Of a stretch of DNA of 46,396 nt, positions 1 through 46,396 are shown piece by piece. The number at the start of each line of letters is the position of its first letter. Within the stretch, counting starts at the first letter, position 1. The notes under the pieces were generated by a model that ran no database searches, was not told the DNA's origin, and saw nothing but the letters and a program-made list of their open reading frames with translations. Origin of the DNA: Actinophytocola xanthii (GTDB taxonomy: Bacteria > Actinomycetota > Actinomycetes > Mycobacteriales > Pseudonocardiaceae); assembly GCF_001921205.1 (NCBI RefSeq), contig NZ_MSIE01000038.1, positions 1-46,396 of the forward strand, read 5' to 3'. A program made the position numbers and the translations under genes.

Positions 1-41
1 CTGACCGCCTACGACCACTGAATCAGTTAGGACTTACTCGT

Positions 42-559
42 CTAGGTCCTCCGGCCGGCGGCGAGTTGTGCCCGGCACGCATCCCGGATCTCCTGTTCGA
101 GCTCGTGCCGTGGCCGGCTCCAGTCCGCGCCCCACTCGTCGGCGAGGTGGGCTATCCGGCCAAGGGGAAGGTCGATGACGCCGCGGGCGTGGTCGGAGTC
201 GGCGTCGGACACGATCTCGCGGACCTTGTCCAGAACCCACCGCTCGCCGGCCTGGTGTGCGGTCTGCATCCGGGCGAGCCTGTCGAACGCCACCTGGGCC
301 GTCGCGACAACCGGGTGCGGGACCGGTACGGCGCAGTCGGCGAGAGCGGCGGGCAGAACCTCGTGCACCTCGGCAGCATCGGCTCCGCCGAGGCCTGCCA
401 GGGTCCTGAGGTCCTCCCCGTCGAACCCTCAACGAGCCACCGCGCGGCCCACAGCGGGACCCGTTCGCTGGGAACGAGCTCCAGTGCCACCCAGGCGGCG
501 ACCAGCGTCGGGCTGGGAACCTCGTCGTCGTCGAACCGGTGCCAGTCGTCCAGGCGCAT
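42..559 (-). pseudogene. Hypothetical protein gene split by a one-base frameshift
   Basis: Unrecognised family. The first frame starts at ATG 559 (RLDDWHRFDDDEV...WLVEG), and the second frame carries on from about 425 (FDGEDLRTLAGLG... to AAGRRT) and stops at 42-44. Both halves have coherent, hydrophilic, helical-looking coding sequence and together would give about 171 residues. The switch lies in a G run at 426-428, and the second frame is closed by TGA at 431-429 just upstream, so a single missing G explains the break. The start overlaps the DNA ligase stop as TGATG, so it was translated by coupling from that gene. It could be a true disruption or a sequencing error in a homopolymer; no -1 slippage heptamer is evident. 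No function is proposed. Confidence 0.6.
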
Positions 560-2085
560 CACTCCCCGCCTTCGGTTCTCGACCTCGGCAGCAGGGCGCG
601 GACCGCGTCGATCGTGTCGGCTTCAGGGGGGCTCTTGTCGGGGCGGTAGCGGACCACGCGGGCGAAGCGGAGGGCGACGCCGCCCTCGTAGCGGGGGCTG
701 ACCTGCACGCCGTCGAGGGCTATCTCGACGACCAGGTGGGGGCGCAGGTGCACCGCCCAGTCGGTGCGGTGGCTCTCGTAGGCCGGGAACTCCGAGGTCT
801 GCCAGGCGAGCAGCTCGTCGGTGAGGCCCTTGAACGTCTTGCCGACCATGATCGGGGGGCCGCCGTCCGGGTCGCGGGCGCCCAGGTGGAGGTTGGACAG
901 GTAGCCGGTGCGCCGGCCGTGGCCCCATTCGGCGGCCAGCACGACCAGGTCGAGCGTGTGCACCGGTTTGATCTTGCGCCAGGCCTTGCCCCGCCGACCG
1001 GCCTGGTAGGTCGACTCAAGCGACTTGACCACCACGCCCTCGTGGCCGGCGTCGAGGGCGTCGGCCAGGACCTGCTCGGCCTCCTCCTCGCTCGGCTCGA
1101 GCGCGCCGGGGATCACCAACGCATCCCCGACCGCCCTGTGCAGCGCGGCGTTGCGCTCCCGCAGCGGTGCGTCGACCAGGTCGGCGCCGTCGAGGTGTAC
1201 GCAGTCGAAGAAGTACGGGTGCAACAGCAGCTCGCGCTCGTTGGTGGCGCCGAAGCGGCTCATCGTCTCCTGGAAGGGGCGGGGCCGGCCGTCGTCGTCG
1301 AGAGCGAGCGTCTCGCCGTCCAGCACCACCGTCCGGCACGGCAGGCCGCGCACGAGGTCGACCAGCTCCGGCACCGAGCCGGTGATCTCCCGCAGCGTCC
1401 GGGTGAACACGTGCACCTCGTCGCCGTCCTTGTGCACCTGGATCCGGGCGCCGTCCAGCTTGAACTCCACCGAGCACGCCCCCATGCCCAGCGCCTCGGC
1501 GAGCGACTCGCCCGGCGAGGCCAGCATCGGCCGGATGGCCCGCCCGACCCGCAGCCCGAACTCGGCGAGTGCCGGCGCGCCCCCGGTCAGGGCGGCCGCC
1601 GCGGTGGCGGGCAGCCGGCCGGAGAGCATGAACGCCCGCCGCACCTCCTCCTTGCCCACCTCAGCCGCGGTGGCGACCGCGTCGAGCATGACCCCTTCCA
1701 GCGCGCCCTGCCGCAGCTCGCCGGTGAGCAGGCGGACGAGGAAGGTCTGCTCGGCCTCCGTGGCCGCCCCGAACAGCTCGCCGAGCAGGGCGCCGCGCCG
1801 CGCCGCCGACCCCTTGCCGCTGGTCCGGGCGACCTCGCCGAGCGTCTCGTCCACGGCGGCGACGGTGAGCCCCGGCTCGGTCGCCGGAGGGACGCGCAGG
1901 TCGACCAGCGTGCGCCAGCCGGCGCCGATCCGACCCTGCCTCGGCGTGCCGATGAGGAACGAGACGACCGTGCCGACCTGGTCGCCGGCGCGGCGGAGCA
2001 GCCCGGCCAGGGCGTCCACCTTGGCCAGCCGGGAGCGGGTCGAGGAGACCTCGGCCGAGGTGGTCACGACGTCGGAGAGCAGCAC
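559..2085 (-). CDS. ligB: ATP-dependent DNA ligase (LigB-like)
   Basis: Seals nicks in duplex DNA using ATP through a covalent lysyl-AMP intermediate; a non-essential accessory to the NAD-dependent LigA in actinobacteria. The nucleotidyltransferase signature EFKLDGARIQ (motif I, with the adenylated Lys in KLDG) lies near residue 205, followed by ETLALDDDG, the motif IV stretch EGVVVKS and the motif V stretch AWRKIKP, then an OB-fold C terminus. An N-terminal alpha-helical domain (LLSDVVTTSAEV...) opens the protein as in mycobacterial LigB. Length is about 508 residues, as expected. I chose GTG at 2085 because family members begin at the LLSDV segment; GTG 2100 would add five residues. No clear Shine-Dalgarno is seen. 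It is divergent from the XRE regulator at 2190 and coupled to the frameshifted gene downstream. Confidence 0.93.
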   Translation of the reverse strand: MLLSDVVTTSAEVSSTRSRLAKVDALAGLLRRAGDQVGTVVSFLIGTPRQGRIGAGWRTLVDLRVPPATEPGLTVAAVDETLGEVARTSGKGSAARRGALLGELFGAATEAEQTFLVRLLTGELRQGALEGVMLDAVATAAEVGKEEVRRAFMLSGRLPATAAAALTGGAPALAEFGLRVGRAIRPMLASPGESLAEALGMGACSVEFKLDGARIQVHKDGDEVHVFTRTLREITGSVPELVDLVRGLPCRTVVLDGETLALDDDGRPRPFQETMSRFGATNERELLLHPYFFDCVHLDGADLVDAPLRERNAALHRAVGDALVIPGALEPSEEEAEQVLADALDAGHEGVVVKSLESTYQAGRRGKAWRKIKPVHTLDLVVLAAEWGHGRRTGYLSNLHLGARDPDGGPPIMVGKTFKGLTDELLAWQTSEFPAYESHRTDWAVHLRPHLVVEIALDGVQVSPRYEGGVALRFARVVRYRPDKSPPEADTIDAVRALLPRSRTEGGE

Positions 2086-2189
2086 CCGACAATCATGCAC
2101 TCGGACCCCGACAGTCTGCGTTGTCCCTGGTCAGGGCCTTCTCGATCGTGTGATTGCGGCGTGGTCGAAGGCTGGCGAGTATCGGAATC

Positions 2190-3038
2190 ATGACTGGGAA
2201 CCCCCACACGTCGGTCCGCTCCCGGACCGTCGCCGCCGAGCTGCGCCGGCTGCGCGAGGAACGCGGCCTGAGCTGCGTCGAGGTGGGTCGGACCCTCGGG
2301 GTGTCGGCCAGCAAGATCAGCCGCATCGAGACCGGCCACAGCGGGCTGCAGGCCGACGACGTGGCCACCCTGCTCGGCTACTACCAGGTTCCCTCGGTGC
2401 GCCGCCAGGAGCTGCTGGACCTGCTCCGCCGCGGCGACCAGAAGGGGTGGTGGCAGCGCCAGGCGGGGCTTCCCAAGCTCTGGCGGATGCTGATCGACTA
2501 CGAGAACCGCGCGGCGCGGATCCAGCACTACGCCTCGCTGCTGGTACCCGGTCTGCTGCAGACCGGCGAGTACTGCGAGGCCGTGCTGCACGGCACCGAC
2601 GAGAGCCTGTCCGCAGCCGAGCTGGACAACCTGGTGGCCTCCCGGATGGGACGCCAGACCGTGCTCACCCGCTCGACGGCACCGCAGTACCTCGCGGTCG
2701 TCCACGAGGCCGCCCTGCGCATGCCGGTCGGCGGACCCGGTCTGATGCTGCGGCAGGTGCGGCACCTGCTGACCATCGCCGAACGCCCCAACATCGTGCT
2801 GCGGGCGGTCCCGTTCAGCGCGGGAGCGAACGCCGGCCTGCGCGGTTCGTTCATGGTCTTGGAGCTGGCCGACGAGCCCGACGTGGTGCACGTGGAGGGC
2901 CAGGTCACCGCGACGTTCCTGGAGGACGAGTCGGACGTCTCCCGATACCGGCTCGCGCTGCGCAACATCCTCAACGTCGCGCTCAGCCCGGCCGCCACCG
3001 CCGCACTGCTCGAGGCGATCGTCGCCGAGCTGAGCTAG
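2190..3038 (+). CDS. XRE-family regulator with C-terminal DUF5753
   Basis: Putative DNA-binding regulator of the large actinobacterial family that pairs with DUF397 proteins (relatives such as WhiJ act in development). Residues about 8-62 form an HTH_XRE domain (AAELRRLREERGLS, then the recognition segment VSASKISRIETG). The rest is a DUF5753 domain containing the usual HYASLLVPGLLQTGEY, VLTR and FLEDESDVSRYR-like segments. ATG 2190 is chosen because the N terminus then leads directly into the HTH; an in-frame start at 2154 adds an unlikely extension. The gene is followed after 22 bp by a DUF397 gene. Length is 282 residues, normal for the family. Confidence 0.93.
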   Translation: MTGNPHTSVRSRTVAAELRRLREERGLSCVEVGRTLGVSASKISRIETGHSGLQADDVATLLGYYQVPSVRRQELLDLLRRGDQKGWWQRQAGLPKLWRMLIDYENRAARIQHYASLLVPGLLQTGEYCEAVLHGTDESLSAAELDNLVASRMGRQTVLTRSTAPQYLAVVHEAALRMPVGGPGLMLRQVRHLLTIAERPNIVLRAVPFSAGANAGLRGSFMVLELADEPDVVHVEGQVTATFLEDESDVSRYRLALRNILNVALSPAATAALLEAIVAELS

Positions 3039-3060
3039 CGAAGAACGCAGGAGCACAGGC

Positions 3061-3237
3061 ATGCCAGCAACGGAGCCGCGGTGGCGCAGGAGCAGCCGCA
3101 GCAGCGACAGCAACATCTGCGTCGAGGTGGCGAAGGTCGGCCACCTCGCCCTCCTCCGCGACTCCAAGCACCCCGGCCCGGTGCTCACCGTCCCCGCCGA
3201 CGCCCTCACCGCGCTGCTCACCACCAGCCGGAGTTGA
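3061..3237 (+). CDS. DUF397 small protein
   Basis: A 58-residue protein with the DUF397 pattern: an N-terminal WRRSSRSSDSNICVEVA segment, LLRDSK and a P-GPVLTVPADALTALL tail. DUF397 proteins are partners of XRE-DUF5753 regulators, and some are described as antagonists of them; their mode of action is poorly defined. ATG 3061 has GGAG about 8 bases upstream. It follows the regulator at 2190-3038 by 22 bp and is probably co-transcribed with it. Its stop codon lies inside the -35-like TTGACC of the promoter of the next gene, so the two units are tightly packed. Confidence 0.85.
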   Translation: MPATEPRWRRSSRSSDSNICVEVAKVGHLALLRDSKHPGPVLTVPADALTALLTTSRS

Positions 3238-3264
3238 CCTTCCCCATGGGGCAGGCTCCACCGT
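3234..3264 (+). promoter_or_regulatory. MerR-type promoter with palindromic operator
   Basis: TTGACC at 3234-3239 is followed by the near-perfect palindrome CCTTCCCCATGGGGCAGG at 3238-3255 (one symmetric mismatch pair). This is the layout of MerR-family promoters, where the operator sits in an over-long spacer. A 19-bp spacer would put a weak -10, CACCGT, at 3259-3264. The site is 31 bp before the MerR-PP2C start, so autoregulation is likely. The -35 overlaps the DUF397 stop codon. The -10 assignment is uncertain. Confidence 0.6.
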
Positions 3265-3294
3265 GGAGTGCGTCCCAGTACGAGGGAGGTGGCG

Positions 3295-4353
3295 ATGGCA
3301 CCGCTGACGATCGGGGCGTTCGCCAGGGCGTCCCGGCTCTCCCCCAAGGCGCTGCGGCTCTACGACGAGCTCGGCCTGCTCCGGCCGGCGAGGGTCGACC
3401 CCGTCACCGGGTACCGGCTCTACGAGGTCGAGCAGCTCGAGCGGGCCAGGCTGGTCGCCTGGCTGCGTCGGCTGGGCATGCCGCTCGCGCTGATCAGGAG
3501 AGTCTGCGAGCTGCCGGGTCGGGAGGCCGCCGACGCGGTCGCCGGCTACTGGCGCGGGGTCGAGTCGGACACCGCGGCACGGCGGGAGCTCGCCGCCGTG
3601 CTCGTCGCGCACCTGTCCGAGGAGGAGTTCGCCATGCCAGAACAGCCGCTCACGATCACCTACGCCGCACGGACCGACCGCGGGCTGGTCCGCCCCGCCC
3701 AGCAGGACCGCGCCTACGCCGGGAGCCGGCTGCTGGCCGTCGCCGACGGCTACGGCCGCAAGGGGGACGCGGCCAGCGCCGTGGCCATCGACGCGCTGCG
3801 GGAGCTGGACGCCGCCGTGCCCGCCGGTGACCTGCTCAACGTCATGGCCGAGGCCGATCGCCAGGCCGGCGCGGCGGTTCGGGACCTGCTCGCCGACGAC
3901 GCCGAGCGCGACAGCGGCACCACGCTGACCGCGCTGCTCTGGTCCGGCTCCCGGCTCGGCCTGGTGCACGTCGGGGACTCCCGGGCCTACCTGCTGCGCG
4001 AGGGCACCCTGTTCCGGATCACCAACGACCACACCGTGGCCCAGTCCCTGGTCGAGGAGGGGCGGCTCACCGAGGACGAGGTCGCCGCCCACCCGCAGCG
4101 CTCGATCCTGCTGCGGGCGCTCACCGGCGCGGGGGAGCCGGACGTCGACCTGCACGACGTCCGGGCCGGCGACCGGTACCTGCTGTGCTCCGACGGGCTG
4201 CACACGGTGCTGGAGCAGGACACCCTCCGCGAGGTGCTGGCCACCGTCGACACCCCGCACGAGGCGGTCGAGCGCCTGGTGGAGCTGGCGAACCGGGCCG
4301 GCGGACCGGACAACATCAGCTGCGTGGTCGCCGACATCACCGCGGCGGCGTAG
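3295..4353 (+). CDS. MerR-type regulator fused to a PP2C-family Ser/Thr phosphatase
   Basis: Residues about 4-72 form a MerR winged helix (TIGAFARASRLSPKALRLYDE, GYRLYEVEQLERARL), followed by a helical segment to about 112. Residues about 117-350 are a PP2C phosphatase. The metal-binding Asp positions look intact: QQDRAY, AVADGYG, the SGTTLTALL strand, HVGDSRAYLL, LCSDGLHTVL and GGPDNISCVV. The protein may couple DNA binding to dephosphorylation, or be a phosphatase whose own promoter is sensed by its N terminus; that is inference. ATG 3295 has GGGAGGT 4 bases upstream. An in-frame ATG at 3634 (residue 114) preceded by GAGGAGGAG sits exactly at the domain boundary, so a free PP2C could also be made. 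The 3' end overlaps the convergent regulator by 17 bp. Such fusions occur elsewhere in actinobacteria, as I recall, but I know of no defined function. Confidence 0.9.
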   Translation: MAPLTIGAFARASRLSPKALRLYDELGLLRPARVDPVTGYRLYEVEQLERARLVAWLRRLGMPLALIRRVCELPGREAADAVAGYWRGVESDTAARRELAAVLVAHLSEEEFAMPEQPLTITYAARTDRGLVRPAQQDRAYAGSRLLAVADGYGRKGDAASAVAIDALRELDAAVPAGDLLNVMAEADRQAGAAVRDLLADDAERDSGTTLTALLWSGSRLGLVHVGDSRAYLLREGTLFRITNDHTVAQSLVEEGRLTEDEVAAHPQRSILLRALTGAGEPDVDLHDVRAGDRYLLCSDGLHTVLEQDTLREVLATVDTPHEAVERLVELANRAGGPDNISCVVADITAAA

Positions 4354-5698
4354 CCGCGATCTCGGCCACCGCCGCCCGCAGCCGGTCCGGCGTGGTCGCC
4401 GCGTAGCCGAGCACGAGGCCCGGATACGGGGGGTCGTCGGCGTAGGCCGACAGGGCCACCGCGTTGATCCCCCGCTCGGCCAGCCGCCCGGTGAGCAGCG
4501 CGTCGTCCATGCCGTCGGGGAGCCGCAGGACCACGTGCAGGCCCGCCGCGACGCCCACCGCCCGCCAGGCCGGGAGATGCTCGGCCAGCGCGGTCAGCAG
4601 CGCGTCGCGGCGGGCCCGGTATATCGCCCTGGTCCGGCGCAGGTGGCGGTCGTAGCCGCCGGAGGCGAGCAGGCGCGCGAACGCGGCCTGGGGCAGCGGT
4701 GAGCAGCCGAGATCGGTGAGCCGCTTGTGCCGCACCGCCGCCGTGCGCAGGGCCGGCGGCAGCACCAGCCAGCCCAGGCGCAGCGCCGGCGCCAGCGTCT
4801 TGCTGACGCTGCCGACGTAGGCGACGCGCGTCGGGTCCATTGCCTGCATCGCCCGCAGCGCCGGCCGGTCGTAGCGGTGCTCGGCGTCGTAGTCGTCCTC
4901 GACGACCACGCCGTCGTACTCGCGGGCCCAGGCCAGCAGGGCGTGCCGGCGCGCCGGGTGCAGGGCGACCCCGAGCGGGAACTGGTGCGCGGCGGTGACG
5001 ACGACCGCGCGGCAGTCACCGAGCCCGTCGACGACGACCCCGTGCTCGTCCACCGGCACCGGGACCGGCGTCGCCCCGGCCGCCGCCACCAGCGGGAACT
5101 GGTCGGGGTGACCGGGCACCTCGAGCCCGATCCGCCCGCCGAGCAACGCCGCGAGCAACGACAGCCCCTCCGCGGCGCCGTGGGTGACCACGACGTCCTC
5201 GGCGGTGGCGGTGACCGCGCGGACCCGGCCGAGGTAGCCGGCCAGCTCAGCCCGCAGCTCGGCCAGGCCGGCGGGGTCGGGGTAGCCCAGGGAGTCGTCG
5301 GGCAGCTCGGCCAGGGCCGAGCGGGTCGCGGCCAGCCACTCGCCGCGCGGGAACGCGCTCAGCGCCGGCAGGCCAGGCCGCAGGTCGAACCGCCAGCGCG
5401 GCGGCGCCGGGGCCGGTTCCGGGCGCGGGGCGGCCCGCTCGAGACCGGTCGCGACCCGCGTGCCCGACCCGCGCCGGCTGGTCAGGTACCCCTCGGCGAC
5501 GAGCTGGGTGTAGGCGGCGGTCACCGTGCCGCGCGCGACCCCCAGCTGGCTGGCCAGGTCGCGGCTGGAGGGCAGGCGCACACCGGGCGCCAGCTGCCCC
5601 TCCCGGATGGCCGTGCGCAGGGCCGACTCCACCCGACGCCCCCGCGGTCCGGCCGTCGGGAGCAGCAGCTCACGCAAAGTGGACCAGTTGGTTGTCAT
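4337..5698 (-). CDS. MocR/PdxR-type GntR regulator with aminotransferase-like domain
   Basis: A PLP-binding regulator of 453 residues. The N-terminal GntR winged helix covers about residues 15-80 (LRTAIREGQLAPGVRLPSSR, VARGTVTAAYTQLVAEGYL). After a Pro-rich linker, residues about 115-450 are a fold-type I aminotransferase domain with VVTHGAAEGLS, EDDYDAEHRY and the PLP lysine segment YVGSVSKTLAPALRLGW. Such proteins often control vitamin B6 synthesis or adjacent transporters and respond to PLP. It is divergent, with only 47 bp between starts, from the EamA-type transporter, its likeliest target. Two AAGTGGA direct repeats at its start look like operator half-sites. The exact effector cannot be read from the sequence. 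Confidence 0.92.
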   Translation of the reverse strand: MTTNWSTLRELLLPTAGPRGRRVESALRTAIREGQLAPGVRLPSSRDLASQLGVARGTVTAAYTQLVAEGYLTSRRGSGTRVATGLERAAPRPEPAPAPPRWRFDLRPGLPALSAFPRGEWLAATRSALAELPDDSLGYPDPAGLAELRAELAGYLGRVRAVTATAEDVVVTHGAAEGLSLLAALLGGRIGLEVPGHPDQFPLVAAAGATPVPVPVDEHGVVVDGLGDCRAVVVTAAHQFPLGVALHPARRHALLAWAREYDGVVVEDDYDAEHRYDRPALRAMQAMDPTRVAYVGSVSKTLAPALRLGWLVLPPALRTAAVRHKRLTDLGCSPLPQAAFARLLASGGYDRHLRRTRAIYRARRDALLTALAEHLPAWRAVGVAAGLHVVLRLPDGMDDALLTGRLAERGINAVALSAYADDPPYPGLVLGYAATTPDRLRAAVAEIAATPPR

Positions 5699-5710
5699 CG
5701 AAGTGGAGCT
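5676..5710. promoter_or_regulatory. Direct-repeat operator candidate for the MocR-type regulator
   Basis: AAAGTGGACCA at 5676-5686 and GAAGTGGAGCT at 5700-5710 form a direct repeat with a 24-bp period, spanning the start codon of the regulator and the short divergent region in front of the EamA gene. I recall AAAGTGGWCTA-like sites for PdxR of Corynebacterium; the resemblance is by memory only. Direct repeats are the usual arrangement for MocR-family operators. Confidence 0.45.
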
Positions 5711-6595
5711 TACGTCTGGGCCACCGTGATCGAGAGGCTGACGGGGTGACCACCCCTCCCACCTCGCCCCGGACCGCGGCCGGCCTCGCCGCCGCCGCGA
5801 CCATCCTCGTCGGAGCGTCGGTCCCGGTCACCGGGCTGCTCGACGGCTACCCGGTGCTCTCCGCCCAGGCGCTCCGCTACGGCATCGGCGCGGTGCTGCT
5901 GCTCGGCTGGCTGCGCGGACGGGTCCGGCTGCCGTCCCCGCGCGACCTCGCCGGGCTCCTCCTGATGGTCGGTGCCGGCTCGCTCGGGTTCAACGCCGCG
6001 GTCCTGGTCGCCCAGCGGTACGCGACGCCGGGCTTCGTCGCGGCCATGCTCGGGGCGAGCCCGCTGGTACTCGCGGTCGCGGCGCCCCTGCTGGCCGGAC
6101 GGCGACCCGCGGTGGTCGCCCTGCTGGGCGCCGCCCTGGTCGGGCTCGGGGTGGTCGTGCTGTCCGGCGGCGGGTCCTGGCACGGGCCGGGGCTGCTGCT
6201 GGCCGTGCTCGTGGTGGCCTGCGAGGTCCTGTTCACTCTGGGCGGTGTGGGTGTCGTGCGCAGGCTCGGCGCGGTGACCGCCTCGTTCTGGGCGTGCGCG
6301 GGGTCGGCGGTCGGCGGCGCGCTGCTGTCGACGCTGTGGCTGGGAACCGACGCCTGGCCGGCGCCGACCGGGACCGAGGTGCTGACGATCGTCGTGCTCG
6401 GCACGCTGGTCACCGCCGTCGCGTTCGGCTGCTGGTACACCGGCGTCGCGGTGCTCGGGGCCGACCGCGCGGGGGTGCTGATCGGACTGATGCCGGTGGC
6501 CGGGCTGGTCGCCGCGGTCCTGCTCGGGCGTCAGGAGCCGACCGCGGTGGCGGCCGGCGGCGCGCTGGTCGTCGCCGCCGGCTGCGTACTCGGGC

Positions 6596-7990
<1,395 letters not shown>

Positions 7991-8073
7991 GTATTCAGTC
8001 TGGCCTGCCACGGCGAGCGCCGCGCGGGTAGCTTGTGGTGGTGCTGGCCACTCTCCGCGATGGGTAGGTGTGC

Positions 8074-9066
8074 ATGAGTTCCGCCGAGACACCGTCCGAG
8101 GTAGACCTACTGATCGTCGGCGCGGGGCCGACAGGGCTCTTCGCCGCCTACTACGCCGGGTTCCGCGAGCTCCGCACCGCGGTCGTCGACTCCCTGCCCG
8201 AGCCGGGCGGGCAGGTCACCGCCATGTACCCGGAGAAGCAGATCTTCGACGTGGCCGGGTTCCCGTCGGTGCTCGGCCGCGATCTGGTCGCAGCGCTCGT
8301 CGAGCAGGCCGACCAGTTCAAGCCGACGTACCTGCTCGGTCGGGCGGCCCGCACCCTGTCCGAAGTGGACGGTAAGTACGAGGTCGACATCGGCGGGGCG
8401 GTCGTGCGGACCGGCGCCGTGCTGATCACCGCCGGCATGGGCGAGTTCACCCCGCGCCCGCTGCCGGCCGGCGACGGCTGGCTGGGGCGCGGCGTCGTCC
8501 ACTTCGTACCGGAGCTGGAACCGTTGCGGGACCAGGACATCGTCATCGTCGGCGGTGGCGACTCGGCTTTCGACTGGGCGCTGTCGCTGCACCCGATCGC
8601 CCGCAGCGTCACGCTCGTCCACCGCCGCAACAAGTTCCGCGCGTTCGCCGCGACGGTCCGCCAGGTGCGCGAGCTCGGCGTACCGATCATCACCGACGCC
8701 GAGGTGGTCGCCCTGCGCGGAGACTCCGCCGGCGCACTGGCCGAGGTCGAACTGGAGGTGAAGTCGGACCCGGCGCCGGTCGTGCTGCCCGCGCAGACCG
8801 TGGTGGCCGCGCTCGGCTTCACCGCCGACCTCGGGCCGATCGAGTCGTGGGGCCTGGAGATCGTCCGCCGCGCGGTCAGCGTCGACACCACGATGAAGAC
8901 CGCCCGCGACCGCATCTACGCCGCCGGCGACATCGCCGCCTACCCCGGCAAGGTCAAGCTGATCGCCACCGGCTTCGGCGAGGCCGCCACCGCGGTGAAC
9001 AACATCGCGGTCGACCTCAACCCGGAGGCGCACCTGTTCCCCGGCCACTCCAGCGACGTCGCCTGA
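8074..9066 (+). CDS. Ferredoxin/flavodoxin-NADP reductase, thioredoxin-reductase-like type
   Basis: FAD- and NADPH-binding oxidoreductase of 330 residues. An N-terminal FAD Rossmann motif ([18 protein letters not shown]), a central NADPH Rossmann motif ([16 protein letters not shown]) and a C-terminal FAD contact ([21 protein letters not shown]) are clear. The redox-active CxxC of true thioredoxin reductases is absent, which places it with the YumC-like ferredoxin-NADP reductases. It probably feeds or draws electrons from small ferredoxins such as the fdxC product at 23.0-23.4 kb, though they are not linked. ATG 8074 has TAGG upstream; GTG 8068 is an alternative adding two residues. It is divergent from fumC with an 83-bp shared promoter region. 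Confidence 0.92.
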
Positions 9067-9078
9067 GCCGCCCGGGGG

Positions 9079-9088
9079 GTGTCCCTAT
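9079..9088. repeat. 10-bp direct repeat, copy 1 (right flank of IS110 remnant)
   Basis: GTGTCCCTAT here is repeated exactly at 9640-9649. The two copies bracket the transposase remnant on both sides. IS110-family elements do not normally make target duplications, so the pair more likely reflects the shared core at the two element ends than a duplication. Confidence 0.55.
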
Positions 9089-9095
9089 GTGGTTG

Positions 9096-9552
9096 TCAAG
9101 CCGCTGTGGGGAGTGGAGTGGGTTCGGGGTGGCGGTAGTGGGTGCCGTTGCGGAGCATGGCGTAGAGCCCTCGGCTCGTTTGCGGTCGTAGTAGGCCCTG
9201 CTGGTGGGGGTCGTGCAGGGCTGCGAACGCGGCCAGGAAGAACGCTCGTTTTCAGCTTCCGGTTGCCGGTTCGGGCTGGATGTTCGCCCTTGATGCTGGT
9301 GCCGGAGCTGCGGGTGACCGGGGCGATGCCGGCGTAGGCGGCGAGGTGGGCGGAGCTGGCGAAGTTGGAGGCGTCGCCGATCCCGAGGAGGATGCGGGCT
9401 GCGGTCCTGACGTCGATGCCGGGCATCGAGGTCAGGACCCCGGCAAGAGGGCCGTCATGCAGCCGTTTGCCGTCCGGGTCGAGACCGACCGCATGATGGG
9501 CGTCCTTGCCGACATCCAGGCCCAGGAAACCCCGAAACCGCTGCTCATCCAC
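9096..9552 (-). pseudogene. IS110-family transposase, internally deleted and frameshifted
   Basis: Starting at GTG 9552, DEQRFRGFLGLDVGKDAHHAVGLDPDGKRLHD is the N terminus of an IS110 DEDD transposase with the first catalytic Asp. It jumps directly to GPLAGVLTSMPGIDVRTAARILL and AAYAGIAPVTRSSG, the C-terminal Transposase_20 domain, so roughly 230 residues with most of the catalytic core are missing. After NRKLK the frame breaks; KRAFFLAAFAALHDP and then SRAYYDRKRAEG follow in shifted frames, and a second deletion joins this to LYAMLRNGTHYRHPEP before a TGA at 9098-9096. It is inactive. Family identity is by recall of the conserved sequence. Confidence 0.88.
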
Positions 9553-9924
9553 GATGCCATTCGCTCGTCCCACGTGGTCACCAGGTTGGGAATCGATGGC
9601 CGGCACCCACGTTACGACGAGGCCTACCTTGCGGTGGCCGTGTCCCTATCAGCGGTCCCTCGGATGCCACCAGACCCGGTGACACCACCCCTGGATCATG
9701 GGTTCGACTGGGGGCGTTGGTCATGCCGAGCCTGGCGACCACAGCTCCATGATCAGGAACTACGAAGAAGGTAACGGGGGTAGCGCGGGTGCCGGTACGC
9801 GGCACGGCGGACAGGAGGTCGCGGTAGCGGCGGCACGCGGATCGTGCCTACGGGCCAGCGCGACCGGCAGCGCACCGCCTCGGGGCGTTGGCAGGCGTCC
9901 CCACGTGGCGACGAGAGCGACGGT
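9553..9924. other. IS110 left-end region and gene-free spacer
   Basis: No convincing gene. It holds the second copy of the 10-bp repeat (9640-9649) and a structured stretch at 9690-9754: the outer arms CCTGGATCATGG and CCATGATCAGG pair with one bulged G, and inside them TGGTC/GACCA and GCC/GGC can pair. On the transposase strand this lies upstream of the coding start, where IS110-group elements encode their bridge RNA, so it may be a leftover of that RNA. If the 10-bp repeats mark the element ends, though, the structure falls outside. From about 9760 to 9924 I see nothing recognisable. Confidence 0.4.
9640..9649. repeat. 10-bp direct repeat, copy 2 (left flank of IS110 remnant)
   Basis: Exact copy of the GTGTCCCTAT at 9079-9088. 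It lies 88 bp upstream of the transposase start codon. Confidence 0.55.
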
Positions 9925-10122
9925 TCAGCCGCGGGTGGCGCTGTGTTCCCGCAGGGCGGCCTCGAGGCGCAGGCCTACGCCGATCACGGTGAGCGAGATG
10001 ACGACGGGGGGCATCCATTCCTTGCTGCTGGGCGCAATCATGTCCAGGATCAGGACAAGGAGTGCGACGGCGAGGGCGCCGTTGCCGAACGCCCTCGCCG
10101 ACGTCGTGCTGCGTTCAGTCAT
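9925..10122 (-). CDS. Small two-helix membrane protein, unknown
   Basis: A 65-residue protein with two hydrophobic segments, about residues 14-31 (NGALAVALLVLILDMIA) and 38-53 (PPVVISLTVIGVGLRL), followed by a charged tail. I do not recognise a family. It lies 24 bp downstream of the secreted-protein gene on the same strand and is probably co-transcribed. No strong Shine-Dalgarno precedes ATG 10122. The hydrophobicity pattern supports it as real rather than a shadow frame. Confidence 0.55.
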   Translation of the reverse strand: MTERSTTSARAFGNGALAVALLVLILDMIAPSSKEWMPPVVISLTVIGVGLRLEAALREHSATRG

Positions 10123-10146
10123 GTTCGTCAGGGTGCCACAACGGTG

Positions 10147-10971
10147 TTAGCTGGGCGGGTTGTTGTAGAAAACCGGCGTGGATTTCTTGAGAGTATCGCC
10201 GGCGTCGCCGCTGTAGCTGAGGCTCATCACGCCGACCGAGATGGAAACGCCCCAGCTGGAAGCGTCACCGTCCTGGTTGTGCTCGAAGTGATAGCCGGCC
10301 ACCATTTTGTTGTCGCAGCCGTACCCGATGCGCCGGAAATGCAGGAGATGGGTACCGTGGTCCGACTTGAGGACGAATCCCTGCGTCCGATCACGAATCT
10401 GCCACACGCTTTCGTTGACGGTTGCCGTGTGTCGGTACGTCTGGTCGTAGTAGTTGTTCTGGTAGTCGTAGGCCGACAGCGTGTCGCCGTCGTTCTGCCA
10501 GCAGTTCTTGTCCACGTCGTCGGTGGCGAGGCCCGAGGCGTCGTCGGGGTTGGAACCGTTGACGTAGTCGTCCCGGAAGTTCCAGTTCCCCATGGCCGTC
10601 CACCACTCGCCGTACTGGTCCTGCGTGTGGTACCAGGCCCCCGTCACGGCGAAGGCGTTGATGGGAACGTCCCGGTACGCGGCCTGCACCTGGTGCGCCG
10701 TGGCGTTCCGCAGGCCCACCGCGGGTGCGTTGAACCGCAGGCTGTCCCCGCCGGCCTCGGTGATGGCGCGTTCCAGCGCCACGAAATCCCCCGGACGTTC
10801 TCCCCATGATTTCGCGGCTGCCGCCGCGGCGCGCTCCTTGGCGGTCACTGGTTCGGGTGCTGGCTCGGCCGACGCGGTGCCCGCGGTCGAGATGGCGGTC
10901 AGGCTGAAAAGTGCCATTCCGACCGCGAGGTGGGCGATGCGTCGCGTGCGCGACCTTGTCAGTGATCTCAT
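10147..10971 (-). CDS. Secreted protein of unknown family
   Basis: A 274-residue protein with a clear N-terminal signal peptide: Arg-rich start, hydrophobic core (LAVGMALFSLTAIS) and an ASA-EP cleavage site near residue 35. The mature part begins with an Ala/Glu-rich helix and then a region rich in Trp, Tyr, Asp and Asn (GAWYHTQDQYGEWWTAMGNW, YDYQNNYYDQTYRH) that looks beta-rich and extracellular. Two cysteines in the mature part (NCWQN, YGCDN) may form a disulfide. I recognise no catalytic motif or family. Codon use is less GC-biased than in the neighbours and the upstream region is AT-rich, which fits horizontal acquisition in this accessory stretch. Confidence 0.8.
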   Translation of the reverse strand: MRSLTRSRTRRIAHLAVGMALFSLTAISTAGTASAEPAPEPVTAKERAAAAAAKSWGERPGDFVALERAITEAGGDSLRFNAPAVGLRNATAHQVQAAYRDVPINAFAVTGAWYHTQDQYGEWWTAMGNWNFRDDYVNGSNPDDASGLATDDVDKNCWQNDGDTLSAYDYQNNYYDQTYRHTATVNESVWQIRDRTQGFVLKSDHGTHLLHFRRIGYGCDNKMVAGYHFEHNQDGDASSWGVSISVGVMSLSYSGDAGDTLKKSTPVFYNNPPS

Positions 10972-10976
10972 CAGAA

Positions 10977-10994
10977 AAATACTCCCCAGTATTT
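10977..10994 (-). promoter_or_regulatory. AT-rich inverted repeat holding the ribosome binding site
   Basis: AAATACT and AGTATTT form a perfect 7-bp inverted repeat around CCCC. In the transcript (minus strand) the loop and first stem base give GGGGAG, the Shine-Dalgarno of the secreted-protein gene, ten bases before its ATG. It could be an operator or an RNA hairpin that gates translation. A second AATACTGTGG-like copy lies about 60 bp upstream. Confidence 0.45.
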
Positions 10995-11107
10995 GACATC
11001 AGAATATCTGCCACCCGGCCCCCACCGGGATGTCCCCCACAGTATTCTTGATCATTCCTGGGCCCAGATGGTGTGGGACCGGATGAAATCACAATACCAC
11101 GGATGGG

Positions 11108-11638
11108 CTATGGCAAAACCTGCACTGTCTCGCCCGGCTGAAGCGAGGTGAAGAAGGCCCGCGCCGCCGCCATCGAGAGGCGTACGCAGCCGTGCGAGTC
11201 GGTGGCGAGGTCGCCCTGGTGGAAGGCGATGCCACCGGGGGCGAAGAACACCGAGTACGGCATGGGTGTGCCGTAGATGCTGCTGGTGTTCTCCTCGTCC
11301 TTCCACGAGACCGGGTAGGTCCCGGTCGGGGTCGGGTTGGCCCGGCCGCCGTGGGAGATGGGAACCGGGCCGTACTCGACGCGTCCGCCCCGCAGCAGCC
11401 AGGCCTGCCTGCTCGAGAGGCTCACACACGCGCGGACGTTCGCCGCGCACGGTGGGGGCGGTGGGGGCGGCGGCGTCGTGGTCGACGGGGCCGTTGAGCT
11501 GGCGGGGGAAGAGCTGGCGGGGGACGAGGCCACCGGGGCGGACGCCTGCCGGGGCGAGCCGCCGGGCGCGGCCTCCGCCGAACAGGACGCCAGGCAGGCC
11601 ACCGCCGCCGTGACCACCAGGAACCGAGCCAGGACCAT
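11108..11638 (-). CDS. L,D-transpeptidase (YkuD) lipoprotein
   Basis: Cell-envelope enzyme likely forming 3-3 crosslinks in peptidoglycan or attaching proteins. The 176-residue protein starts with a lipoprotein signal whose lipobox LASC places the lipidated Cys at residue 19. A Ser/Pro/Thr-rich linker with a run of eight prolines leads to a short YkuD domain: VEYGPVPISHGG, TPTGTYPVSWKD, GIAFHQGD and the catalytic HGCVRLS. ATG 11638 is preceded by GGAGG at five bases; GTG 11644 would overlap that ribosome binding site. It is a paralogue of the gene immediately upstream (11715-12344), 76 bp apart, and both follow glpX on the same strand. Confidence 0.92.
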   Translation of the reverse strand: MVLARFLVVTAAVACLASCSAEAAPGGSPRQASAPVASSPASSSPASSTAPSTTTPPPPPPPPCAANVRACVSLSSRQAWLLRGGRVEYGPVPISHGGRANPTPTGTYPVSWKDEENTSSIYGTPMPYSVFFAPGGIAFHQGDLATDSHGCVRLSMAAARAFFTSLQPGETVQVLP

Positions 11639-11714
11639 GAGCACCTCCGCTTGTCACCATTAGCCCACGCGGAGGAGGCCAGGGAGGTTGCAGCGGATCG
11701 AGGGCGCGCCCTGA

Positions 11715-12344
11715 CTACGGAACCACCTGCACGGTGTCGCCCACCTGGAGAGCCTCGTAATAGGTCTGCGCGGCGGCGTTCGACAGGTGGATGCAGCCGT
11801 GCGACAGGTCGGTCAGGCTGCCCTCGTGGAAGGCGATACCGCCGTTGAAGAACACCGAGTACGGCATCGGCGCGTTGTCGAACTCGCTGCTCAGGTGGTC
11901 GATGTCCTTCCACCCCACGGAGAACGTGCCGGGCGGGGTCTCCCACCCCGGGCGGCCGTGGGTGATCGGCACCGGTCCGTAGTCCACCCCGCCGTCGGAC
12001 AGCAGCCAGGACTGGTTCGCCGACAGGTCGATGCAGGCGTCCGTGCCGCCGTCGCAGGGGACGCCCGGGGGTGGCGGCGGCACCGTCTTGGTGATCGTCA
12101 CCTCGGCCTCGGCGACCGTCGGCAGCGGGGGGAAGGTGGTCACCGGGGTCGTCGGGGTCGTCGTCGGGGTCGTTGTCGACGGGGGAGCGGTCGGGGCGGG
12201 GGCGGGCGAGACCGGCGGTGGTGCCGGCGCCGCCGCGACCACCTGGCCCGCGGACGACGGCGCACCCGCCGAGGCCGCCGAGGCTGAGGCGGACAGGAGG
12301 GTGGCACCGGCCGTCAGGGTCACGAGCACCGTGCTGGTCCGCAT
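11715..12344 (-). CDS. L,D-transpeptidase (YkuD), secreted
   Basis: A 209-residue exported protein with an N-terminal signal sequence (STVLVTLTAGATLLSASASAASA), a long Pro/Thr/Val linker to about residue 105, and a YkuD domain with VDYGPVPITHGRPG, TPPGTFSVGWKD, GIAFHEGS and the catalytic HGCIHLS. It lacks a lipobox, unlike its paralogue downstream, so the two probably differ in anchoring. ATG 12344 is chosen over GTG 12374 because it opens on the signal peptide; the ribosome binding site is weak. Likely role: peptidoglycan 3-3 crosslinking in the cell wall. Confidence 0.92.
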   Translation of the reverse strand: MRTSTVLVTLTAGATLLSASASAASAGAPSSAGQVVAAAPAPPPVSPAPAPTAPPSTTTPTTTPTTPVTTFPPLPTVAEAEVTITKTVPPPPPGVPCDGGTDACIDLSANQSWLLSDGGVDYGPVPITHGRPGWETPPGTFSVGWKDIDHLSSEFDNAPMPYSVFFNGGIAFHEGSLTDLSHGCIHLSNAAAQTYYEALQVGDTVQVVP

Positions 12345-12407
12345 ACAGGTAAAGACGCCTCGAGGACCGTCCACGTTGCTCGTCCGGGCGAGACCGTTAC
12401 CCGAACG

Positions 12408-13472
12408 TCAGGGCAGCGGCGGGATCGGGTCGTCCTCGATGGCTCGCTCGATGCGGTCGAAGTCGACCGTCGAGTACTCGCGCAGCTTGGTCAGCCGGTG
12501 GAAGCCGTCGATCATGCGCACGGTGCCGGACTTCGACCGCATCACGATCGACTGGGTCGTGCAGCCGCCGCTGCGGTAGTGCACCCCGCGCAGGAGGTCG
12601 CCGTCGGTGATGCCGGTCGCGCAGAAGAACGCGTTGTCGCCGCTGACCAGGTCGTCGGTGAACAGCACCCGGTCCAGGTCGTGACCGGCGCCGACCGCCT
12701 TCTCCCGCTCCTCGTCGTCCTTGGGCCAGAGCCTGGCCTGCATCGCACCGCCCATGCACTTGAGCGCGCAGGCCGCGATGATGCCCTCCGGCGTTCCGCC
12801 GATCCCGAACAGCAGGTCCACGCCGGTGTTCGGCCGCGCCGCGGAGATCGCGCCGGCGACGTCGCCGTCGGAGATGAAGTGGATCCGGGCGCCGGCGTCG
12901 CGCACGGCGCGGATGTGGTCGGTGTGCCGCTCCCGGTCGAGGATGCACACGGTCACGTCGGAGACGTCGGTCTGCTTGGCGCGGGCCACCCGGCGGATGT
13001 TCTCGGCGATCGGCGCGGTCAGGTCGACGACGTCGGCGGCCTCCGGGCCGACGGCGAGCTTCTCCATGTAGAACACCGCCGACGGGTCGAACATCGCGCC
13101 CCGCTCGGTGGCCGCGAGCACGGCGATCGCGTTGGGCATCCCCTTCGCCATCAGCGTCGTCCCGTCGATCGGGTCGACCGCCACGTCGCACTCGGGGCCG
13201 TCCCCGTTGCCGACCTCCTCGCCGTTGTAGAGCATCGGGGCCTGGTCCTTCTCGCCCTCCCCGATCACCACGACGCCGCGCATCGAGACGGTGCCGATCA
13301 GCTTGCGCATGGCGTCGACGGCGGCGCCGTCCCCACCGTTCTTGTCGCCCCGACCGACCCAGCGGCCGGCCGCCATCGCCGCCGCCTCGGTCACCCGGAC
13401 CAGTTCGAGGGCGAGATTGCGGTCCGGCGCCTCGCGCCGGCGCGTGGTCGTCGGCTGGTCGGACTGGGTCAT
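12408..13472 (-). CDS. glpX: Class II fructose-1,6-bisphosphatase
   Basis: Hydrolyses fructose 1,6-bisphosphate to fructose 6-phosphate in gluconeogenesis; cytoplasmic and metal-dependent. The 354-residue protein carries the Li-sensitive phosphatase fold motifs [11 protein letters not shown] (metal-binding DPIDGT), [15 protein letters not shown] and [12 protein letters not shown] 13472 has GGAGG upstream (GGAGGCGGT before ATG). It is divergent from a DUF4245 gene, the same pairing I recall next to mycobacterial glpX. Confidence 0.96.
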
Positions 13473-13585
13473 ACCGCCTCCCGGTGTCTCCCCGCGTCTC
13501 CCCCAGCAAGGTCCCCTCGATCCTCCCAGACGGTGGGACACGGGGACGAGTGAGCATGATCTCCACCACCTGCGAGGATGGGCGC

Positions 13586-14197
13586 GTGGTGGACCGAGAG
13601 GTGGACCCGGGTGGGCAGCCCCAGCGCCCGGGCCGGGCCGGGTTGCGGATGCGTGACATGGTCGGTGCCGTCGCCGTGCTGCTGGCGATCGTCGGCCTGA
13701 TCGTGACGGTGACCCGCGGCTGCTCGTTCGATCCCGGCGGTCCCGACGTGTCCCCGGACACCGCGCCCTCGGTGGACGTCTCGGCGAAGCTGGACGACGC
13801 GGTTCGGACGGTGGGCTTCCCGCTCCGGCGGCCCGCGCTGCCCGGCGGCTGGCGGGCCAACTCGTCCTCCACCGCCCCGGTCGGAACCGGTGCCAGGGCC
13901 GACGTCGTGATCCGGGTGGGCTGGCTGACCCCGGCCGGGCGCTACGTCCAGCTCGGCCAGTCGGGCGGAGACCTCGCCGAGGTGGTGGCCGCCGAGACCG
14001 GTGAGGCCGCGGCCGACACCGGGTCCGTGGAGGTCGGCGGGGCCGAGTGGCGGACCTACCCCTCCCGGCGGGACGAGGTGGCCTGGGCGACGACCGTGGC
14101 CGGAGCGGTCACGGTGATCACCGGCTCGGGTGACGAGGACGAGTTCCGGGTGCTGGCCACCGCCGTCCTCGAGGCGGAGCCGCTGCCGAGGCCCTGA
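13586..14197 (+). CDS. DUF4245 membrane-anchored protein
   Basis: About 203 residues, with one N-terminal transmembrane segment ([21 protein letters not shown]) followed by an extracytoplasmic domain typical of DUF4245 ([25 protein letters not shown], a [17 protein letters not shown]-like strand, a C-terminal [21 protein letters not shown]). Function is unknown; members are found beside glpX in many actinobacteria. GTG 13586 is favoured by GAGG eight bases upstream; ATG 13556 is an alternative adding ten residues. Confidence 0.82.
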
Positions 14198-14209
14198 TCC
14201 CGCACGTTT

Positions 14210-14779
14210 TCAGCTGGCCCGCCAGCACCCCTGGACGTGGTCGTCGACCATGCCGGTGGCCTGCATCAGCGCGTAGGCGGTGGTGGGGCCGACGAAGGCG
14301 AACCCGCGCCGCTTGAGCTCCTTGGCCATCGCGGTGGACTCACGGGTGCTGGCCGGCACCTCCGCCGGCGTCGCCGGGCGCGGGCGAGTGGCCGGGTCCG
14401 GCGCGAACGACCAGAGCAGCTCGTCCAGCGGCCGGTCGAGCTCAGCGATGGCCCTGGCGTTGGTGACCGCGGCATTGATCTTCGCGCGGTTGCGGACGAT
14501 CGAGGTGTCGGCCATCAGCCGGGCGACGTCGTCGTCGTCGAACTGGGCGACCAGCTCCGGGGCGAAGCCGGCGAAGGCGCGGCGGAAGCCCTCGCGCTTG
14601 CGCAGGATCGTGAGCCAGGACAGCCCGGACTGGAAGGCTTCCAGCGTCAGCCGTTCGTACAGCTCCCGCTCCCCGTGCAGCGGGACGCCCCACTCCTCGT
14701 CGTGGTAGGCGACGTAGATGTCCGCCGAGTTGCCCCAACCGCATCGCGGGCGGCCGTCCGGGCCGAGCGGGGCCGTCAT
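14210..14779 (-). CDS. tag: DNA-3-methyladenine glycosylase I
   Basis: Removes 3-methyladenine from alkylated DNA in base excision repair. The 189-residue protein shows RCGWGNSADIYVAYHDEEWG at the N terminus, LTLEAFQSGLSW, and C-terminal FVGPTTAYALMQATGMVDDH followed by Gly-Cys; the Cys and His residues at both ends form the family zinc site. The ATG overlaps the stop of the upstream DivIVA-like gene as ATGA, implying translational coupling. It is the last gene of a minus-strand run that begins with the LOG-family gene. Confidence 0.95.
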   Translation of the reverse strand: MTAPLGPDGRPRCGWGNSADIYVAYHDEEWGVPLHGERELYERLTLEAFQSGLSWLTILRKREGFRRAFAGFAPELVAQFDDDDVARLMADTSIVRNRAKINAAVTNARAIAELDRPLDELLWSFAPDPATRPRPATPAEVPASTRESTAMAKELKRRGFAFVGPTTAYALMQATGMVDDHVQGCWRAS

Positions 14780-15165
14780 GCCCGGTCCGGCCCGACCGCT
14801 GGCTCCGCGGCCTCCGCGGTGGGCTCGGCCGGCGGCTCGAGGACGCGCTCCCGGTCCTCGACGCCCTCGGTCTCCGCCAGCCGCCGCCGCAGCTCGGCCA
14901 CCTCGGACCGCAGGTCGGCGAGCTCGCCCTCCACCCGGCGCAGCACCCAGTCGACCTCGGACATCTTGTAGCCGCGGAGCACCAGCTGGAAGCGGACGTC
15001 CCGCACGTCCTCGGGGGTGATGTCCGAGGCGGGCAGCCGGGTCGGCGACGCCCCCGGCGGCAGCGCCGGCAGCTCCTCACCTCGGCCGAACACGACCGAG
15101 GCGAGCAGGAACACCACGGCTGCCACGAGGATCATGACGACCAGGTAGATCAGTGCGGTGGTCAC
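14776..15165 (-). CDS. Small DivIVA-domain membrane protein
   Basis: A 129-residue protein with an N-terminal transmembrane helix (TALIYLVVMILVAAVVFLLASVVF), a DivIVA-like segment (ITPEDVRDVRFQLVLRGYKMSEVDWVLRRVEGEL) and a short coiled coil (LRSEVAELRRRLAE), then an Ala/Glu/Pro-rich tail. It resembles the small protein encoded between gpgS and tagA in mycobacteria, as I recall. A role in septal or polar wall organisation is inferred only from the domain. GTG 15165 opens directly on the transmembrane helix; no good ribosome binding site is visible. Confidence 0.85.
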   Translation of the reverse strand: MTTALIYLVVMILVAAVVFLLASVVFGRGEELPALPPGASPTRLPASDITPEDVRDVRFQLVLRGYKMSEVDWVLRRVEGELADLRSEVAELRRRLAETEGVEDRERVLEPPAEPTAEAAEPAVGPDRA

Positions 15166-15200
15166 GAGAGGGATCGTCGCACACCCGTGGCGGCGGACCC

Positions 15201-16127
15201 TCAGCGCACGAGGAGCTCGCGCATGGGCGGCCGGTCGGTGACGTGCACGCCGGCGGTGTCCGGCAGCCACTCCCCGGCCACCTGCACGAACTGGGTGAGC
15301 TCGCCGGGCGTGTCACCGGGCAGCAGGCCGCACCGGCCCAGCGCCGTGCTCAGGATCTGGCGGGCCATCAGCCCGAGCGCGGCCAGCGGCTGGTTGCGGT
15401 GGCGGCGCACGCCGAGGTTGACCTGGGCGATGCCGGGCAGCCCGACCAGGCGGTGCGCGTCGAGCAGCAGCCCGATCTCCACGCCGTAGCCCGAGGCGAA
15501 CGGCACCGCCTCGAGCAGCTCACGGGTGCCCGCGTACTCGCCGGACAGCGGCTGGATGATCCCGGAGAGCTCGGGACGCAGCGCCGAAAGCAGAGGTCGG
15601 GCCATCAGCTCGGTCACCCGCCCGCCACCGGAGCCGACCGAGGCATCCTCAGTAGACAGCGGGCGGCGGTAGAAGCCCTTCACCAGCTGGACTTCGGGTT
15701 GCAGGAGCAGCGGTCCGAGCAGAGTCGGCACGAACGCGGGGTCCGGGTCCACGAGGTCGGAGTCGACGAACGCGAGCAGGTCGCCACTGGTCGCGGCGAG
15801 CGAGCGCCACAGCACCTCACCCTTGCCCGGCAGGGGTTCCAGCTCGGTCAGAACGTCGGTGCGGAGCACCACCCGCGCGCCGGCGGCGAGGGCGACCTCG
15901 ACCGTGCGGTCGGTCGACCCCGAGTCGATCACCACCAGCTCGTCCACGAGCGTACCGACCAGGGGGCGGATCGAGGCGATGACGTCGCCTACCGTCGCCT
16001 CCTCGTTCAGCGCCGGCAGTACGACGCTCACGGTGCGAGAACCCTTGGCGGCCACCAGGTCCGCGACCGTCCACTCGACACTCTGCCAGGTCCGCGAGGC
16101 GAACCAGTCCCGCGCGGCCGCGTCCAT
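15201..16127 (-). CDS. gpgS: Glucosyl-3-phosphoglycerate synthase
   Basis: GT81 glycosyltransferase that moves glucose from a nucleotide sugar to 3-phosphoglycerate, the first step to glucosylglycerate and methylglucose lipopolysaccharides. The 308-residue protein shows SVVLPALNEEATVGDVIASI, DELVVIDSGSTDRTVEVA, GKGEVLWRS, FVDSDLVDP (metal-binding DxD) and SGYGVEIGLLLD. Start ATG 16127 overlaps the folP2 stop as TGATG, so the two are coupled. It lies in the order LOG, folP2, gpgS, DivIVA-like, tag, matching my recall of the mycobacterial Rv1205-Rv1210 block. Confidence 0.95.
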   Translation of the reverse strand: MDAAARDWFASRTWQSVEWTVADLVAAKGSRTVSVVLPALNEEATVGDVIASIRPLVGTLVDELVVIDSGSTDRTVEVALAAGARVVLRTDVLTELEPLPGKGEVLWRSLAATSGDLLAFVDSDLVDPDPAFVPTLLGPLLLQPEVQLVKGFYRRPLSTEDASVGSGGGRVTELMARPLLSALRPELSGIIQPLSGEYAGTRELLEAVPFASGYGVEIGLLLDAHRLVGLPGIAQVNLGVRRHRNQPLAALGLMARQILSTALGRCGLLPGDTPGELTQFVQVAGEWLPDTAGVHVTDRPPMRELLVR

Positions 16128-16996
16128 CAGGCCAGCGCCCGCAGGCAGCGGGCAGGCGGACGCGTGCCCGCGATGCTCGCGACCATCTCGACAACCTGCC
16201 TGGTCCGGCGCACCTCGTGCGCACGGAAGACCCGGGCGCCGGCCAGTGCCGCTACCGAGGTCGCCGCCAGTGTTCCGTCCACCCGGTCCTCCAGTCCCAC
16301 GCCCAGGGTCTCCCCGATGAAGTCCTTGTTGGACAACGCCATGAGCACCGGCCAGCCGGTGCCCACGAGCTCGTCGACCCGACGCAGCAGCGCGAGGCCG
16401 TGCCAGGTGTTCTTGCCGAAGTCGTGGGTGGGGTCGATGAGCACCCGGTCGGCCGGAACGCCGAGCGACACGACGTGCTCGGCTCGCGCGACCAGCTCGG
16501 CCACCACCTCGGCGACCACGTCCAGGTACCGCACCCGGTGGGGGTCGGTCCGCGGAGCGACGCCACCGGTGTGCGAGCAGACCATGCCGACGCCGAACTC
16601 GGCGGCCACCTCGGCCAGCCGGGGGTCCGCACCCGCCCACGTGTCGTTGACCAGGTCGGCGCCGGCCGCGCATACGGCCCGAGCGACCTCGTGCCGCCAG
16701 GTGTCCACGCTGATGACCAGGTCGGGATGCCGCTCACGGACCTGTTCGACCACCGGCACGACCCGGCGCAGCTCCTCGTCGACGTCCACCCGCTCGCCGT
16801 GCGCGCCGGCCCGCACACCGCCGATGTCGACGATGTCGGCGCCCTCGGCGACCAGGCGGTCGACCGCCGCCAGCGCGGCCCGCTCGTCGAAGGTGGTGCC
16901 GCGGTCGTAGAAGGAGTCCCTGGTGCGGTTGACGATCCCCATCACCAGGGCACGGTCGGTAGCCACCGCCCGATCACCAAAACCAAGTGTCCGCAC
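16127..16996 (-). CDS. folP2: FolP2-type dihydropteroate synthase homologue
   Basis: A 289-residue TIM-barrel protein of the DHPS family. Key motifs diverge from folate-making DHPS: MGIVNRTRDSFYDRG in place of the NxTPDSFSDGG consensus, and DIGGVRAGAHGE in place of GGESTRPG. The later DPTHDFGKNTWHG and ALSNKDFIGE segments are preserved in outline. Mycobacterial FolP2 has the same neighbours and, as I recall, does not show DHPS activity, so annotation as a sulfonamide target would be unsafe. Coupling to gpgS suggests a role in that pathway, but this is inference. The start is GTG 16996. Confidence 0.88.
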   Translation of the reverse strand: MRTLGFGDRAVATDRALVMGIVNRTRDSFYDRGTTFDERAALAAVDRLVAEGADIVDIGGVRAGAHGERVDVDEELRRVVPVVEQVRERHPDLVISVDTWRHEVARAVCAAGADLVNDTWAGADPRLAEVAAEFGVGMVCSHTGGVAPRTDPHRVRYLDVVAEVVAELVARAEHVVSLGVPADRVLIDPTHDFGKNTWHGLALLRRVDELVGTGWPVLMALSNKDFIGETLGVGLEDRVDGTLAATSVAALAGARVFRAHEVRRTRQVVEMVASIAGTRPPARCLRALA

Positions 16997-17078
16997 GACG
17001 CCGATGGTGCCACGCCCTCAGCCCGGAAACGCCGCGCGATACACCCCGGTCACAAAAGGTGACACCCGCGAAACGCGC

Positions 17079-17864
17079 CTAGTGCACTTCGATCCAGGCC
17101 TGGTAGGCCTCTTCCACTACGCGGATGGCGTCGTCGACGTCGTCGGTCACGTGCAGGAGAGCCATGTCCTTCTCGCCGATCTTGCCTTCCTTGTAGACGG
17201 TGTCGTGCACCCAGTCGTACAGACCGCCCCAGTAGGACCGTCCGAACAGGACCACCGGGAACTTGGTGACCTTCTTGGTCTGCACCAGGGTGAGCGCCTC
17301 GAACAGCTCGTCCAGGGTGCCGAAGCCGCCGGGCAGACAGATGAACGCCTGGGCGTACTTCACGAACATCGTCTTGCGGGTGAAGAAGTAGCGGAAGTTC
17401 ACGCCGAGGTCGACCCACGGGTTGAGGCCCTGCTCGAACGGCAGTTCGATGCCCAGGCCGATCGACAGGCCGCCGGCCTCGGAGCAGCCCCGGTTGACCG
17501 CCTCCATCACCCCCGGCCCGCCGCCGGTCATCGCGGCGTACCCGGCGTCGGCCAGGGCCGCGCCGATCCGCATCCCCAGCTGGTACTCCGGGTGGTCGCG
17601 GCCGGTGCGGGCGGAGCCGAACACGGTCACCGCGCGCGGCACCTCGGCGAGCGCGCCGAACCCCTCGACGAACTCGGCCTGGATGCGCAGCACCCGCCAC
17701 GGGTCGGTGTGCACCCAGTCGGCAGGGCCGCGGGAGTCCAGCAGTCGCTGGTCGGTGGTGGTGTCCTCTTCCCTGCGCGAGCGGCGCAGCACCACCGGGC
17801 CGCGCTGCTTCTCCCGCGGGTGCTCCTCGTCGTCGGGGCGGTCGGCGGATTGCTCGATAGTCAC
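17079..17864 (-). CDS. LOG-family (TIGR00730) protein
   Basis: A 261-residue Rossmann-like protein with GGGPGVMEAVNRGCSEAGG and the signature PGGFGTLDELFEAL. Members hydrolyse nucleoside 5'-monophosphates, in plants releasing active cytokinins; the bacterial substrate is often AMP or cytokinin ribotides. The N-terminal 45 residues are charged and low-complexity. It sits first in the minus-strand run and 82 bp before folP2; a short GTCAC/GTGAC inverted repeat lies in that gap. Confidence 0.92.
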   Translation of the reverse strand: MTIEQSADRPDDEEHPREKQRGPVVLRRSRREEDTTTDQRLLDSRGPADWVHTDPWRVLRIQAEFVEGFGALAEVPRAVTVFGSARTGRDHPEYQLGMRIGAALADAGYAAMTGGGPGVMEAVNRGCSEAGGLSIGLGIELPFEQGLNPWVDLGVNFRYFFTRKTMFVKYAQAFICLPGGFGTLDELFEALTLVQTKKVTKFPVVLFGRSYWGGLYDWVHDTVYKEGKIGEKDMALLHVTDDVDDAIRVVEEAYQAWIEVH

Positions 17865-17898
17865 CCGCGCGAGTGTAGGTCCATCTACCGTGACCGGA

Positions 17899-18405
17899 AT
17901 GGCGGAAGACCGGATTGACGAGCTCCAGAGCTCCCTGCGGGCGCTGCGCCGGCAGCTCGACCAGCTCGACCGACGTCAGCAGGCCAGTGCCTCGGGCCTG
18001 CGGCAGGCGGTGCTCGCCGCCACCGTCGCCGGGGCCATGCTGGTCCTGACCGCGACCACGTGGCGCACCGCCCCGGGCGACGGCGCTTCCGTCGGCGACC
18101 TGGGCAGTCTGTGGGGCATGACCTCCGACGGCTGGCAACCCGTCGCGGCGCTGGTGCTGGTCGTGGCGACCGCGCTCGGCAGCCTCGCGGTCTTCCTCGG
18201 TGAGGCCGGACGGGTGGGGCACGTCGTGCTGGTCGTGCTGGCGCTGCTCACGGCGCTCGCCATCCTGCTCGTGGGCGGCGTCGAGCCGGACGGCTGGTAC
18301 GAGTCGGAGGACTACGAGTCGGCCGCCGGCCGCTGGCTGACGCTGCTGGCCGCGCTGGGGCTCGCCGCACTGCACGGCGGCCGCGCCAGCGAGCTCAGGC
18401 GTTAG
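17899..18405 (+). CDS. Membrane protein with N-terminal coiled coil, unknown
   Basis: A 168-residue protein. Residues 1-35 form a charged coiled coil ([25 protein letters not shown]), followed by four hydrophobic segments ([69 protein letters not shown]). No family recognised. ATG 17899 is close to the divergent LOG gene; the transcript may be nearly leaderless. Its 3' end overlaps dapE by 4 bp, tail to tail. Confidence 0.8.
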
Positions 18406-19472
18406 CGCGCCAGGAATCGGGTCAGCACCTCGGCACAGCGGTGGATCTGGGCGATCGGCACGTGTTCCTCCTGGGTGTGGGCCAGGGTGGGATCGCCGGG
18501 GCCGAAGTTGACCGCCGGCAGGCCGAGCGCGGCGAAGCGGGCGACGTCCGTCCAGCCGAGCTTGGCCACCGGCTCGCCACCCGCCGCGGCCACCAGCTCC
18601 GCCGCGGCCGGTGCGGACAGACCGGGCAGGGCACCGGCGGCGTGGTCGGTGACGGTCAGCACGAGGCCGGTCCGCGCGAACACCTCCCGCAGGTGGGCCT
18701 CCGCCTCGCGGACCGAGCGGTCGGGGGCGAACCGGAAGTTCACCGTCAGCACCGCCTCGTCCGGTACGACGTTGCCGCTCACGCCGCCGGACACCCGCAC
18801 CGCCTGCAACCCTTCCCGGTAGCGGCAGCCGTCGATGTCCACCTCCCGCGGCCGGTACTCCTCGAGCAGGGCCAGCGCGGGGCCGAGCGCGTGGATGGCG
18901 TTGACGCCCATCCAGGCCCGTGCGGTGTGCGCCCGGCGGCCGGTGGCGCGCAGCTCGATCCGCATCGTGCCCTGGCAGCCGGCCTCGACAACCGCGTTCG
19001 ACGGCTCGCACACGATCGCCAGGTCGCCGGTCAGCCACTCCGGCAGCTCCCGCTCTATCCGCCCGAGGCCGTTGCGGGACGCCTCGACCTCCTCGCAGTC
19101 GTAGAACACGAAGGTGAGGTCGTGCCGGGGCGCGGTGACGGTGGCGGCGAGGTGCAGCATCACCGCGTCGCCACCCTTCATGTCGACGCTGCCCAGCCCG
19201 TGCAGGTGCTCGGCGGTGCGTCGGGACGGCAGGTTGGCGTTGACCGGCACCGTGTCCAGGTGACCGGCCAGCACCACCCGGGAGGGCCGGCGCAGCGAGG
19301 TGCGGGCCAGCACGGTGTTGCCCGAGCGGACGACCTCGAGGTGGTCCAGCGCGTCGAGCGCGACCTCGACGGCCGCGGCCAGCTCGCCCTCCTCGCCGGA
19401 CACGCTGGGCATGTCGACCAGCCGGGCGGTCAGGTCGACGGGGTCGGCGGTCAGGTCCAGCGCGGCGATCAC
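18402..19472 (-). CDS. dapE: Succinyl-diaminopimelate desuccinylase
   Basis: M20-family zinc peptidase that removes succinate from N-succinyl-LL-diaminopimelate in lysine and peptidoglycan synthesis. The 356-residue protein carries [13 protein letters not shown] (metal His and Asp), [24 protein letters not shown] (catalytic Glu) and the C-terminal HTQEEHVP metal ligand. GTG 19472 is chosen since the conserved N terminus ([22 protein letters not shown]) starts just after. It is divergent from the ECF sigma gene, beyond which lies dapD, so the genes of the succinylase branch cluster here. Confidence 0.95.
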
Positions 19473-19492
19473 GGAGGAAACGGTACCGGCCG

Positions 19493-19522
19493 TGCAACCC
19501 GGCAGGCGGGACCCCGCGTGAC
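19493..19522 (+). promoter_or_regulatory. ECF-type promoter candidate for the sigma operon
   Basis: TGCAACC at 19493-19499 and GCGTGAC at 19516-19522 match the AAC and CGT cores of ECF sigma promoters, with about 17 bp between them. GCGTGAC recurs at 19527-19533, 11 bp later. The site lies 30 bp upstream of the sigma start, so autoregulation is plausible. Confidence 0.4.
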
Positions 19523-19551
19523 TACTGCGTGACCAACGCCCAGGAGGTTTC

Positions 19552-20046
19552 ATGAATGATCGTGACCAGGGGTTCACCGACTACTTCGCAAGCCGGTCGA
19601 GCGCCTTTCGGGGGACCGCCTACCTGCTATGCGGCGACTGGCACCGGGCGGAGGACCTGGTCCAGAACACGTTCGTGAAGCTCTACCGCGCGTGGAACCG
19701 CGTCTCCGGGCGCGAGGCCCTGGATGCCTACACCCGCCGGATCCTCGTCCGCACCTTCCTCGACGAGAACAGGCGCGGCTTCTTCCACCGGGAACGACCG
19801 GCCGGCGACCAGCAGCTGGGGGATCGCTCGGAACCGCCACGGGTGGTCGAGGACCGCCTGGTGCTGCTGCACGCGCTGCGCACGGTCCCACCGCGCCAGC
19901 GCGCGGCGCTGGTCCTGCGCTACTGGGAGGACATGTCCGTCGAGGACACCGCCGCGGCCATGAGCACCACGGCCGGCACCGTCAAGAGCCAGACCGCCCG
20001 CGGCCTCGACGCGCTGCGCGCCCTGGTTCCCACAGCAACATTCTGA
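19552..20046 (+). CDS. SigE-family ECF RNA polymerase sigma factor
   Basis: A 164-residue ECF sigma factor of the TIGR02983 group. Region 2 is at about residues 12-80 ([30 protein letters not shown]), region 4 at about 105-160 ([45 protein letters not shown]). ATG 19552 has AGGAGGT at four bases. It is followed after 10 bp by its probable membrane-anchored partner and then by dapD. It may direct an envelope-related stress response; regulon unknown. Confidence 0.95.
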
Positions 20047-20056
20047 TCGGAGAAAC

Positions 20057-20953
20057 ATGAACGAGAACGACTTCAGGAACGCCCTGCACGGGGTGATGGA
20101 CGCCACCCCGGCACCGCCACCGATGAGCGACGGGCCGGTGCTGGACGCGGCGAAGCGGGACGGCCGGCGGCGCCGGGCGCTGTGGGCCGGCGCGGGCAGC
20201 GCCGCCTCGGTCACCGCGCTGGTGGTCGGCGCCGTGCTGATCGGCTCGCCGGGTTCGGATGGCGGGGGCGGTGGGCTGCAGGTGGGCGCGGGACAGAACC
20301 CGTCGTCGGACGTGATCAGCGCGACCCCCGAGAGCGACCTCCCCAGGGGCACGGCCGGGCAGTCGGACGCGCCTCCCGCCGACGAGTCGAAGCCCGAGTG
20401 GCCGGACGGGCAGACCGACCGCACGGCGAGCTCCGGGCCGCGCTTCGACAAGGGCGCCACCCTGCTCGAGTCGGTGATCGGCGCCGCACCGGACGGCTAC
20501 ACCACGCCCGACCTGCCCGCGCCCGAAGGCTGGCACGGCGAGTTGAAGTACCACCAGGCCCAGTTCGCCGACTGGGGGCAGGGGGATGTCGAGATCTGGG
20601 AGTACATGGCCAGCACCCCGCTCGTGCAGGGCGACCGGGTCGGACAGCTGATGATCCAGGTCACCACGCCGGGGAACACGGTCACCGGGGACGGGTGTGA
20701 CCTGTCCGAGACCCTCTGGGGGATGCAGGGCACCTGCACCGAGGTGGCGGTCGACGGCAAGCGGGTGGGCGTCTGGAGCGGCGGCGACCAGTTCGACCAG
20801 TGGGCCGGCTACCGCCACGAGGACGGCACGGTGGTGATGGTGGCCCAGAACCTCGACTACGAGGTGACCGGGAAGCCCGCGCTGACCGCGCTGCCGATCG
20901 GCGCCGAGCGGCTGGCCGAACTGGCCACCGAGGACCAGTTCCACCTCGACTAA
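20057..20953 (+). CDS. Membrane-anchored protein, probable anti-sigma partner
   Basis: A 298-residue protein: cytoplasmic N terminus of about 40 residues ([22 protein letters not shown]), one transmembrane segment about residues 44-63 ([20 protein letters not shown]), a Gly/Ser/Pro-rich linker, then an extracytoplasmic domain of about 170 residues with two Cys ([16 protein letters not shown]). No zinc-binding HxxxCxxC motif is seen, so the anti-sigma role is inferred from position and topology. ATG 20057 follows the sigma stop by 10 bp with GGAGA upstream. Confidence 0.75.
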
Positions 20954-20963
20954 CCTCTCCCGG

Positions 20964-21953
20964 GTGAGCAGCGCCGAGGAGAAGATCGCCCACGAGAACG
21001 CCGGAGCCCAGGGGGTCGGTCTCGCGACCATCGCCGACGACGGCACCGTCCTGGACACGTGGTTCCCGCACCCCAAGCTCGACGACGGCCGCGTGCCGGG
21101 TACCCGGCGCCTGTCCGAGCAGGAGGCCGTCGACGAGCTGGGGAACGGGGTCTCGGCGCTGCTCGGCCCGGACGAGGACCGGGCCGTGGAGGTGGTGGCG
21201 GTGCGCTGCGGGATCATCTCGCTCGCCGATCCGCCCGCCGACGCCTACGACGCCTACCTGCGGCTGCACCTGCTGTCGACCCGGCTGGTGCGGCCGCACG
21301 GGCTCAACCTCGACGGGCTGTTCGGCGTGCTGGCCAACGTCGTGTGGACCAACTACGGCCCGTGCCGCGTGGAGGGCTTCGCGGCTACCCGGCTGCGGCT
21401 GCGGGCCCGGGGGCCGGTGACCGTGTACGGCGTGGACAAGTTCCCGCGGATGGTCGACTACGTGGTGCCGGCCGGGGTGCGGATCGCCGACGCGGACCGG
21501 GTGCGGCTCGGGGCCCACCTGTCGACCGGCACGACGGTCATGCACGAGGGTTTCGTGAACTTCAACGCCGGCACGCTCGGCGCATCGATGGTCGAGGGGC
21601 GGATCTCCGCCGGCGTGGTCGTCGGCGACGGGTCGGACGTCGGCGGCGGCGCCTCGATCATGGGCACGCTCTCCGGCGGCGGCAAGGAGACGATCTCGAT
21701 CGGCAGCGGCTGCCTGATCGGGGCGAACGCGGGGGTGGGGATCTCACTCGGCGACGGCTGCGTCGTCGAGGCCGGGCTCTACGTCACGACGGGCACCAAG
21801 GTGACCCTGCCGGACGGCCGGCTGGTCAAGGCCCGCGAGCTGTCCGGCCAGCCGGGGCTGCTGTTCCGCCGGAACTCGACCACCGGGGCGGTCGAGGTCG
21901 TGGCCAGAACCGGCGCCGGCGTCCAGCTCAACGCCGCCCTGCACGCGAACTGA
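20964..21953 (+). CDS. dapD: Tetrahydrodipicolinate N-succinyltransferase
   Basis: Transfers succinyl from succinyl-CoA to tetrahydrodipicolinate, the committed step of the succinylase branch to diaminopimelate. The 329-residue protein is the actinobacterial DapD type: N-terminal domain, then left-handed beta-helix hexapeptide repeats ([68 protein letters not shown]). GTG 20964 follows the anti-sigma gene by 10 bp, so it may be read from the ECF promoter. Tail to tail with dapC. Confidence 0.96.
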
Positions 21954-21957
21954 GGGC

Positions 21958-23046
21958 TCAGGCCAGGCGTCGGGAGACCTGGGCCACGCGCTCGTCGGTG
22001 GCGGTCAGCGCGACGCGGACGTGGCGTTCGCCCGCCGGGCCGTAGAAGGTGCCGGGGGCGACCAGCACGCCCCGGGTGGCCAGCCAGGAGACGGTCTCCC
22101 AGGCCGGCTCGTCGCGGGTGGCCCACAGGTAGAGGCCTGCCTCCGAGTGGTCGATCCGGAACCCCGCGCCCTCCAGCGCCTCGCGCAGCACCGCTCGCCG
22201 GGCGGCGAACCGGGACCGCTGCTCGGCGACATGGGTGTCGTCGGACAGCGCCGCGGTCATCGCCGCCTGGACGGGGCGGGGAACCATCATGCCGGCGTGC
22301 TTGCGGGTCGCGAGCAGGCGCGCGACGAGCTCGGGGTCGCCGGTGACGAACCCGGCGCGGTAGCCGGCCAGGCTCGAGGACTTCGACAGCGAGTGCACGG
22401 CCAGCAGGCCGGTGAGGTCCCCGTCACAGACCGAGGGGTGCAGCACCGACAGCGGCTCGGGCTCCGTCCCGTATCCCAGCGTCAGGTAGCACTCGTCGGA
22501 GGCGAGGACCGAGCCGCGCTCCCTGGTCCAGGCCACCACCTTGCGCAGGTGCTCGACGGGCAGGACTCGGCCGGTGGGGTTGCCCGGGGAGTTCACCCAG
22601 ACCAGGCCGGGCCGTGCTGGCCCGAGCGCGAGCAGACCGTCCGCGCGCACCACCGACGCCCCGGCGAGCTTCGCCCCGACCTCGTAGGTGGGGTAGGACA
22701 GCTCGGGGATGACGACCGTGTCCGCCGAGCCCAGCCCGAGCAGCGTCGGCAGCCAGGCGACCAGCTCCTTGGAGCCGATCGTCGGCAACACGTCCTCGGC
22801 GGGGACGGTGACCCCGTGCCGCCGCTCCAGCGCGGCGGCGGCCGCAGCCCGCAGCTCCGGCGTGCCGTGCGTGGTGGGGTAGCCGGGGGCCGCGGCGGCG
22901 GTCGTCAGGGCCTCCTGGACCACCGGCGGCACCGGGTCGACGGGCGTGCCCACCGACAGGTCGACCACGCCGTCCGGATGACCGGCGGCCAGGGACTTGG
23001 CCTCCGCGAGCGAGTCCCAGGGGAAGGTGGGGAGCGCGGGGGTCAC
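21958..23046 (-). CDS. dapC: N-succinyldiaminopimelate aminotransferase
   Basis: PLP-dependent class I aminotransferase of 362 residues converting N-succinyl-2-amino-6-oxopimelate to N-succinyl-diaminopimelate. Motifs: [49 protein letters not shown] and the PLP lysine stretch [20 protein letters not shown] 23046 overlaps the ferredoxin stop as GTGA, so translation is coupled to fdxC. This fdxC-dapC pair is what I recall in mycobacteria. Confidence 0.94.
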
Positions 23047-23369
23047 TCGTCGTGCTGCACCGGCGGCAGGTCCTTGATCCACTGCGGGTCGGCGGCCACC
23101 TTGCCGACCTTCGCCGCCCCGCCCGGCGAGCCGAGCTCGTCGAAGAAGTCGACGTTGGCCTTGGTGTAGTCCTTCCACTGGTCGGGCACGTCGTCCTCGT
23201 AGTAGATGGCCTCGACCGGGCAGACCGGCTCGCAGGCGCCGCAGTCCACGCACTCGTCGGGGTGGATGTAGAGCATCCGGTCCCCTTCGTAGATGCAGTC
23301 GACCGGGCACTCTTCGATGCACGCTTTGTCGAGCAAATCGATGCAGGGCTCGGCGATCACATAGGTCAC
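23043..23369 (-). CDS. fdxC: 7Fe ferredoxin
   Basis: A 108-residue [3Fe-4S][4Fe-4S] ferredoxin. The first cluster region is [21 protein letters not shown]-type with Cys residues spaced for a 3Fe/4Fe pair, the second is [23 protein letters not shown]. The C-terminal extension ([15 protein letters not shown]...) is usual for actinobacterial FdxC/FdxA. GTG 23369 has GGAG upstream (CAGGAGAACGCA). It may accept electrons from an FNR such as that at 8074. Confidence 0.95.
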
Positions 23370-23451
23370 TGCGTTCTCCTGCTTCTTCCTGTGAGGTTTC
23401 GCCTGCAAGCGGAGGCTACCGGCTGTCGCTAGTATCCCCCTCGGCTGCCGA

Positions 23452-23469
23452 GCACCACCATCGTGGTGC
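23452..23469. other. Short perfect hairpin upstream of fdxC
   Basis: GCACCAC and GTGGTGC form a perfect 7-bp stem with the loop CATC. It lies between the strong terminator hairpin and the fdxC promoter region. It may add to termination or be an operator. Confidence 0.4.
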
Positions 23470-23488
23470 CGTCCAGTGTGATCGACAA

Positions 23489-23528
23489 CGCGAGAGGCCC
23501 TGCCCGGGCTGGGGCAGGGCCTCTCGCG
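23489..23528 (-). terminator. Strong terminator hairpin after DUF397
   Basis: A perfect 17-bp stem: 23489-23505 (CGCGAGAGGCCCTGCCC) with 23512-23528, loop of six bases. It begins 4 bp past the DUF397 stop on the minus strand, so it ends that unit and insulates fdxC. There is no T tract, as is common in high-GC actinobacteria. Confidence 0.85.
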
Positions 23529-23532
23529 TTCG

Positions 23533-23712
23533 TCAGCGGGCCGCGTTCAGCCGGTCGGCCTTCACCGCGTCCAGCAGGCCGCCGAGCGGCGCGGTCAGCG
23601 TGGGGCCTGTCGGGTTCTTGCTGTCCCGCACCGCCCCCGCCCAGGCCAGCTCGACGCAGTTGCTCGCGCCCTCCGACCTCGATGACTTCCTCCACACCCC
23701 GGGTTGATCCAT
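23533..23712 (-). CDS. DUF397 small protein (second copy)
   Basis: A 59-residue DUF397 protein with [32 protein letters not shown] and a helical tail. ATG 23712 is preceded by GGAGGG at six bases. It follows the XRE regulator at 23726 by 13 bp. It is only loosely similar to the DUF397 protein at 3061-3237, so the two are independent family members rather than a recent duplication. Confidence 0.9.
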
Positions 23713-23725
23713 CGTTGTCCCTCCG

Positions 23726-24544
23726 TCAGTTGGTTCCGATGCGCCTGCGCAGGATGTTCGCAGAGTCACCGTCGTCGAGCGCGATGGACCACAGGTCGTC
23801 GAAGTCTTGCTCGTAGATCGCCACCTCGTCCGGATCCGCGATGTAGGTGGCGTCCGTGAGGCCCTCGATGTAGACGCGGCTGATGGCCGGACGCTCGAGT
23901 CGCAGACGTACGAATCCGACACCCATCGCGCGGTGAGCGCCGACCGAGAATGGCAGGATTCGCACCTGAGCGGACGACAACTCGGAGACCCTCAAGAGAT
24001 CGTGGAGTTGCTCCACCAGGGCCTCCTCGCCACCGACCAGACGATGTAGCACCGCTTCGCCGAGCAGAACACGGACCCGAGGAGCGTCTTCGCGAGTCAA
24101 CAGTCGACGGCGGCTCATCCGGTCTGGGACGCTCGCCTCGACGTCCTGCTTGCGCGACTTCGAGAGAACCGCCCGGGCGTAGCGCTCGGTCTGCATCGCA
24201 CCCCAGACCAGTTCGGCGTCGTAGTAGTCGACCTCGACGGCGGCGCGCTCCATGGCGATGTAGGACTGGGCGAAGTCGGCCACCCGTGCGGGGGATTCTC
24301 GCTTTCGCGCAGCATCCGCCAGCAGGTGCAGGCGCTCCGTCTCGCCGGCCTCAAGGTGATAAAGCTCGGCAAGCCTCGCGACCTCGGCCCGGACCGGAAC
24401 CCGATCTCCGCGCTCCACTCGCGACACCTTGCCGGGATACCAGCCCAGCTCCTGTTCCACCTGGCCGGGCGCCAGTTCGGCGGCGAGCCGGGCATGCCGG
24501 AGCGTCTCGCCGAGCTCGACGCGCTGAGGGTTCTGAGTGGCCAC
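23726..24544 (-). CDS. XRE-family regulator with DUF5753 (second copy)
   Basis: About 272 residues. HTH_XRE at about residues 10-65 (LGETLRHARLAAELAPGQVEQ, WYPGKVSRVERGDRV), then DUF5753 (YIAMERAAVEVDYYDAELVWGAMQTERYARA, RQLLTREDAP-like segment, VRILPFSVGAHRAMG, YIEGLTDATYIADPDEV). GTG 24544 has GGAG eight bases upstream; ATG 24568 would add eight residues. An 8-bp palindrome GACATGTC at 24640-24647, about 95 bp upstream, may be an operator. It is paired with DUF397 downstream and ends at the 23489-23528 terminator. Confidence 0.9.
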   Translation of the reverse strand: MATQNPQRVELGETLRHARLAAELAPGQVEQELGWYPGKVSRVERGDRVPVRAEVARLAELYHLEAGETERLHLLADAARKRESPARVADFAQSYIAMERAAVEVDYYDAELVWGAMQTERYARAVLSKSRKQDVEASVPDRMSRRRLLTREDAPRVRVLLGEAVLHRLVGGEEALVEQLHDLLRVSELSSAQVRILPFSVGAHRAMGVGFVRLRLERPAISRVYIEGLTDATYIADPDEVAIYEQDFDDLWSIALDDGDSANILRRRIGTN

Positions 24545-24720
24545 CCCGCCACGCTCCTTGCCGTCCATCTGTCTGTCGGTGACCACATCCTGCCCGAAGT
24601 GGAGCGAACGCGCATCACCCGTTAGGACAGACACAGATGGACATGTCTAGTTGTACCGTGCCTTTAGGTCTCCGCCGTTCCAGGTTCCTCCGGAACCGGT
24701 GCGCCCCACGGTGGGGACCG

Positions 24721-24767
24721 GGCCGGTGGGCCGACAGCGTGAGGACGACCGCGTCGGCCCACCGGCC
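24721..24767 (+). other. Long perfect hairpin upstream of a small ORF and membrane protein
   Basis: GGCCGGTGGGCCGAC (24721-24735) pairs with 24753-24767 over 15 perfect base pairs, with a 17-base loop AGCGTGAGGACGACCGC. It is preceded by a GGTTCC/GGAACC hairpin at 24683-24697 and a CCCCAC/GTGGGG repeat at about 24704-24716. It lies 31 bp before the ATG of the small ORF at 24798, so it could be an attenuator, a terminator or part of a structured RNA. Confidence 0.5.
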
Positions 24768-24797
24768 ACCCAGTCGGCGAACTAGTGAAGGAACGCC

Positions 24798-24890
24798 ATG
24801 ACCGCTGTCGGGCAGAGAACGCGCCGACCGACCCGGCCCCCGGCGGGCGCGGCTGTTCATCCCGCGCCGCGCTCGCCGGGTCACCACTAG
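24798..24890 (+). CDS. Short putative leader ORF, 30 residues
   Basis: MTAVGQRTRRPTRPPAGAAV followed by HPAPRSPGHH, a basic and proline-rich peptide. ATG 24798 is preceded by GAAGGAA at about five bases. Its stop is six bases before the GTG of the membrane protein at 24897, which lacks a ribosome binding site of its own, so it may serve to couple translation. It has no run of a single regulatory amino acid apart from Arg/Pro. It may not be a real gene. Confidence 0.3.
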   Translation: MTAVGQRTRRPTRPPAGAAVHPAPRSPGHH

Positions 24891-24896
24891 CCCGCC

Positions 24897-25427
24897 GTGT
24901 TCTGGTCAGGACTGCTTCGCGGGCTCGCGCGCGCTGTCGTCGCGATGGTCTACAGCGCGGGCGCGGTGAAGGCGATCATCGAGACCGCGCAGCTGCTCGA
25001 ACCGCACCTCAGGGGCATCTGGGCCACCGCTCCGTGGGTGTTGGGAGTGCTGGTCGCCGGGTGGGGACTCGCGTTGATCCTGGTGGCCGCACGGCGCCCG
25101 CCAGCGGTCACCGTGCACACCGTCCTCGTCGGCGGGCGGGCCGTGCACTACAGCACCGACGAGGCCGAGGCCGAGCAGCTCGCCGCGCTCACGGGCGGTG
25201 TCGTCGAACGGGCGGCCGACCGGCGGTGGTACTCCGTAGCCGAGCTGCGGCACTACCTGGACGGCATCCACCCCGCCGACTGGGACATCGCCATCGAGTA
25301 CTGGCGGTGGCAGCACAGGCTCGACGAGGCCGACGCCCGCGGTACCCCAGCGCCTCCGCTCAGGCTGACCGGGCCGCCGGACCGGACCAGGACCGCGGCC
25401 CGCCGCCGGTGGCGGTCGCGCTCATGA
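24897..25427 (+). CDS. Membrane protein of unknown function
   Basis: A 176-residue protein with a hydrophobic first segment (LLRGLARAVVAMVYSAGAVKAII) and a clear second one (WVLGVLVAGWGLALILVAA), then a hydrophilic domain (TVLVGGRAVHYSTDEAEAEQLAALTG, WYSVAELRHYLDGIHPADWDIAIEYWRWQHRLDEADARG) and a basic tail. I recognise no family. GTG 24897 has no ribosome binding site; translation may depend on the short ORF upstream. It overlaps the convergent membrane gene by 6 bp. It belongs to the accessory block between fdxC and mshB. Confidence 0.6.
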   Translation: MFWSGLLRGLARAVVAMVYSAGAVKAIIETAQLLEPHLRGIWATAPWVLGVLVAGWGLALILVAARRPPAVTVHTVLVGGRAVHYSTDEAEAEQLAALTGGVVERAADRRWYSVAELRHYLDGIHPADWDIAIEYWRWQHRLDEADARGTPAPPLRLTGPPDRTRTAARRRWRSRS

Positions 25428-25871
25428 CGGTCCACCAAGTGCGGTGGCCAGCACCCGGCCGAGTACGACGGCCGAGGGCAGGGCTCCGCAGGCGAACAGC
25501 AGCAGCGACCGCCAGTCCGCGGTCAGCAGGACGTCCCCACCCGGTCCGAACAGGCCGACCCCCGCGACGACCACGATCCAGGCGACCAGCGGCGCCGACG
25601 CGACCAGCGGCCGCGGGGAGAGCTCGCCGGCCCTGGCCACCAGCAGGGGCGTGGTCACCGCGGCCACCAGCTGCGTCAACGGCAGCGGGAACCCGTCCAG
25701 GTTCGGCAGCAGATACCCGTCGAACGACAGCGGGAGGAACACCAGCTCCACCACCGCGAGCACCGCCGCGTCGAACACCAGCAGCGCCAGGAACAGCCGG
25801 TCCGGCACCGGCAGCCGCGCCGGCCCCGCCGCGGGCTGGCGGGCCGTGCGGACCGGCGTCGCGGCCGCCAT
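25422..25871 (-). CDS. Four-helix membrane protein coupled to mshB
   Basis: A 149-residue protein with four hydrophobic segments (LFLALLVFDAAVLAVVELVFLPL, LTQLVAAVTTPLLVA, PLVAWIVVVAGVGLF, LLLFACGALPSAVVLGRVLA). ATG 25871 overlaps the mshB stop as TGATG, so translation is coupled. I recall a conserved membrane gene beside mshB in mycobacteria (Rv1171). Function unknown. Confidence 0.85.
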   Translation of the reverse strand: MAAATPVRTARQPAAGPARLPVPDRLFLALLVFDAAVLAVVELVFLPLSFDGYLLPNLDGFPLPLTQLVAAVTTPLLVARAGELSPRPLVASAPLVAWIVVVAGVGLFGPGGDVLLTADWRSLLLFACGALPSAVVLGRVLATALGGPS

Positions 25872-26716
25872 CACAGACCGCCGAACAGGTCCGCGTCCGC
25901 GCCCACCGGGTCACCGGTGGCCAGCACGTAGAACTCCGCCGGCGGCACCGGCTGGGCGATGCCGTTGGACAGGGCGTAGCAGTGCGCCCCGTCGCTGGAC
26001 TGCCACACGCTGATCTGGGTGGAGTGCGCCCGCAGGGCTCGCAGCTTGATCGAGAGCACGTCGGCGACCGAGACGGTCGTGGTGATCAGCGCGTCGTCGG
26101 TGACCGGCAGCTCGCCCGGCTCCGGCAGGCGGAAGGGCAGGTCCGGTGCGGCCGCCAGCGCGGCCACCCCCTCCTCGGTGGCCCGCCGGGAGGTCACGGC
26201 GTGGAACACCCTGGCGACCTCGCCGCTCGCCGCGCAGGCGTCCATGGTGATCTCGTGGGCCCGGATGTGGTCGGGGTGGCCATAGCCGCCGTCCGGGCCG
26301 TAGGTGACCACCACCTGCGGGCGCACCTCCGCCAGCACCTCGGCCAGCACGGCCGCCTGCTCGCCCCGGTCACCGGCGGCGAACGCCCGCGGGTGACCGT
26401 TGGCGGCGACACCCGCCATGCCCGAGTCCCGCCAGCGGCCAGGCCCGCCCAGCCAGCGGTGGTCGGACACGCCCAGCGCCGCGCAGGCCGAGCGCAGCTC
26501 GCCGATCCGGTACCCGCCGAGCTGGTCGGCCTTGTCCGCGGCGAGGTCGCGCAGCGAGTCGGGAATGATCTCGCCCTCCTCGCCCAGCGTGCACGTGACC
26601 AGCGTCACCTGCACCCCCGCCGCGGCGTAGCGGGCAATCGTTCCCCCGGTCCACAGGCTCTCGTCGTCCGGGTGGGCGTGCACGAGCAGCAGCCGGGGTG
26701 CGGCGGACAGTGTCAT
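25871..26716 (-). CDS. mshB: Mycothiol biosynthesis deacetylase
   Basis: Zinc-dependent GlcNAc-inositol deacetylase, the second committed step of mycothiol synthesis. The 281-residue PIG-L/LmbE protein shows HAHPDDESLWTGGTIARY (zinc His and Asp-Asp) and TYGPDGGYGHPDHIRAHE (zinc His), and the MshB-type C-terminal SIKLRALRAHSTQISVW. ATG 26716 starts 30 bp after the dppF stop and may be read through from the oligopeptide operon. Presence supports an actinobacterial host. Confidence 0.95.
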   Translation of the reverse strand: MTLSAAPRLLLVHAHPDDESLWTGGTIARYAAAGVQVTLVTCTLGEEGEIIPDSLRDLAADKADQLGGYRIGELRSACAALGVSDHRWLGGPGRWRDSGMAGVAANGHPRAFAAGDRGEQAAVLAEVLAEVRPQVVVTYGPDGGYGHPDHIRAHEITMDACAASGEVARVFHAVTSRRATEEGVAALAAAPDLPFRLPEPGELPVTDDALITTTVSVADVLSIKLRALRAHSTQISVWQSSDGAHCYALSNGIAQPVPPAEFYVLATGDPVGADADLFGGL

Positions 26717-26746
26717 GAGGCGGTTGGTCCTGTTAGGCGGTCCCGT

Positions 26747-27808
26747 TTATGCGCGCACCACGTCGCGCAGGGACGCATAGTGACACGCCGCGCCGTGGCC
26801 CGGGTTGCCGGCCACCTCGTAGAGCGGCGGCGGCTCCTCGATGCAGCGCCGCGCGTCGGTCTCCGACAGCTGCTCGAACTTCCAGCAGCGGGTCCGGAAC
26901 CGGCAGCCCGACGGCGGGTTGGCCGGGTTGGGCACGTCGCCGCGCAGCACGATCCGCTCCCGCTGACGCTCCAGTCGCGGGTCGGGGATCGGCACCGCGG
27001 AGATCAGCGCCTGGGTGTAGGGGTGGTGCGGCCGGTCGAACAGGTCGTCCCGGTCGGCGATCTCCACCACGCTCCCCAGGTACATCACGGCGACCCGGTC
27101 GGCGATGTGGCGCACCACCGAGAGGTCGTGCGCGATGAACAGGTAGGTCAGGCTGAGCTCGTCCTGCAGGTCCTCGAGCAGGTTGATGATCTGCGCCTGG
27201 ATCGACACGTCGAGGGCGGAGACCGGCTCGTCGAGCACGACGAACTTGGGGTTGAGCGCGATCGCCCTGGCGATGCCGACGCGCTGGCGCTGTCCACCGG
27301 AGAACTCGTGCGGGTAGCGGTCGGCGTACTCCTCGGCGAGGCCGACCATGTCCAGCAGGTCGGAGATCGTGGAGTTCGTGACCTCGCTGCCGAACAGCTG
27401 GTACTTCTCGCTCAGGATCTGCCGGATGGTCATCCGGGGGTTGAGCGAGGCGTACGGGTCCTGGAACACGATCTGCATGTCCCGCCTCGCCCGGCGGAGC
27501 TCGCCGGTGCCGAGCGACATCACGTCCACGCCATCCAGCCGGATCGAGCCGCTGGTCGGCTCGATCAGCCGGAGGATCGCCCTGGCCGTGGTCGACTTGC
27601 CACAGCCGGACTCGCCAACCAGGGCCACGGTCTGCCCGCGGCCGACGTTCAGCGAGATGCCGTTGACGGCCTGCACGAAGCCGCTCGGCCGCCGGCCCAT
27701 CAGCCCGCCCCGGATCGGGAAGTGCTTGACCAGGTCGGTCACCTCGAGCACGGGTGCCTCGCCGAGAGCGGTCCCGGCGCCGGAGGACGCGGAGCTGGGC
27801 TCGGTCAT
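26747..27808 (-). CDS. dppF: Oligopeptide ABC transporter ATPase, DppF/OppF type
   Basis: Cytoplasmic ATPase of the peptide importer, 353 residues. Walker A GESGCGKSTTAR, Q loop FQDPYASLNPRMT, signature LSGG-type FSGGQRQRVGIARA, Walker B VVLDEPVSALD and H loop IAHDLS are all present. The C-terminal oligo_HPY domain includes Cys-rich CRFRTRCWKFEQLSE-like ligands. ATG 27808 overlaps the DppD stop as ATGA. It is the last gene of the operon read dppA-B-C-D-F. Confidence 0.95.
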   Translation of the reverse strand: MTEPSSASSGAGTALGEAPVLEVTDLVKHFPIRGGLMGRRPSGFVQAVNGISLNVGRGQTVALVGESGCGKSTTARAILRLIEPTSGSIRLDGVDVMSLGTGELRRARRDMQIVFQDPYASLNPRMTIRQILSEKYQLFGSEVTNSTISDLLDMVGLAEEYADRYPHEFSGGQRQRVGIARAIALNPKFVVLDEPVSALDVSIQAQIINLLEDLQDELSLTYLFIAHDLSVVRHIADRVAVMYLGSVVEIADRDDLFDRPHHPYTQALISAVPIPDPRLERQRERIVLRGDVPNPANPPSGCRFRTRCWKFEQLSETDARRCIEEPPPLYEVAGNPGHGAACHYASLRDVVRA

Positions 27809-28875
27809 TCGACAACCCTTTCCTGGAAGGCCATCTCGACCTGGTCGCTGTGGATGCACGCGGCCCGGTGCAGCCCGCCGTCGGCCATGTCCACCAGCTT
27901 GACCGTCTCGAGCGTGGGGACGGCCTCGACACAGGCCTCGGTGGCGAACCGGCAGCGCGGGTGGAACGGGCAGCCCGGGGGGACCCGGGACAGGCTCGGC
28001 GGCACGCCCTTGATCGGTAGCAGCCTGGTCTGCCGCTTCTTGTCCATCCTGGCGAGGCTGGACAGCAGGCCGAAGGTGTAGGCGTGCTGCGGGCGGTAGA
28101 ACACGTCGTCGCAGCTGCCGGCCTCGACGATCCGCCCGGCGTACATCACGTTGATCCGGTCGGCGTGGCTGGCCACCAGACCGAGGTCGTGGGTGATCAG
28201 CACGATCGCGGTGTTCCGGTCCTGGCGCAGCTTCTCCAGCAGCAGCATGATCTGCGCCTGGATGGTCACGTCCAGTGCCGTCGTCGGCTCGTCGGCGAGC
28301 AGCACCTTGGGGTCGTTGGCCAGCGCCATCGCGATCATCGCGCGCTGGCGCATGCCGCCGGAGAACTCGTGCGGGTACTGGTTGATCCGCACCGCAGGGT
28401 TGGGGATGCCGACCTCGCCGAGCAGGTCGAGCACCTTGCGCCGGGCGACGGTCTTGGTCACCTGCTGGTGGGTCCTGATCATCTCGGCGATCTGGTCGCC
28501 CACCCGGAACACCGGGTTGAGCGCGGTCAGCGGGTCCTGGAAGATCATCGCGATCTCGCTGCCGCGCAGCTTGCGCTGCTGCTTCTCCGGCATCTTCAGG
28601 ATCGAGCGGCCGCGCAGCCGGATGTCGCCGGAGGGGAAGGTCGCCGGTGGGGTCGGCACCAGGCCGAGGATGCTCATCGCGGACACGGACTTGCCGGAGC
28701 CGGACTCGCCGACGATGGCGAGCGTCTCGCCCTCCTCGACGTGCCAGCTGACCCCGTCGACGGCCTTGACCACGCCCTTGTCGGTCTTGAAGTGCACCCG
28801 GAGATCGTCGACCTCGAGCAGCGGTGCCGCCGGACCGTCGAGCTGGAAGTCCGTCGTGCTGTCGTTGCGCGCCAT
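27805..28875 (-). CDS. dppD: Oligopeptide ABC transporter ATPase, DppD/OppD type
   Basis: Second ATPase of the importer, 356 residues, with Walker A GESGSGKSVSAMS, IFQDPLTALNPVF, signature FSGGMRQRAMIAMALA, Walker B LLADEPTTALD and THDLGLVASHAD. The C-terminal oligo_HPY domain has CPFHPRCRFATEAC. Starts at ATG 28875, 12 bp after dppC, and is translationally coupled to dppF. Confidence 0.95.
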   Translation of the reverse strand: MARNDSTTDFQLDGPAAPLLEVDDLRVHFKTDKGVVKAVDGVSWHVEEGETLAIVGESGSGKSVSAMSILGLVPTPPATFPSGDIRLRGRSILKMPEKQQRKLRGSEIAMIFQDPLTALNPVFRVGDQIAEMIRTHQQVTKTVARRKVLDLLGEVGIPNPAVRINQYPHEFSGGMRQRAMIAMALANDPKVLLADEPTTALDVTIQAQIMLLLEKLRQDRNTAIVLITHDLGLVASHADRINVMYAGRIVEAGSCDDVFYRPQHAYTFGLLSSLARMDKKRQTRLLPIKGVPPSLSRVPPGCPFHPRCRFATEACVEAVPTLETVKLVDMADGGLHRAACIHSDQVEMAFQERVVE

Positions 28876-28887
28876 GCGCGGGATCTC

Positions 28888-29868
28888 CTAACGAAGCTTC
28901 GGGTCGATGGAATCGCGCAACCCGTCGGCGACGAACGCGAAGGCCAGCGTGGTCACCACGATCGCGAGGCTCGGGAAGATCCACATGTGGGACTCGCCCT
29001 CGACGTTCAACGAGGGCACCGCGTCGGCGATCATCGTGCCCCACTCGGGGATGTCGGCCGGCACGCCGATCCCGAGGAAGGCCAGGGAGGCCATCGCGAC
29101 GATCGCGACCCCGATGTGGCTGAACGAGTAGATCAGCGTCGGTGCGATCGCGTTGGGCAGGACGTGCCTGGTCACGATGCGGGTGTCGGACGCGCCGATG
29201 GACCGGGCGGCCTCGACGTACTCGGACTCGCGCAGCGACAGGGTGGACCCCCGCATCAGCCGGGCCGCGGTCGGCCAGCTCAGCAGGACCAGCGCGATGA
29301 TCACCTGCCAGATGCCGTTGCCGAAGATCTGCACGACGAGGATCGCGCCGATCAGCGAGGGGAAGGCCAGCACGATGTCGGTGACCCGCATGATGATCGA
29401 GTCGACGGCCTTGCCCCGGAACCCGGCGATGGCGCCCAGCGCGACACCGACGATCAGCGACAGGACCATCACGCTCCAGCCGACGATCATCGCCAGCTTC
29501 ACGCCGTAGAGGATCCCGGAGAACATGTCCCGGCCGAGGATGTCGGTGCCGAAGAAGTGGTTCCCCGACGGCGGCTTCCTGGTGTTCAGCAGGTTCTGTT
29601 CCATCGGGTCGTACGGCGAGATGAACGGCTGCAGGATGGCGATGACCATCAGGAAGCCGACCACCGCGAGGCCGACGACGGCGAGCTTGTTGCGGCGGAA
29701 GCGCTTCCAGATGTCCCGGATCTGACCCGTGCGCCGGCGCCCGCCCTTGATGGCCGGGGCCTCCGTGGTCTCCTCGACCAGGGGTTCCGGCGCCTCGAAC
29801 TGGGTGATCAGTGCCTGGGCGGGGACCTGGGTGTCCGGCTCGTGCCCGCTCTGGGGTGGTGTTGTCAC
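28888..29868 (-). CDS. dppC: Oligopeptide ABC transporter permease, DppC/OppC type
   Basis: Membrane permease of 326 residues: a long cytoplasmic N terminus (to about residue 60), a first transmembrane helix (KLAVVGLAVVGFLMVIAIL), the OppC N-terminal segment FGTDILGRDMFSGILYG and the permease core with the EAA-like loop EYVEAARSIGASDTRIV. GTG 29868 has GGGAGG upstream; longer in-frame extensions enter dppB. Confidence 0.94.
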   Translation of the reverse strand: MTTPPQSGHEPDTQVPAQALITQFEAPEPLVEETTEAPAIKGGRRRTGQIRDIWKRFRRNKLAVVGLAVVGFLMVIAILQPFISPYDPMEQNLLNTRKPPSGNHFFGTDILGRDMFSGILYGVKLAMIVGWSVMVLSLIVGVALGAIAGFRGKAVDSIIMRVTDIVLAFPSLIGAILVVQIFGNGIWQVIIALVLLSWPTAARLMRGSTLSLRESEYVEAARSIGASDTRIVTRHVLPNAIAPTLIYSFSHIGVAIVAMASLAFLGIGVPADIPEWGTMIADAVPSLNVEGESHMWIFPSLAIVVTTLAFAFVADGLRDSIDPKLR

Positions 29869-29878
29869 GGGTCCTCCC

Positions 29879-30811
29879 TCAGTGCAGCCTGATCCGCGGA
29901 TCGAGGTAGGCGTACAGGATGTCGACCAGCGTGGAGAGCGCAACGAACGTCAGCACGGCGAAGACGACGATCGGCACGATCACGGGTGCGTTCTGCTGGC
30001 TGATCGCTCGGACGAGCAGGTAGCCGACGCCCTGGTACTCGAAGATCGTCTCGGTGATGAGCGCGCCGCCGAGCAGCACGCCCAGGCTGACGCCGGTGTA
30101 GGTGACCACAGGGATGATCGAGTTGCGCAGCGCGTGCTTGCCGATCACCTTGCGCTCGGACAGGCCCTTCGCGCGGGCGGTGCGGACGTAGTCGGCGCGC
30201 ATGACCTCGAGCATCGAGCCGCGCATGAGGCGGGCGATGAAGGCCGCGTCGATGATCGCCAGCGTGATGGCGGGCAGGATCACTTCCTGGTACCAGGGCA
30301 CCTCGATGGTGAAGCTGCGCGGCACGGCGGGGAAGATCCACTCGCCGGAGAGCCCGGCCCGCAGGCCGATGCCGACGACGAACACCGGGATGCCGATGCC
30401 CAGCGTGGTGATGACCGTGATCAGCACGTCGCGGAAGGTGTACTGGGACACCGCGGCGATGATGCCGGCGGTGAGACCGATGATGATCTCGATGGCGATC
30501 GCGAACAGCGCGAGGCGGGCGGTCGCCGGTACGGCGTTCGCGAGCATGTCGGCGACGTCGCGCCGCTGCTCGAAGTCGACGCCGAAGTCGAACGTGAACA
30601 TGTTCTGCAGGTAGGTCAGGTACTGCACGAAGAACGGCTGGTCCATGCCGAACTTCTCGCGCAGCGCCTCCTGGATCTCCGGTGGCACCGTCTTCTCGCC
30701 GCTGGAAGCGAACGGGTCACCGATGGCGAAGAGCCCGAGGTAGATCAGGAACGTCGCCGCGACGATAACCAGGACGGCGTGGGCGAGCCTGCGGGTGATG
30801 AACTTTCCCAC
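29879..30811 (-). CDS. dppB: Oligopeptide ABC transporter permease, DppB/OppB type
   Basis: Membrane permease of 310 residues with an N-terminal helix (HAVLVIVAATFLIYLGLFAI), four to five further helices and the EAA loop DYVRTARAKGLSERKVIGKHALRN. GTG 30811 has GGAGG about a dozen bases upstream. The 70-bp gap to dppA holds a strong hairpin. Confidence 0.94.
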   Translation of the reverse strand: MGKFITRRLAHAVLVIVAATFLIYLGLFAIGDPFASSGEKTVPPEIQEALREKFGMDQPFFVQYLTYLQNMFTFDFGVDFEQRRDVADMLANAVPATARLALFAIAIEIIIGLTAGIIAAVSQYTFRDVLITVITTLGIGIPVFVVGIGLRAGLSGEWIFPAVPRSFTIEVPWYQEVILPAITLAIIDAAFIARLMRGSMLEVMRADYVRTARAKGLSERKVIGKHALRNSIIPVVTYTGVSLGVLLGGALITETIFEYQGVGYLLVRAISQQNAPVIVPIVVFAVLTFVALSTLVDILYAYLDPRIRLH

Positions 30812-30835
30812 TGCCGGTCGGACCTCCTCGTGGGA

Positions 30836-30869
30836 GTGGCCGGCGACCTCGTCAGAGGCCGCCGGCCAC
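30836..30869 (-). terminator. Intercistronic hairpin between dppA and dppB
   Basis: GTGGCCGGCG (30836-30845) pairs with CGCCGGCCAC (30860-30869), and inside it CCTC/GAGG (30847-30850 with 30855-30858) pairs around GTCA, separated by one A-C mismatch. It lies 13 bp after the dppA stop. It is likely a partial terminator or 3' stabiliser that lets the binding protein be made in excess of the permease. Confidence 0.6.
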
Positions 30870-30881
30870 CGTAGCGCGTGC

Positions 30882-32609
30882 TTACTTCTGGTAGATGAGG
30901 TTCAGCGGCGGGTTCTCGTGGAAGTCCATGAACCCGGCGTTCGCCCACTTCTTGCTGTCGAACGCGCGGAACTGCTGGCGCTCGAACATCGGGATGTTGG
31001 CGAGGTCGTCACCGATGGCGATCTTCTCGGCCTGCCGGTACAGGTCGGTCCGCTCCGCCTCGTCCTTGGTGGCCGTTGCCTCGTCCACCAGGTCGTCGAA
31101 CTCGGGGTTCGAGTACCGACCGCGGTTGTCACCGAGAGCCGGGGCGTTCGGGTCGTCGGTCCCGATCGCCTCGGTCGAGAACAGCGGCTGCAGGAAGTTG
31201 CCCGGGGTCGCGTAGTCCGCACCCCAGGACAGGCGGTAGATGCCCGTCGAGTTCGGCTGCTGCTGGTTCTCCAGCATGTCGCTGAACTCCACGCCCGAGT
31301 AGTTGACCTTCAGGCCGAGGTTCTTCTCCAGCTGCTGCTTGACCGCGGCGGTCCACTCCTCGTGGCCGCCACCGGTGTTGAACTGGAAGTTCAGCTCGGT
31401 GCCCTCGGTCAGACCGGCCTCCTTGGCCAGCTGCTTGGCCTTCTCGGGGTCGTACTTGCAGGCATCGCACACGTCGGGCTGGTAGGCATCCTTGAAGCCA
31501 CCGGGCACGAACGACGTGGCCGGCGCGCGAGAACCGTCGAAGACGCCGTTGATGATCGCGTCGCGGTCGATGGCCATCGAGACGGCCTTGCGGGCCTTCA
31601 CGTCGTCCATCGGCGCCTTGGTCGCCGCGACCAGCAGGAAGTCGATGCCGAAGGTCTTCTTCGAGATCCAGCCGTCCTGCGCCTCGTACTTCTCGCGGGT
31701 GGTCTTCAGCTGGTTCGGTGGGATGCGGGCCCAGTCGAACTGGCCGTTGTTGAGGCCGTCCAGCTCCTTCTGCTGCGCGGTCTCGTCACCGACCAGGATG
31801 GTGATCTCGACCGCGTCCAGGTACGCCTTGTCGGCGGCGCCGTAGTCGTCGAACCGCTTGAGCTTGATACCGGCGTCGTGCTGCCACGGGCCGTCCATCA
31901 TGAACGGGCCGTTGCCGATCGGCTGGTCGTTGAACTTCTGGTTCTGGGCGGCCCCGGCGGCCTTCGGCATCGGGCTGAACGCCGTGTGCGCGGTGCGGAT
32001 GTAGAACTCGCAGCTCGGCTTGGCCAGCTTGACCTTCAGCACGGCCGGGTCGCTCGCGTCCACGCCCGAGAGCGCGTTCGCGGTGCCGCCGTTGAGCTCC
32101 TCGTAGCCCTCGATCTGGTCGAAGTGGTACGCCACGTCAGAGGCCGAGGCCTTCGCGACGACGCGCTCCCAGCCCCGCTTGAAGGAGGCCGAGGTGACCT
32201 CCTCACCGTCGTGGAACTTGGTGCCCGTCTTCAGGTTGAAGGTCCACTCGGAGCAGTCTTCGTTGCTCTCCCAGCTCTCCGCCACGGCCGGCTCGGTCTC
32301 GCCGTCGGGCGTGGTGTGGGTGAGCCCGGTGAACAGGTACGCGGCGACCAGGATGCCCTCGGACTCCTGCGCGTTGTACGGGTCGATGGCCACCGGCTCC
32401 ACGATGCCCAGCCGGAAGGTGCCGCCCGGCTTGCCCTCGGAGATGTCGGTGTTCTCCACCTCCGGGTAGCCGGACGAGGGCTTGTTGTCCCCGCCGCCGG
32501 AGTCCTCGTCGGTTCCCGTGTTGCTCTGCTGGGAGCAGGCGGACAGCACCAGGCTGGCCGCCGCCAACCCGGCCGCCGCACGCAGCAGGACGGATTTTGT
32601 TCTGCTCAA
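30882..32609 (-). CDS. dppA: Oligopeptide-binding lipoprotein, DppA/OppA type
   Basis: Extracytoplasmic SBP_bac_5 protein of 575 residues that delivers peptides to the DppBCDF permease. The lipobox LSAC puts the lipidated Cys at residue 25, followed by a Gly/Ser/Asp linker. Family segments include WTFNLKTGTKFHDGEEVTS, RKAVSMAIDRDAIINGVF and NFLQPLFST. The start is TTG at 32609, supported by GGAGG at about six bases and a signal peptide that begins right there (SRTKSVLLRAAAGLAAASL). No nearby ATG or GTG fits. Confidence 0.94.
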   Translation of the reverse strand: MSRTKSVLLRAAAGLAAASLVLSACSQQSNTGTDEDSGGGDNKPSSGYPEVENTDISEGKPGGTFRLGIVEPVAIDPYNAQESEGILVAAYLFTGLTHTTPDGETEPAVAESWESNEDCSEWTFNLKTGTKFHDGEEVTSASFKRGWERVVAKASASDVAYHFDQIEGYEELNGGTANALSGVDASDPAVLKVKLAKPSCEFYIRTAHTAFSPMPKAAGAAQNQKFNDQPIGNGPFMMDGPWQHDAGIKLKRFDDYGAADKAYLDAVEITILVGDETAQQKELDGLNNGQFDWARIPPNQLKTTREKYEAQDGWISKKTFGIDFLLVAATKAPMDDVKARKAVSMAIDRDAIINGVFDGSRAPATSFVPGGFKDAYQPDVCDACKYDPEKAKQLAKEAGLTEGTELNFQFNTGGGHEEWTAAVKQQLEKNLGLKVNYSGVEFSDMLENQQQPNSTGIYRLSWGADYATPGNFLQPLFSTEAIGTDDPNAPALGDNRGRYSNPEFDDLVDEATATKDEAERTDLYRQAEKIAIGDDLANIPMFERQQFRAFDSKKWANAGFMDFHENPPLNLIYQK

Positions 32610-33031
32610 GTCGATCCTCCATGAGCGAGCACCCCTTGGCGGGATGTGCTCCTTCGTTGTCGTGACACATCGTGCACGGAGCAGATGATCATCGTGCGGT
32701 CGGGGCCAGTCGGGGCGGCACCATAGCGGTCGAGTGATCGTCTCTTCTCGTCAGGTGCACGTCGTCATGGAACCCTCGTGTCAGTGATCTTGTGACGCGC
32801 CAGAGCCACGTCGCCGACGCGCCGTTGCAGGACGGTAGGAACTCCGCAATGCCCCGTCACGCACTCCCGCTCGATCGTGACCAAAGGGTGACACGCTGGT
32901 GGCGCGCTGCGACACGGCGACTACCAGGCGGCAACTTCCCCAGGTCGACCCTACTTTCGTCGGGTGCTCACCCGATCCGTCCACTTTGCCTGGAGGTGTC
33001 CGGAAGGTGGCCGGACGGACGGGGCCGCGGG
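32610..33031. other. Gene-free spacer upstream of dppA
   Basis: No coding signal on either strand. It should carry the dppA promoter on the minus strand. Visible elements are a GAGCAC/GTGCTC inverted repeat (32627-32632 with 32646-32651) in the dppA leader, and the 10-bp palindrome GATGATCATC at 32684-32693, a possible operator. No convincing -35/-10 pair is seen. The right end is the 3' untranslated region of lpqW; no hairpin terminator is evident there. Confidence 0.5.
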
Positions 33032-34726
33032 TCAACCGGCGGCGCGGCGCCAGGCGGTCGCCCCGGCGAATGGACCAACGAGCGGTGGGCCGAGCGACAC
33101 GTTGGACACCTCCGGCCGGACGGCGAGCGTCTCGGCCTCCTGGAACAACGGCACCGAGACGGCCGCGCGCCAGAGGATGGGTTCGACCGCGGCCAGGGCG
33201 TCGGTGACGGAGAGTGCGCCACTCAGGGCCGCGTCCATCGTGGGCTGGATGGCGGGGTCGCAGAAGCCGAGCGGGTTGGCCGCGCTGCGCTGGCCGTCCT
33301 CGCCGCTCGCGGCGCAGCCGAAGTTCGTGGCGAGCGTCGTCGCCTGGTCGCCCCCCACGGGCTGCGAGATCACGGCGAGGTCGAGGGTGTTCGCGTCCCC
33401 GGTGTTCCCGCCCGTGTCGCTGAGCTGCCCGTACAGTTCGTCGGCCGGAAGGGTCAGCACCTCGGTCGCGATGCCCGCGGCGACCAGCTGACGACGCACG
33501 TCCTCGGCGATCCGGCGGGCCGGCTCACGCTCCTCCGCGGCGCCGACGACGATGTCCAGCGGCTGCCCGTCGCGCACCCAGCCGGAGGAGGCGCGGGTGT
33601 AGCCGGCCTGGGTCAGCAGCTGCTCGGCCAGTGCGGGGTCGTGCCGCGCCGGCGTCGCGGTGCCGGCGGCGGTCGGCACCGTGCTGCGGTAGCCCGGCAG
33701 GGACGGTGCGAGCACCTGCGCGTCGGCCCGCAGCGCGGCCGCCGGGCCGGTTCCGGTGCCCGCGGTGACCAGCTGGTCCCGGTCCAGCAGCGCGACGATC
33801 GCCTGGCGCACCAGGAGCTCGGTCAGCTGCGGCCGGTCCGGCCGGATGACCAGTGTGGACACGCTCGGCCGCGGGACGGTCCGGGTCGGCACCGCCGGGG
33901 ACAGCTCGCCCACCAGGTCGACGCCGACCGCGTCCATCCTGGCCAGCGCCAGCTGGTCGTGACCGGCGTCGAGCGCGTCCACGATGCCGGACTGGTCCGC
34001 CCGGCGCAGCACGATCCGGTCCAGGACGGGCGGTTCCTCCCAGTAGCGGTCGCTGCGCTCCAGCACGATCTCGCCGCGGTCGGTGTCCAGCGCCTTGACC
34101 GCGTACGGCCCGGCGGTCGCCGGGAAGTTGGTCTGCAGCGCGCCGTCCCAGCCGCCCGGGGCGTCCTTGAGCAGGTGAGCGGGCAGCAGGTTGGTGAACA
34201 GCGAACGCCAGCCCGGGTAGGGCTGGGCGAAGACGACCTCGACCACCTTGCCCGCGTCCCGGGCGTTGATGTCGCTGATCAGGCGGTAGCCCGCCGCGTC
34301 GATGGCGCCGGGGGAGTCGGTCACCTGCTGCCACAGGTAGACGAAGTCCTCCGCGGCCACCGGGGCGGTGTCCGACCAGGAGGCGTCCGAGCGGATCCGG
34401 TAGGTCACCGTGTACGGGTCGTAGGAGGTCACCGTGGCGGAGGACATCACCGTGCGGTCCAGCCGGGGGATGCCGTCGGGGCCGCTGCGGAACACCGAGG
34501 GCAGCACGAGGTTGGCCAGGGCGGTGGTGATCGCCGACTGGTCGGTGATCTGGTGGGGGTTGTAGCCGCCGGCCACGCTGCTCACGCCGACGACGACCTC
34601 ACGGGTGTCGACCTGGTCGGTGACCGGGCTGGTCACCGGGGTCTCCACCAACCGGGGCGCCGGCGTGCAGGCGGCCGCGGCGAGCACCACCGTCAGCGCC
34701 AGCACCGCGATCGTCCTGCGCGCCAT
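33032..34726 (-). CDS. lpqW: LpqW-type lipoprotein (SBP_bac_5 fold)
   Basis: A 564-residue lipoprotein; lipobox AAAC with Cys at residue 20, then VETPVTSPVTDQVDTREVVVG. It has the SBP_bac_5 fold (GGYNPHQITDQSAITTALANLVLPSVF, YDPYTVTYRIRSDASWSDTAPVAAEDFVYLWQQV). In mycobacteria LpqW, next to typA as here, steers phosphatidylinositol mannoside and lipoarabinomannan synthesis rather than peptide import. The position beside typA supports that identity; a plain peptide-binding role is an alternative, given the dpp operon downstream. ATG 34726 has GGAGGG about eight bases upstream. Confidence 0.85.
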   Translation of the reverse strand: MARRTIAVLALTVVLAAAACTPAPRLVETPVTSPVTDQVDTREVVVGVSSVAGGYNPHQITDQSAITTALANLVLPSVFRSGPDGIPRLDRTVMSSATVTSYDPYTVTYRIRSDASWSDTAPVAAEDFVYLWQQVTDSPGAIDAAGYRLISDINARDAGKVVEVVFAQPYPGWRSLFTNLLPAHLLKDAPGGWDGALQTNFPATAGPYAVKALDTDRGEIVLERSDRYWEEPPVLDRIVLRRADQSGIVDALDAGHDQLALARMDAVGVDLVGELSPAVPTRTVPRPSVSTLVIRPDRPQLTELLVRQAIVALLDRDQLVTAGTGTGPAAALRADAQVLAPSLPGYRSTVPTAAGTATPARHDPALAEQLLTQAGYTRASSGWVRDGQPLDIVVGAAEEREPARRIAEDVRRQLVAAGIATEVLTLPADELYGQLSDTGGNTGDANTLDLAVISQPVGGDQATTLATNFGCAASGEDGQRSAANPLGFCDPAIQPTMDAALSGALSVTDALAAVEPILWRAAVSVPLFQEAETLAVRPEVSNVSLGPPLVGPFAGATAWRRAAG

Positions 34727-34816
34727 CCGGTTCACCCTCCCCACGAGCCGCCACCGGTACCGGCTCGACCCCACCGCTCGCCACCGGTTCTCGTTGCTCG
34801 GCCCGACGATGCCAGA

Positions 34817-34857
34817 CCGCCCCCGCACTCCCTCGTTCAGGTGACGTGCGGGGGCGG
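34817..34857 (-). terminator. Terminator hairpin after typA
   Basis: CCGCCCCCGCAC (34817-34828) pairs with GTGCGGGGGCGG (34846-34857) over 12 perfect base pairs with a 17-base loop, starting 13 bp past the typA stop on the minus strand. No T tract. Confidence 0.8.
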
Positions 34858-34870
34858 CCGGCGGTTCCCG

Positions 34871-36775
34871 TCAGGCGTCGCGGGACTTCTCGCGGGAGCG
34901 CGCCCTGGCGCGCTGGACGCTGTCGAGAATGACCTTGCGGATCCGCACCACGTCCGGCGAGACCTCGACGCACTCGTCGGGTGCGCAGAACTCCAGCGCC
35001 TCCTCGAGCACCAGCCGCCGCGGCCGAGCGAGCCGCTCGAGCTCGTCGCCGGTGGAGGAGCGCATGTTGGTGAGCTTCTTCTCCCGGGTCACGTTCACGT
35101 CGAGGTCCTCGGCACGGGGGTTCTCGCCGACGACCATGCCCTCGTAGACGTCGGCGCCCGGCTCGACGAAGAACGTGCCGCGGTCGGCGAGCTGGAGCAT
35201 CGCGTAGCTGGTGACGGTGCCGGTCCGGTCGGCGACGAGCGAGCCGGAGTGCCGGCCGCGGATCTGGCCGGCCCAGGGGAAGTAGCCCTCGAAGATGGCG
35301 TTGGCGATGCCAGTGCCCCTGGTCTCGGTGAGGAAGTCGGTGCGGAAGCCGATCAGGCCGCGCGAGGGGACCACGTACTCGACCTTGACCCGGCCGGTTC
35401 CGTGCCCGCCCATGTGCTCCAGCCGGCCCTTGCGGGCGGCCAGCAGCTGGGTGACCGCGCCGAGGTGCTCCTCGGGGACGTCCACGGTGAGCCGCTCGAA
35501 GGGCTCGCAGAGGGTGCCGTCGACCGTGCGGGTGACGACCTCGGGGCGGCCGACGGTGAGCTCGAAGCCCTCCCGGCGCATGGTCTCGACCAGGATCGCG
35601 AGCGCCAGCTCGCCACGGCCCTGGACCTCCCAGGTGTCCGGCCGCTCGGTGGGCAGCACGCGCACTGACACGTTGCCGATCAGCTCGGCGTCCAGCCGGT
35701 TCTTCAGCAGCCGCGCGGTCAGCTTCTTGCCGCCGCCCCGGCCGGCGAGCGGCGAGGTGTTCACGCCGATCGTGACCGAGATCGCCGGCTCGTCGACGCT
35801 GATCCGCGGCAGCGGCTGAGGGTCGTCGGGGTCGGCGAGCGTGTCGCCGATCGTGATGTCCGGGATGCCGGCGATGGCGACGATGTCACCGGCCTCGGCG
35901 CGCTGGGCCGGCATGCGCTCGAGTGCCTCGGTGAGCAGCAGCTCGGTGATGCGGACCGAGGTGACGCTGCCGTCGGCACGGCACCAGGCCACCGTCTGGC
36001 CCTTGCGGATGGTGCCGGCGTGCACCCGGCACAGCGCGATCCGGCCGAGGAAGCTGGAGGCGTCCAGGTTGGTGACCAGCGCCCGCAGCGGGGCCTCGGG
36101 GTCGCCCGACGGCGGTGGCACGTGCTCGAGAAGGGTGTCGAACAGCGGGTCGAGCGTGTCGTTGTCGGGCAGCCCGCCGTCCGCGGGCTGGGTGAGGCTC
36201 GCGCGGCCCGCGCGGGCCGAGGCGTAGACGACCGGCAGGTCGAGGATGTTGGCGTCGAGGTGGTCGAGCTCGGTGGCCAGGTCGAGGAGCAGGTCGTGGG
36301 TCTCGGAGACGACCTCGGCGATCCGCGCGTCGGCCCGGTCGACCTTGTTCACCACCAGTACCACCGGCAGCCCGGCGGCCAGCGTCTTGCGCAGCACGAA
36401 GCGGGTCTGTGGCAGCGGTCCCTCGCTCGCGTCGACGAGCAGCAGCACGCCGTCCACCATGGACAGCCCGCGCTCGACCTCGCCGCCGAAGTCCGCGTGG
36501 CCTGGGGTGTCGATCACGTTGATGGTGATCGGCCCGGTGGGGGTCTCCCGGCGGACGGCGGTGTTCTTGGCGAGGATGGTGATGCCCTTCTCCCGCTCGA
36601 GCTCACCGGAGTCCATCACGCGGTCGACCGGCTCCGCCCTGGCCGAGAAGGCCCCGGACTGGCGGAGCATGGCGTCGACAAGGGTGGTCTTACCGTGGTC
36701 GACGTGCGCGACGATCGCGACGTTGCGGAGGTCGGTCCTGGCGATCGCAGGCGCCCCGGTATCGGTGGCAGGCAC
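34871..36775 (-). CDS. typA: Ribosome-associated GTPase TypA/BipA
   Basis: Translational GTPase of 634 residues that binds the ribosome and aids assembly or translation under stress and cold. G1 AHVDHGKTTLVDAM, the switch I region with EREKGITILAKN, G3 DTPGHADFGGEVERG, G4 VNKVDRAD and G5 YASARAG are present, then EF-G-like domains II, III and V and the TypA C-terminal domain (MRSSTGDELERLARPRRLVLEEALEF). GTG 36775 has AGGAG at about nine bases. It is read away from the small Cys-rich gene. Confidence 0.96.
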   Translation of the reverse strand: MPATDTGAPAIARTDLRNVAIVAHVDHGKTTLVDAMLRQSGAFSARAEPVDRVMDSGELEREKGITILAKNTAVRRETPTGPITINVIDTPGHADFGGEVERGLSMVDGVLLLVDASEGPLPQTRFVLRKTLAAGLPVVLVVNKVDRADARIAEVVSETHDLLLDLATELDHLDANILDLPVVYASARAGRASLTQPADGGLPDNDTLDPLFDTLLEHVPPPSGDPEAPLRALVTNLDASSFLGRIALCRVHAGTIRKGQTVAWCRADGSVTSVRITELLLTEALERMPAQRAEAGDIVAIAGIPDITIGDTLADPDDPQPLPRISVDEPAISVTIGVNTSPLAGRGGGKKLTARLLKNRLDAELIGNVSVRVLPTERPDTWEVQGRGELALAILVETMRREGFELTVGRPEVVTRTVDGTLCEPFERLTVDVPEEHLGAVTQLLAARKGRLEHMGGHGTGRVKVEYVVPSRGLIGFRTDFLTETRGTGIANAIFEGYFPWAGQIRGRHSGSLVADRTGTVTSYAMLQLADRGTFFVEPGADVYEGMVVGENPRAEDLDVNVTREKKLTNMRSSTGDELERLARPRRLVLEEALEFCAPDECVEVSPDVVRIRKVILDSVQRARARSREKSRDA

Positions 36776-36936
36776 GCACGTGCTCCTGTTTCATGGCTTG
36801 GCTGTTACGCGAACGGCATCGTTGGTTGCGCGCGGAGACGGTGTGGTCGCGGCGCGTCCAGGATAGCTGCCGCGGGTGGCGCCCCGAGGGAAGTGCAGCC
36901 TAACCTTAGGTCTCCCGGAACGAGTTGGAGTGCAGG
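36776..36936. promoter_or_regulatory. Divergent promoter region of typA and the Cys-rich gene
   Basis: A 161-bp spacer between divergent genes. It contains the short inverted repeat CCTAA-CC-TTAGG at 36900-36911, close to the start of the plus-strand gene. No convincing -35/-10 pairs can be fixed by eye. Confidence 0.35.
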
Positions 36937-37113
36937 TTGGGCAAGAAGAAGGGCCCCAAGTCCCCCGCGGACAAGGTGCGCAAGCTGATGAAGGCCGGCA
37001 AGGTCAAGAAGAAGTGCTGCCGGTCCTCCTCCCGGTGCAAGCGATGCCCGGTTCTCGCCCTCAAGAAGGCGAAGGCCAAGGCCAGCAAGGCCGAACTCGG
37101 CAAGGCCGCCTGA
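36937..37113 (+). CDS. Small Lys- and Cys-rich conserved protein
   Basis: A 58-residue basic protein, GKKKGPKSPADKVRKLMKAG, then a Cys-rich centre KKCCRSSSRCKRCPV with CC-x5-C-x2-C spacing, and a Lys/Ala tail. The four closely spaced Cys suggest a metal site; the charge suggests nucleic-acid or ribosome binding. I recall similar short MGKKxxKSPADKVR proteins in actinobacteria without a defined function. TTG 36937 is the likely start, with GGAG at six bases (36927-36930); TTG 36925 is an alternative. It ends 15 bp before the trpS leader peptide, so the two may share a transcript. Confidence 0.75.
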   Translation: MGKKKGPKSPADKVRKLMKAGKVKKKCCRSSSRCKRCPVLALKKAKAKASKAELGKAA

Positions 37114-37128
37114 TGCGGAGCCGCTAGG

Positions 37129-37188
37129 ATGAACCTCATGCGTGATCTCAGCCACCTCCGCTGGTGGGCCGTCGACCGGCGGCCCTGA
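37129..37188 (+). CDS. trpS leader peptide with tandem Trp codons
   Basis: ATG 37129 encodes the 19-residue MNLMRDLSHLRWWAVDRRP, ending at TGA 37186-37188. GGAG lies eight bases upstream (37117-37120). The two consecutive Trp codons (37162-37167) are very rare in a peptide this short and sit immediately before the first hairpin of the attenuator. It is a sensor of charged tRNA-Trp, not a functional peptide. An internal ATG at 37138 would give 16 residues. Confidence 0.85.
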   Translation: MNLMRDLSHLRWWAVDRRP

Positions 37189-37236
37189 CACGCGCACGTT
37201 TCCCAGACCAGGCCGCCCGAAGTCGGGCGGCCTTCG
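37166..37236 (+). promoter_or_regulatory. Tryptophan-responsive transcription attenuator of trpS
   Basis: Three mutually exclusive structures are visible. A pause hairpin pairs GGGCCG (37166-37171) with CGGCCC (37180-37185). An antiterminator pairs GGCGGCC (37178-37184) with GGCCGCC (37213-37219), extended by TG/CA across one bulged C. A terminator pairs GGCCGCCCGA (37213-37222) with TCGGGCGGCC (37225-37234), followed by TTCGTC. A ribosome stalled on the Trp codons covers the first arm and frees the antiterminator, so Trp starvation would raise trpS expression. Ribosome-mediated attenuation of an auxiliary trpS is known in Streptomyces. Confidence 0.85.
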
Positions 37237-37282
37237 TCATGCACGGGCCTCCGGGTCGGGCGAGCACCCGAAGGAGGAGCCG

Positions 37283-38260
37283 ATGCCCCGCCTGTCCGCC
37301 ATCACCCCGTCCGGCCCCGCCCATCTCGGCAACTACCTCGGCGCGGTCCGCCGCTGGGCGCGGGAGGGTGCCCCGGGCGACCTCTACTTCGTCAGCGACC
37401 TGCACGGGATGACCGGCGCCTACCACCCCCAGCGGCTGCGCCACCGCACCCGCGAGCTGCTCGCGCTGCTCGTGGCCTCGGGCATCGATCCGGACCGGGT
37501 CTTCGTGCAGTCGGACCTGCTGCCCCAGCTCGGACCGTTGACCTGGGTCCTCGAGTGCACCTGCTCGTTCGGCGAGGCCGCGCGGATGACCCAGTTCAAG
37601 GAGAAGAGCGCGACTCGCGAGCTGGTCGAGACCCCGGTACGGGTGGGGCTGTTCACCTACCCGGTGCTGATGGCGGCGGACATCCTGCTCCAGGGCGCCG
37701 ACGAGGTCCCGGTCGGCGAGGACCAGGCCCAGCACGTCGAGCTGGCACGCGCGCTGGCGAGACGGTTCAACAGCACCTTCGGCGACGCCCTGGTGGTGCC
37801 GCGGGCGGTGACGCCCCCGGCGGCGGCGCGGGTCAGGGACCTGTCCGACCCGGCCAGGAAGATGGACAAGTCGGCCGTGGACGCGGCCGGGGTGCTGTTC
37901 GTCATGGACGAGCCGGACCTGCTCCGCCGCAAGGTGCGCCGGGCGGTGACCGACGGCCTGGGGCGGGTGGAGTACCGGCCGGCCGAGCAGCCCGGCGTGG
38001 CCAACCTGCTGGAGGTCCTGGCCGCCTGCACCGGTCGTGACGTCCGCGAGATCGCCGAGGGGTTCAGCTCCTACGGCCGGCTGAAGGAGGCGGTCGCCGA
38101 GGCGGTGGTCGAGGAGCTGCGGCCGGTCCGCGAACGCACCCGCGAGCTGCTCGACGACCAGCCCGAACTCGACCGGGTACGCCGGCGCGGCGCCGAGCTC
38201 GCCTCCGAGCGCGGCGCCCACCGGTTGTCGACCGTGCTCCGGCTGGCCGGCGTGGGGTGA
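37283..38260 (+). CDS. trpS: Tryptophanyl-tRNA synthetase
   Basis: Class Ic aminoacyl-tRNA synthetase of 325 residues that charges tRNA-Trp. The HIGH-type motif is PSGPAHLGNYLGAVRRW near the N terminus, followed by LLPQLGPLTWVLECTCSFGEAARMTQFKEKS, VGEDQAQHVELARALARRFN and a KMSKS-type loop reading ARKMDKSAVD. ATG 37283 has AAGGAGGAG about four bases upstream. The attenuator upstream suggests an inducible, possibly auxiliary, enzyme such as the indolmycin-resistant type of Streptomyces; whether a second trpS exists cannot be seen here. Confidence 0.95.
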   Translation: MPRLSAITPSGPAHLGNYLGAVRRWAREGAPGDLYFVSDLHGMTGAYHPQRLRHRTRELLALLVASGIDPDRVFVQSDLLPQLGPLTWVLECTCSFGEAARMTQFKEKSATRELVETPVRVGLFTYPVLMAADILLQGADEVPVGEDQAQHVELARALARRFNSTFGDALVVPRAVTPPAAARVRDLSDPARKMDKSAVDAAGVLFVMDEPDLLRRKVRRAVTDGLGRVEYRPAEQPGVANLLEVLAACTGRDVREIAEGFSSYGRLKEAVAEAVVEELRPVRERTRELLDDQPELDRVRRRGAELASERGAHRLSTVLRLAGVG

Positions 38261-38282
38261 GCGCAGGCGTGCTCGGCCGTGT

Positions 38283-39044
38283 TCAGCCGTGCTCCGGCGC
38301 GCGCAGCAGCCTGCGCAGGGCCGGGACGAGGACCCGGTCGGCCGGCAGCCAGTCCACCGTGCCCAGCTCACCCGCGGTGAGCCAGCGCAGCGCGTGGTGG
38401 TCGAAGGGGTGCGGGGTCGCGGCGGGGTCGGCGAGCGTGGCGCCGTGCACGCGCAGCACGGCGCCGCCCGGCACCACCACGTCCGGGCCGACGGGTTCGC
38501 CCACCTGGATCTCGACCCCGAGCTCCTCGACGCACTCCCGGGCCAGCGCCGCCACCGGGGCCTCGCCCGGTTCGACCCGGCCACCGGGCAGCTCCCAGCG
38601 GCCGGCCGCGGCGGCGGGGTAGGCGCGCTGCTGGGCGAGCAGGGCGCCGCCGCGCACGATGGCCGCGCCCACCACGAGGTCCGCCCCAGCCAGGGCGACA
38701 GCCCGCTCCCGCACGGTCTCCACGAGCGAGCCGAGCAGTGCCAGCACCGGCCGCCGTGCTGCCATGCCCGGGCGTCGCCAGGACGCCGTGCAGGTCACGA
38801 GGACCCCCGCGCCGGTCGGCGCCAGCCGCAGGGAGAGCGAGAGGCCCCACCCGCCGACCGGCACGAGCCGCAGCTCGTCCACGGACGACTCGGCGACCCG
38901 CAACCGGGCCAGCAGGACGGGGAGCTCGTCCCCCGGGGCGAGCACCCCGGTGCCGCCGAACAGCGCCCGCTCGGTCAACGCGGCCGAGACGGCCCGGGCA
39001 GGCGCGTCGACCAACACGGTCTGCCGCAGCACGGAGCCGGTCAT
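38283..39044 (-). CDS. START-like domain fused to a NUDIX hydrolase
   Basis: A 253-residue protein. The first about 125 residues look like an SRPBCC/START-type ligand fold (VLRQTVLVDAPARAVSAALTE, then LSLSLRLAPTGAGVLVTCTASWRRPG). The second half is a MutT-like NUDIX domain with GAAIVRGGALLAQQRAYP and a complete Nudix box (GGRVEPGEAPVAALARECVEELGV). The NUDIX part probably hydrolyses oxidised or damaged nucleotides; the N-terminal ligand is unknown. ATG 39044 overlaps the histidine-kinase stop as ATGA, so it is the third gene of the regulator operon. Confidence 0.85.
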   Translation of the reverse strand: MTGSVLRQTVLVDAPARAVSAALTERALFGGTGVLAPGDELPVLLARLRVAESSVDELRLVPVGGWGLSLSLRLAPTGAGVLVTCTASWRRPGMAARRPVLALLGSLVETVRERAVALAGADLVVGAAIVRGGALLAQQRAYPAAAAGRWELPGGRVEPGEAPVAALARECVEELGVEIQVGEPVGPDVVVPGGAVLRVHGATLADPAATPHPFDHHALRWLTAGELGTVDWLPADRVLVPALRRLLRAPEHG

Positions 39045-40387
39045 GTCCGCATGGCCCGCCACCGGACCTGGAAGCGGGCACCGCCCTCGGGGGACTCGGC
39101 GACCGACACCGTGCCGCCCCGGCGCCGCACGACCTCGGCGACCAGGGCCAGCCCGAGACCGACACCGCCGGAGTCGCGGGAGCGGTGGTCCTGCACCCGG
39201 TAGAACCGGTCGAACACCCGTTGGCGGTGCTCCTCGGGCACACCCGCGCCGTCGTCGTCGACTACCAGCCAGACCGCGCCCGCCCGCGGCAGCACCGAGA
39301 CGGCGACCATCGCCCGACCGTGCCGGACGGCGTTGCGCAGCAGGTTGTCCAGCACCAGGTCCACCTCGGCCGGCGCGGCCGACACCCAGCAGGCCGTGGT
39401 CGGGGTGCTCGCCGTGACCACCGGCCCGCCCGGGGCCGCCCTGGCCACCGCCGCCCTCGCCGCCGCGCACACGTCCACCGGCTGGGCCGCGGGGATCTCG
39501 CCCGCGTCCGAGCGCGCCAGCGTGAGCAGGCCCTCGACCAGCGCCGACAGCCGCTCCGACTCGTGCACGACGTCGGCGAGCACCTCGTGGGCGAGGTCGG
39601 GGTCCGGGTTGACCACCGCGACCTCGGCCTGTACGCGGATCGAGGTGACCGGTGAGCGCAGCTCGTGGGCGGCGTCGCCGGTGAACCGGCGCAGCCGCTC
39701 GGTGGCCTCGTCGCGGCGGGCCAGCAGGCCGTTCAACGCCGCGGCCAGCGAGCGCAGCTCGTCGTGCGCGCTGGGCAGCGGCAGCCGGTGGCCGGGCGGC
39801 AGCCGGGTCGCGGCGCCCCGCAGCCGCTCCACCGGGCGCAGCGAGGACAGCACCGCGAACCAGGTGGCGGTCCCGGTCACGGCCGAGCCGATCAGGGCCG
39901 CGACCAGCAGCCAGTTCAGCGCGCGGTCCTGGGCGACGAAGTACCCGGTCAGCGTGGTGCCCACGATCACCAGGCGTTGCCGGCCGGCGGGGTCGCTGGT
40001 CACCGTCCCGACCCAGCGCAGCGGCGGGTCGACCGAGCGCAGGACCGGGGTGCCGGCCTTGAGCGAGCGGAGCTCCTCGGGGGTCAGCGGGATCCGGGGC
40101 TGGCCGTCGACCGGGGCGCCGGCGGTGTCCAGCACCCGCGCGCGCACGCCGACCGCGTCCGCGGAGGGCGCGGCGCCCTCCCGGACGCTGTCCACGGCCT
40201 CGTCGAGGATCGACTCGAGCTGGGCGTCCGCCGAGCTGACCAGCAGCGGCCCGATCAGCTGGCTGGTCTGGGCGGCCAGGACGAGCAGCCCGGCCAGCGT
40301 CGCGGCCGTGGCGACCATGGTGATCCGGAAACGCAGCGTCCGGCGCAGCCACAGCAGCCCCACGACCCGCCCGAGCGCACCCCTCAA
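39041..40387 (-). CDS. Sensor histidine kinase
   Basis: A 448-residue membrane kinase: transmembrane segment about residues 22-45 (ITMVATAATLAGLLVLAA), extracytoplasmic sensor to about 155, second helix (LNWLLVAALIGSAVTGTATWFAVL), HAMP, the H box FTGDAAHELRSPVTSIRVQAE, N box NLLRNAVRHG, and the ATP lid DDDGAGVPEEHRQRVFDRFYR and SGGVGLGLALV. The start appears to be TTG 40387, overlapping the response-regulator stop; GTG 40363 is an alternative. It is translationally coupled on both sides. Confidence 0.94.
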   Translation of the reverse strand: MRGALGRVVGLLWLRRTLRFRITMVATAATLAGLLVLAAQTSQLIGPLLVSSADAQLESILDEAVDSVREGAAPSADAVGVRARVLDTAGAPVDGQPRIPLTPEELRSLKAGTPVLRSVDPPLRWVGTVTSDPAGRQRLVIVGTTLTGYFVAQDRALNWLLVAALIGSAVTGTATWFAVLSSLRPVERLRGAATRLPPGHRLPLPSAHDELRSLAAALNGLLARRDEATERLRRFTGDAAHELRSPVTSIRVQAEVAVVNPDPDLAHEVLADVVHESERLSALVEGLLTLARSDAGEIPAAQPVDVCAAARAAVARAAPGGPVVTASTPTTACWVSAAPAEVDLVLDNLLRNAVRHGRAMVAVSVLPRAGAVWLVVDDDGAGVPEEHRQRVFDRFYRVQDHRSRDSGGVGLGLALVAEVVRRRGGTVSVAESPEGGARFQVRWRAMRT

Positions 40388-41112
40388 CGGCCGCGACCGG
40401 TTTCGAGCACCGCGTCCAGCTCACTGCTGGAGGCGACGTAGCCGTGGCCGCGCACGGTGCGCACGATCCCGCCGGCCCCGGCCGCGTCCAGCTTGCGGCG
40501 CAGGTAGCCGACGTAGACCTCGACCGCGTTCCGGGTGGCGGCGAGCTCGTCGCCCCAGACCGCACGCAGCAGCTCGTCCTTGGTGACCACGGCACCCGCC
40601 CGGCTGGCGAGCACCTCGAGCACGGCGAACTCCCGCGGCGAGAGCGGCACGACCTCGCCGGAGTAGCGCACCTCGCGCATGGCCCGGTCCACCACCAGCT
40701 CGCCCACCCGCAGCCGCCGCTCCGCGCCGTCGCCCGCCCCGCGCCGCAGCACCGCCCGGACCTGCGCGACGAGCACCACGAACGAGAACGGCTTGACCAG
40801 GTACCCGTCCGCGCCGAGGTCGAGGCCGTCGGCCTGGTCGATCTCCCCGTCCTTGGCCGACACCAGCAGCACCGGCGTTGTCACGCCCTCCGCACGCAGC
40901 TGCTGTAGCACGCGGTAGCCGGACAGGCCGGGCAGCATGATGTCCAGCAGGACCACGTCGAACGCCCCGGTGCGCGCGATGTCCAGCGCGCTCGGCCCGT
41001 CTCCCGCGACGACGACCTCCATGCCCTCGGCGGTCAGCCCCCGCTGCAGGGCCCGGCGCACTCCCGGCTCGTCGTCCACCACCAGCACCCGCGGTTTCAT
41101 GGGGAACAGCAT
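40384..41112 (-). CDS. OmpR-family response regulator
   Basis: A 242-residue regulator with a receiver domain (VLVVDDEPGVRRAL, phosphoacceptor VVLLDIMLPGLSG, LLVSAKDGEIDQ, YLVKPF) and a C-terminal winged helix (VVPLSPREFAVLEVLASRAG, AVEVYVGYLRRKLD, VRTVRGHGYV). ATG 41112 is favoured because AGGGGA lies six bases upstream; ATG 41100 gives the more usual MKPRVLVVDD N terminus. Four TCTCAG repeats between this gene and the divergent exported-protein operon are its likely binding sites. Confidence 0.94.
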   Translation of the reverse strand: MLFPMKPRVLVVDDEPGVRRALQRGLTAEGMEVVVAGDGPSALDIARTGAFDVVLLDIMLPGLSGYRVLQQLRAEGVTTPVLLVSAKDGEIDQADGLDLGADGYLVKPFSFVVLVAQVRAVLRRGAGDGAERRLRVGELVVDRAMREVRYSGEVVPLSPREFAVLEVLASRAGAVVTKDELLRAVWGDELAATRNAVEVYVGYLRRKLDAAGAGGIVRTVRGHGYVASSSELDAVLETGRGR

Positions 41113-41143
41113 GCCCGGTCCCCTGCCCAGCCCGTGGGTGAAC

Positions 41144-41189
41144 TCTCAGCGCGTTCTCAGCCTGAGGTTCGCTCTCAGCGTCATCTCAG
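41144..41189. promoter_or_regulatory. Two 11-bp-phased pairs of TCTCAG repeats
   Basis: TCTCAG occurs at 41144-41149, 41155-41160, 41173-41178 and 41184-41189. Members of each pair are exactly 11 bp apart, and the pairs are 29 bp apart, so all face nearly the same side of the helix. A fifth near match, TCTCAA, is at 41204-41209. Tandem direct repeats with 11-bp spacing are the usual OmpR-family operator; the region drives both the regulator operon and the LolA-like/ABC operon. Confidence 0.7.
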
Positions 41190-41249
41190 TAGCAGTGGGG
41201 CAATCTCAATGGCACGGGAACAACATGGAGCTGAAACAAGGGGTGCCTG

Positions 41250-42347
41250 ATGGAAACCAAGAAGACCGTGCTCTCGGTCGCGGCGGCCGGGACCGTCGCG
41301 GGCGTGGCCGGGCTGGTGCTGCTGGCCTCGCCGGCCGGTGCCGGAGAGGCTCCGCCCGCCCTGCCGGCGATCGGCGCGGACGAGCTGGTGGAGTCGGTGC
41401 TCAGCGCCGAGGTACCGGCGCTGTCCGGGACGGTGGCCATGGAGAACGACCTCGGCCTGCCCATCCCGGGCCTGCCGGGCACGGCCGGCGAGGGAGACAT
41501 CCGGGTCTTCACCGACGGCCAGGGCAAGCACCGGGTCCAGATGGCCGGCAACGGCAACGAGACCACCGTGATCGACGACGGCTCGACCGTGTGGATCTGG
41601 AACTCCACCGAGCGTTCGGTCACCAAGGTGCCGCACGACGCGGCCAAGGGTGAGCACGCGGACAAGCCGCTGGAGAGCCGCCTCGCCGACCCGGCGACCG
41701 CCGCCCGCGAGATCGTGAACGCGATGCGGGCGCACAGCTCGGTCGTGGTCGACGGCACGGCCAGGGTCGCCGAGCGGCCGGTCTACCAGCTCGTGCTGAG
41801 CCCCAAGCCCACCGAGCGGACCCTGCTGCGCGAGGTGCGGGTCTCGGTCGACTCCGAGACGCGCGTTCCGCTGCAGCTCGAGGTGCTCGCCAACGGGCAG
41901 GCCGACCCGGCGCTGAAGGTCGGGTTCACCGAGTTCGCCGACGGCACGCAGGACGCGGGGCTGTTCCGCTTCACGCCGCCGGCCGGGGCCGAGGTCACCG
42001 AGGAGAAGCCCGACCAGGCGCCCCGGGGCCGCACGCCCGAGGACGTCTTCGGTGAGCTGGACTTCGCCACCTACGGCGAGGGCTGGGACATCGTGGCCAC
42101 CGGCACGCTGCCCGAGGGCGCGCTGACCATGCCCACCCCCCGCGGTGAGGGCAGGGACCTCGTCGTCGAGGGGCAGAACCCGCTCGAGCTGCTCGGGTCG
42201 CTCGGCAAGCAGGTCAGCGGCGAGTTCGGCACCGGCTACGTGATCGAGACCAAGGTCGGCACGGCCCTGGTCACCGAGGACGGGAAGGTCGCCGTCGGCT
42301 TCGTGCCCGAGCAGGTGGTCATCGAGGCTGCCGAGCAGCTGAAGTGA
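41250..42347 (+). CDS. Exported LolA/RseB-like protein
   Basis: A 365-residue protein with a signal or anchor segment (TVLSVAAAGTVAGVAGLVLLASPAGA) and then a domain of long beta strands (DELVESVLSAEVPALSGTVAMEND, VFTDGQGKHRVQMAGNGNETTVIDDGSTVWIWNS, FRFTPPAGAEVTE) resembling LolA/RseB-type lipid- or signal-binding folds. Lacks a lipobox Cys. Start ATG 41250 follows a GGGGTG ribosome binding site. Its stop overlaps the ABC ATPase start as GTGA, so it is translated with an exporter; a role in envelope lipid or lipoprotein handling, or as an envelope sensor, is inferred. It is divergent from and probably controlled by the two-component system. Confidence 0.82.
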   Translation: METKKTVLSVAAAGTVAGVAGLVLLASPAGAGEAPPALPAIGADELVESVLSAEVPALSGTVAMENDLGLPIPGLPGTAGEGDIRVFTDGQGKHRVQMAGNGNETTVIDDGSTVWIWNSTERSVTKVPHDAAKGEHADKPLESRLADPATAAREIVNAMRAHSSVVVDGTARVAERPVYQLVLSPKPTERTLLREVRVSVDSETRVPLQLEVLANGQADPALKVGFTEFADGTQDAGLFRFTPPAGAEVTEEKPDQAPRGRTPEDVFGELDFATYGEGWDIVATGTLPEGALTMPTPRGEGRDLVVEGQNPLELLGSLGKQVSGEFGTGYVIETKVGTALVTEDGKVAVGFVPEQVVIEAAEQLK

Positions 42348-43381
42348 CTACCGTGACCGGCATGGTTATCGGGGAGGAGGAGGCCCCCGCGGCAGTCGCC
42401 GCGGGGGCCCCCGCCGGTTTGGCGGCCAGGACCACCGGGCTGCGCAAGGTGTACGGCAAGACGGTCGCGGTCGACCGCGTCGACCTCGAGGTACCGGTCG
42501 GCGCGGTGCTGGGCATGCTCGGACCCAACGGGTCCGGGAAGACCACCACGATCCGGATGCTGCTCGGCCTGGTCACCCCGACGGCCGGTTCGGTGGAGCT
42601 GCTGGGACACCGGCTGCCGGACGGGGCGGCGTGGGCGCTGCCCGAGGTGGGTGCGCTGGTCGAGGGGCCGGGCTTCCACCCGTTCCTGTCCGGCCGGGAG
42701 AACCTGACCCGCTGTGCGGCCGCGGAACCGCGGCTGGCCACGCCGGACATCCCCCGGGCCGTGGGGGAGGCGCTGGAGCGGGTCGGGCTGAGCGCCGCCG
42801 CCGGCCGCCGCTACCGCGGCTACTCGCTGGGCATGAAGCAGCGCCTCGGGCTCGCCGCCGCGCTGCTGCTGCCCCGGCGCCTCGTCGTGCTCGACGAGCC
42901 CACCAACGGGCTGGACCCGGCCGGCACCCGCGAGGTGCGGGCGGTCATCGCCGACCTGCACGCGGCCGGCACCACGGTGCTGGTGTCCTCGCACCTGCTG
43001 GCCGAGGTCGAGGCGACCTGTACGCACGTCGCCGTGCTGCACCGGGGTTCGGTCGTGGCTCAGGGTGAGCTGCGGGAGCTGCTCGAGGCCGGCGGGGCCG
43101 GCCTGCTGGTGTCCACACCCGACGTCGAGGTCGCCGTCGACGCGTTGCGGGACAACCGGATGCCCGCCCGGTCCACACCGGACGGCGTGCACGTCGACCT
43201 GACCGCGACCACCGCGCCCGAGGTCGTCGCGACCCTGGTCGGGGCCGGCGTCGCGGTGCACGAGGTGCGGCGTCAACGCACCGGTCTCGAGGACCTGTTC
43301 GCCCGGCTCACCGAGGCGGAGACCAACGAGGCCCGGCTCTCCGACGTGGAGGAGCTGCACGACGAGGAGGCACCGCAGTGA
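42344..43381 (+). CDS. ABC transporter ATPase (exporter type)
   Basis: A 345-residue ATPase with Walker A MLGPNGSGKTTTIRML, a Q-loop region near VGALVEGPGFHPFLSGRENL, signature YSLGMKQRLGLAAALL, Walker B RLVVLDEPTNGLDP and the H loop VLVSSHLLAEVE, typical of CcmA/DrrA-like exporters. The GTG at 42344 overlaps the upstream stop, giving a 27-residue Ala/Glu-rich N-terminal extension. A perfect hairpin inside that extension (42382-42409) raises the alternative that the true start is later, near TTG 42420 (LAARTTGLRKVYGK). It is coupled to the permease by GTGA. Confidence 0.9.
   Translation: MTTVTGMVIGEEEAPAAVAAGAPAGLAARTTGLRKVYGKTVAVDRVDLEVPVGAVLGMLGPNGSGKTTTIRMLLGLVTPTAGSVELLGHRLPDGAAWALPEVGALVEGPGFHPFLSGRENLTRCAAAEPRLATPDIPRAVGEALERVGLSAAAGRRYRGYSLGMKQRLGLAAALLLPRRLVVLDEPTNGLDPAGTREVRAVIADLHAAGTTVLVSSHLLAEVEATCTHVAVLHRGSVVAQGELRELLEAGGAGLLVSTPDVEVAVDALRDNRMPARSTPDGVHVDLTATTAPEVVATLVGAGVAVHEVRRQRTGLEDLFARLTEAETNEARLSDVEELHDEEAPQ
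42382..42409 (+). other. Terminator-like hairpin in the 5' part of the ABC ATPase gene
   Basis: GGCCCCCGCGGC (42382-42393) pairs with GCCGCGGGGGCC (42398-42409) across the loop AGTC, a perfect 12-bp stem 34 bp after the stop of the exported-protein gene. It is in the position of an intrinsic terminator or attenuator but lies inside the annotated ATPase reading frame. No T tract follows. Confidence 0.55.
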
Positions 43382-44271
43382 CCACCGGAACCGTGGGAGC
43401 GGCGGCCATGCCCGCCGTGCTGACCACGACCAGGAGCCGCGCTCCATTGGGCCGGCTGCTGCGCTCGGAGGTCCGGTTCATGCTGCGCCGACCGAGGACG
43501 CTGGTCGCGCTCGGTCTGCTCGCGCTGGTCCCGGTGATCGCCGGGGTGAGCATCTCGGTGGCCGCCGGGATGCCGGACCAGGGCGCCGGCCCCGGCGGCT
43601 CGGCTGTCGAGGGCATCGCCGCGCTCCTCGAGGGCAACGGGCTGATCCTGCCGGTCTTCGTGCTGCTGCTCACGCTCGCGATGCTGCTCCCGCTGGTCGG
43701 GGCGATGTGGGCGGCGGACGCGATAGCCGGCGAGGCCGCCACCGGCGGGCTGCGCAACCTGATGCTCGCCCCGGTGAGCCGGGCCCGGTTGCTCGCGGTC
43801 AAGGCGTTCGGCGTGGCCACGCTGTGCCTGCTCGCCGTGGTCGTCATCTCGGTGAGCGCCGTGCTGTGCGGGCTTGTGCTGCTCGGCGGCGACGGCATGC
43901 TCACGATGTCGGGCACCACGCTGCCGTTCTGGCCGTCGCTTGGCCGGGTCGCGCTGCTGGCGCTGCTGGTGACCGTGCAGGTCTGGGCGGTCGCCGCGGT
44001 CGCGTTGGCCATCTCCACCTGGACCGACCACCCGCTGGTGGTCCTGGCCGCCGCCACCGGCGGCATCATCACGTTCACCGTGCTCAACGCGCTGGAGTCG
44101 CTGAGCTGGCTGCACCCGGTGCTGATCAACGCGAGCTGGGAGAGCCTGGGGGACATCATCCGCGACCCGATGCCCACCGACGGCCTGACCGAGGGTCTGC
44201 TCCGCGCGCTCTGCTACATCCTGATCGGCTACTCGCTGGCGCTGGCCCGCATGGTCAGCCGGGACGGCTGA
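43378..44271 (+). CDS. ABC-2-type exporter permease
   Basis: A 297-residue membrane protein with about six helices (TLVALGLLALVPVIAGVSI, LILPVFVLLLTLAMLLPLVGAM, LLAVKAFGVATLCLLAVVVISVSAVLCG, LLALLVTVQVWAVAAVALAI, VVLAAATGGIITFTVL, C-terminal YILIGYSLALARMV). An EGIAALLE-like extracellular loop follows helix one. It pairs with the ATPase upstream. The GTG overlaps that gene's stop. Its 3' end overlaps the next ABC ATPase by 17 bp, tail to tail. Confidence 0.9.
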   Translation: MTTGTVGAAAMPAVLTTTRSRAPLGRLLRSEVRFMLRRPRTLVALGLLALVPVIAGVSISVAAGMPDQGAGPGGSAVEGIAALLEGNGLILPVFVLLLTLAMLLPLVGAMWAADAIAGEAATGGLRNLMLAPVSRARLLAVKAFGVATLCLLAVVVISVSAVLCGLVLLGGDGMLTMSGTTLPFWPSLGRVALLALLVTVQVWAVAAVALAISTWTDHPLVVLAAATGGIITFTVLNALESLSWLHPVLINASWESLGDIIRDPMPTDGLTEGLLRALCYILIGYSLALARMVSRDG

Positions 44272-45295
44272 GCCCTTCGGCGGGGAGCAGCGCGACGCCG
44301 TCCTGGTCGAGCACCAGGTGGACCGGGCTGCCCTCGTCGGCGGGGTCGGTCACGCCCGCCACGGCGTCGACGAGCGTGCCGGCCAGCGGGCCCGCCGCCA
44401 GGCGGACCCGGAGCCGGACGTGGTCGCGGCGGTGGACCCGCTCCACCACCTCGCCGGCGACCCCGGTGTCCGGGCTGGTGCGCAGGGCGGTGGGGCGCAG
44501 GCCGAGCCGCACCTCGCCCGGTGGGGCCCAGGGGAGCGCGACCTCCCCCACCGGGCAGCGGGCGACGCCGGACTCGACGGTGGCCTCGACGACCCTGGTG
44601 CAGCCGAGGAAGCGTGCCGTGTCCTCGTCCACCGGCCGGCGCCAGACCTCGGCCGGCGGCCCGACCTGGGTGATCCGGCCGGCCCGCATCAGCGCCACGC
44701 GGTCGGCGAGCGTGAACGCCTCGTCGTGGTCGTGGGTGACCACCAGCGCCGTCGTGCCGGCCACCCGCAGCACCCGGGCGAGGTCGAGCGCCAGCTGCTC
44801 GCGCAGCGCGCGGTCCAGCGCGGACAGCGGTTCGTCGAGCAGCAGCAGTCGCGGCCGGGGCGCGAGTGCCCTGGCCAGTGCGACCCGCTGCTGCTCGCCG
44901 CCGGACAGCTCGGTCACCCGTCGGCGCTCGTAGCCGGCGAGGCCCACCAGCTCCAGCAGCTCCGCGGTCCGGGTCGCGCGATCGGGCAGCCGCCGCATCC
45001 GCAGGCCGAACGCCACGTTGCCGGCCACGTCCCGGTGCGGGAACAGCTGACCGTCCTGGAAGACCAGGCCGAACTCGCGGCGGTGGACCGGCACGCCGGC
45101 GAGATCGGTTCCGTCCCAGCGGACCCGGCCGGTGGCCGGCTCGAGGCCCGCCACCGCGCGCAGCAGCGTCGACTTGCCGCACCCGGACGGCCCGAGCAGC
45201 GCCAGCACCTCGCCGTCGGCGACCGCCAGGTCCACCTCGGCCACCGCCGCCAGCGACCCGTAGTGGACCGACAGCCCGGACACCGCGAGCGCCAT
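44255..45295 (-). CDS. Iron/thiamine-type ABC importer ATPase
   Basis: A 346-residue ATPase: Walker A LLGPSGCGKSTLLRA, Q loop VFQDGQLFPHRDV, signature LSGGEQQRVALARAL, Walker B RLLLLDEPLSALD, H loop VTHDHDEAFTLADR, and a C-terminal TOBE domain (VRLGLRPTALRTS, VRLRVRLAAGPLAG). This is the FbpC/ThiQ layout. ATG 45295 overlaps the permease stop as TGATG. Substrate (thiamine, Fe3+ or another) is not settled; the binding protein lies beyond the window. Confidence 0.9.
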   Translation of the reverse strand: MALAVSGLSVHYGSLAAVAEVDLAVADGEVLALLGPSGCGKSTLLRAVAGLEPATGRVRWDGTDLAGVPVHRREFGLVFQDGQLFPHRDVAGNVAFGLRMRRLPDRATRTAELLELVGLAGYERRRVTELSGGEQQRVALARALAPRPRLLLLDEPLSALDRALREQLALDLARVLRVAGTTALVVTHDHDEAFTLADRVALMRAGRITQVGPPAEVWRRPVDEDTARFLGCTRVVEATVESGVARCPVGEVALPWAPPGEVRLGLRPTALRTSPDTGVAGEVVERVHRRDHVRLRVRLAAGPLAGTLVDAVAGVTDPADEGSPVHLVLDQDGVALLPAEGLSRPG

Positions 45296-46396
45296 CAGAA
45301 CTCCCCGACCCTCGCCCGGCCGACCGACTCGACCAGGGCCGCCGCCAGCACGGTCACCACGATCAGCAGCGTGCACGCCGCGTACGCCATCTGGTTGTTC
45401 AGCTCACCCGGCCGGGAGATCAGCCGGGCGATCGCGACCGGCAGCGTCGCCGTGTCCGGCCGGGCCAGGAAGCTCGTCGCGCCGAACTCGCCGAGCGCGA
45501 CGACGTAGCCGAACGCGGTCGCGGTCAGCAGGGTCCGGCCGGCCACCGGCAGGTCGACCTCCCGCCACACCCGGGCCGGCGAGGCACCCAGCGCGGCCGC
45601 GGCCTGCCGGAGCCGGGTGTCGATCGACCGCAGCACCGGCAGCAGCATTCTGATCACCAGGGGGGTCACCACCAGCGCCTGGGCCAACGGCACCAGCGCC
45701 GGCGAGGTCCGCAGGTCCCCGGGCAGCAGGTCGAGCGTCACCAGGTACCCGAAACCCACGGTGACCGCGGACACCCCGAGCGGCAGCATCAGCGCCGTGT
45801 CGAGCGCCTCGACCAGCCCCCGCCGGGCGCGTCCACGCGAGAGCGACACCAGCACGACGCTGGCCAGGGTGCCGAGCAGTACCGCGAGCAGCGTCGCGTC
45901 GGTTGCCGCACGCAGGGAGTTCATCGCCGCCGACAGCCCGGAGACCTGCAACGACCCGGCGTAGCCGAACCCGGTCAGCGCCCGGTACCCGGCCAACCCG
46001 TCGCCGAGCGACCGGTACACCAGCACCGCGACCGGCACGACCAGCAGGACGACCACGCCCAGCGCCGCGGCCACCGCCGCCCAGGCCAGCGGGCCCTGGG
46101 GGCGGCCGGCGACGGTCGAGGTCGCCCGCAGCGCCAGCGCCGTCTCCCGGCGGCGCCGGGCCAGCGCGCCGACCGACAGCGCCGCCACCACAGCCGCCAC
46201 CTGCACCAGCGAGAGCGCCGCCGCCCCGGACAGGTCGAGCAGCTCGACGGTACGCAGGTAGATCTCGGTCTCCAGCGTCCGGTACCGGGAGCCGCCGAGG
46301 ATCAGCACCACCCCGAAGCTGGTCGCGCAGAACAGGAACACGACGGCGGCGGCCGAGGTCAGCGCGGGGGTGAGGGCGGGCAGCGTCACCGAGGTG
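45295..46396 (-). CDS. Iron/thiamine-type ABC importer permease, 5' part off the window
   Basis: The open frame runs off the right edge, so the N-terminal half is missing; at least 366 residues are seen. Multiple hydrophobic segments and a permease core with the EAA loop RLRQAAAALGASPARVWREVDLPVAG near the C terminus place it with double-length FbpB/ThiP permeases, which have two such repeats. The last helix is YAACTLLIVVTVLAAALVE. It is coupled to the ATPase. Confidence 0.9.
   Translation of the reverse strand, partial: TSVTLPALTPALTSAAAVVFLFCATSFGVVLILGGSRYRTLETEIYLRTVELLDLSGAAALSLVQVAAVVAALSVGALARRRRETALALRATSTVAGRPQGPLAWAAVAAALGVVVLLVVPVAVLVYRSLGDGLAGYRALTGFGYAGSLQVSGLSAAMNSLRAATDATLLAVLLGTLASVVLVSLSRGRARRGLVEALDTALMLPLGVSAVTVGFGYLVTLDLLPGDLRTSPALVPLAQALVVTPLVIRMLLPVLRSIDTRLRQAAAALGASPARVWREVDLPVAGRTLLTATAFGYVVALGEFGATSFLARPDTATLPVAIARLISRPGELNNQMAYAACTLLIVVTVLAAALVESVGRARVGEF

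Follow-up and report, generated by a model that had tools for sequence, protein, structure and literature searches.

A tryptophan attenuator in front of an auxiliary trpS gene of Actinophytocola xanthii is conserved among Pseudonocardiaceae

Introduction

A short open reading frame with two adjacent Trp codons lies in front of a trpS gene of Actinophytocola xanthii. The locus raises two questions: whether this frame belongs to an attenuator that governs trpS, and whether the small Lys/Cys-rich gene that ends just before it is part of the same transcript. An initial annotation of the sequence had proposed the former and considered the latter possible. The analysis of the window, by which we mean the whole stretch of 46,396 nucleotides, and of related loci leads us to a reading that we hold with high confidence: a Trp attenuator governs the auxiliary trpS, its message is probably leaderless, and the Lys/Cys-rich gene is controlled separately. 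The gene order is typA on the minus strand, the Lys/Cys-rich gene, the two-Trp leader, a strong hairpin and trpS, with the following parts:

34871-36775, minus strand: typA/bipA, given for context only, a neighbour that points away (NCBIfam TIGR01394 at 891 bits, cut-off 757.3)
36890-36908, no strand assigned: weak IdeR/DtxR-type box (13 of 19) 5′ of the Lys/Cys-rich gene, context only
36937-37113, plus strand: Lys/Cys-rich gene, 58 aa, TTG start, Shine-Dalgarno-like GGAG at 36927-36930; a neighbour outside the switch
37125-37130, plus strand: -10-like box TAGGAT, 7 nt 5′ of ATG 37138
37138-37188, plus strand: leader frame MRDLSHLRWWAVDRRP-stop, probably leaderless; alternative start at 37129
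37162-37167, plus strand: tandem Trp codons, TGG TGG
37166-37185, plus strand: pause hairpin 1:2 (37166-37173 with 37178-37185), from folding
37178-37218, plus strand: antiterminator 2:3 (37178-37184 with 37212-37218), from its conservation and the duplex energy
37211-37234, plus strand: terminator hairpin 3:4 (37211-37220 with 37225-37234), without U-tract
37270-37279, plus strand: Shine-Dalgarno-like GAAGGAGGAG of trpS
37283-38260, plus strand: auxiliary trpS, 325 aa (TIGR00233 above cut-off; tree)

No Rfam family scored above its cut-off anywhere in the window, and the eight sub-threshold matches in the leader region all belonged to unrelated families. A scan of 36780-37400 for consensus promoters and terminators returned none of either.

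Results

The Trp leader is conserved and probably leaderless

We sampled 150 Pseudonocardiaceae genomes evenly from a larger group. A trpS of the auxiliary type (at least 59% identity over the match) is carried by 75 of them, A. xanthii counted. We read the loci of all 75, of the six next-best copies and of further copies taken as housekeeping; L002, which repeats L003, was dropped. An in-frame Trp leader was found 5′ of all 75 auxiliary-type genes and of five of the six next in score (L079-L083; not L078), its stop codon lying 79 to 145 nt 5′ of the start of the trpS match in these 80 loci. Two adjacent Trp codons are present in 71 leaders and a single one in nine. The single-Trp leaders (L027, L052, L061, L062, L067 and L073-L076) read CGG or CAG at the second codon, with the remainder conserved.

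The frame from ATG 37129 to TGA 37186-37188 encodes MNLMRDLSHLRWWAVDRRP, and the 19-residue peptide with tandem Trp codons that had been proposed from it stood as far as the frame and the codons are concerned. Its start, however, probably moves to ATG 37138, leaving 16 residues: ATG 37129 overlaps the -10-like box TAGGAT. A TAnnnT box is located 6 to 8 nt 5′ of an in-frame leader ATG or GTG in 77 of the 80 loci, the exceptions being L056, L057 and L059, as compared with 42 of 8374 for the same spacing at other ATG or GTG codons of these loci and 3 of 388 upstream of trpS (0.5-0.8%). Each leader offered between one and five candidate starts, and the box decided between them; so small a choice does not explain the 77 boxed starts. 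A Shine-Dalgarno-like sequence precedes the leader at 10 of 77 loci. The -35 element is loosely kept (at least 4 of 6 positions matched in 30 of 77 loci, against about 8% at random places), and is poor in A. xanthii, with 2 of 6. The spacing of the -10 box, 6 to 8 nt before the start codon, thus suggests that the leader transcript is probably leaderless and starts at or next to ATG 37138.

The boxed Trp leader was absent from all 31 housekeeping trpS copies of the family, L078 counted there. Other trpS loci passed the boxed-leader scan in 4 of 113 cases, none of the four with tandem Trp codons. Boxed leaders were also found at seven Streptomyces loci and one Micromonosporaceae locus; these eight of eight are no independent count, since the loci were labelled by that leader. 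At the Streptomyces copy L224, which is absent from the tree described below and is matched only from residue 34 onward, no boxed leader was found.

Folding and conservation of the three hairpins

The initial annotation had placed a pause hairpin on the second Trp codon, an antiterminator pairing between 37178-37187 and 37211-37219, and a terminator at 37213-37234. We recovered all three as mutually exclusive helices, with covariation in the terminator only: the pause hairpin opens on the second Trp codon, the core of the antiterminator was confirmed, and the terminator-like hairpin is present with the extent given above. The latter has a folding energy of -25.9 kcal/mol (z -5.7), as good as none of 200 shuffles and none of 100 in a second test, and it outdoes its shuffles in 78 of the 80 loci. 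Among 57 non-redundant sequences 96.6% of its cells are paired and four of its nine pairs change on both sides, a covariation score reached by none of 500 shuffles (which ignore relatedness).

The 2:3 duplex, at -18.0 kcal/mol, is only just beyond chance (p 0.038 in a comparison with random segments taken from the A. xanthii locus). Of the 80 loci, 58 attain p 0.05 in this comparison, which used a segment 2 of fixed extent because some leaders stop earlier. In the 57 sequences 98.5% of its cells are paired and it is nearly invariant; no pair changes on both sides, hence there is no covariation, and it is conservation that argues for this pairing. The pause hairpin has 88.0% of its cells paired and one pair that changes on both sides, a covariation not beyond shuffles. 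The segment 37150-37222, which spans the 2:3 pairing, folds no better than its shuffles (z -0.18). Folding of the whole stretch from the leader stop to trpS was discarded as too noisy (z < -2 in 30 of 80 loci and in 2 of 31 controls).

No U-tract follows the A. xanthii terminator hairpin, whose tail reads TCGTCATGC. Five or more T in the nine bases after the hairpin are present at 27 of the 80 loci, and fewer than five at the other 53, A. xanthii among them. This would favor a reading in which the hairpin alone does not stop transcription and the leader works through Rho or through trpS translation, and the trpL2 leader of S. lividans is likewise without a uridine-rich stretch according to the excerpted text of PMC8079986. 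We consider that reading unlikely, because the hairpin is both strong and covarying and leaves the Shine-Dalgarno sequence of trpS uncovered. Furthermore, the G+C-rich actinobacteria often lack U-tracts.

A covariance model of the leader gave 64.2 bits at the A. xanthii locus and at most 26.0 bits elsewhere in its genome. It matched 91 of 197 class genomes at E ≤0.01, many of them weakly. We inspected 29 matched loci beyond A. xanthii, 26 of which have the TAnnnT box: 17 precede trpS (L270 by position) and 12 precede another gene (L267, L268, L271, L272, L274-L276 and L279-L283). That gene is anthranilate-synthase-like in 11 of the 12 by family scans. Nine of the ten scanned match models of anthranilate synthase or related chorismate enzymes below the curated cut-offs, and L282, L283 and pieces of L267 and L268 exceed the Pfam chorismate-binding cut-off; L276, cut by a contig end, gave no match to these models at 1e-20. 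A literature search in one open-licence library returned no report of a Trp attenuator before trpS in Pseudonocardiaceae.

Leader-bearing TrpRS enzymes form one clade

The trpS gene behind the attenuator had been presumed auxiliary, and a second trpS was indeed found in the genome: against TIGR00233 the attenuated copy reaches 241.6 bits, compared with 358.7 bits for its paralogue. Relatives of the A. xanthii auxiliary enzyme occur in Kibdelosporangium, Herbihabitans, Labedaea, Lentzea and Crossiella, Kibdelosporangium and Crossiella being Pseudonocardiaceae. A tree was built from 99 enzymes, namely 27 of the 75, seven from Streptomyces, six distant leader-bearing ones and 59 without the leader label. 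The 40 leader-bearing rows fall together on one side of a branch with support 100/94, and the 59 others stand apart. The leader-bearing TrpRS of Pseudonocardiaceae and Streptomyces are therefore one clade, apart from the housekeeping TrpRS.

Three residues of the Bs enzyme, H43, D132 and Q147, are linked to indolmycin binding in the excerpted text of PMC4899734. The corresponding His, Asp and Gln are kept in the A. xanthii enzyme and in all 40 leader-bearing rows, and an H43N-type change is absent from the A. xanthii auxiliary TrpRS. The place of Gln9, a residue to which a role is ascribed, was set by where the match to 1i6k begins; it is occupied by Thr in 21 of the 27 family rows, by Lys in six of the seven Streptomyces rows and by Gln in 56 of the 59 others. 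This replacement would be compatible with indolmycin resistance. The attenuated Streptomyces type is called indolmycin-resistant in reviews (excerpts of PMC6804068 and PMC9437257). The A. xanthii auxiliary TrpRS is thus a candidate for drug tolerance on its kinship. The KMSKS motif of this enzyme reads KMDKS (residues 193-197); the place of the Asp is Ala, Ser, Asp or Gly across the leader-bearing rows and Ser in 59 of the 59 others.

The upstream Lys/Cys-rich gene

Between the stop of the Lys/Cys-rich gene of A. xanthii and the leader there are 15 bp if ATG 37129 is taken as the leader start, and 24 bp with ATG 37138. The product of the small gene matches no Pfam family, and the best NCBIfam match (E-value 0.093) is far below cut-off. 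The protein is conserved: its K-C-C, S, C and C-P positions do not vary among 28 sequences. The core of the protein resembles KCCRSKPRCKKCPVLAL, and the gene adjoins typA. The gene family was matched in 34 of 197 class genomes. A box of the IdeR/DtxR type, whose consensus is in print (excerpt of PMC8464063), was scored with a threshold of 13 of 19, reached by 4.8% of random segments. Of 66 places, namely the 65 loci with the gene and a repeat of the A. xanthii locus, 63 had enough upstream sequence. The box was found at 57 of these, or at 56 of 62 without the repeat, these 62 loci being related and not independent cases; the score fell below 13 at L023, L051, L055, L056, L057 and L059. Outside the family, with 11 of 29 loci set aside for want of the core motif, five of 18 had the box, against 3.3% of random segments. 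The protein is therefore a candidate iron-regulated protein, as judged from its upstream sequence.

It had been suggested that the trpS transcript carries this gene as well. In that case the two genes would form one operon, with a leader start at ATG 37129, a shared signal and transcription from upstream. The short gap and the poor -35 of the leader in A. xanthii are in its favor, as is the presence of the gene upstream on the same strand within 1.5 kb at 65 of the 80 loci, which is a minimum since the sequence stretches end at 1.5 kb. Close linkage, however, is not conserved: only 13 of the 65 loci, A. xanthii among them, have the gene at 100 bp or less from the leader, and in the other 52 the distance is 347 to 1243 bp. 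A conserved -10-like box that serves the leader lies between the two genes, the small gene has its own iron-type box, and ATG 37129 overlaps the -10-like box. In the same genus, L005 has typA adjoining the trpS leader with no small gene between, and L006 is without the small gene within 1.5 kb. Furthermore, an antisense YciI-type frame of about 100 residues is situated upstream of the leader in six of seven loci inspected (L024, L044, L045, L061, L073 and L077; not L034); four of five scanned frames passed the Pfam YciI cut-off, which L073 fails. We regard a common operon as quite unlikely and the suggestion of a shared transcript as not borne out; separate control of the two genes is the reading that we retain. 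For A. xanthii only, given the 24-bp gap, the weak iron box and the poor -35 of trpS, transcription that starts under IdeR control at the small gene might continue into the attenuator and place trpS under both iron and tRNA-Trp-charging control, which we regard as a long shot.

Discussion

The attenuator in front of the auxiliary trpS appears to sense the availability of charged tRNA-Trp. From the conserved spacing of the box, the message would begin at ATG 37138 or right beside it, with the leader peptide as its first coding sequence. When charged tRNA-Trp is plentiful, the ribosome would pass both Trp codons and reach the stop codon that ends segment 2; segments 3 and 4 would then pair, and transcription would end before trpS. 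If charging drops, because Trp is short or because a Trp mimic inhibits the housekeeping enzyme, the ribosome would stall at UGG UGG and cover segment 1; segment 2 would then pair with segment 3, and the polymerase would continue into trpS. The analysis establishes the parts and how well they are kept, whereas the start site, the stalling, the termination and the induction are what we infer for A. xanthii trpS from the mechanism as it is known elsewhere. A reading in which trpS is chiefly under the WblC/WhiB7 antibiotic response, with the attenuator secondary, would find a precedent in S. coelicolor, where trpS SCO3334 is WblC-activated and its paralogue SCO4839 is not (excerpt of PMC7157823); we regard it as very unlikely. 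The GAAAWY site was seen in the predicted position in none of the 77 family loci, a result that says little since it was also missing from the eight Streptomyces-type loci and there was no working positive control.

The attenuated auxiliary TrpRS is not confined to Streptomyces, half of the sampled Pseudonocardiaceae genomes having one, and the leader and the enzyme travel as one clade. The single-Trp leaders are natural variants for the question of the minimum number of regulatory codons, and the Pseudonocardiaceae set offers a group in which to ask about tolerance to Trp-mimicking antibiotics.

The idea that an auxiliary trpS is attenuated here in the Streptomyces manner is strengthened by comparison with published systems (excerpts of PMC1262725 and PMC8079986) and by the second trpS in the genome. 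S. lividans trpL2, which precedes trpS, is leaderless and contains a Trp codon according to the RNA-seq excerpted in PMC8079986. Like A. xanthii, S. lividans trpL2-trpS and S. avermitilis trpS2 have a short Trp leader and alternative hairpins in the excerpted descriptions. Neither trpL2 nor the A. xanthii attenuator has a U-tract in these sources, so that the missing U-tract does not set A. xanthii apart from the Streptomyces group. They differ in that trpL2, as printed in the excerpt, has one Trp codon (MMTRTCTQLWRAA) and stops before segment 2, whereas the A. xanthii leader has two and translates on through segment 2. Among the Streptomyces trpS copies found here, a leader such as MTTRTCTQLWWAA starts 7 nt downstream of a TAnnnT box, and the enzymes are about 48-55% identical to that of A. 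xanthii.

The A. xanthii leader model also matches the trpE attenuator of Streptomyces and other actinomycetes (trpL1); leaders of this type are boxed and read WW or WWW, but precede an anthranilate-synthase-like gene whereas the A. xanthii leader precedes trpS. The indolmycin-resistant auxiliary TrpRS of Streptomyces (TrpRS1; SGR_3809) would be kin of the A. xanthii TrpRS through its clade with the attenuated Streptomyces copies, a clade that presumably includes them by leader likeness, their own sequences lying outside the tree. On the side of differences, the A. xanthii TrpRS retains the residues equivalent to H43, D132 and Q147 of Bs. The attenuator is genuine and of a kind already known from Streptomyces; the A. 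xanthii locus hence adds a well-conserved member to that kind and does not establish another.
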